Source: Pseudobdellovibrionaceae bacterium
GTDB lineage: Bacteria > Bdellovibrionota > Bdellovibrionia > Bdellovibrionales > UBA1609
Direction of reading: 5' to 3'
Assembly (NCBI GenBank): GCA_030591685.1
Contig: JAUVAX010000029.1
Span: 1 to 33,487 of the forward strand
DNA length: 33,487 nucleotides
The position numbers were made by a program, and so were the translations under genes. This document shows positions 1-33,487 of this stretch, piece by piece. Positions within the stretch are counted from its first letter, which is position 1, and each line of letters opens with the position of its first letter. The notes beneath the pieces are model-generated. The model was given only the letters and a program-made list of their open reading frames with translations. It did no database searches and had not been told where the DNA came from.

Positions 1-123
1 CATGCAAAAAAAGAAATAGAAGAGTGGAGAAAAGATTACAACGAATATAGGCCCCATAGGTCTTTAAATATGAAAACACCAAATGAGTTTGCAAAACAGT
101 ATAAGGAGATGTTAATTAACTAA
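1..123 (+). CDS. IS3-family transposase (OrfB), C-terminal 40 residues, cut by window edge
   Basis: The frame is open from base 1 to a TAA at 121-123. It encodes the classic end of an IS3-family integrase-core transposase: a W..DYN..RPH.SL block followed by TP.EF (seen as EWRKDYNEYRPHRSLNMKTP, then NEF). This region follows the last acidic residue of the DDE catalytic triad in the family. The catalytic residues themselves lie outside the window, so activity cannot be judged. A terminal inverted-repeat-like sequence ends 41 bases after the stop, which fits the short non-coding tail of these elements. Family assignment is firm; the subgroup (IS407-like or IS3/IS2-like) is not. Confidence 0.85.
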   Translation, partial: HAKKEIEEWRKDYNEYRPHRSLNMKTPNEFAKQYKEMLIN

Positions 124-140
124 AAACAGAAATATCGACA

Positions 141-164
141 CCTGCAGTCAATGGGGTACGGTCA
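141..164. repeat. Probable right terminal inverted repeat of the IS element
   Basis: These 24 bases form the outer end of the element (TGACCGTACCCC on the minus strand). The partner repeat at the left end cannot be seen, so the repeat length is an estimate. Confidence 0.55.
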
Positions 165-339
165 GGGCCTCTTTAGGAAAAATAGAAATAGGCTTCCAAT
201 CAATTTTTAAAACTTGTTTGCTCGCATGGTCTACCTTTTCTATGCATTGCTTTTCCTGGCAGTTAATAACTTCATTTATGTTTAGACCAAGCTGTAAAGC
301 TGCGGTCGTAAGTATGGCAATAAGTAATAGTCGAATCAC
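148..339 (-). pseudogene. Small exported protein gene, 3' end replaced by the IS element
   Basis: I start this at a GTG (337-339) preceded at a 6-base gap by a good ribosome site, AAGGAG. The 63-residue product opens with a typical signal peptide or membrane anchor (VIRLLLIAILTTAALQLG), followed by a short polar region with two cysteines (INCQEKQC). A longer open frame exists upstream to 456, but it runs through the inverted-repeat array and has no protein-like character. The last codons and the TGA stop (148-150) lie inside the IS terminus: the IS end supplies LTVPH plus stop. The native C-terminus is therefore lost and the original length is unknown. I do not recognise the family. Confidence 0.5.
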
Positions 340-385
340 TGAATTCTCCTTAGTTAGTTGTTTTATACAGCTATGTAAACAGAAG

Positions 386-455
386 GGTGGCGACTCAAAA
401 ACGTGAGTCGCCACCTTAACAACCGAGTCGCCAAAACAGGGTAGGTGAGTCGCCA
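386..455. repeat. Array of GAGTCGCCA repeats with one perfect inverted copy
   Basis: GAGTCGCCA occurs three times in the same direction, at 405-413, 425-433 and 447-455 (steps of 20 and 22 bases). An inverted copy at 386-397 pairs perfectly with 404-415 (12-bp arms GGTGGCGACTCA/TGAGTCGCCACC, 6-base loop). The array sits 47-116 bases upstream of the start of the truncated exported-protein gene, about two helical turns apart, which would suit cooperative binding of a regulator. It could instead be a REP-like element. A related structure is seen at 5171-5226. Confidence 0.6.
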
Positions 456-630
456 CTTGGCGGCCACCTACATGTCTTTAGCGTGACTTACAGTGACTTC
501 AAGAGTCTCTACAAAACGATCGGGCCAACAGGGAATTCCTGTGTGATTTTAGTTGTTTAAGTGTGTTATTGAGTATTTATGATGATTGCTTTTGTGATCT
601 TACTTTTTTACCAATTTCTTAGAAAAAAAT

Positions 631-707
<77 letters not shown>

Positions 708-731
708 TCACTTGTATTGAAACAGAAGACA

Positions 732-760
732 TTTCTAATAGAGCGCCCCCCGAAGGTCAA
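732..760 (-). promoter_or_regulatory. Sigma70-type promoter for the initiator tRNA
   Basis: On the minus strand, TTGACC (755-760) and TAGAAA (732-737) are separated by exactly 17 bases. Transcription would start about 18 bases before the mature tRNA 5' end at 707. The -10 matches the consensus at four of six positions. Confidence 0.45.
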
Positions 761-897
761 CTAACAAATAGTTTTTATTTAGATTTTTTAAAAATGTAAT
801 TATTTAAATGACCCGTAAGCGACCAGTTCAAAGAGTTTTCTTAGTCCTTAAAATAGCTTGGCAAAACAGGTATTGCGACATGTCAATTCTCGGGTGC

Positions 898-1884
898 TTA
901 ATAGATCTTTTTAATGAGTGCATTTCGTACAAATATGTTTTGTATGCTCTTGAAGATTTCTTTATTAAACAAGTCGGTGTCCTCACTGAGTTGTTTATAG
1001 GCATAGTCCGGGGACAAGGGCTTATAATTATTATCAACATTTGGGTAAGTTAAGTTCACTATGGCTTCAGCTAGGCCAACAACTTTTGCTAAGGGGTGTA
1101 TGCGAGCATCTGGCAACCCTAGGGGGAACCCTTTACCTTTTGGCCTTTCTCTGTGTTGGAGCACTATAGAAATAACATCCTCAGACACATACCCCACCTT
1201 ATGTAAAAGAGCTGAACCCATTTGAGGGTACTCAGCGTACTGCTCTTTGAGTTCGCTTGAGAGCTCCTCATAGGGTGCTGCTAGCACCCCTTTAGGGAGT
1301 TCAATCATACCAATTCGATGCAGTAGGCCGCCTATGGCCAGTTTTTCACGAGTCACTGGGTTTTTCCAGTCCATGGCCCTACAAATAACTAAACTCATCG
1401 CACTGACAGCCATGGAGTGCTTTACGAGGCTGTCGGACCCTGTGGTGACGTTTTCTAATAAATCACTGAGGTCATTATGCTGGTCTACAAAGCGGGTCGT
1501 GTAAGAGGAGAGCTCCCTAGCTACGGCATAGCTTTGAACATTTACGCCAAGGCCTTTGAACTCATTAAATACAGTGTGTGCGGCACTCGAGAGGACTCTT
1601 CTTTTTTGCACGAGCTCGTACTTTGAGCTCTCTAGGGTTAATTTTGCAATGGCCATATTATGTCGAGTCAGTTTAGAGAAATGCTCCTTTTCGACCCACA
1701 AATACTTTATTGTGCTCCCTGAGTGCTGTAAAAGTTTAGCCTTATTAGGCATTTCTCCTGAGGAGTAGATTTTGACATAATTATTCTTGCCCGTGCGAGC
1801 AAAGAGATCCACAGGGGTCTTAATGCCCGAAGCAAAGTTATCGACCCTGAGCGATATATATTTTGAATTTGCAGGTGCTTCCAT
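898..1884 (-). CDS. HD-GYP domain protein with degenerate catalytic site
   Basis: The 328-residue product has an N-terminal domain of about 75 residues (YISLRVDN...), a linker helix, then an HD-GYP-like fold from about residue 140. HD-GYP enzymes hydrolyse cyclic-di-GMP using a metal centre. Here several ligands are changed: the first His is kept (H156) and the HD pair reads H189-R190, so the Asp is gone. The usual K of LLHDIGK is M, the His of HPxxG is Tyr (YPQMG), and the HH pair is HR (H244-R245). GYP reads GFP. It is probably not a phosphodiesterase and may instead be a c-di-GMP sensor or protein-interaction module; Bdellovibrio is known to carry unconventional HD-GYP proteins. I chose the ATG at 1882-1884; a TTG-started extension to 1932 lacks a clear ribosome site and would overlap the divergent promoter region. 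Confidence 0.8.
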   Translation of the reverse strand: MEAPANSKYISLRVDNFASGIKTPVDLFARTGKNNYVKIYSSGEMPNKAKLLQHSGSTIKYLWVEKEHFSKLTRHNMAIAKLTLESSKYELVQKRRVLSSAAHTVFNEFKGLGVNVQSYAVARELSSYTTRFVDQHNDLSDLLENVTTGSDSLVKHSMAVSAMSLVICRAMDWKNPVTREKLAIGGLLHRIGMIELPKGVLAAPYEELSSELKEQYAEYPQMGSALLHKVGYVSEDVISIVLQHRERPKGKGFPLGLPDARIHPLAKVVGLAEAIVNLTYPNVDNNYKPLSPDYAYKQLSEDTDLFNKEIFKSIQNIFVRNALIKKIY

Positions 1885-1992
1885 AGTTATGTGCCTATCG
1901 GTTAGGTGAGGCAAAATATTGATGCTGGGCAATTGCTTAGAGAGCTAAATTCGACTATTGTGAGTCCTTTTTACTGTTCAAGAGAGAAACCT

Positions 1993-2892
1993 GTGGCTGA
2001 TGCATTAGAAATTCTAAATTTAGTTAAAAAATATGACTCATTAATAGCCGTTAATGACGTGACGTTTAATGTTAAGCCAGGAGAGATCTTTGGTTTATTG
2101 GGCCCAAATGGGGCGGGTAAAACCTCGTTGATTTCTACCATTGTGACTGTCGAAAAACCGACAAGCGGAAGTGTCAAAATATTTGGCACCGATGTGAGTG
2201 TGCAGCCCCGAGTGACTAAATCTATGACAGGTATTGTCCCTCAAGAAATAGTAAACCATGGTTTTTTTAATATTGAAGAAATATTAACTTTTCACTCTGG
2301 GTATTTTGGGATCAGAAACAATAAAACTCAGATTCATTTTTTACTGCATAAATTAGGACTATTTGAGCATCGCCATAAAAGAGTTAAGCAACTCAGTGGT
2401 GGCATGAAGCGCCGACTACTCATTGCAAAAGCCCTTGTGCACCAGCCGAAACTTTTAATATTAGACGAGCCCACAGCGGGTGTTGATATCGAACTTCGCC
2501 AAAGCCTCTGGGAGTTTGTGACAGAGCTCAGAAAGTCCGGTGTGACTATACTACTCACCACCCACTATTTAGAAGAGGCCGAGCAGTTGTGTGACCGTGT
2601 TGGGATAATACATCAAGGTCGACTCCGAAGGGTGGGCCCCACAAAAGAGCTCATAGATGAGTTTACTCAGAGAAACATAAACCTGGTGCTTTCTAAAACT
2701 ACAGGTTCGCTAACAAACAAATATTTAACTCATCAAGATCAAAACAAGGTGAGCTTTCAAATCCCCTCAACAATGAAGGTGGGGGAGCTTTTGGCCCAGA
2801 CTCAGTTAAATGTCAGTGATATAGTCGATTTACAAATTAATGAGGGCAGCCTTGAAGATGCCTTTCGCAGGGTTTTAGGGGGTGTTGAGTGA
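1993..2892 (+). CDS. ABC transporter ATP-binding protein (YadG-like exporter family)
   Basis: This 299-residue protein contains Walker A (GPNGAGKTS), the ABC signature (LSGGMKRRLLIAKAL), Walker B (LLILDEPTAGVD) and the switch His (TTHYLEEAEQL). The EEAEQLCDR tail is typical of ABC-2 exporters. It powers the membrane protein encoded immediately after it, whose start overlaps this stop by 4 bases. The start is uncertain. I use GTG at 1993, after a purine-rich stretch, because the protein then begins VADALEILNLVKKY, as family members do. An upstream ATG at 1906 would add 29 poorly conserved residues and overlap the divergent HD-GYP region. The substrate cannot be read from the sequence; drug, lipid or polysaccharide export are all possible. 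Confidence 0.9.
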   Translation: MADALEILNLVKKYDSLIAVNDVTFNVKPGEIFGLLGPNGAGKTSLISTIVTVEKPTSGSVKIFGTDVSVQPRVTKSMTGIVPQEIVNHGFFNIEEILTFHSGYFGIRNNKTQIHFLLHKLGLFEHRHKRVKQLSGGMKRRLLIAKALVHQPKLLILDEPTAGVDIELRQSLWEFVTELRKSGVTILLTTHYLEEAEQLCDRVGIIHQGRLRRVGPTKELIDEFTQRNINLVLSKTTGSLTNKYLTHQDQNKVSFQIPSTMKVGELLAQTQLNVSDIVDLQINEGSLEDAFRRVLGGVE

Positions 2893-3683
2893 TTCAACAA
2901 GAGCTTCGGTGGACACCGTTTTTACTTCTTTTTTGGCGCGAGATAAGGCGTTTTATGAAGGTGGTCGTGCAAACCGTCTTGGCGCCCTTAATAAGTTCTA
3001 GTTTGTACTTACTTATTTTTGGGATCTCTTTAGGTAAGTCTATAGATTTAAGTTCGGGGATGAGTTATTTAGCCTTTTTAATCCCTGGTTTAGTTATGAT
3101 GGGGTGCTTGAATAATGCGTTTTCAAATGCATCAAGCTCTGTTGTGGGGTCAAAGTTTGCAGGGGAGCTTGAGGATTACAAGATTTCTCCGTTGAGCCAT
3201 AGCCAAATCATTTGGGCTTTAAGCTTAGGTGGGGTGGCTCGCGGTTTAATGGTCGCTACGATTACCTTTTTTGTGGGTCAGATTTTTTGTTATATACAAC
3301 TCGGTGAGATGCTCTCAGTAAAAAGCCCCCTACTTTTAGTGTTTTTTTTATTAGTGGGCGGCATTGGGTTTGCAATGATGGGCCTGTCGGTGGCTTTATG
3401 GTCAAAGACCTTTGATCACTTAAGTGCGTTTGGTAGTTTTATACTTTTGCCACTCATATATTTAGGAGGGGTGTTTTACTCAATAGATACTTTGCCTGTG
3501 TTTTGGCAAAAGGTATCTATGTTTAACCCTATTTTGTATTTTATAAACGGGGTGAGGTACTCTATTTTAGGGGTGAGTGATGTGAATGTTTGGTTCGCCG
3601 CCCTAATGTCTTTAGTTTTGCTTTTTGTGTTTTATATTTTAAGTATTTATAGTTTTAATAGGGGCTCATTTCAGCGTTGGTAG
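2889..3683 (+). CDS. ABC-2 type transporter membrane protein (YadH-like)
   Basis: This 264-residue membrane protein has about six hydrophobic segments. It also has the ABC-2 permease landmark AFLIPGLVMMGCLNNAF, followed by the coupling-loop pattern ELEDYKISPLSHSQI, closely resembling E. coli YadH. It starts with GTG overlapping the ATPase stop by 4 bases (GTGA), so translation is probably coupled. With its partner it should form a two-by-two exporter in the inner membrane. The stop is only 9 bases before ffh, so the transporter and ffh probably share a transcript. The substrate is unknown. Confidence 0.9.
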   Translation: MIQQELRWTPFLLLFWREIRRFMKVVVQTVLAPLISSSLYLLIFGISLGKSIDLSSGMSYLAFLIPGLVMMGCLNNAFSNASSSVVGSKFAGELEDYKISPLSHSQIIWALSLGGVARGLMVATITFFVGQIFCYIQLGEMLSVKSPLLLVFFLLVGGIGFAMMGLSVALWSKTFDHLSAFGSFILLPLIYLGGVFYSIDTLPVFWQKVSMFNPILYFINGVRYSILGVSDVNVWFAALMSLVLLFVFYILSIYSFNRGSFQRW

Positions 3684-3692
3684 GAGTAAAAA

Positions 3693-5048
3693 ATGTTTAA
3701 CAATCTTTCAGATAAATTATTAAAAACCCTTAGAAATGTAAGCGGTAAGGGTAAAATTACAGAAAAAAACATTGAAGAGGCCATTAAAGAAATCCGTTTA
3801 AGCCTACTAGATGCCGACGTTAATTTTAAAGTGGTTAAAAACTTTATCTCAAGGGTTAAAGAAAAGTCCCTAGGCCAAGAGGTGTTAACAAGCATTACGG
3901 CTGGAGACCAGTTTGTAAAAATTGTTCAAGACGAACTCGTAGAAATATTAGGCCGAGACACAAGTGAATTAGTTGTCAAAGGAGCCCCTGGGGTTATTTT
4001 TTTAGTGGGCCTGCAAGGTGCTGGTAAAACAACAACATGTGCTAAGTTGGCCCTGCATATCAGAAAAAAGTACTCTAAACGCCCCGGCCTTGTGCCCGTA
4101 GATGTGTATAGGCCCGCAGCCATAGAGCAGTTAAAAATATTGGGGCAACAAAATGATTTACCCGTTTTTAACTCTGACCCTAATGATAAACCAGAGCAAA
4201 TTTTAGAAAAATCAAAGCTTTGGGCTAAAGAAAACATGGTTGATGTCATACTCGTAGATACTGCTGGTCGATTACAAATAGACGACGAGCTTATGGGTGA
4301 GCTCACGCGACTAAAAAATGTATGGGACCCAAAAGAAACCCTCCTTGTTGCCGATGCCATGTTAGGTCAACAGTCAGTCAATGTGGCCAAGGGGTTTCAC
4401 GATCAAATAGGTATTACAGGACTAGTGCTGACTAAAGTAGATGGCGATGCCCGAGGTGGTGCCGCGCTGAGTATTAGAGAGGCCACAGGGGTGCCCATAA
4501 AGTTTTTAGGAGTTGGCGAAAAAGTCTCAGCCCTAGAGGTGTTTCACCCGGACCGTTTAGCCTCTCGTATTTTAGACATGGGGGACGTAGTAAGCCTTGT
4601 CGAAAAGGCCAAAGAAGTCATTGATGAAAAAGAAGCGCTCGCTACAGCTAAAAAAATGGCTAAAAATAAATTCACCATGGAGGATTTTTTAAAACAAATC
4701 CAAATGATGAAAAAGATGGGTGGCATGCAGGGTATTTTAAAAATGCTGCCCGGTGCAGGGCAAATGATGAAAAAGGCTAAAAACATGGCCCCTCCGGATG
4801 GAGAAATAAAAAAAATAGAGGCCATTATTCACTCTATGACCATAGCCGAGCGCAATAATTACAAAATACTTAACGGCTCTCGGCGTATACGTATTGCTAA
4901 AGGTAGTGGCACAGAGGTTAAAGATATTAATAAATTTATAAAGCAATTTGAGCAGTCACAAAAAATGATGCAGCAAATGATGAAGATGGGCCGTGGGGGC
5001 GGGATGCCCGGTATGCCCGGCATGGGCTCTGGCGGGTTTCCGTTTTAA
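3693..5048 (+). CDS. ffh: Signal recognition particle GTPase Ffh
   Basis: This 451-residue protein has the full SRP54 layout. An N-terminal helical bundle (about 1-90) is followed by the GTPase with G1 GLQGAGKTTT (about 106-113), the DTAGRLQID switch (G3) and TKVDGDARGGAA (G4). A methionine-rich M domain runs from about 320, with MKKMGGMQGILKMLPGAGQM and RRIRIAKGSG for 4.5S RNA contact. It ends in a Gly/Met-rich tail (GMPGMPGMG). It targets ribosomes making membrane and exported proteins to FtsY and the Sec translocon. TAGGAG precedes the ATG at a good distance. Length and motifs are normal. It opens the conserved ffh-rpsP-khpA-rimM-trmD-rplS block; the 4.5S RNA gene is not in the window. Confidence 0.98.
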   Translation: MFNNLSDKLLKTLRNVSGKGKITEKNIEEAIKEIRLSLLDADVNFKVVKNFISRVKEKSLGQEVLTSITAGDQFVKIVQDELVEILGRDTSELVVKGAPGVIFLVGLQGAGKTTTCAKLALHIRKKYSKRPGLVPVDVYRPAAIEQLKILGQQNDLPVFNSDPNDKPEQILEKSKLWAKENMVDVILVDTAGRLQIDDELMGELTRLKNVWDPKETLLVADAMLGQQSVNVAKGFHDQIGITGLVLTKVDGDARGGAALSIREATGVPIKFLGVGEKVSALEVFHPDRLASRILDMGDVVSLVEKAKEVIDEKEALATAKKMAKNKFTMEDFLKQIQMMKKMGGMQGILKMLPGAGQMMKKAKNMAPPDGEIKKIEAIIHSMTIAERNNYKILNGSRRIRIAKGSGTEVKDINKFIKQFEQSQKMMQQMMKMGRGGGMPGMPGMGSGGFPF

Positions 5049-5170
5049 AGGGGTCTGTTGAGTGTATTTAATTTAAGTTTTGTAGGAGTGGCAGTTAAGG
5101 GCCCATAGTTTTTAAAAAGTAGAGTCCGAGCCAAAGATTAAGATAAATGAGTGCTGAAACAAAATGCCGC

Positions 5171-5226
5171 GTGGCGACAATTCGTGAGCTCAAAACTCAT
5201 GAGTTTTGAGTATTTTAACTTGCCAC
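5171..5226. repeat. Long palindromic element between ffh and rpsP
   Basis: Bases 5189-5210 are a perfect 22-bp palindrome (half-site CTCAAAACTCA). It is enclosed by weaker outer arms GTGGCGA (5171-5177) and TTGCCAC (5220-5226), which pair with one G:T. The pieces GTGGCGAC, CTCAAAA and CGTGAG also occur in the hairpin at 386-415, so the two may be related elements. There is no run of T after it, so it is not a canonical terminator. It lies in the 238-base leader of rpsP. Confidence 0.6.
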
Positions 5227-5286
5227 CATTTACCTTTAACGGTACTTATATTTTTTGAATTTTAGACACTTTAAGGAGTTTTATTC

Positions 5287-5535
5287 ATGGTAGTCATTCG
5301 TTTAGCACGTGGTGGGTGTAAACATAACCCCAAGTACCGTATAACTGTAGCTGACCAAAGAAGAGCCGCAACTGGTAAGTACATTGAGGTTGTAGGGTCT
5401 TATATACCTAACCCTCAGGGCTCAGAGGTTTCTATTAAATTAGATTTAGATCGAGTTAAAGATTGGGTCAGCAAAGGGGCTCAGCCCACCAGTCGAGTAA
5501 AGAGTTTAATGAGAAAAGCTGAAAAAAGCGCATAA
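5287..5535 (+). CDS. rpsP: 30S ribosomal protein S16
   Basis: The 82-residue product has the S16 signature: VVIRLARGGCKHNPKYRITVAD near the N-terminus (shown here as MVVIRLARGG then KHNPKYRITV), then a GKYIEVVGSY block. Length is typical of the family. It binds 16S rRNA during small-subunit assembly. AAGGAG lies 8 bases before the ATG. The gene follows ffh and is closed by its own intrinsic terminator, which may set a different level from the downstream maturation genes. Confidence 0.97.
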   Translation: MVVIRLARGGCKHNPKYRITVADQRRAATGKYIEVVGSYIPNPQGSEVSIKLDLDRVKDWVSKGAQPTSRVKSLMRKAEKSA

Positions 5536-5544
5536 CTCCCTATA

Positions 5545-5572
5545 AACACTAAACATTTGTTTAGTGTTTTAT
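5545..5572 (+). terminator. Intrinsic terminator after rpsP
   Basis: AACACTAAAC (5545-5554) pairs perfectly with GTTTAGTGTT (5559-5568) around a 4-base loop and runs into TTTTATT. It is AT-rich, so it may be leaky. It starts 9 bases after the rpsP stop. Confidence 0.7.
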
Positions 5573-5676
5573 TACAATTAATCATAAAAACTGTTTTATT
5601 ATTAAGAATTTTGGTTTACAACAAAGCTTGTAAGTTAAGTTTACGTGCGGTTCGTTAGCGGATAAGGGAGTTGAAA

Positions 5677-5922
5677 GTGGATTCAAATAGTTTAAAAGAC
5701 CTGGTAGAGTTTATGGCAAAATCATTAGTCGACTCACCAGATGACGTTGAGGTAAATGCCATTGTTGGAGAACAGACCACTGTTGTTGAGTTAAAAGTGG
5801 CTAAAGATGATTTAGGTAAAGTCATCGGTAAGCAAGGGCGAACGGCCCGATCAATGAGAACAATATTAAATGCAGCGAGCACAAAGCTTCAAAAAAGAAG
5901 TGTGCTTGAGATTGTTGAATAA
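5677..5922 (+). CDS. khpA: KH-domain RNA-binding protein, KhpA family
   Basis: This 81-residue single KH domain carries the GxxG loop within [19 protein letters not shown]. KhpA proteins bind RNA, often with KhpB, and the gene sits between rpsP and rimM in many bacteria, as here. I start at GTG 5677, which lies 6 bases after AAGGGAG. A TTG at 5671 touches the ribosome site and is unlikely to be used. The region upstream holds the rpsP terminator and about 100 AT-rich bases where a separate promoter may lie. The symbol is by family and position. Confidence 0.88.
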
Positions 5923-5952
5923 TCACCCATTTATATTGCTATTTAAAATTTT

Positions 5953-5989
5953 AAACCTTACGTTCTTTTTTTTAGAAAGTAAGGTTTTT
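5953..5989 (+). promoter_or_regulatory. Terminator-like hairpin that contains the rimM ribosome site
   Basis: AAACCTTAC (5953-5961) pairs perfectly with GTAAGGTTT (5979-5987), and T residues run up to 5991. The hairpin looks like an intrinsic terminator for khpA, but rimM starts at once (ATG 5992). The only ribosome-site-like sequence for rimM, AAGG (5981-5984, 7 bases from the ATG), lies in the 3' arm. Folding should both attenuate transcription and hide the ribosome site. The regulatory role is inferred. Confidence 0.55.
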
Positions 5990-5991
5990 TT

Positions 5992-6516
5992 ATGTCTAAT
6001 TCATGGGCTACTGTTGGTAAAATCAAAGAGGCCCACTCGTTAAAGGGTGAGGTTTATTTTTTAATTTTCTCAGGCGAAGCGGCCTGGTTAGACCAGTTAA
6101 AAGCACAGTCTGTGCAACTTGTTGATGAGTCAGGGGATCGCCCTAAAAAAACTATAAAAATTTTAAAATATCGACCTCATAAAAAAGGGTTTATAGCATT
6201 TTTAGAGGGTGTTACAGACCGGACCCAGGCTGAGGGTTTAAAGGGGTATATTTTAAAAGTCCCAGGCGAGTTTTTAACCTCAAGCCCTGGTGAGGATATA
6301 TACTTAAGTGAGGTGAGTGGCTTTAGTGTTGTTTCAAATGGGCAAAGCATTGGGGTTGTTACTGGGTTTTCATCAAATGGGGCGCAAGATCTAATTATAG
6401 TTAAAAATAAGACGAGCGAGTATGACATACCCTTTATTAAAGAGTTCATAGATAAAATTGATTTTGAAGGTAAAAAAATATTTATGTCGTTGCCTGAGGG
6501 TTTGTTGGATTTATGA
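5992..6516 (+). CDS. rimM: Ribosome maturation factor RimM
   Basis: This 174-residue protein has the RimM barrel start (VGKIKEAHSLKGEVYF, matching the family VG.I...HGLKGEV), a linker, and the PRC-barrel half with DIYLSEVSGFSV, IGVV and the ending YDIPFIKEFIDKIDF. It binds S19 and assists 16S rRNA processing in the 30S head. Its stop overlaps the trmD ATG by 4 bases, so the two are translationally coupled. The ribosome site is buried in the preceding hairpin, which could make output sensitive to transcription or ribosome traffic. Confidence 0.95.
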   Translation: MSNSWATVGKIKEAHSLKGEVYFLIFSGEAAWLDQLKAQSVQLVDESGDRPKKTIKILKYRPHKKGFIAFLEGVTDRTQAEGLKGYILKVPGEFLTSSPGEDIYLSEVSGFSVVSNGQSIGVVTGFSSNGAQDLIIVKNKTSEYDIPFIKEFIDKIDFEGKKIFMSLPEGLLDL

Positions 6517-7301
6517 CGTTTAATGTTCTGACCCTCTTCCCCGATGTGGTAACGGCTTATTTAAATTCAGGAGTGGTGGGGCGGGGCCTTGAAAAGGGTC
6601 TTTTAGAGCTTAATATATCTAATCCACGAGACTTTACAAAAGACGTGCATAAATCGGTAGACGATCGACCCTTTGGTGGGGGCGATGGGATGCTCATGAT
6701 GGCTCAACCTCTTGAGAAGGCCTTAAGCAGTATTAAGTCTCCGGGGCGGGTTATTTATATGTCCCCCACGGGCGTTCGTTGGACGAGTCAAAGGGCTCAA
6801 GACTGGGCTCATAAAGGTGACCCTATAACTCTTATAAGTGGACGCTATGCTGGGGTTGACCAGCGCTTTATAAATAAATATGTAGATGAGCAGGTTTCAT
6901 TAGGTGATTTTGTGATCAGTGGTGGTGAGTTGGCTGTTATGAGTATTATAGACTCAGTCTCTCGATTTATCCCGGGTGTTTTAGGCAATTCACTTTCAGC
7001 TATAGATGAAAGTTTTCAGCACCGAGGGCTTTTAGAGTGTCCTCAGTTCACTAGGCCTCGTGAGGTGTTTAATCAATCGGTCCCAGGGGTCTTGTTAAGT
7101 GGTGACCCCAAAAAAATAACGGCATTTAAAACAAGTGTTTCGGTGGTTATAACAGCCCTTTTCAGGGGGGACTTATTAAAAGACTTTACCTCTTTAGAGC
7201 TTAAATCTTGTTTTGAAGAGGTCTTAAATTTACCAGATCAAGAGATGCAAAGCCTTGGTTTAACCCGTGAGCAAATACTAAAGGGGCAAAAAAATGTATG
7301 A
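6513..7301 (+). CDS. trmD: tRNA (guanine-N1-)-methyltransferase TrmD
   Basis: This 262-residue SPOUT methyltransferase makes m1G37 in tRNAs to prevent frameshifting, using SAM. Diagnostic segments are DRPFGGGDGMLMMAQPL, the knot SGRYAGVDQRFINKYVDEQ followed by SLGDFVISGGELAVM, and LECPQFTRPREV. The ATG overlaps the rimM stop (ATGA). The C-terminal helical domain is present and length is normal. The next gene begins 8 bases before this stop. Confidence 0.98.
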   Translation: MTFNVLTLFPDVVTAYLNSGVVGRGLEKGLLELNISNPRDFTKDVHKSVDDRPFGGGDGMLMMAQPLEKALSSIKSPGRVIYMSPTGVRWTSQRAQDWAHKGDPITLISGRYAGVDQRFINKYVDEQVSLGDFVISGGELAVMSIIDSVSRFIPGVLGNSLSAIDESFQHRGLLECPQFTRPREVFNQSVPGVLLSGDPKKITAFKTSVSVVITALFRGDLLKDFTSLELKSCFEEVLNLPDQEMQSLGLTREQILKGQKNV

Positions 7302-7893
7302 GGTAAACGACTCAGAGCTAAATAAAGACCACCCTAATGTTCATGTGGGTTTAGTGCATTGGCCTGTTTTTGATAGGGCTGGCTCAACGGTGGCAACGAA
7401 TGTAACTAACTTTGATATTCATGACATCGCCAGGGTTTGTAGAACTTATGGGGTCCGCTCTTATTATATTATTAATAAAATGCAAGAGCAGCTGATGTTT
7501 GTTGAACGAATTTTAGACCACTGGAAGACCGGCTATGGGGCTAAGTATAACCCTATGAGAAGCACAGCATTGCACCGCATTAAAACTGTGTCTACAATAG
7601 AGCACGCTATTGAGGACATCGATGGGACCCCGCTTGTTATAGCCACTGCGGCTCGAGAGTTAGGTCATTTAAGCAACGTAGGGTTTAGAGAGATGCGTGA
7701 GAAGCTTAAAAAGGACCCAGAGCAGCCTGTCTTTATTGTTTTTGGCACAGGGTTTGGCTTGCATGACAAGGCCCTTGAGGCTTGCGATGTGCTCTTAGAG
7801 CCGATTGCCGGTGGGGCCAAAGACGAATATAAGCACCTCTCAGTACGATCAGCCGTGAGTATCTGCCTTGACCGGCTAATGTCTAAGTGGTAA
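7294..7893 (+). CDS. SPOUT-like RNA methyltransferase of the trmD-associated family (Methyltrn_RNA_4 type)
   Basis: This 199-residue protein resembles a SAM-dependent RNA methyltransferase family found next to, or fused to, trmD in delta-proteobacteria, Aquifex and Thermotoga relatives. Visible features are VGLVHWPVFDRAG, FDIHDIARVCRTYG, a FIVFGTGFGLHDK loop that looks like the SPOUT SAM pocket, and LLEPIAGGAKDEYKHLSVRSAV, the usual knot end. The substrate base is not known to me. The ATG overlaps the trmD end by 8 bases and has AAGGGG at 7 bases, so it is part of the rimM-trmD unit. Confidence 0.85.
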   Translation: MYEVNDSELNKDHPNVHVGLVHWPVFDRAGSTVATNVTNFDIHDIARVCRTYGVRSYYIINKMQEQLMFVERILDHWKTGYGAKYNPMRSTALHRIKTVSTIEHAIEDIDGTPLVIATAARELGHLSNVGFREMREKLKKDPEQPVFIVFGTGFGLHDKALEACDVLLEPIAGGAKDEYKHLSVRSAVSICLDRLMSKW

Positions 7894-7953
7894 CTAAGTG
7901 AGTTCGTAAATTAATTTTTTAAGTTTTAAGCGTTTGTAAACGGAGAAATAATA

Positions 7954-8409
7954 ATGGTTAGTACAAATCTTGTTCGTCGAGTGACTTTAGACAGAGCAGA
8001 AAAAAAACTTGAAGTTAAATTCAAGGCCGGCGACACAGTATCTGTCCACGTAAAAATTAAAGAGGGTGACAAAGAAAGAGTCCAGATCTTTAAAGGTGTT
8101 GTAATTAAAATTCAAGGTTCAAGTATGGGTAAGTCTTTTACTGTAAGAAAGATCTCAAGTGGTGTGGGCGTAGAAAGAACATTCCCATTTGTAAGCCCAT
8201 CAGTGCAAAAGATAGATGTGATTGCCATAGGTAAGGTACGAAGAAGTCGTTTATTTTACCTAAGAGAGCTTTCTGGGCGAGCGGCACGAATTGAGTCTGA
8301 ACTTGTTATACAAAAACAAGAGGGCGGTAAAAAGTCTAAACGAGCCCTCAAGGCCGAAAAAAAATCAGCGTCTGCTGCGCCATCAACACCAGCAACAGAG
8401 AATTCTTAA
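7954..8409 (+). CDS. rplS: 50S ribosomal protein L19 with C-terminal tail
   Basis: The first 115 or so residues match L19: [45 protein letters not shown] and [22 protein letters not shown]19 sits at the interface of the subunits. Most L19 proteins end near here. This one has 30-35 extra Lys/Ala/Ser/Pro-rich residues ([19 protein letters not shown]) that look disordered. GGAG precedes the ATG. It ends the maturation block and is followed by a strong intrinsic terminator. Confidence 0.97.
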
Positions 8410-8435
8410 CTTTAAAATTTGTTAATAAAAGCATC

Positions 8436-8468
8436 AAAGCCACAAGTACTCCTTGTGGCTTTTTTTTT
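8436..8468 (+). terminator. Strong intrinsic terminator after rplS
   Basis: AAAGCCACAAG (8436-8446) pairs perfectly with CTTGTGGCTTT (8452-8462) across a 5-base loop, followed by an unbroken T run to 8468. It is the best rho-independent terminator in the window and marks the end of the ribosomal/tRNA-modification transcript. Confidence 0.92.
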
Positions 8469-8530
8469 ATACTTGGATTACTGAAAATTATTAATAAATT
8501 GTAAGTGATACTTTTAATACGGGGTGGGAC

Positions 8531-9139
8531 ATGGCTCAAGAAATTTATGAAAGATTTGATTGGCAGAGTATAAACTCAGAATATATCATCGGCGTAGATG
8601 AAGTGGGCAGGGGTTGCCTTGCGGGCCCGGTATACGCAGCCGCTGTAATTATTAATACAAATGCACCCTATGAGTATTATACGGATTCAAAAAAAATATC
8701 CGCACCTCGTAGAGAGGTCCTCGCCAAAGAGATCCTGCTCGCCCACCAGGTTGGTATTGGTTTTGCTACTGTAGATGAAATAACAAAATATAATATTTTA
8801 AATGCAAGCTTGCTGGCAATGAAGCGGGCTGTAAAAAAAATCAAGGTCAAGACAGGTCATGTGCTTGTTGATGGTAATAAACTCATACCGGGTCTTGATA
8901 ATTATGAGCAAACAACGTTAGTTAAGGGGGATCTTAGGGCTCACCCCGTTGCAGCAGCCTCAATTGTTGCTAAAGTAACTAGGGACAGGGTGTTAAGTGA
9001 TCTTTCAAAAGTTTATCCAAGCTATGGGTTTGAAAAGCATAAGGGCTACGGAACAGCCGTGCATAAACAAGCCATTTGCGAAGTGGGCCCATGCCCAGAG
9101 CACCGGCCCACTTTTGCAGGAGTCAAAGAGCACCTCTAG
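8531..9139 (+). CDS. rnhB: Ribonuclease HII
   Basis: This 202-residue protein carries the RNase HII motif [13 protein letters not shown], with D23 and E24. The other two acidic metal ligands are at D114 (VLVDGNK) and D134 (VKGDLRAH), followed by [13 protein letters not shown]. It cuts the RNA strand of RNA-DNA hybrids and starts repair of misincorporated ribonucleotides. The ATG follows a GGGGTGG stretch. The end overlaps the following yraN-like frame, a common arrangement (rnhB-yraN). Confidence 0.97.
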
Positions 9140-9455
9140 GGGTGTTGAAGATGAACTCATAGTGGCTCAAAACTTAAGGGCTCAAGGCAAAAGGCTTTTA
9201 GGCCACCGAGTAAAATTAAAAATTGCAGAAATAGATTTAATATTTTTTAACCCACAGTTCGGGTACGAGCTTATCGAAGTAAAGTCAGAGGGCTATGATA
9301 TGAGCTTTCAGCCCAGGGTGAGCCCAAAACAATGCCGGAGGCTGCGCGGGGCTCATGAGTACCTACAAACCCTGTTTGATTTACCCATAAGGAGCCATTT
9401 AGCAGTGGTTAGCCCGTCTAAGAGCATCGATTATTATTATGATTTTTTAGCCTAA
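9114..9455 (+). CDS. YraN/UPF0102 family protein, start uncertain
   Basis: About 113 residues with the UPF0102 pattern: [21 protein letters not shown], then IAEIDLIFF and YELIEVKSE. This is the E...D...ExK arrangement of a restriction-endonuclease-like fold, although activity has not been shown for most members. Position after rnhB is standard. The frame is open far back into rnhB, but no ATG sits near the conserved N-terminus. A TTG at 9114 gives the usual family length, 26 bases inside rnhB, though no strong ribosome site precedes it. Confidence 0.78.
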
Positions 9456-9503
9456 TGAGCCCCACAGGGTTGACTGTTCAGATAAATATGAAAGAATTAA
9501 AGA

Positions 9504-9896
9504 ATGAAAAAATTTAGAACTTTAGTCATACTTGCCGCCTTTATGATTTTTAGTGGAGCTGATAAATCCCATGCTGGAACGGTTAAAGAGTTCATCACCG
9601 CCAGTACTTATGGGGTTCTTACAGGTACCCTTGTTGGTGTTGCAAGCTTAGCTTTTTCAGACCAGCCGGGTGATAATTTACAAAATGTTGCCCGAGGGGC
9701 TTCATTAGGTCTTTACTTAGGGATTGCCCTGGGGGCTTATGTTGTATATGGCGTCCCCTCGCAAGACGAGCCGGAGTATGATGAGAGCGAATTAGCACTA
9801 CCCGAAGCTAGAACGCTTAAGTTTAACATAGGCCCCACCATCGCAAATAATAAATTTGACGGGGTTATGATGCATTGGCATGTAGCGACCTTTTAA
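9504..9896 (+). CDS. Small exported or membrane protein of unknown function
   Basis: This 130-residue protein has a signal peptide (MKKFRTLVILAAFMIFSGAD, probable cleavage after SHA). Two glycine-rich hydrophobic stretches follow (about 35-50 TYGVLTGTLVGVASLAF and 68-82 GLYLGIALGAYVVYG), separated by a conserved-looking loop. The tail is acidic and then polar (DEPEYDESELALPEA). I do not recognise the family; the two small-residue helices could sit in the inner membrane or form glycine-zipper contacts. It ends one base before the end of lptD on the other strand, so transcripts must meet head-on. Confidence 0.7.
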   Translation: MKKFRTLVILAAFMIFSGADKSHAGTVKEFITASTYGVLTGTLVGVASLAFSDQPGDNLQNVARGASLGLYLGIALGAYVVYGVPSQDEPEYDESELALPEARTLKFNIGPTIANNKFDGVMMHWHVATF

Positions 9897-9897
9897 C

Positions 9898-12189
9898 TTA
9901 ACTGCCACCAAAATCAAAAGAGATATTAAATGAAGAAAGTGTCCCTGGGGTCCCGAATACCTTTTTCTTGTCATACTGCATGGCCCAGCATCCCCCTGGT
10001 GGTTTGAGAAGTATTGAATAATTCCATGATTGTATCTTGCTTGTAATATTTGAGTAGGTCACTGTTGAGGACCCGTTAAACATTCGGGAAGCGTACCCAA
10101 AAACCAGCTCAAAGGTTTCATTTAATTCATCATCTACAGCCTCAAAATTATCATTCACCTTATGAGTTTTGTTATACAAAACTTGTACATAATTACCTAG
10201 GTCATTTATAAACTTCACCCGAGAGGATATATCTGTCACTTGTGCGTAGGGGTAGTGTTTAGCCGTGGTATTGGTTTCAAAATGATCGAGTCGTAAATCG
10301 ACAAGGGCCTCTAAAGAGGACCAAGGCTTGGCCTGATCGCCCATGCTATCTGAGTTATTGAGGTCAAAATACTGATAGACCCCAAAAGTGGCAATGTTTT
10401 TGTAATGAGGCTCACCTGCAGACCACTTTTTTCTGATAACTCTGTTAGTAAGGCCATACTTTAAGACTTTTAAATCAAATAAACGGTCATTGTAATCAAA
10501 TTGGACTTTACCTTTGCCTGGAGTGATGGGGCCTGTGTGATCAAAAAAATCCTTTTCAGTAGCGGGGTCGTTAATGCGGTCAAATCGTGTGTTTTGAAAG
10601 TCGCCAAAAAAAGTATGAGTCTCTGCGTTTTTCCAGGGGATATTGGAGTAAGATAGTTCAGGCTCAATTTTGTGTCGATACAGGGTTTGTGTTTTATTTT
10701 GGTCTTGTAAAAAGAAAAGTCCTTCATAGATTTTACTAAACTCAGTAAAAAACTTAATATCAGTTTGTAGGTACTGTCTAAAGGATTTGTTACTGTAGGT
10801 GGGGTCATTACTGTTGGCATAAAAGGTATAATGAGTTTGTCTAAAAGTGAGTGAGGGGAGTACTGAAAGATAATTACTCACCTTTATAGGGTAACTCACC
10901 GTTGGCATTAGATCTATGCGAGTACCAGTTCGTAGAATATCAGTGTTGGGGTCAAAGGTGCCATCCGGGATAGTTTTAATACTCCCAGTAAGGAGGTCTA
11001 CATCATCATAAGAGGTCCCTTGCCTAGTAAAATGAACAAACTCGTTTTCCATGTTAAAATAAATACCGGTGTCAGCAATAGACTGCTCAAGTAAAGAGAG
11101 CTTTATTTCAGGAAAGCGGTGCACGGCATCGTCATTGTTTGCATGAGGGTCTGATTTTAATTGGTTAATATAGTAACTGGCCTCAAAACTTGTGAATATG
11201 TTTTCCCATGATTTTGTGACACTGACTTTGTTTTCTAATGCTGGATCGCCGAGACCAGAAAGCTCTAAGGGGAAGTCCCTAGAGTACTTAAGGTCACTCA
11301 CCATGTTAAGGCTGATTTTTTGAGTGAAGTCTTTAGGGAGGTGATAAATATGTGAATACGAAGTGTACCACCGAGAGTTGCGATCAATAATAGAGTTGGC
11401 ATTAAATAATTTATCTTTTATAAAAGCGGCTTTTAACTCACCCTTGCTGTCCTCACTTAAAACATACCGATAATGCCCTAAAAACTTAGGCCCGCGATGT
11501 TCATAGTTTTTGAGAGTAAAGGTGACATCTTCACTGCGGGAGAGGGCCCAAAAATAGCTTTGAGAAATGGTAAAACCCCCGCTTGTAGAGGTTTCCCAAG
11601 CAGGGACTAAGAGCCCCGACTGACGACCACTTTTAAGTGGGACAAGTATTCGAGGTAAAAACATGACGGGCACATTAGCTATTTTTAATACGGGGTACTT
11701 TATATACGCATACCCTCCCATTTCGGCTTCAATTTCAGCCCCAGTAAAACTCCACGCAGGAGGGCATGAGTCACAGGCCGTGTACGTAGCGTCAGTGGCA
11801 AGAAATGTTTTTTCGCCCAACTTTTCAATAACATTGCCCGAAAATACAACCTGTCCTGACTGCACATAACCGTTATGAAATTTACCGAGGCTTGTTTTAT
11901 AATTATATTCAAGCGCATCTCCGTAAGCAAAAAACTGATCAGTTTTAAGTATCACCGAACCAGAGGTAGTGATTATGTTGTCAGTTAAGTAAATAGTGGC
12001 CTCGTCAGAGGCGATCATTTGTCCCTTAAATTTAATCAGGACATGGCCGACAAGGCGGACCGAGTTGTTCTCTAAGTTTTTTTCAATTTCATCAGCACTT
12101 AATGCTAAGTTTTCTATGCGGACCTGTCCGATGGATCGGTGGCATAGAAAGATTAAAACTAAAAAACAAAAAGTGTGATAGAGCTTCAT
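9898..12189 (-). CDS. lptD: LPS-assembly outer membrane protein LptD
   Basis: The 763-residue product starts with a signal peptide (MKLYHTFCFLVLIFLCHRS). An OstA-type beta-jellyroll follows (about 25-130), then the LptD domain (YIKYPVLKIANVPVMFLPR, then GRQSGLLVPAW), continuing as a large beta-barrel to the C-terminus, which ends in an outer-membrane-type FNISFDFGG. It inserts lipopolysaccharide into the outer leaflet together with LptE. The mature protein has three cysteines: C139 and C142 (TACDSCPPAW) and C734 near the end (PPGGCWAMQY). This fits an N-to-C disulfide linkage like that required in E. coli LptD. It lies 77 bases downstream of the cyclase gene on the same strand, possibly with its own promoter. 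Confidence 0.95.
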   Translation of the reverse strand: MKLYHTFCFLVLIFLCHRSIGQVRIENLALSADEIEKNLENNSVRLVGHVLIKFKGQMIASDEATIYLTDNIITTSGSVILKTDQFFAYGDALEYNYKTSLGKFHNGYVQSGQVVFSGNVIEKLGEKTFLATDATYTACDSCPPAWSFTGAEIEAEMGGYAYIKYPVLKIANVPVMFLPRILVPLKSGRQSGLLVPAWETSTSGGFTISQSYFWALSRSEDVTFTLKNYEHRGPKFLGHYRYVLSEDSKGELKAAFIKDKLFNANSIIDRNSRWYTSYSHIYHLPKDFTQKISLNMVSDLKYSRDFPLELSGLGDPALENKVSVTKSWENIFTSFEASYYINQLKSDPHANNDDAVHRFPEIKLSLLEQSIADTGIYFNMENEFVHFTRQGTSYDDVDLLTGSIKTIPDGTFDPNTDILRTGTRIDLMPTVSYPIKVSNYLSVLPSLTFRQTHYTFYANSNDPTYSNKSFRQYLQTDIKFFTEFSKIYEGLFFLQDQNKTQTLYRHKIEPELSYSNIPWKNAETHTFFGDFQNTRFDRINDPATEKDFFDHTGPITPGKGKVQFDYNDRLFDLKVLKYGLTNRVIRKKWSAGEPHYKNIATFGVYQYFDLNNSDSMGDQAKPWSSLEALVDLRLDHFETNTTAKHYPYAQVTDISSRVKFINDLGNYVQVLYNKTHKVNDNFEAVDDELNETFELVFGYASRMFNGSSTVTYSNITSKIQSWNYSILLKPPGGCWAMQYDKKKVFGTPGTLSSFNISFDFGGS

Positions 12190-12266
12190 GGATGTCTTTT
12201 CATATCTGTTGTTTTAAATAGTCTATCTTAGGAGTACAAAAGTATCGACAAAATCGCAAAGCGTCA

Positions 12267-14978
12267 TTATTTGGTTTTCATTATATAAACCCCATCCCAA
12301 TCATCTCTTGGTGGGTGTTGTGAGTAGTCAAAGCTTCTTTGAGAGTAGAGCATGGAGGGCCCATCATTAGGGTCAATGCTTAGTGCTTCAGCAAAAAGGG
12401 GCTCCGCTTTTGCGAATTCTCTTTTTTGGTAAAGTAAATAGCCCTCTTTAAATTTATCAACAACTTGGGCTTTAAGTTTATTAGGGGAGCCCTCTGAGAT
12501 CAGTTCATAAATTCTGACGGGCTCGTTTTTACCTTTAACGCGAACAAGGTCTAACTCACGACAGGTAAAGAGACCTTTAATATCGTGGTAAGTAAATTCA
12601 CTAATCACAATTTTGGTTCCATATTGCTTATTAATACCCTCTAACCGGGAGCCCAAATTAACGGAGTCCCCTAGCACTGTATAGCTCCGTACAGTTTGAG
12701 AGCCCATATTGCCAACATTCATATCTCCAGTATTAACCCCAATGCCGATATCAATACGAGGAAAGCCTTGTTTTTTGAACTCCTCTTGAAGTTTGTCTAG
12801 TGTTTTTAAACTCTCTAAAGCACATCGACAAGCCTTTACCGCGTGATCCTTATAAGTCACTGGTGCCCCAAAAAAAGCCATGATCGCGTCACCCATATAC
12901 TTATCTAAAGTGCCCTCGTTTTGGTAAACAAGGTCTGTCATTGGGGTGAGGTAACTATTTAAAAGTGCTGTTAAGGCATGTGGGTCTAATTTTTCAGAAA
13001 TAGCCGTAAAATCCCTAATATCAGAAAAGAAAACCGACATTCGCTGCTTTTTACCACCAAGTTCTAAATTTTCAGGATGCTTTAGTATTTCATTTACAAT
13101 AGCGGGTGAAACATATTTAGAAAACGTACCCTTAAGCTCTCTCTTTTTTTGCTCTTCAGTAAAATATTTATAAAAAGTTAAAATTAAATAAACTATAAAA
13201 ATCATAATATAAACAAATAACACGGTTGTGATAATCCCATTATTGAAGTAGATGGTTTTATCTATATAGTAAATCGCAAAGACCGTGAGAGTTGAAATAA
13301 CAAAACCTAAAACAGCGCCAGAGTGAGAAAGTAAAATACTTAAGGTTATCCCTAGAGCGAGTAAAAACAAAGGCAATATAGACTCTTCATTTTGAAAAGG
13401 TCTCATGAAATCCTGTCGCATAAGGTTGTCAACTACATTAAGATGAGTTTCGGCCCCGGGGTAGTTTTCCTCAAAAGGGGTGACACGTATATCAAAAACA
13501 CCAATTGCTGTGGCTCCAAGTATAAAAACTTTATCTTTAATCCACTCTGATTTTTTAATTTCAACTTCGTTTTGAAGGGCCCATTTTTTTAATTCGGTGT
13601 CCCAGATAATTTGCCGTATTTTAGCTGTCTGCTTGTCGTTAAGTAAATCGGTAGCACTTATGTAGGGGAACATATGTTGCCCGCCCGCATAGTTAATAAA
13701 TAAATACCCTTGTGAATCAACGGGGATCTCAAAAACATTATCTCCCGTATCTGAGTCAGTAATTGTAATTTTAGAGAGACTTCTTTTCTGTTCCGCAAAC
13801 CGGACATCAGGTTTAATCTCAACATTAACATTGTAGTTATTTGCAACTAAAAAAGTTTTAAGTGCAATAGAGGGGACAAAATGATCTCCAGACCTAATGA
13901 CCAGTGGGGAGCGCCTAATGGATCCATCACCATCTAAATGTGTTGTAAAAAATCCGTTATGACTCGATGACAGAGCAATTTTTTTAATATTCATTACATG
14001 AGATAAATAATTTTCAGTTTGATGAGAAATATAATTTTCTTTTTTTTCTTTAACCCACTTTAAAAACGTAGGTTCTGAAATTTCATCGTCCTCAGCTTTG
14101 ATTTTACCCCAAGTTTTTTTCATATCTTCATAAAAAATATCTTTATCTGGGTTTAACCAAAGGTTGCAGTAATTATACTTTTCCTTTTCCATGAGCCTTT
14201 GCCGTCGAATACGCCCCTTTTCGTTATTTGAAAAGTAAAGGTCTGAAACTTTAGCTTCTGCGTAGGCGCTAATGAACTCTTTGTATACATCTGAAATACT
14301 GTCTGAGATATAATCATCAGTTTTATCAAAAACACCCACCTCAGCAGTGTCATGAGACCATAATTTAAAATCTAGGCTGGTCTCGTATATCCAATTATAG
14401 CAGATTTCATGGTAATCACTGTAGGTATCATGTTGTGTTTTTTTAGGGATGTTACCAAGAATAATTTTATTTCTGTGCTTATGTATTGAGCGAGCCAGTA
14501 TTTGATCATTATCAGTTTGGTGAATTGTTTTTTTAAGACTTATCTCAAATTCCTCGGGGACATTGGATGTACTTTTTAAAAGTGTATAGACATCTTTAGC
14601 AGGGTGAGTGCTGGGTTCTGAAAACGTGACATCAAACCCTAATATTTTAGCCTCATTAGCCATCGCATTCTCAATGAGTCGAGCCATTTTTTGTCGGGGC
14701 CAGGGCCAGCGGCCTTCAAGTTCAATAGATTTATCATCAATGGCGACAAGAGCTACCTGAGCGCTACCTTTACGGGGCCCACGATCTAAAAACCTCCAGT
14801 CGATTGTTTTTAAGTGTAAAACATGAAGACTTTTATAAAACGTACTTGCTAATGAAATTTGCGAGCTCATACGGCTCTCAAGGTAAACGGCCGAAACAAT
14901 AGTTATAAAAATAGTAATCACAGCCCCGACAGAAATGGGGTTTGAGAGAAGTTTTAAAATACGAAGAAAAAGTTTCAT
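12267..14978 (-). CDS. CHASE2-containing class III adenylate cyclase with C-terminal TPR
   Basis: This 903-residue protein has an N-terminal membrane segment (about 17-35), then an extracytoplasmic CHASE2 sensor (VALVAIDDKSIELEGRWPWPR). The sensor contains an unusually large, charged insertion (about 110-330). Three membrane helices follow (about 535-610), then a cyclase domain and a TPR-like tail (KFKEGYLLYQKREFAKAEPLF). Catalytic elements are intact: metal ligands D653 (FFSDIRDFT) and D697 (YMGDAIMAFFG), 44 apart as usual. The Lys of LDKYMGD and the Asp of VLGDSVNLGSRLEG predict ATP rather than GTP. It should make cAMP in response to an unknown envelope signal. The ribosome site AGAGGA and a sigma70 promoter precede it. 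Confidence 0.93.
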   Translation of the reverse strand: MKLFLRILKLLSNPISVGAVITIFITIVSAVYLESRMSSQISLASTFYKSLHVLHLKTIDWRFLDRGPRKGSAQVALVAIDDKSIELEGRWPWPRQKMARLIENAMANEAKILGFDVTFSEPSTHPAKDVYTLLKSTSNVPEEFEISLKKTIHQTDNDQILARSIHKHRNKIILGNIPKKTQHDTYSDYHEICYNWIYETSLDFKLWSHDTAEVGVFDKTDDYISDSISDVYKEFISAYAEAKVSDLYFSNNEKGRIRRQRLMEKEKYNYCNLWLNPDKDIFYEDMKKTWGKIKAEDDEISEPTFLKWVKEKKENYISHQTENYLSHVMNIKKIALSSSHNGFFTTHLDGDGSIRRSPLVIRSGDHFVPSIALKTFLVANNYNVNVEIKPDVRFAEQKRSLSKITITDSDTGDNVFEIPVDSQGYLFINYAGGQHMFPYISATDLLNDKQTAKIRQIIWDTELKKWALQNEVEIKKSEWIKDKVFILGATAIGVFDIRVTPFEENYPGAETHLNVVDNLMRQDFMRPFQNEESILPLFLLALGITLSILLSHSGAVLGFVISTLTVFAIYYIDKTIYFNNGIITTVLFVYIMIFIVYLILTFYKYFTEEQKKRELKGTFSKYVSPAIVNEILKHPENLELGGKKQRMSVFFSDIRDFTAISEKLDPHALTALLNSYLTPMTDLVYQNEGTLDKYMGDAIMAFFGAPVTYKDHAVKACRCALESLKTLDKLQEEFKKQGFPRIDIGIGVNTGDMNVGNMGSQTVRSYTVLGDSVNLGSRLEGINKQYGTKIVISEFTYHDIKGLFTCRELDLVRVKGKNEPVRIYELISEGSPNKLKAQVVDKFKEGYLLYQKREFAKAEPLFAEALSIDPNDGPSMLYSQRSFDYSQHPPRDDWDGVYIMKTK

Positions 14979-15001
14979 TTTTGTCCTCTATCTTTAATAT
15001 T

Positions 15002-15030
15002 ATTGTAAATAATATTTCGCTTTCGGGCAA
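15002..15030 (-). promoter_or_regulatory. Sigma70-type promoter of the adenylate cyclase gene
   Basis: On the minus strand, TTGCCC (15025-15030) and TACAAT (15002-15007) are separated by 17 bases. The predicted start is around 14995, giving a short leader that includes AGAGGA before the ATG at 14978. Confidence 0.55.
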
Positions 15031-15111
15031 TAAACTAAACATAATACGAAAGGCCAGGGGATTAAGGTCGAAAAGACCTAATCTTTAAGTTTAGATTTTG
15101 CTAAGGCCGCT

Positions 15112-15142
15112 TTGAGAACACGGGTTCTAATGGCATTATAAT
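15112..15142 (+). promoter_or_regulatory. Possible promoter of the STAS gene
   Basis: A perfect -10 hexamer TATAAT (15137-15142) lies 37 bases before the chosen ATG. The best -35, TTGAGA (15112-15117), is 19 bases away, which is longer than ideal. Two small hairpins (GGTC/GACC near 15067-15079 and AATCT/AGATT near 15080-15097) sit just upstream; their role is unknown. Confidence 0.4.
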
Positions 15143-15178
15143 ATGTAAGGGATGAGTTTAATTTTTTTAGGAGGTTAT

Positions 15179-15718
15179 ATGCAGGCCAAGCATGAGTATA
15201 TTGATGATATAAATATTATTTATTTGTCAGGTCAGCTCACATTAGATGCGGCTGAGAGGCTTCAAAAGGTTTGCTTAAATAATTTTTGTGATACCCAATT
15301 GATATTATCTTTTGAAGGTTTAAGTTTTGTTGGTTCAACAGGCATAACTGTTTTTTTAGAGACAGTAAGAAGTCTTAGCCCGAGGTTAGCAAAAACTTTG
15401 AGGATGTGTAATCTAGGGTCAGAATATCAAAAAATTTTTTCAGCTAATTTAGAGGGGCTCTTTTATGCTCATGCAAATTTAAATGAGGCAGTGATAAGTT
15501 TTAAGCTTCCTCAGCCAGAGGCTCAAGTTCAGCCAGATTCAACTCCATCGCCTGGGATTTTCCCGCCTCAGTATATAACAACGGTTGCTCCCTCTGGAGC
15601 AACTCATAGTGCCTCTATAGGTATTTCCAATTCGGCACCAGTGGAGCAAGAGGTCGCCTCAGAAGTTGGTAATGAGATTAGCCCACTCCCAAACTCTGCT
15701 GAAAATAAGGTCAATTAA
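15179..15718 (+). CDS. STAS-domain (anti-sigma-factor-antagonist-like) protein with Pro-rich tail
   Basis: This 179-residue protein begins with a STAS fold of about 105 residues. INIIYLSGQLTLDAAERLQK is followed by LILSFEGLSFVGSTGITVFLETV, where S53 occupies the position phosphorylated in SpoIIAA/RsbV proteins. The remaining 70 residues are rich in Pro, Ser and Ala and probably disordered. STAS proteins switch anti-sigma kinases or scaffold envelope signalling; no partner kinase is in the window. I start at the ATG 15179, four bases after a perfect AGGAGG, rather than at 15152, whose ribosome site abuts the start. Its stop codon overlaps that of the nuclease gene on the other strand. Confidence 0.85.
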   Translation: MQAKHEYIDDINIIYLSGQLTLDAAERLQKVCLNNFCDTQLILSFEGLSFVGSTGITVFLETVRSLSPRLAKTLRMCNLGSEYQKIFSANLEGLFYAHANLNEAVISFKLPQPEAQVQPDSTPSPGIFPPQYITTVAPSGATHSASIGISNSAPVEQEVASEVGNEISPLPNSAENKVN

Positions 15719-16425
15719 TTATTTGCTAAACAGGCTCTAATAGGTTGGTTGGCATAGGTCTGTTGCTGCCATAAGAAACTGTCATCTATGACAAAGGCAT
15801 AAGGGTTACATTGATTGATATAAAATTGATATTCGAGGGCTTCATACTCTTGTATGCTAAAGGAGAGGTCCCAGATCACTTTTACTGTCATCCACTGCTT
15901 TATGTATTCACATTTAAAATTAGGATTTGGTGGCATGTACCTGTCGGGTGCGCGATCTCCTTTTCGTAAATTTTCTTGGGCTTTAACCAAAATAAGGTGA
16001 AAAGGGTGAGAGGTAAAATTATTATAGTGACATCGTTTTGCTTTAGACCACCTATGGGCACCTGAAGTGTAGGCCTCTTTAAGGGGGACCAAGTGGTCAA
16101 CATGTAGTTTTCTGGCCCTTTTTTTCATTCGGCCAGGCACATAGATGCTACTCCATTTACCAGAGCTGACTTTGCAGTATGACTTTCTTCGGAGGGTATA
16201 CTTGCCCTCAGAGGCCTTAGCTAAGAGATAGTTTCTTGTGTCAAAACAGGTGCCCTCTCTTTTAACCCAAGATCCAAAGTGATATTGTCTTTTATATTTT
16301 CGTCTAGAGGGGGTTGAGTCTTTAGTGTTTTGAGCCGCAAGCTCAAAAAGACTGTATTTAAAGGCCAGTGTGCTTTGGCTAAAAAATATTAAAAAAACAA
16401 ATGAAGCTACAAAAATCCGTTTAAT
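15715..16425 (-). CDS. Secreted HNH (DUF1524-type) nuclease, apparent ATT start
   Basis: The reading frame is continuous from an in-frame stop near 16443 to the TAA at 15715-15717. Its first ATG or GTG near an obvious gene start is missing. Read from ATT at 16423-16425, the product is 236 residues and opens with a clear signal peptide (IKRIFVASFVFLIFFSQS, cleavage near TLA-F). AAGGGA lies exactly 7 bases upstream. The mature protein matches secreted DUF1524/HNH nucleases: W..EGTCFDTRNYLLA, SYCKVSSGKW, then HVDHLVPLKEAYTSGAHRW with D110-H111, and LVKAQENLRKGD with N152. The two cysteines in the N-terminal half probably form a disulfide, as in relatives. It would cut DNA or RNA outside the cytoplasm. 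A GTG at 16140 would remove the signal peptide and half the conserved region. Confidence 0.8.
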   Translation of the reverse strand: MKRIFVASFVFLIFFSQSTLAFKYSLFELAAQNTKDSTPSRRKYKRQYHFGSWVKREGTCFDTRNYLLAKASEGKYTLRRKSYCKVSSGKWSSIYVPGRMKKRARKLHVDHLVPLKEAYTSGAHRWSKAKRCHYNNFTSHPFHLILVKAQENLRKGDRAPDRYMPPNPNFKCEYIKQWMTVKVIWDLSFSIQEYEALEYQFYINQCNPYAFVIDDSFLWQQQTYANQPIRACLANN

Positions 16426-16572
16426 GTAAATGTCCCTTTGTTATTGGCTTATAGCTAACTCATCTTGAGTTCGCTTCACGTAATGCGCCGTTTGGCATGC
16501 ATATAATGATCCTTATTAAATAGTGGTATGAAAACTGTTTACGTGGCGCAATAAGTGATAATAATTTAAAAT

Positions 16573-16620
16573 GATCTAAAGACAGTCTATTTTGTTTAAA
16601 AAAAAGGCTATCTTTAGATC
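16573..16620 (-). repeat. Long inverted repeat downstream of the coiled-coil gene
   Basis: GATCTAAAGA (16573-16582) pairs perfectly with TCTTTAGATC (16611-16620). The stem extends inward by five more bases with one mismatch and one wobble. The loop holds an eight-base A run on the plus strand (U on the minus-strand RNA), and the minus-strand RNA continues ATTTTAAATTATT. It could end the transcript of the gene at 16674-18005, but the tail is not a clean U run. Confidence 0.45.
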
Positions 16621-16673
16621 AAAAAAATCAAATTTAGTGTTGTATGATTCACGAAGTCGATTATTTAAATAAA

Positions 16674-18005
16674 CTACTCACATTTACTGGAGTCAAAGCC
16701 AGACTGAATTTCGCAAATAAGAGTTTCTATTTTATTAAGCGCCTCATTTGAAAACTTTAAAGCCTCTTGCTCGTTTTTTTGGTTTGACGAAAGGGTTATG
16801 AGTCGCTGGTTTTCCTTAATTCGAGTGATTTGGACTTTCGACTCTATGAGGGACTTATCCAGCTCTCCTTTAAGTTTTCTGATCTCAGATCTTTGCTCAT
16901 TTAACCGAGCACTGAGCTCTTGGTTAAGACTTTGAAGTGATTTATTTTGATCAAGCAGCTTTTCATTGTCTTTTTGGTTTTCTCTCCAGAGCATTTGTAA
17001 GTTCTCAACTTGATCTTTTAGCCTCTTACCCTCTGATTTGTACTCTAGCAATTCCTCTGAAGTTTCTTTGAGAGAAGTAGTTAAGGTGTTGTTTTCAATA
17101 ACTTTGGCCTTTAAGTCTGAACGGTATGTCCCAAGGCTAGCTTGAATACTAGACAGCTCTTTGCTCTTTTTTGATTTGATTTCAACAAAGGCTCTGTCGA
17201 GCTGGATAACCTTGTTTTTTAGCTCTACGTTTTCATCAAAGGCACAGCTGAGCATTTGTATTTTATCCTGTAAGTCAAAGTTTTCACTTTTTAATACTTT
17301 GGCCTGCTTCATAGCTGCTGTGGCCTTCTCAGAGTATTGTTGAGTCAGGTTTTGAATTCGGGTTTCCGACTCTTTATTCAGAGTTTGGATCCTGTGACTA
17401 GCTAGACCCAGTTGTTCTTGGAGCAATTGCCTCTCAAGTTCTAGGTTGTCACAAAGGACACCCTTGTTGTTTAAATTGAGTTTAAGTTTTTGAGCGATAG
17501 TTTTAATTTTGCCCCGGTATTTTTGGCTAATTTTTTTTATATGTAAAAGCTGGGCTCTTTCCTTTTTGAGATCTCCGATTTGCTCCTGAGTTGTCGTATA
17601 GTATTCGCTATACTTTACTTCAGAAAAATTTATTTTCTCAAACAAGGCTTTTAACTCGGCCTCTTTATTGTCATTTCTAGAGGTAATAAATTGATCTTTC
17701 TTTTTTAAAATTAATAATTGATCTCTCATGTTTTCAGTTAAATTCTGTTGATTTTCGTGTTCTTGGCTTTGCTCTTCTAGTTCGTCCTCGAGGATTGCAT
17801 TTCTGCGAATTTGAACAGCAAGGCGGCTCATGAGGTCTTCATTTTGTAAAATAATAGAGTCTAAGGCTCCAGATCGGCCCTTGTCACTACGGCTTGGGTT
17901 CAGTTGAGTGGGGATTTGATGAGGCAAGGGGATTTGTTGGGCCTCAGTAAAATCATGCTCAGGGTTTACAAAGTATTCAACATCACTGTAAGGGCCTTTG
18001 TCCAT
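16674..18005 (-). CDS. Cytoplasmic coiled-coil protein of unknown function
   Basis: The 443-residue product has a polar, proline-containing head of about 45 residues (DKGPYSDVEYFVNPEHDF). Almost continuous heptad-like helix follows from about residue 50 to 430, rich in E, K, Q, L and S, with no signal peptide or membrane segment. Long coiled coils match myosin/SMC-like proteins by composition alone, so no function should be read from such hits. It has no ATPase motif. The gene is transcribed away from the 193-residue gene at 18153 across a 147-base divergent region. It may be a scaffold or cytoskeletal element; this is speculation. Confidence 0.7.
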   Translation of the reverse strand: MDKGPYSDVEYFVNPEHDFTEAQQIPLPHQIPTQLNPSRSDKGRSGALDSIILQNEDLMSRLAVQIRRNAILEDELEEQSQEHENQQNLTENMRDQLLILKKKDQFITSRNDNKEAELKALFEKINFSEVKYSEYYTTTQEQIGDLKKERAQLLHIKKISQKYRGKIKTIAQKLKLNLNNKGVLCDNLELERQLLQEQLGLASHRIQTLNKESETRIQNLTQQYSEKATAAMKQAKVLKSENFDLQDKIQMLSCAFDENVELKNKVIQLDRAFVEIKSKKSKELSSIQASLGTYRSDLKAKVIENNTLTTSLKETSEELLEYKSEGKRLKDQVENLQMLWRENQKDNEKLLDQNKSLQSLNQELSARLNEQRSEIRKLKGELDKSLIESKVQITRIKENQRLITLSSNQKNEQEALKFSNEALNKIETLICEIQSGFDSSKCE

Positions 18006-18152
18006 TTTCCACTCCTTGGTCTATGGGTACAGATCTTGGTCAGATCTACTTGCCGTTAAATTGTCTCAGATCAATGCAATACTTGTCAAAAGGCGTGTTG
18101 ACGCGTGGTATTTTGTCTAAATATTCACCTCGACTTGACCGAAGTACTGCTT

Positions 18153-18734
18153 ATGGGCGCCGTAAACTATAGTGATTTAAACCTACAAAGAACGACAGTG
18201 ATACAGGAGCAGTTTCAACTGAAGCTCAGAAGTCGTGGAACAGGCAATGCAAGGCCTGATACGCTCAGGTATCATATTTTAAGCGCTGTTGTGGCGGCCA
18301 ATTATAATCGAGCCAGAGAAGATTTAAATAATTACTTAGAGAGTAAATCTGAGTTCCCGTCGTTTAAAAGACGTTGTAACAGGTATGTTGAGTACTGTAT
18401 TGACCTTCTCCGTGCGATTGAGCGCAAAAGGGACTTTCCGGGCTTGAGCTCCCTCCCCCTAGCTAAGCAACATGAAATTTTAGAAAAGGTCGTTGATCAT
18501 TATGATGAACTCATTCATTACCTAAAGAGGATTGAGGCGGTGAATGCCGAAATCCAAATTAATGACCTGAGATCTACAGTGATTGTTATAAAAACAGCTT
18601 CTTATGCGGTGGGATGCCTTGTGATTCTGAGTTTTGTAAGAGAGCTCATAGGCTCTATCTATGGCACTTACGATATGATGCTGACTGATGTGGCCAAAGA
18701 CTTTGCCGCATGGCTCTTAAATATGGTGTTTTAA
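18153..18734 (+). CDS. Unknown protein with helical domain and C-terminal membrane anchor
   Basis: This 193-residue protein has a soluble helical region (about 1-140), rich in charged residues with several Tyr/Arg pairs (YNRAREDLNNYLE, KRRCNRYVEYCIDLL). A hydrophobic segment near 145-175 (VIVIKTASYAVGCLVILSFV) and a short C-terminal tail follow. I do not recognise it. The start is uncertain: ATG at 18153 is used because the alternative GTG at 18105 falls just after a TTGACG -35-like box (18098-18103). No strong ribosome site precedes either. It ends 24 bases from the convergent VKOR-DsbA gene. Confidence 0.6.
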   Translation: MGAVNYSDLNLQRTTVIQEQFQLKLRSRGTGNARPDTLRYHILSAVVAANYNRAREDLNNYLESKSEFPSFKRRCNRYVEYCIDLLRAIERKRDFPGLSSLPLAKQHEILEKVVDHYDELIHYLKRIEAVNAEIQINDLRSTVIVIKTASYAVGCLVILSFVRELIGSIYGTYDMMLTDVAKDFAAWLLNMVF

Positions 18735-18758
18735 ATTATACTTAATGCGGCTTGAAGT

Positions 18759-19940
18759 TTACGGCAAGACGGCGTTATAGGCGCTCTCAAGCACTGGTAG
18801 AACCTGTCCCCTTTTTAAAACTTGACCATTCACATAAATGGCAGGGGTCCCTGTTACGCCAATGGTTTTTGCTAAGTTACTTTGAGCTTCAATGGATTTT
18901 TGTACTTCTTCAGAGTCCATGCAGGAGGCAAAATTGTCAGCATTAGCCCCCAACTCCTTAGACCAGCCGTTGAGCAACGAGGTCACATTTTCAAGGCTAG
19001 AACGACCTAATTGTTCAGAGTTTTCAAAAATTTTATTGTGCATTTTCCACCCGACTTTTTGTTGCCCTGAGCAGATAGTGGCTTTGGCCAGTAAACAACG
19101 GACTCCATTGCCTTTTGTGGGGATTACAGGGTTGCAAGACCCATCAAGTGGGAAGGTGTAAAACTTAAAAAGAGCCTCTGGGTGTGATTTTTTAAATGCA
19201 TCTAGGCTTGGAGAAGCCATTTTGCAATGCCCACATAAAAAGTCTGCAAACTCTGAAACTATAAACTTAGAATCCTTTTTTCCGTACTCAAGTGCTGGGG
19301 TGACATTCATTTCGTGAATAGTACTGGCTTGCCACTTTGAGACTTCAAGTTTAACTATTTTTGATAACCCACCAGCATCATGACTGTTTAATATACTGCT
19401 GTGAAGAAAAAAAGAAATCGCAGGGATCCCTATAAATATGGCACCAACAACGCCTAGATTTTGATTTATACCCTTTAAGTCCGAAATAAAGTGAGTTTTA
19501 AGCTCACCTTCTTTAGACCGCCGAGTTAACTCAAAGGTTATGGCCGAGAGAATGTAGCTTGCGACACATGAGAGGCAAAAAGTATTTAATAAAAACACAG
19601 AGACGGAGCCCATTATGAGTGACATTAAAAGAACAAAACCACTTAAATAAAAAGCCCATCTTAAAAGGCGTTCGCGATTTTCAGAAAGCCCAAGGTATAC
19701 AATCGTTAACAGGCTTAATAGGGCTAAATTTGTGGCCCCTCCCCAAATGGACAATGGCACCCCAAAAACAGTCGAGAAGGAGCTGGCAGTAATGGCATCA
19801 CAATTAAAAAGTGCATTTATATTGCAGGCACTTTTTGTACCCATAGCCAGTTTAAGTGCATAATAATTCGTTGTGGCATAAGCGTGTACAACAATGGATA
19901 ATAGAGACGAAAGTAAGGACCATTTTAATGTATTTTTCAT
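18759..19940 (-). CDS. VKOR-DsbA fusion (vitamin K epoxide reductase domain plus thioredoxin-like domain)
   Basis: The 393-residue product joins two halves of a disulfide-forming system. The membrane part (about 1-190) has the VKOR cysteines C39 and C47 in the loop, plus the CxxC centre C122/C125 (FCLSC), with four or five helices. The C-terminal thioredoxin-like domain (about 215-393) carries C236-G-H-C239 and the cis-proline loop GVTGTPAIYVNG, as in DsbA/DsbG proteins. The VKOR half passes electrons to quinone and re-oxidises the DsbA half, which oxidises exported proteins. The ATG at 19938-19940 has AGGAGAG six bases upstream; a longer frame to 20027 is less likely. Local candidate clients are LptD and the DUF1524 nuclease. 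Confidence 0.9.
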   Translation of the reverse strand: MKNTLKWSLLSSLLSIVVHAYATTNYYALKLAMGTKSACNINALFNCDAITASSFSTVFGVPLSIWGGATNLALLSLLTIVYLGLSENRERLLRWAFYLSGFVLLMSLIMGSVSVFLLNTFCLSCVASYILSAITFELTRRSKEGELKTHFISDLKGINQNLGVVGAIFIGIPAISFFLHSSILNSHDAGGLSKIVKLEVSKWQASTIHEMNVTPALEYGKKDSKFIVSEFADFLCGHCKMASPSLDAFKKSHPEALFKFYTFPLDGSCNPVIPTKGNGVRCLLAKATICSGQQKVGWKMHNKIFENSEQLGRSSLENVTSLLNGWSKELGANADNFASCMDSEEVQKSIEAQSNLAKTIGVTGTPAIYVNGQVLKRGQVLPVLESAYNAVLP

Positions 19941-20095
19941 TAGAGCTCTCCTGCTGGTGAGCCATAAGATATCAACCAAGATTATTAATTGCACGGAATA
20001 ATTTAAACAGATGAGCTCAGGGGTCAATTTTAACTCTGAACTCGTTGCTATAAGTGAAAAGCAATGTAAAAATATTTTAATAAAGGGGCTCTGGC

Positions 20096-21721
20096 TTGTT
20101 AAAGAATAAACATTGGGTGGATATCAGAAAGGCTCTCCTTGCTCAGGTGAAATCACAGGTGCTCTTGCTTACAGGCCAGCTTACAGTAGGGTTAAAGGCT
20201 TATGCAGAAACCTATGAAAAGGAATTCGAGGGCCCTTGGAAGATATCAACACACCGAACTTTGGTTAATAATTTAAAAAAGGCGAGGCTTGTTCTCGGGG
20301 GCGAGTTTCATGCATTTTCTCAATCCCAACGGGCGCACTTAAGAATATTGCGAGACCTCCCCGACCAAAGGCCTGTGGTATTGGCGCTAGAGTGCTTCGA
20401 ATTTAGTCATCAAAAATATATAGATGCCTATTTTGAGGGCAAGATAACTGAAGATATGTTTTTAAAAAAAGTGAGTTGGGCTGAAAACTGGGGATTTCCG
20501 TGGCTTAACTATAAACCATTAATGGAGCTAGCGAGGGCAAGAAATATTAAAGTTGTTGGCGTCAATAAGGTTTATCAAGAAAGAACGCCAGAGACGTTAC
20601 TAAAGCGCGATATATATTCAGCCCAAAGGATACAGGAGCTGTTAAAAACGTATAAAGATTCTATGATTTATGTCATCTATGGGGAGTGGCACTTAAGTAT
20701 TGAGCATTTATATGGTTCTATTTTAAAGTTATCCCCTGAGCTAGAGGGTGAGGTCATTCGAATTATGCAAAATTCAGAAAAATTATATTTTGAAATCTCG
20801 AGTGACCAAAAAGAAAGTCAGGTGCAGGTGCTAGAGGGCGAAGGCAATAAATACTGCCTTATGAACTCACCGCCTTGGATACAATGGCAAAGCTATTTAA
20901 TGTTTATGGAGAAGACCTTTGATTTGACCCATTGTGAGGACGAAGAAGATCACACCATTGATTATACAGATCACCTGTATTCCCAGTTAAAATTTATAAT
21001 CAAAAATTTAAATATTAAAGTAAATTTTGATGATTTAGCCGTTTACAGTTCTACTGATGAAACTGTTTGGAACATATTAGAAACTAAAGTTTCTGCTGAG
21101 CAAAAGCCAATGGTTGATTATTATATTAAAAATGACCGAAGCTTTTACCTTGCTGAGTCTAATGTTCTTTACCTGTCTCGACCATCAATTAATCACCTGT
21201 CAACATTGGCCGGTTTATATCTTCAAAAAAAACTAAGTGATCGAACAACCACGCCTTTTCAAATGCCTCAATTTTTTATACAAAATATTTGGTTAGATTC
21301 ATTGAGCTTTTTTATTAGTAAATTAGTAAATCATAATAGAAAAAGTGAAACAGTTAAGAGCTTAAAGTTACAACTGGCATCTTCCCAGCCAAAAGATAGA
21401 GCTCGTGAGGTATTGCTGTTGGCTTTAGATCAAAGGTTGGCTGAAATCCTTGTTGTTGCTGGCCATAAAGATGCACAAAGACGTTTGATGCCTAAAAACA
21501 ATGAGGTCTATTTTGAGGCATCAAAAATTTTAGGAGGTATGTTGGGGGATAAACTTTACCAGGCTTACCGACAAGACAAAGTTTCGTCAAAAGAAGTTGT
21601 TGGTTGGTTAGAGGAAGATATCTTTTCGAGTCATTTTATTAAGAGCTATTATAAAAAATTATCTCTAGTTGAGAGCATTAAAATTAATCAACCAATAGAG
21701 GGGATTATTTATGACCTCTAA
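20096..21721 (+). CDS. ChaN-like (haem-binding superfamily) protein with C-terminal extension
   Basis: The 541-residue product starts at TTG, 7 bases after AAAGGGG. Residues about 60-270 match the ChaN/TraB-TIKI-like superfamily: LVLGGEFHAFSQSQRAHL, VVLALECFEFSHQKYIDAY, a conserved W/Y stretch (NWGFPWLNYKPLMELAR), VVGVN, and a second GExH (IYGEWHL, about 197). ChaN binds haem, and related folds include proteases and esterases with paired GExH motifs. No clear signal peptide is seen, although the N-terminus has a weak hydrophobic stretch. The C-terminal half (about 270-541) is unassigned. The last 11 bases overlap the GYF gene, so the two are translationally coupled. Haem binding, esterase or protease roles are all open. 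Confidence 0.7.
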   Translation: MLKNKHWVDIRKALLAQVKSQVLLLTGQLTVGLKAYAETYEKEFEGPWKISTHRTLVNNLKKARLVLGGEFHAFSQSQRAHLRILRDLPDQRPVVLALECFEFSHQKYIDAYFEGKITEDMFLKKVSWAENWGFPWLNYKPLMELARARNIKVVGVNKVYQERTPETLLKRDIYSAQRIQELLKTYKDSMIYVIYGEWHLSIEHLYGSILKLSPELEGEVIRIMQNSEKLYFEISSDQKESQVQVLEGEGNKYCLMNSPPWIQWQSYLMFMEKTFDLTHCEDEEDHTIDYTDHLYSQLKFIIKNLNIKVNFDDLAVYSSTDETVWNILETKVSAEQKPMVDYYIKNDRSFYLAESNVLYLSRPSINHLSTLAGLYLQKKLSDRTTTPFQMPQFFIQNIWLDSLSFFISKLVNHNRKSETVKSLKLQLASSQPKDRAREVLLLALDQRLAEILVVAGHKDAQRRLMPKNNEVYFEASKILGGMLGDKLYQAYRQDKVSSKEVVGWLEEDIFSSHFIKSYYKKLSLVESIKINQPIEGIIYDL

Positions 21722-23450
21722 GCCGTCAGAGTGGTATGTTTTTGTAGAGGGAAGCCCTAATGGGCCACATACTTTGATTGAAATAGCAAAAAAAATTCGA
21801 TCAGGAGTTCTTTCCAGACATGATCTTGTTTACCGTGCCGGAGAAAATAAATGGCGCCCTATTAAGGAGTATAAGGAATTTTCAGAATTTTTGCACCAAA
21901 AGGAGAAGCGCCCAAGGGAAAACGAATGGGTCGTTCTCATAAGAAAGTCTAAAAGTACAGGGCAAAAATTTTCACAAATTGGGCCCGTGAATACGGCTAA
22001 AGTTATTGAGATGTTGCTTTCTGGTGAAATCACCGATCGAGATTATGTTTGGCAGGAGGGGATGGCCTCTTGGAAAAAAATATCTACAACCGATAAATTT
22101 AACTCTGAGGCTAGGGATCATCAGTCCAAACATTCAAAGGTTAATGATCTTGAAAAAAAAGAGCCTGTAAAGGTCCCCCTATCTGCTGTTGATGAAGAAT
22201 TTATCCCCACTGAAATTTACGGACTCGACTTAGCAATACCTGCCGTCGATTTAAATACTTTAAGGGGCCAAAAAATAGAGGATCACAAAAGTAAGATGTA
22301 CCCCATTCATAATGTTGTTAAAAAGGTAAAAGGGGCCATACTCAGTGAAAATTCAGGGTTTAAAAATGAAAGAGACGGGGCGAAACGGGACAGAAGAGAT
22401 GATCCAAGACGGAAGAACTCAAGGAGAAAGGGCTCGAGGAGAAGTAAGTCAAGGAGATCTCGAAAAAGGCAGGAACTGCTTTTAATGGGACTCATTGCTT
22501 TTTTTGCTTCGGTGGTAATGTTTTTAGTATTTAATCAATATAAAACTGAAATCCAGGCCAAATTTAGTAATATGTTTAGTGCGATTGAATCTAACGATCA
22601 GGACCTCTATGAAACTAAGAGGGGATCTCGTAACGCTAAAAGAGCCTCTTCTGAAAATGAAAACCGAGCTGTTAAAAAAAGAAACTCTAAAAAATCAAAA
22701 GCAGCTCTAAAAGCTAAACGAGAGTTCGAAAACAAAATGCCACCGACCTACTTAAAGGTATCAGCGAGAGGTTTTAAGGGGTCTCACCCCCAGCTATTTA
22801 TTAATTCTGATGCAAGTACTTATTATAAAATAGTAATAAAATTTGAGGCCAATGCTGGACAGGCTCAAAACGTAAAGAGTGTTTACTGGGTAAAATCTAT
22901 TAAAAGGCCAGATGGCGAGAAAAGGACTTTTGTGGCATTAAAAAAATTCCCCCTCCCTGATGGTCAATATAAAATTACAGTGTCACTAGGTGAGAGAGAA
23001 AAAAATATAAATATATTTTTAGGAAAAAAGAATAAGAAGTTTAAATCCTCAATTTTAAATTATCGTAAAATGAATAGTTATTGGATTAGTAAAGAGAAAA
23101 AGCGACTATTTACATCCTCAAGGAGAATTAGTCGGATTCATAATGAGATTAAGACCGCTATTAAAAAGCAGATGAGCAAAAAAAAATGGTCAAAATTTTA
23201 TTTAAAAAGTATGAGTCAAATTGTTTTATCTAACCGTACTGAGCTAAAGCAACTTCGTTCGAATAATAAATCTAAAATATTTTTTCCAAAGCTATGGAGG
23301 CGCTATAAGGTTTCGCTTGATGGTCTTAGGGAAATATTAAAGATCACGAATAAATCAAAGTATAAACTTGCTGTCATGCCGGATTTAAATGTCTTAGGTG
23401 TTGAAATTAAAAATTTATTAAGGTCTTCAGCCGAAGCCTCGTCGTGGTAG
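21711..23450 (+). CDS. Membrane protein with two N-terminal GYF_2 domains
   Basis: The 579-residue product has two GYF_2-like domains. The first is at about 7-50 (EWYVFVEGSPNGPHTLIEI, then AGENKWRPI) and the second at about 72-118 (EWVVLIRK, IGPVNTAKVIEML, QEGMASWKKI). After a linker comes a very basic, Arg/Ser-rich stretch (about 220-252) and a single membrane helix (about 254-275, LLLMGLIAFFASVVMFLVF). A large Lys-rich region that should be periplasmic by the positive-inside rule follows. It includes a beta-rich part (about 340-440, KIVIKFEANAGQ, GQYKITVSLGE). GYF domains bind proline-rich peptides; in bacteria GYF_2 is often found at membranes with unknown ligands. It overlaps the ChaN-like gene by 11 bases. 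No orthologue function is recognised. Confidence 0.75.
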   Translation: MTSKPSEWYVFVEGSPNGPHTLIEIAKKIRSGVLSRHDLVYRAGENKWRPIKEYKEFSEFLHQKEKRPRENEWVVLIRKSKSTGQKFSQIGPVNTAKVIEMLLSGEITDRDYVWQEGMASWKKISTTDKFNSEARDHQSKHSKVNDLEKKEPVKVPLSAVDEEFIPTEIYGLDLAIPAVDLNTLRGQKIEDHKSKMYPIHNVVKKVKGAILSENSGFKNERDGAKRDRRDDPRRKNSRRKGSRRSKSRRSRKRQELLLMGLIAFFASVVMFLVFNQYKTEIQAKFSNMFSAIESNDQDLYETKRGSRNAKRASSENENRAVKKRNSKKSKAALKAKREFENKMPPTYLKVSARGFKGSHPQLFINSDASTYYKIVIKFEANAGQAQNVKSVYWVKSIKRPDGEKRTFVALKKFPLPDGQYKITVSLGEREKNINIFLGKKNKKFKSSILNYRKMNSYWISKEKKRLFTSSRRISRIHNEIKTAIKKQMSKKKWSKFYLKSMSQIVLSNRTELKQLRSNNKSKIFFPKLWRRYKVSLDGLREILKITNKSKYKLAVMPDLNVLGVEIKNLLRSSAEASSW

Positions 23451-23617
23451 GTTTTTTACTTAAACTTGTCATAGAACTGCAGCGCTTTATGGCCAGGGTG
23501 TAAAACCATTACATCCAGGACTTTTGTCTGTGCCGTTTGTTTGTAAGTGAGACAATTATTGTAACTAACTACACCTCGAGCCTTCAATTACAGCCTTAAG
23601 TTGCCGATATTTATTAC

Positions 23618-24301
23618 ATGAAGAATATTGTCTTTTTTAGTTTTACATTACTTTTAACAGCCTCTATTTTTGTTTTTTATGTGGTTGTTAATAATGAGCT
23701 CAGTGGAGTGGATCTTTTAGTCATTGAAAACAAGCTTTTAAAACATGAGCTCAAAAAATCAACCCTAAAGCAAGAGCTGATAAAATTTCATTTTGAAACT
23801 TATCGACAAGATGTAGCAGAGATTCTCCCCGAAGTGTTGCTTAAAAAAAGCAAAGGGGAGAGGTCCTTCCCTCTGCGGTCATTGGCCAGCGTTACGCAGC
23901 GTCACTCAAATGATCGCGTTTTTAGCCGACTTGGTAAAAAATTATTTATTAGAGGGCAAAGAGCTTTTCGGTTAGGTGGGTATAAAGAGAGTGTTAAGGC
24001 CCTAGAGGTGTTTGTCAGTGATTACTCTTACTCACGACATGTTATTGAAGCTTATTCGCTTTTAACGGAGTCCTACTACCAATTAGGTGATCTTGAGAAG
24101 TCTGTAAAGTTTATTGAAGCCATGGTGGATCAGTTTCCGAATCATGAGCTCACAGGATTTGCCCTTGTCAGAATGGGGACTATTTTAAGTCAGCAGGACC
24201 GTCGAGATGAGGCGGGGCAAGTTTACATGACTGTAATGGAGGCTTATAAGTCGACGCCCTCCTTGAGAAACCAAGCTCGATTACTGTTGAGTGGGCTATG
24301 A
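23618..24301 (+). CDS. Membrane-anchored TPR protein
   Basis: This 227-residue protein has a membrane helix or uncleaved signal (about 3-25), a short coiled-coil segment (about 30-60), and at least three TPR-like repeats from about 110 (FRLGGYKESVKALEVFV, AYSLLTESYYQLGDLEKSV, LVRMGTILSQQDRRDEAG). The layout resembles CpoB/YbgF-like Tol-system proteins (coiled coil plus TPR), but no TolA-binding feature can be asserted. The final bases overlap the next ATG (ATGA), coupling it to the FecR-like gene. No strong ribosome site precedes the ATG; the 167-base gap before it may hold a promoter. Confidence 0.75.
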   Translation: MKNIVFFSFTLLLTASIFVFYVVVNNELSGVDLLVIENKLLKHELKKSTLKQELIKFHFETYRQDVAEILPEVLLKKSKGERSFPLRSLASVTQRHSNDRVFSRLGKKLFIRGQRAFRLGGYKESVKALEVFVSDYSYSRHVIEAYSLLTESYYQLGDLEKSVKFIEAMVDQFPNHELTGFALVRMGTILSQQDRRDEAGQVYMTVMEAYKSTPSLRNQARLLLSGL

Positions 24302-25047
24302 AAAGGGCACTAGAGGTATTTGTATTTCTAGCTGTATATGTTTTAGATGTTAGAGTTAAGGCTGAGACCGTGGACCCAAATGAAGCACTTATTTTTTGGC
24401 CTTCGCACTGTTACAATAAAACTCTTCCTTGCACAGTTAAAAATTTGACTAAAAAAAGCAAACTTGTGCACCTTGGCGTTGAAATGTCTTTGTCATTAAA
24501 CGCAACGGTCACTTTAGCAACTCAAGGAGTGACCCTTGTGAGTGGAATTCTTTTGATTGAAAACAACTCCAACATAAATGTAAAGACATTGTACTCAGAT
24601 ATTAAAGTAAATGGGGCTGTGTTGCTAAAGGTGACGGGCCAGAGTATCGAGATCACCTCGCTTGAGGGCATCTCTGAAGCACGCAGACGTGGTGATGAGG
24701 TGTTTTATAGTATACCCCCTGGGTATACATATATTATCGGTGCTGTGAACAGTAAGGGAGTCGCTGATTTTGAATTTCCGCAATCGGCATCATTTGTGAG
24801 TGTTGTAAATAATTGGTCCTCTTTGTCATATATGACAAAACCAAAGTTTACTTTAAAGGCACAAGAATTTAGAGTGAGCAGCATAAATGCCGGATTATTT
24901 CTTTCAAAAACATATAAAACAATTATAGAAAGACGAATAGCCTCTCATCGTAAAATGTTAAAGAGGCGGCAATTAAATAAAGTAGTTAAGCAAAAAGAAA
25001 TAGAAGGGTTAAGAGCTTTATTTCGTAAAAAAAATTATTTAGAATAG
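24298..25047 (+). CDS. Exported FecR-like protein
   Basis: The 249-residue product has a signal peptide (MKRALEVFVFLAVYVLDVRV). An extracytoplasmic region follows, with a FecR-type beta stretch (about 65-130: ATVTLATQGVTLVSG, NVKTLYSDIKVNGAVLLKV, SIEITSLEGISE). A basic helical tail ends it (about 210-249, ERRIASHRKMLKRRQLNK). FecR domains in other systems pass envelope signals or bind peptidoglycan/polysaccharide. The gene overlaps the TPR gene stop by 4 bases, so the two products are probably made in fixed ratio and may form a complex. Confidence 0.7.
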   Translation: MKRALEVFVFLAVYVLDVRVKAETVDPNEALIFWPSHCYNKTLPCTVKNLTKKSKLVHLGVEMSLSLNATVTLATQGVTLVSGILLIENNSNINVKTLYSDIKVNGAVLLKVTGQSIEITSLEGISEARRRGDEVFYSIPPGYTYIIGAVNSKGVADFEFPQSASFVSVVNNWSSLSYMTKPKFTLKAQEFRVSSINAGLFLSKTYKTIIERRIASHRKMLKRRQLNKVVKQKEIEGLRALFRKKNYLE

Positions 25048-25434
25048 TTTATTAAAAGTTTAAACTCATTATTTGGCCTATTAAATTGAGCCATCCACAA
25101 ACCTTAAGTCATTGGGTTATTAATACTTTAAAATTAAATAGGGCCAGTTTTTGACGTTTAAAGTCTCGGTTCGTTGTAAACCCTGTAGAGATTCATGTAC
25201 CGACCTTGCATGTTGGCTTACGCTGCCATTGGCCTTTGAGGCTGTTTTAAAGGGTACGTTAAGGAATCAAGCCGTTTCTATAGGTCGATGAGGTTAAATA
25301 ATAATTAATATCTTAATTTTACATTCTTAAGTCCAGCGCCATAAGGCTGGATCAATGGGTATTGATTAGTCAATAAAGGCAAAAAAATGATATATTGATA
25401 GTAGGAAACCTAACTCTCATGGAGGAGAGGCTGT
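25048..25434. other. 387-base gap upstream of the proline-free coiled-coil gene
   Basis: No coding frame with protein-like composition is visible. A small stem (TCCAGC/GCTGGA, near 25333-25352) and a -10-like TATATT at about 25392-25397 precede the gene at 25435. No convincing -35 box, RNA gene or riboswitch was seen. Confidence 0.4.
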
Positions 25435-27093
25435 ATGTCAAGCGTCGATAGTTCAAATAAAAATGAAGATTCAATAAGGGCTCAGAGAGAGCATTATATA
25501 AAAAAAGAAAGCAATATTGTTAAAAAACATAGCAAGGAAATCCGAAGGCTTTCAGAGCAACATCATAAAGAGTTAGAGTCTTTAAAAAAATCTCATAGTC
25601 ACCGAATAAGAGATATTCAAAAAAAATCAAGAGATGATTTATTTAGGAGAGATAAGAAGAATAATGATGAAATCTTAAAGCTTAAGGACTTTCAAAGAAA
25701 ACAGACAAGAAAAATGGCCGAGGGCGCAGATGTCAAATACACAAATCTGAGGTACGCCACAAAGAAAGATCAATCGCTTGAAAAAAGTCGGCATCAAGAT
25801 CGTTTACTAAATATAAATAAGCAGTACACAAAAGATATTGGTAATTTAAAAAGACAGCATGAGGTTGAAATTGAATCTATGCGTAATTCACAAAAACAAA
25901 GTATTACAGATAGTGGTGAAAAAAAGGACCGAGCTCATAGTGTTGAAATTAAAACGCTTGAAAAAAACAGACAAGAAGCTATCCATAGTTTACAAAAAAA
26001 AATAATTGATCAACGTGAGACATCTGATCATAGAATCAAAACCCAAAAGCTATCTAACTTTAAAGATAAAGTGCGTATGCAAGATAATTTTATGGACAGT
26101 GTGCAGCGAGAAAGAGAGACCGCGAGCCATACAATGGATCGAATGCGTGATGGGTTTTCAAAAGGGCAGGCAGATACTCGAGCTAAGTATCAAAAGTCGA
26201 CAGAAAATCAAAAACAACAGCATATTAAATCGATCCACAAACTAGAGGAAGATGTTGTCGGTCGTCAAAACACAGAAGTTAGAAATTTAAAGCAAAAGGT
26301 AGAGAATTTAAAATCTCAAAATATTAGAGGTCAATTAGACAGCAAGTGGAAAACCAAGAAGCACGATGATAACTTGAAGCATGCCTATCAAAATCAATTA
26401 GAAGATATAAGAGAGCGACAAGTTAATTTAGTAGATGATTTTAATACAAAGAACGTAAAAGATATAAAAAAAATACGCAAAGAAACAAGTGATTTATTAA
26501 AAAATACTAATAAATATTATAAATCTGAGCTCATGATGAAAGATGATAAAAACAGAGAGGCTCTGAAAAATATAAAAGACACCTCTGAGGTGAATAAAAA
26601 GCTCAAGGAGAAAAACTTTAACAAAAGAGAGGAGACTTTAGTTAGTCGCTCGACTAATGAGAGAGAAAGCATGAAGAATTATTATTCAGCTACAATTGAT
26701 GATTTAAAAGAAAATAACGAAATACAGAAGCGTCAAATTGTAAGAAAGATTAATGCAGATCGAAGTCTTTCAGAGGCTAACCTTAGAGTGAGGGCTCAAA
26801 AAACACAAATTGATGATGCTAAGAGGCTAGATAGAACTATTCTTAAATATAAAAGAGAAATTGAGAAGTTAAACTCAGAGTCGATTATAAAAAGAAGATC
26901 AGAAAAGAGAAAAAATGACTCTACAGTGAGAAACATGAAACGGCTCCATGAAACCCAACTGACATCTGTCAAACAACAATATGAAGAGAAGCTAACACGG
27001 TATAAAGAAACAGAGAGAGGCCGAGCGCAGACAACTGAAACCCGGCATCGTGCTCAGATAGACAACTTGTTAAACGTAACAAAAAAATCTTAG
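25435..27093 (+). CDS. Very basic coiled-coil protein without proline or cysteine
   Basis: The 552-residue product is almost entirely charged or polar (K, R, E, D, N, Q, S, T, H), with one tryptophan. By reading the whole translation I found no proline and no cysteine. It has no signal peptide, no membrane helix and no nucleotide-binding motif. Heptad-like spacing of L/I/M runs almost end to end, so it should form a long, uninterrupted, positively charged alpha-helical rod. Such a rod might bind nucleic acid or act as a scaffold; neither can be shown. It starts at ATG after GGAGGAGAGG, an excellent ribosome site. It ends 17 bases before pyruvate kinase. Confidence 0.75.
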   Translation: MSSVDSSNKNEDSIRAQREHYIKKESNIVKKHSKEIRRLSEQHHKELESLKKSHSHRIRDIQKKSRDDLFRRDKKNNDEILKLKDFQRKQTRKMAEGADVKYTNLRYATKKDQSLEKSRHQDRLLNINKQYTKDIGNLKRQHEVEIESMRNSQKQSITDSGEKKDRAHSVEIKTLEKNRQEAIHSLQKKIIDQRETSDHRIKTQKLSNFKDKVRMQDNFMDSVQRERETASHTMDRMRDGFSKGQADTRAKYQKSTENQKQQHIKSIHKLEEDVVGRQNTEVRNLKQKVENLKSQNIRGQLDSKWKTKKHDDNLKHAYQNQLEDIRERQVNLVDDFNTKNVKDIKKIRKETSDLLKNTNKYYKSELMMKDDKNREALKNIKDTSEVNKKLKEKNFNKREETLVSRSTNERESMKNYYSATIDDLKENNEIQKRQIVRKINADRSLSEANLRVRAQKTQIDDAKRLDRTILKYKREIEKLNSESIIKRRSEKRKNDSTVRNMKRLHETQLTSVKQQYEEKLTRYKETERGRAQTTETRHRAQIDNLLNVTKKS

Positions 27094-27096
27094 AAT
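27067..27096 (+). promoter_or_regulatory. Possible pyk promoter inside the end of the coiled-coil gene
   Basis: TTGTTA (27067-27072) and TAGAAT (27091-27096) are 18 bases apart, placing a start just before the pyk ATG at 27111. The leader would be very short, so read-through from upstream is also possible. Confidence 0.3.
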
Positions 27097-27110
27097 TTAT
27101 GGAATAAAAT

Positions 27111-28598
27111 ATGTTAGCAGACCGCAGAGTTAAAATTGTAGCAACCATTGGGCCATCGACATCTTCTAAAAAAGCTCTTCGTCAGGCCATTGAGGCTGGG
27201 ATGAATGTCGCTCGCCTAAACTTTTCACACGGGTCGCATGAGACACATAAAGAGGTCATACGCTCAATTAGGGAGCTTTCTACAGAGTTAAAGGCACCTG
27301 TGACAATTTTACAGGACTTACAGGGCCCGAAAATGCGTGTAGGTCGGTTTAAATCAGGGTCTATTGAACTTGTTCAAGGGGCTAAAGTCACTATCGATAC
27401 TGAGTTAGAGTTAGGGGAGGAAGGGCAAATACCGACCGACTTTAAAGAGCTTTCTAGTGTTTGCAAGGTTGAGGCCAAAATCCTTTTAGATGATGGGTTG
27501 CTAGAGTTACTCGTGTTAAGTATTAGTGGTTCAAAAATTTTATGCGAAGTTATTTATGGTGGGACCTTAAAGGACCGCAAGGGTATGAATTTGCCTGGAG
27601 CAAATTTACCAGTTGAGTGCTTGACGGAGAAAGACTTAGAGGACCTTGAGTTTGGTTTATGTCAAAATGTAGACTATGTGGCATTGAGTTTTGTAAGACA
27701 GGGCACTGATATAAAACGTCTTAGAGAGCTTATTGAGCAAAAAAAACAAGGTACTCGCATAGTGGCTAAAATAGAGATGTTAGAGGCCATCAATAACCTG
27801 CATGAGATTGTAGAGCTTAGTGATGCCGTAATGGTTGCTAGAGGTGACTTAGCTGTTGAGGTGGGGCAAACAATGCTTCCGGGGTTACAAAAAAAAATAA
27901 TTAAAATATGTAATGAGTTAGGACGCCCTGTGATAACAGCCACTCAAATGCTGGATTCAATGGTGAGTAATCCTCGTCCGACGCGAGCTGAAATTACGGA
28001 CATTGCTAATGCTGTTTTAGATGGTTCTGATGCTCTAATGCTCTCGGCCGAAACAGCAAGTGGTACATATCCGTTTAAATGCATAGAGGTTATGGATGAG
28101 ATTATTAGAGAGGTCGAGCGAAACGGTGAATATTACTATAGTATTAATTTAGAAAAGGAATTTCTCTCCGTTGCGGACACAATAGCGGCCAGTGCTTGTT
28201 TGTCGGCTTTAAAGCTGAATGCCTCGGCCATTGTGAGCTTAACAACAAGTGGTAAAACAGCACAAATGATCTCTACCTATCGCCCGAAGGCCAGAATAAT
28301 AGCTGTTACAGACATTATTAGTACTTTAAATCGATTAGAACTTATTTGGGGGATACAGACATTTAAAATTAACGCTTACAACTCGACAGATGAGGCCATG
28401 GTGCAAATCCAAAGAATGCTTTTACAGTATAATTTAGTGAAGCCTGGTGATAAGGTTATTTTAACTCTTGGTGTCCCTGTATTAGAAAAGGCCAAAACAA
28501 ACTCACTACGTGTATACACGATATTGGATTTAGACCCACCAGAACTCAGTCAAAATAAATTACCTCTAAGGTGCCAAAAAAGAGCTGTTCAAAAGTAA
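27111..28598 (+). CDS. pyk: Pyruvate kinase
   Basis: The 495-residue product has the pyruvate kinase landmarks in order: KIVATIGPST, MNVARLNFSHG, DLQGPKMRVG, the catalytic Lys in IVAKIEMLEAI, ARGDLAVEVG, ITATQMLDSM, NPRPTRAEITDIANAVLDGSD, and LMLSAETASGTYP. The C-terminal regulatory domain is present (TTSGKTAQMISTYRPKARI, then GDKVILTLGVPVLE). It converts phosphoenolpyruvate and ADP to pyruvate and ATP. Length is typical, and nothing in the active site looks changed. GGA lies 8 bases before the ATG. It is a single metabolic gene between unrelated neighbours. Confidence 0.98.
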   Translation: MLADRRVKIVATIGPSTSSKKALRQAIEAGMNVARLNFSHGSHETHKEVIRSIRELSTELKAPVTILQDLQGPKMRVGRFKSGSIELVQGAKVTIDTELELGEEGQIPTDFKELSSVCKVEAKILLDDGLLELLVLSISGSKILCEVIYGGTLKDRKGMNLPGANLPVECLTEKDLEDLEFGLCQNVDYVALSFVRQGTDIKRLRELIEQKKQGTRIVAKIEMLEAINNLHEIVELSDAVMVARGDLAVEVGQTMLPGLQKKIIKICNELGRPVITATQMLDSMVSNPRPTRAEITDIANAVLDGSDALMLSAETASGTYPFKCIEVMDEIIREVERNGEYYYSINLEKEFLSVADTIAASACLSALKLNASAIVSLTTSGKTAQMISTYRPKARIIAVTDIISTLNRLELIWGIQTFKINAYNSTDEAMVQIQRMLLQYNLVKPGDKVILTLGVPVLEKAKTNSLRVYTILDLDPPELSQNKLPLRCQKRAVQK

Positions 28599-28964
28599 AA
28601 TTTAACTTTATCAAGTATGCTAAAGCTCTCCTCTATAAGGGGATCTAAATTAAAAAGGGCCGGTCTTAGAGGGTTAGTCACATATTTAAACAGGGTACGT
28701 TGAGTGCCAGTGAAGTATCAAGATAAGACATAAAAATAATTCATTTTCTTAAAACAATACATGTGGTTAAAATCGTATTAAAGAATAATACAAAAAAATT
28801 ATTCTCAAAAATCTTCTGTCTATGTGTTAGTCGAAATCAAAAGTTTTACGCTCCGCTTTGAGAGGTAATCTCTACACTGAGTACCTTTGAGTATGTAGTC
28901 ATATATTGAGATTTCTTGTGGCATGCTCTGTGCATTATTTAGTAGTGGGTAGGAGGGTGTAATT
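28599..28964. other. 366-base gap between pyk and the sigma-54-linked lipoprotein gene
   Basis: No supported gene is present. The first part contains a weak CTCC/GGGG stem about 30 bases after pyk that lacks a T run. The end carries a sigma-54-type promoter and a strong ribosome site (entered separately). Confidence 0.4.
28905..28934 (+). promoter_or_regulatory. Sigma-54-type promoter of the lipoprotein gene
   Basis: TGGCATGCTCTGTGCA (28919-28934) has GG and GC at the -24/-12 spacing and matches TGGYAYRN4TTGCW except at one T. The start would fall near 28945. ATTGAGA (28905-28911) lies 7 bases upstream, as in the second promoter at 30003. AGGAGGG at 28951 follows and the ATG is at 28965. Confidence 0.6.
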
Positions 28965-29381
28965 ATGTTTAAAAAAGCTGTGCGTATAAAGTATTTCATT
29001 AATATTATGAGTGTAACTCTTTTATTGGCTGCTTTTCAAAACTGTAGTCCTCCGCCGCTTGATGGCCAATCAGAAAGCTCAGTACTTAATTTGGATAATA
29101 TTGATGATGCCTATGCGTTCAAATCTAATTACACATCACCGAATACGTTTTCAATTGAACCTGTCGGAGACAATATCCTATCTGTAGAATACTACATTGA
29201 CGATGAGGTCGTACCTGTTTTTACAAACAGAGCAGTCCCCTTTATATTTAATTTAGAAACTTCTACATTAAATATTGGTACGCACAAAGTTTCAGGGATT
29301 CTAGTTGTTAGTTTTATGGGCAGCCCTGTAATAGTGCGAAAGAGTGTTAGTTTTGAGGTGATAGAAGGGGGGGGCCTCTGA
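28965..29381 (+). CDS. Lipoprotein, N-terminal part (Ig-like domain), ended by a frameshift
   Basis: This frame gives 138 residues. The lipoprotein signal is MFKKAVRIKYFINIMSVT followed by LLLAAFQNC (lipid Cys27; Asn before the Cys is atypical but plausible). A bacterial Ig-like beta-sandwich follows (LSVEYYIDDEVVPVFTNR, then PFIFNLETSTLNIGTHKVSG). It ends just after a run of eight G (29367-29374). Removing one G would join it without a gap to the frame at 29386, giving one protein of about 271 residues. A sigma-54-type promoter and a strong ribosome site precede the gene. Confidence 0.75.
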   Translation: MFKKAVRIKYFINIMSVTLLLAAFQNCSPPPLDGQSESSVLNLDNIDDAYAFKSNYTSPNTFSIEPVGDNILSVEYYIDDEVVPVFTNRAVPFIFNLETSTLNIGTHKVSGILVVSFMGSPVIVRKSVSFEVIEGGGL

Positions 29382-29385
29382 GGTA

Positions 29386-29781
29386 GTGACCCCTGCTGAT
29401 CCGGCAGCTGGAGACATAGTTATAGAGGCTGAAACGGGGGCTTTTGAGTCTCCATTCATGGTAGTTAATATTGAAGGGGGACAGGCTTTAACCTCTAATG
29501 ATTTCTCGCCCGGCATATCTACTTATGATGTTGTTGTGCCGGAAGATGGGTTTTATAAGTTTGGACTGAGAGTATTAGCTCCCGATGTTAGCAGTGATTC
29601 TGTATACTTTAGTGTAAATGGTGAGGCTAATATCAAATACGCTACAGGGATTCACACTGAATTGACCGATATCATGTACCAGGGTGCATCTGTGTATCAG
29701 TTGAGTAAGGGTGTACACAAACTTGTACTAACAAACCGAGAAAAAATCACTATCGATAAAATTTATTTTAGGGCCCAATAG
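29386..29781 (+). CDS. CBM6-like domain, C-terminal part of the same lipoprotein
   Basis: These 131 residues look like a carbohydrate-binding-module (CBM6/CBM35-like) beta-sandwich: DIVIEAETGAFESPFMVV, VPEDGFYKFGLRVLAP, VYFSVNGE, LSKGVHKLVLTNRE and IDKIYF. A GTG at 29386 could start it, but there is no signal peptide and no clear ribosome site. In the same frame the codons just before it continue the upstream gene (ASEVV after the G run). It is best read as the second half of the lipoprotein, not an independent gene. Glycan binding on the cell surface is inferred from the fold. Confidence 0.7.
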   Translation: MTPADPAAGDIVIEAETGAFESPFMVVNIEGGQALTSNDFSPGISTYDVVVPEDGFYKFGLRVLAPDVSSDSVYFSVNGEANIKYATGIHTELTDIMYQGASVYQLSKGVHKLVLTNREKITIDKIYFRAQ

Positions 29782-29991
29782 GGTTTACCTTAAAAGTGAA
29801 GTGGTTGCACGGGGAAGATAATAGATATTGCTTTAGGCGCAACATTTAATAGCGTGAAAATAAGGGGTAAAGGTTTTGTGGGTTTTTGCCACGTTCTTTA
29901 ATAAAAAAAGTACGTGTAAATATTTAGACAGAATTAAGACAGTAGTCACTTAATGCTGAATGGGGCTTCTCAGTTGGAGCACATTTGATCT

Positions 29992-30014
29992 CATAGTCTC
30001 ACATTGAGACTATG
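29992..30014. repeat. Perfect inverted repeat at the upstream edge of the sigma-54 promoter
   Basis: CATAGTCTCA (29992-30001) pairs perfectly with TGAGACTATG (30005-30014) around CAT. The right arm includes part of the ATTGAGA element shared with the other promoter and ends two bases before the -24 TGG. It could be an operator or an activator site. Confidence 0.6.
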
Positions 30015-30032
30015 CTTGGTATATTGTGTGCA
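30003..30032 (+). promoter_or_regulatory. Sigma-54-type promoter of the cytochrome/TAT gene set
   Basis: TGGTATATTGTGTGCA (30017-30032) has GG and GC in the -24/-12 arrangement. ATTGAGA (30003-30009) lies exactly 7 bases upstream, the same distance as at 28905. The start would be near 30043. Confidence 0.6.
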
Positions 30033-30081
30033 ACCTAGAGTATTAGGAAAGAATCGTACTCTTATTTGAAGGGCAAATGTT

Positions 30082-31020
30082 TTGAAATATACTTTGTTTT
30101 CACTACAAGCTTTTAAATTCGTTTTAAAACTTTTAGTTTTAATTCTCACCCCAGTATTTATTTTATTTTACCAGGCTTGTGGTTCGGGGTTTGAGTCTTT
30201 ATCTCTAACAAGTACTGGCCAGCTAGACTCATCAGACATCGTAGATTTAATGGACCCTGTTTTTGTTTCTGGTAAAGTACTTTATATTGCAAACTGTGCT
30301 AACTGTCATGGTGATTTAAGTGACTCTTCTAAGAGAGGTCGAACGGCTTTACAGATTAAGGATTCAATATCTTCAGAACCCAACATGTCTGTTTTGAGTT
30401 CATTGCAAAATCTCACAACTAATGAGTTAGAGCTTATAGCTCTGGCTTTGAATTTCGTAGTAGTCATAAAGTTGCCTCCGGGCGCAACAGACCTGAATTT
30501 GAGCTCTAAGCCAGCCCTTGGGGGTCGGTTTTATGTGGCATCTACATTTTTTCAATTATTTTATGATGAGCAAAATGTTTCTTCTGCAGATAATACGATT
30601 AAAGACATTATCAAAAATAATATTGAGGTGCAAGGATATGCCTTTGGTGGGTCTTGTCGATTTATGGATATTAATTGTGGTGATGGTTATGTTGAGTCCC
30701 CCGACGTACCTATGTATTCAAAACCTAATATTCCTAGAAGTGGATACCTAGTGCGTACATGTAATGAAGTTTTATCTATTGATAAAGCTGTGTTAACAGT
30801 TTTAAGAAAATCTGGATTAAGTGTTGAGTCTGAATATAGTGCCTCTAATGTTCAAAAACTGGTGCGAAGTTTTTATTCAGGTCGATCTGTTTCGTCTGAA
30901 GAGTTGAATGCTTTAGTTTTAGTTGGGCAGACGGCTATTTCAAAGGGGATGAGTCGAACTGATGGATGGCGATTTTTGATGCTCCCTATGTGTACCTCCG
31001 CCTACTTTGAATTATTGTGA
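30082..31020 (+). CDS. Cytochrome c-type lipoprotein
   Basis: The 312-residue product starts at TTG, 7 bases after AAGGG. A hydrophobic leader ends in the lipobox FYQAC (lipid Cys33). A c-type haem site C72-A-N-C75-H76 follows, inside FVSGKVLYIANCANCHGDLS, with M102 (EPNMSVL) as a possible sixth ligand, so the first domain is a small cytochrome c. The C-terminal 200 residues are unassigned and include four or five cysteines (GGSCRFMDINCGDGY, RTCNEVL, LPMCTSAY). The stop overlaps the region before the next gene's ATG by a few codons' distance. Haem attachment would need the Ccm/Ccs system, which is not in the window. Confidence 0.75.
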   Translation: MKYTLFSLQAFKFVLKLLVLILTPVFILFYQACGSGFESLSLTSTGQLDSSDIVDLMDPVFVSGKVLYIANCANCHGDLSDSSKRGRTALQIKDSISSEPNMSVLSSLQNLTTNELELIALALNFVVVIKLPPGATDLNLSSKPALGGRFYVASTFFQLFYDEQNVSSADNTIKDIIKNNIEVQGYAFGGSCRFMDINCGDGYVESPDVPMYSKPNIPRSGYLVRTCNEVLSIDKAVLTVLRKSGLSVESEYSASNVQKLVRSFYSGRSVSSEELNALVLVGQTAISKGMSRTDGWRFLMLPMCTSAYFELL

Positions 31021-31033
31021 TCAGGAGACAAGT

Positions 31034-32473
31034 ATGATTATAAAGGCAAAAAAAATTAAAAACTTTGTACTTAAGACATTTATTTTAGGTAGTGTTACTT
31101 TTTTTGTAAATACCTCTTCTGCTGAAGAGCTCTCACCCTTAGCTGTATTTCAGCGGTGTTACTCACGAATCACACAGTACAGGGTTGATATTAATAGCTC
31201 AATGGCAAAAAATGTTGAAAATGGCTCACTTGATCCTATTTCGGCCTGTGAATCTGTACTTAAAGGTGGGACCTTGAACAGCAGTTCTCGACTACCAGAC
31301 GTTAATAATGTCTTAAATCAAAGGGTATTAGAAACCTTTCACCGATTGCATGGCAGTTGGTTTGATGTGAAGTGGTTTAAGAGAATTGGAGTTTCAGAAC
31401 CTTTTAGGGCTACGAAAGTTATTTATGATTCAGCAGAGCCCTCATTTTTTATTACGAGAGCATTATTTGACCCTGCTTTTACATATAAGGACGCATTGAC
31501 ATCCAGCAGTGTGATAGTGGCTCAACGAAGTGTTGATAACCCGTCAACTATGCGTGGTCTGACTAAGTCAGATTTTATTTTTAATACTGAATCACAGTTT
31601 AAGTTTCCTGATCAGGGACTTTTATATGGTTTTCAAACTATGACTTCAGTAAATTGGAAATATTATTATGAAACTAGTGACGATAGTTATAGCGGTACAA
31701 TGCCAGTTCGAAAAAATCATGGTGGTGGTTACTTTTCATTAAGTGTGTATATGGAGCAAACAGTATCTGATATTCTTAAATTTAGAGCAGATGGTGCCTT
31801 AAAGCTGCCTCGCAAGTGGGCTCGTAGTTTACTTAAGGATGTGCTTTGTCGTGAACTACCCTTAGTTAGAGATAACGATGTGAGCTCTTATGTTGTACCA
31901 AATAGTAGTATTCCGTTTAGAAAGGCAAACACCTGTACGAAGTGTCACGCAACTATGGACCAAATGGCGTACACAGCTAGAGGGTTTTATTATGATGAGA
32001 GGGCGAACGGAGGCACAACCCCAAAATATGGGGGGACTTTTGGGCGAATATATGACGTTACAAAGCCAGCTGTTTCTGGGTGGCCTTCAGAGCCAACACC
32101 AAACTTTCATTTAACCCCGCCGAATGGTCGGCTTTTTTATCGCAACTATAATGGTGATTTAGTTAATCTCGCAGTGAGCAGCATGAAGGATTTATCTACT
32201 AAAATTGCCTCTCAGGATGACCCCTATATTTGTTTAGCAAAAAGGTATTATAAATATTTTATAGGTATAGATGTTAATATTAGCGATCCTGCTGACCCGG
32301 CACAGCCTCTTAACATGACCCCATTAGATGAAAGGCATCGAAGCAATGTGATTCAAATAGGCAAAAGGTTAAAGCAGCATTTAGATCCTCAAAAAGCCAT
32401 TATTGATATAATAAAGCTACCCGAATTTAAACAATTAGACCAAACCCTCAACTCAGGGAGTTCCGGTGGGTAA
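31034..32473 (+). CDS. Exported CxxCH protein, DUF1592/DUF1588-like
   Basis: I start at the ATG 31034, 5 bases after AGGAGA, giving 479 residues with a signal peptide (MIIKAKKIKNFVLKTFIL, cleavage near SSA-EE). A TTG-started extension back to 31007 overlaps the previous gene and destroys the signal. The middle is polar and aromatic-rich (WFDVKWFKRIG, ALFDPAFTYKDAL, VRKNHGGGYFSL). A single haem site C301-T-K-C304-H305 (FRKANTCTKCHATMDQMAY) is followed by a region like the C-terminal parts of planctomycete-type cytochrome proteins (FGRIYD..., KRLKQHLDPQKAIIDIIKLPEF). DUF membership is by resemblance only. It ends with its stop inside the start of the TAT gene. Confidence 0.65.
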   Translation: MIIKAKKIKNFVLKTFILGSVTFFVNTSSAEELSPLAVFQRCYSRITQYRVDINSSMAKNVENGSLDPISACESVLKGGTLNSSSRLPDVNNVLNQRVLETFHRLHGSWFDVKWFKRIGVSEPFRATKVIYDSAEPSFFITRALFDPAFTYKDALTSSSVIVAQRSVDNPSTMRGLTKSDFIFNTESQFKFPDQGLLYGFQTMTSVNWKYYYETSDDSYSGTMPVRKNHGGGYFSLSVYMEQTVSDILKFRADGALKLPRKWARSLLKDVLCRELPLVRDNDVSSYVVPNSSIPFRKANTCTKCHATMDQMAYTARGFYYDERANGGTTPKYGGTFGRIYDVTKPAVSGWPSEPTPNFHLTPPNGRLFYRNYNGDLVNLAVSSMKDLSTKIASQDDPYICLAKRYYKYFIGIDVNISDPADPAQPLNMTPLDERHRSNVIQIGKRLKQHLDPQKAIIDIIKLPEFKQLDQTLNSGSSGG

Positions 32474-33487
32474 GCATAAATTTAGTAGAAGAGATATTTT
32501 AAAATTGCTCGGTGGATTTACTGGGGCTTCAATAATTCAGAGTCCATTAGGGGTTCTTTATAGAAGTTGCCTTGATGGCGTGTTTTCTCAAGCTATGGCT
32601 CAAGAGGCAGGTAATATGCCGCGACGCTATGTGCAAATTGGTGAGCCTGGCGCACCCTCACGTTGGACCTTTGATTTATTTTTAAAACCATATAGCTCTA
32701 GTGGGTTTGTGCCAAATAATCTTATTGGGACAAAATATGTAGCCAGCGGCGGTCGTTATACAGACGTAGAGTATAAAACTATTTTACGAAACGGTATTAA
32801 TGTACCTTGGCTTTGGCAGTTCGGAGTCCCAAGGGCTGGTGGTGGCACAAGGCCCATGACGGACCTATTAAACAATATGCTCACCTTGCAAGGGATAACC
32901 ACCGGAGGCAACGGTCACCCTCAAGCCCAAATACTTCACTACTTACCACTCGGAGCTTCACAAAGCTTAATGGCTTTATCTGGTGACCCCTCAAACACAC
33001 CATTTCCGGCCGTTAATTTAACAGCCTCTGAGCATTATGTTTATAAATCTACAAATAATAAATCAGCTGTAAATGTTTTTGGGTCATCTAAAATTAACCT
33101 CATTGAAAAACTATTGGCTCCTTTTAAAGTAAATCTTTCAAGTGCTTATAAAGACAAAGCGGCGGATTTAACAAATGTAATGAACGATGCTTTTTTTGCA
33201 CTTAACGAGCTGGCGAGATCAAAGGGTTCGGGAGGGAAGCAAATTTCAAATAATATTGAAGCAGCCATTGAGCTTATAAATGGCAAAGGAGGGGAATTGC
33301 CCTCTTCTTGGGACAGCGTGCATTCAAAATATAAAACACTTGTCAGTCGGGCTTTTATGGAGACTCGTGGTTTAGCGGGTATTTCTGATATGCCCATTGG
33401 TATTACAAGTGACCGAGACGTCACCTACAATTTGGAAAGTAAAAAAGTTTCTACAGCTGATCTTAGAGATCTAATTACAAGTAGCAC
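32466..33487 (+). CDS. Twin-arginine-exported protein, DUF1552/DUF1501-like, cut by window edge
   Basis: Read from GTG 32466, 5 bases after AGGGAG and overlapping the previous stop by 8 bases, the frame is open for 340 codons to the end. It begins GKHKFSRRDILKLLGGF, a twin-arginine signal (SRRDILK with R8/R9), with a hydrophobic stretch to about residue 45 (AMA). Later segments (LLNNMLTLQGITTGGNGHPQ, LGASQSLMALSGDPS) resemble the PF07586/PF07394-type proteins that pair with cytochrome-like DUF1592 genes. No catalytic residues can be named. TAT export implies folding, perhaps with a cofactor, before export. The C-terminus lies beyond the window. Confidence 0.7.
   Translation, partial: MGKHKFSRRDILKLLGGFTGASIIQSPLGVLYRSCLDGVFSQAMAQEAGNMPRRYVQIGEPGAPSRWTFDLFLKPYSSSGFVPNNLIGTKYVASGGRYTDVEYKTILRNGINVPWLWQFGVPRAGGGTRPMTDLLNNMLTLQGITTGGNGHPQAQILHYLPLGASQSLMALSGDPSNTPFPAVNLTASEHYVYKSTNNKSAVNVFGSSKINLIEKLLAPFKVNLSSAYKDKAADLTNVMNDAFFALNELARSKGSGGKQISNNIEAAIELINGKGGELPSSWDSVHSKYKTLVSRAFMETRGLAGISDMPIGITSDRDVTYNLESKKVSTADLRDLITSS

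Follow-up and report, generated by a model that had tools for sequence, protein, structure and literature searches.

Related sigma-54-type promoters before a lipoprotein gene and a cytochrome/TAT operon in a Pseudobdellovibrionaceae genome suggest control by a common activator

Upstream of a lipoprotein gene (site S1) and of a cytochrome/TAT operon (site S2), the genome of a Pseudobdellovibrionaceae bacterium contains two sites that are probably genuine sigma-54 promoters and members of a large set of such promoters. We think it likely that both arose, together with a third promoter located on contig C11 (S3), from one duplicated segment, and that a putative enhancer-binding protein (EBP) acting on TTGAG repeats switches them on jointly. 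The sequence evidence comprises the promoter cores and their recurrence at the same place in orthologues, together with the regulon and a three-way similarity of the upstream regions. The window, which is the whole stretch of DNA that was analysed (33,487 nucleotides), represents an entire contig of the 2.66-Mb genome (98 contigs).

Table 1. Features of the three promoters and the genes behind them. Coordinates without prefix are those of the window (contig G000:C56).
Feature	Position	Strand	Remarks
S1 TTGAG-type box array	28857-28911	+	TGAG at 28859, 28878, 28888 and 28907; spacings 19, 10, 19; candidate activator-binding region
S1 ATTGAGA (promoter-proximal box)	28905-28911	+	followed by TTTCTTG
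S1 sigma-54 core TGGCATGCTCTGTGCA (-24/-12)	28919-28934	+	best-scoring site of the window
Lipoprotein gene	28965-29781	+	Ig-like half 28965-29381; C-terminal half 29386-29781
S2 upstream region corresponding to the S1 array, in register	29957-30009	+	TGAA, GGAG, TGAT, TGAG with the same spacings
Perfect 10-bp dyad CATAGTCTCA-CAT-TGAGACTATG	29992-30014	.	includes the S2 ATTGAGA; sole genome copy with 0-1 mismatch
S2 ATTGAGA	30003-30009	+	followed by CTATGCT
S2 sigma-54 core TGGTATATTGTGTGCA	30017-30032	+	orthologous operons have TGGCTCCC[CG]T[TC]TTGCA at the same place
Cytochrome c-like lipoprotein gene (CANCH), first of the S2 unit	30082-31020	+	orthologue matches Cytochrome_CBB3 weakly
c-type cytochrome-like gene (CTKCH)	31034-32473	+	orthologue weakly resembles PSCyt3/PSD2 (DUF1588/DUF1585)
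TAT-signal protein gene, DUF1501-like	32466-33485	+	cut by the contig end
S3 promoter core TGGTACAGCCTGTGCA	G000:C11:9376-9391	-	from relaxed scans; precedes the paralogue of the window lipoprotein
C11 lipoprotein-like paralogue	L267:7245-9272	-	lineage-specific; Ig-like domain, second domain, PL6 alginate lyase/chondroitinase B domain

A sequence-only reading of the window had described one motif, ATTGAGA followed by a sigma-54-type core, at S1 and S2, and its positions, the identical spacing and the GG/GC placement are exactly as claimed: at both sites, 10 bases separate the GG at -24 from the GC at -12. The sigma-54 layout was thus correctly recognised, but the quoted consensus TGGYAYRN4TTGCW is missed by one base at both sites, which have GTGCA in place of TTGCA; S2 in addition has TGGT. 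Natural sigma-54 promoters often deviate from the full consensus, and therefore this deviation is no defining failure. The genome-wide scan for the composite motif that had been proposed located TTGAGA-N7-TGG-N8-GTGCA with up to one mismatch at S1 and S2 only, with about 0.02 exact matches expected in the 2.66-Mb genome from base-composition arithmetic. Since the motif is confined to these two places, the pair is not a chance occurrence. At two to three mismatches the scan came near background (200 matches vs 171 in the control). TGGYAYRN5TGCA alone was not enriched genome-wide (7 vs 6 in the reversed control), thus the sigma-54 consensus itself proves little. Across 99 genomes, the composite motif yielded scattered single matches and was discarded as an element common to the relatives.

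The proposal that S1 and S2 are sigma-54 promoters is well supported by several features of the genome. It encodes a full-length RpoN (486 aa) with an intact RpoN box, ARRTVAKYR, and about 12 strong EBP domains, at least six of which have GAFTGA; to this are added a large set of intergenic sites and the canonical sites that precede the operon's orthologues in two other genera. S1 has the highest score in the window with 16.1 bits and S2 has a moderate score of 12.4 bits, using a matrix written after the published consensus and applied to the window and the loci of the relatives. Other, chance sites in the window, some of them inside genes, score 12-14 bits and are comparable with S2. The assignment of S2 therefore leans mainly on its position, on the orthologues and on its similarity to S1.

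The operon behind S2 (cytochrome, 479-aa protein and TAT protein) is conserved in two other genera, G017 and G038, and in both a canonical sigma-54 site is located directly before its first gene (TGGCTCCCGTCTTGCA in G017 and TGGCTCCCCTTTTGCA in G038). These are the top-scoring sites of their 14-17 kb loci, and the probability of such a placement by chance was roughly estimated as 2e-5. Upstream of the orthologues in G024 and G063 no recognisable sigma-54 site was found, and promoter placement is thus conserved in two of the four well-matched orthologues outside the window. The relatives having the operon are Bdellovibrionales or Bdellovibrionia MAGs, and no closer relative of the operon was found among public genome contigs. 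The orthologue of the TAT protein in locus L100 matches PF07394 (DUF1501) above the cut-off and the other operon proteins are weakly matched; in sequence, the operon resembles PSCyt/DUF1501 gene sets. In G024 (L101) and G063 (L162), a single gene of about 1,370-1,380 aa joins an Ig-repeat lipoprotein and the cytochrome domain; this fusion suggests a functional tie between the Ig-type lipoprotein and the cytochrome. Upstream of the fusion in G024, on the reverse strand of L101 at about 5474-5508, an inverted repeat (TTTTGAGAC-N-GTCTCAAAA) resembles the TGAGAC arms at S2.

Genome-wide, the canonical pattern TGGCNYN5TTGCW occurs at 64 sites compared to 8 in a reversed control, which contains CG pairs and is possibly too low; for this reason the placement of the sites carries more weight than the counts. 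Forty-eight of the 64 sites are intergenic and correctly oriented, nearly all of them with the start of a co-directional ORF about 10-200 bases downstream. In addition, these intergenic sites show a T before TGG and an A/T bias at several positions after TGC, in columns that lie outside the selection pattern. The genes downstream of the 48 sites are mostly those of exported proteins, lipoproteins, pilins or flagellar proteins. The predicted sigma-54 promoters in loci L172-L234 number at least 48, and the genes behind them include those of many 'FQNC' lipoproteins, of a type IV pilin, of a flagellar rod protein and of further exported proteins. Among the 6-mers upstream of the 48 promoters, GTTAGG is present in 8 (1.5 expected) and TGTCAC in 10 (2.5 expected), and both are possible candidate activator sites.

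About 60 bp of upstream sequence are common to S1, S2 and S3. S1 and S2 are identical in register at 24 of 40 and 31 of 60 positions, S2 and S3, independently, at 23 of 40 and 28 of 50 at a shift of one base, and neither pair is matched by any of 1128 pairs of other promoters. The similarity between S1 and S3 is clear in gapped alignment; that of S1 to S2 and of S2 to S3 was not visible with gapped alignment scoring, only as in-register identity. Since the gapped score did not pick out S2, we temper the claim for this site. A three-way alignment retains GA-N2-AC-N-TTTGA, TGAG, TGG and TGTGCA. TTGAG-type repeat boxes upstream of the core were seen in these three promoters only, those of S2 being degenerate and those of S3 being similar to the S1 array. 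The array was recognised post hoc, and the invariant columns of the three-way alignment are 10 of 20 in the boxes versus 11 of 40 in the surroundings, a weak excess in favour of the boxes (p = 0.08). In Myxococcus xanthus, the EBP Nla28 targets imperfect direct repeats that are clustered upstream of sigma-54 promoters (PMC9765219), and since this is a known form of activator site, the box array is plausible. The other 48 promoters show no enrichment of TTTGAG or TTGAGA, and TTTGAG was consequently rejected as a common UAS.

The sequence-only reading had further suggested that ATTGAGA may be a dedicated recognition element. This idea survives in weakened form, with ATTGAGA as one segment of the longer region common to the three related promoters. 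The heptamer is found at the same position in 0 of the 47-48 other sigma-54 promoters of the genome and is missing from the orthologous promoters in G017 and G038, thus it lies outside sigma-54 recognition. Across 47 promoters, conserved upstream columns are missing, which rules against ATTGAGA as an extension common to sigma-54 promoters; TTGAGA is present in four of the 48 upstream regions, at different distances. With its location at about -40 to -34, ATTGAGA is nearer to the core than is usual for an EBP site, and it forms the last, promoter-proximal box of the TTGAG-like array.

It might also be that S1 and S2 are sigma-54 promoters whose upstream likeness is an unselected residue of an old duplication, with the activator sites elsewhere and ATTGAGA idle. 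The gene behind S3 is a paralogue of the one behind S1, thus shared descent of these two promoters is to be expected; moreover, the orthologous cytochrome-operon promoters have no ATTGAGA and the boxes do not differ significantly from their surroundings in invariance. However, S2 precedes an unrelated gene and still keeps its 23/40 identity to S3 and 24/40 identity to S1, with the sequence beyond about -60 having drifted, and we regard an unselected residue as unlikely. Even less probable is that ATTGAGA marks an operator for another regulator, either a repressor or an activator; this operator would be a dyad of the form ATAGTCTCA-N3-TGAGACTAT just upstream of -24 and would modulate sigma-54 transcription. 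The perfect dyad at S2 is unique in the genome and its position beside -24 would suit steric repression, but it is broken at S1 (about 4 of 8 pairs by inspection) and absent at S3. The genome has no second good copy, hence a genome-wide operator was rejected; a local repressor site at S2 is conceivable, since the last box is half of the perfect dyad.

TTGAGA could be read as the -35 element of a sigma-70-type promoter as well, as it agrees with TTGACA at five of six positions and is followed, at S1 and at S2, by a 17-bp spacer and TGTGCA as -10 element. TGTGCA agrees with TATAAT at just two of six positions, though, S3 has ATGAGG with an altered spacer, and the orthologues retain sigma-54 sites. 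The promoter scan, which finds chance numbers (8 vs 8.1), did not list the pair. We therefore rejected the sigma-70 reading, which is very improbable.

According to the reading we prefer, S1, S2 and S3 would descend from one duplicated promoter-plus-upstream segment. The sigma-54 RNA polymerase would bind the -24/-12 core, and an EBP encoded elsewhere would bind the upstream TTGAG-type direct repeats and open the promoter through ATP hydrolysis, so that the lipoprotein genes and the cytochrome/DUF1501 operon would be turned on together. ATTGAGA would then be either the repeat nearest to the promoter or a leftover of the duplication. What we infer from these sequences is that an activator exists, that it binds to the boxes and that the units are expressed jointly. 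Co-regulation by an activator encoded elsewhere, as the initial reading had it, is made likely by the relatedness of the upstream regions over about 60 bp and by the finding of no EBP gene in the window or in 22 loci of relatives; an EBP gene adjoining the operon was accordingly dismissed. More tentatively, the whole promoter-enhancer module, a helically spaced four-box TTGAG array abutting -24, might have been copied within this lineage onto the unrelated cytochrome/DUF1501 operon, which would place this operon under the same activator as the polysaccharide-lyase-type lipoprotein family.

The two halves of the window lipoprotein seem to belong to a single gene that is interrupted at a G8 tract (29367-29374), and the C11 paralogue is continuous where the window gene is split. 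This tract is the only G/C run of at least 7 in the window and lies exactly at the frame break, which is either phase variation or an assembly error. No orthologue of the gene behind S1 was found in 98 other genomes, and the gene behind S3 is its sole paralogue in the genome and likewise has no match in the 98 relatives. At about position 9275 of contig C11 (L267, minus strand), a TAA replaces the codon of the lipobox glutamine (F*NC vs FQNC in the window copy), which is either a real nonsense change or a sequence error.

What is new, as far as sequence can tell, is the promoter family described here, together with its operon and with the regulon predicted for this genome. The analysis assigns a cytochrome/DUF1501 operon that had not been described, as well as a lineage-specific lipoprotein family, to the predicted sigma-54 regulon of a Bdellovibrionales bacterium, and it offers a small, testable case in which promoter duplication would bring a further operon under one and the same activator. 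A set of at least 48 predicted sigma-54 promoters, mostly for surface or secreted proteins, could help to explain how the exterior is regulated in this group.

Sigma-54 control of the bacterial exterior, with promoters before surface-protein genes, is of a known kind (Francke et al. 2011, PMC3162934), and the regulon predicted here is alike in that its genes are mainly those of exported proteins, lipoproteins, pilins and flagellar proteins. It differs in being predicted in a Bdellovibrionales genome; the main text of that paper does not include Bdellovibrio, and no Bdellovibrio sigma-54 regulon was found in the literature searched. The C11 paralogue has the domain of PL6 alginate lyases and chondroitinase B (Pfam E 5e-23; PDB matches AlyGC and BcAlyPL6), whereas the window copy ends before it and keeps only the Ig-like and the following domain. 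Compared to -24/-12 promoters of the TGGCAC-N5-TTGCW type, S1 and S2 share TGG and TGC at the exact spacing, the intergenic location directly before genes and a genome encoding RpoN and EBPs; they differ in the GTGCA and, at S2, the TGGT described above. As with the Nla28 targets (PMC9765219), the sigma-54 core is preceded by several direct-repeat boxes; however, Nla28 sites read CT(C/G)CG(C/G)AG, whereas the boxes here are TTGAG, the activator is putative and the last box lies 7 bases from the -24 element.
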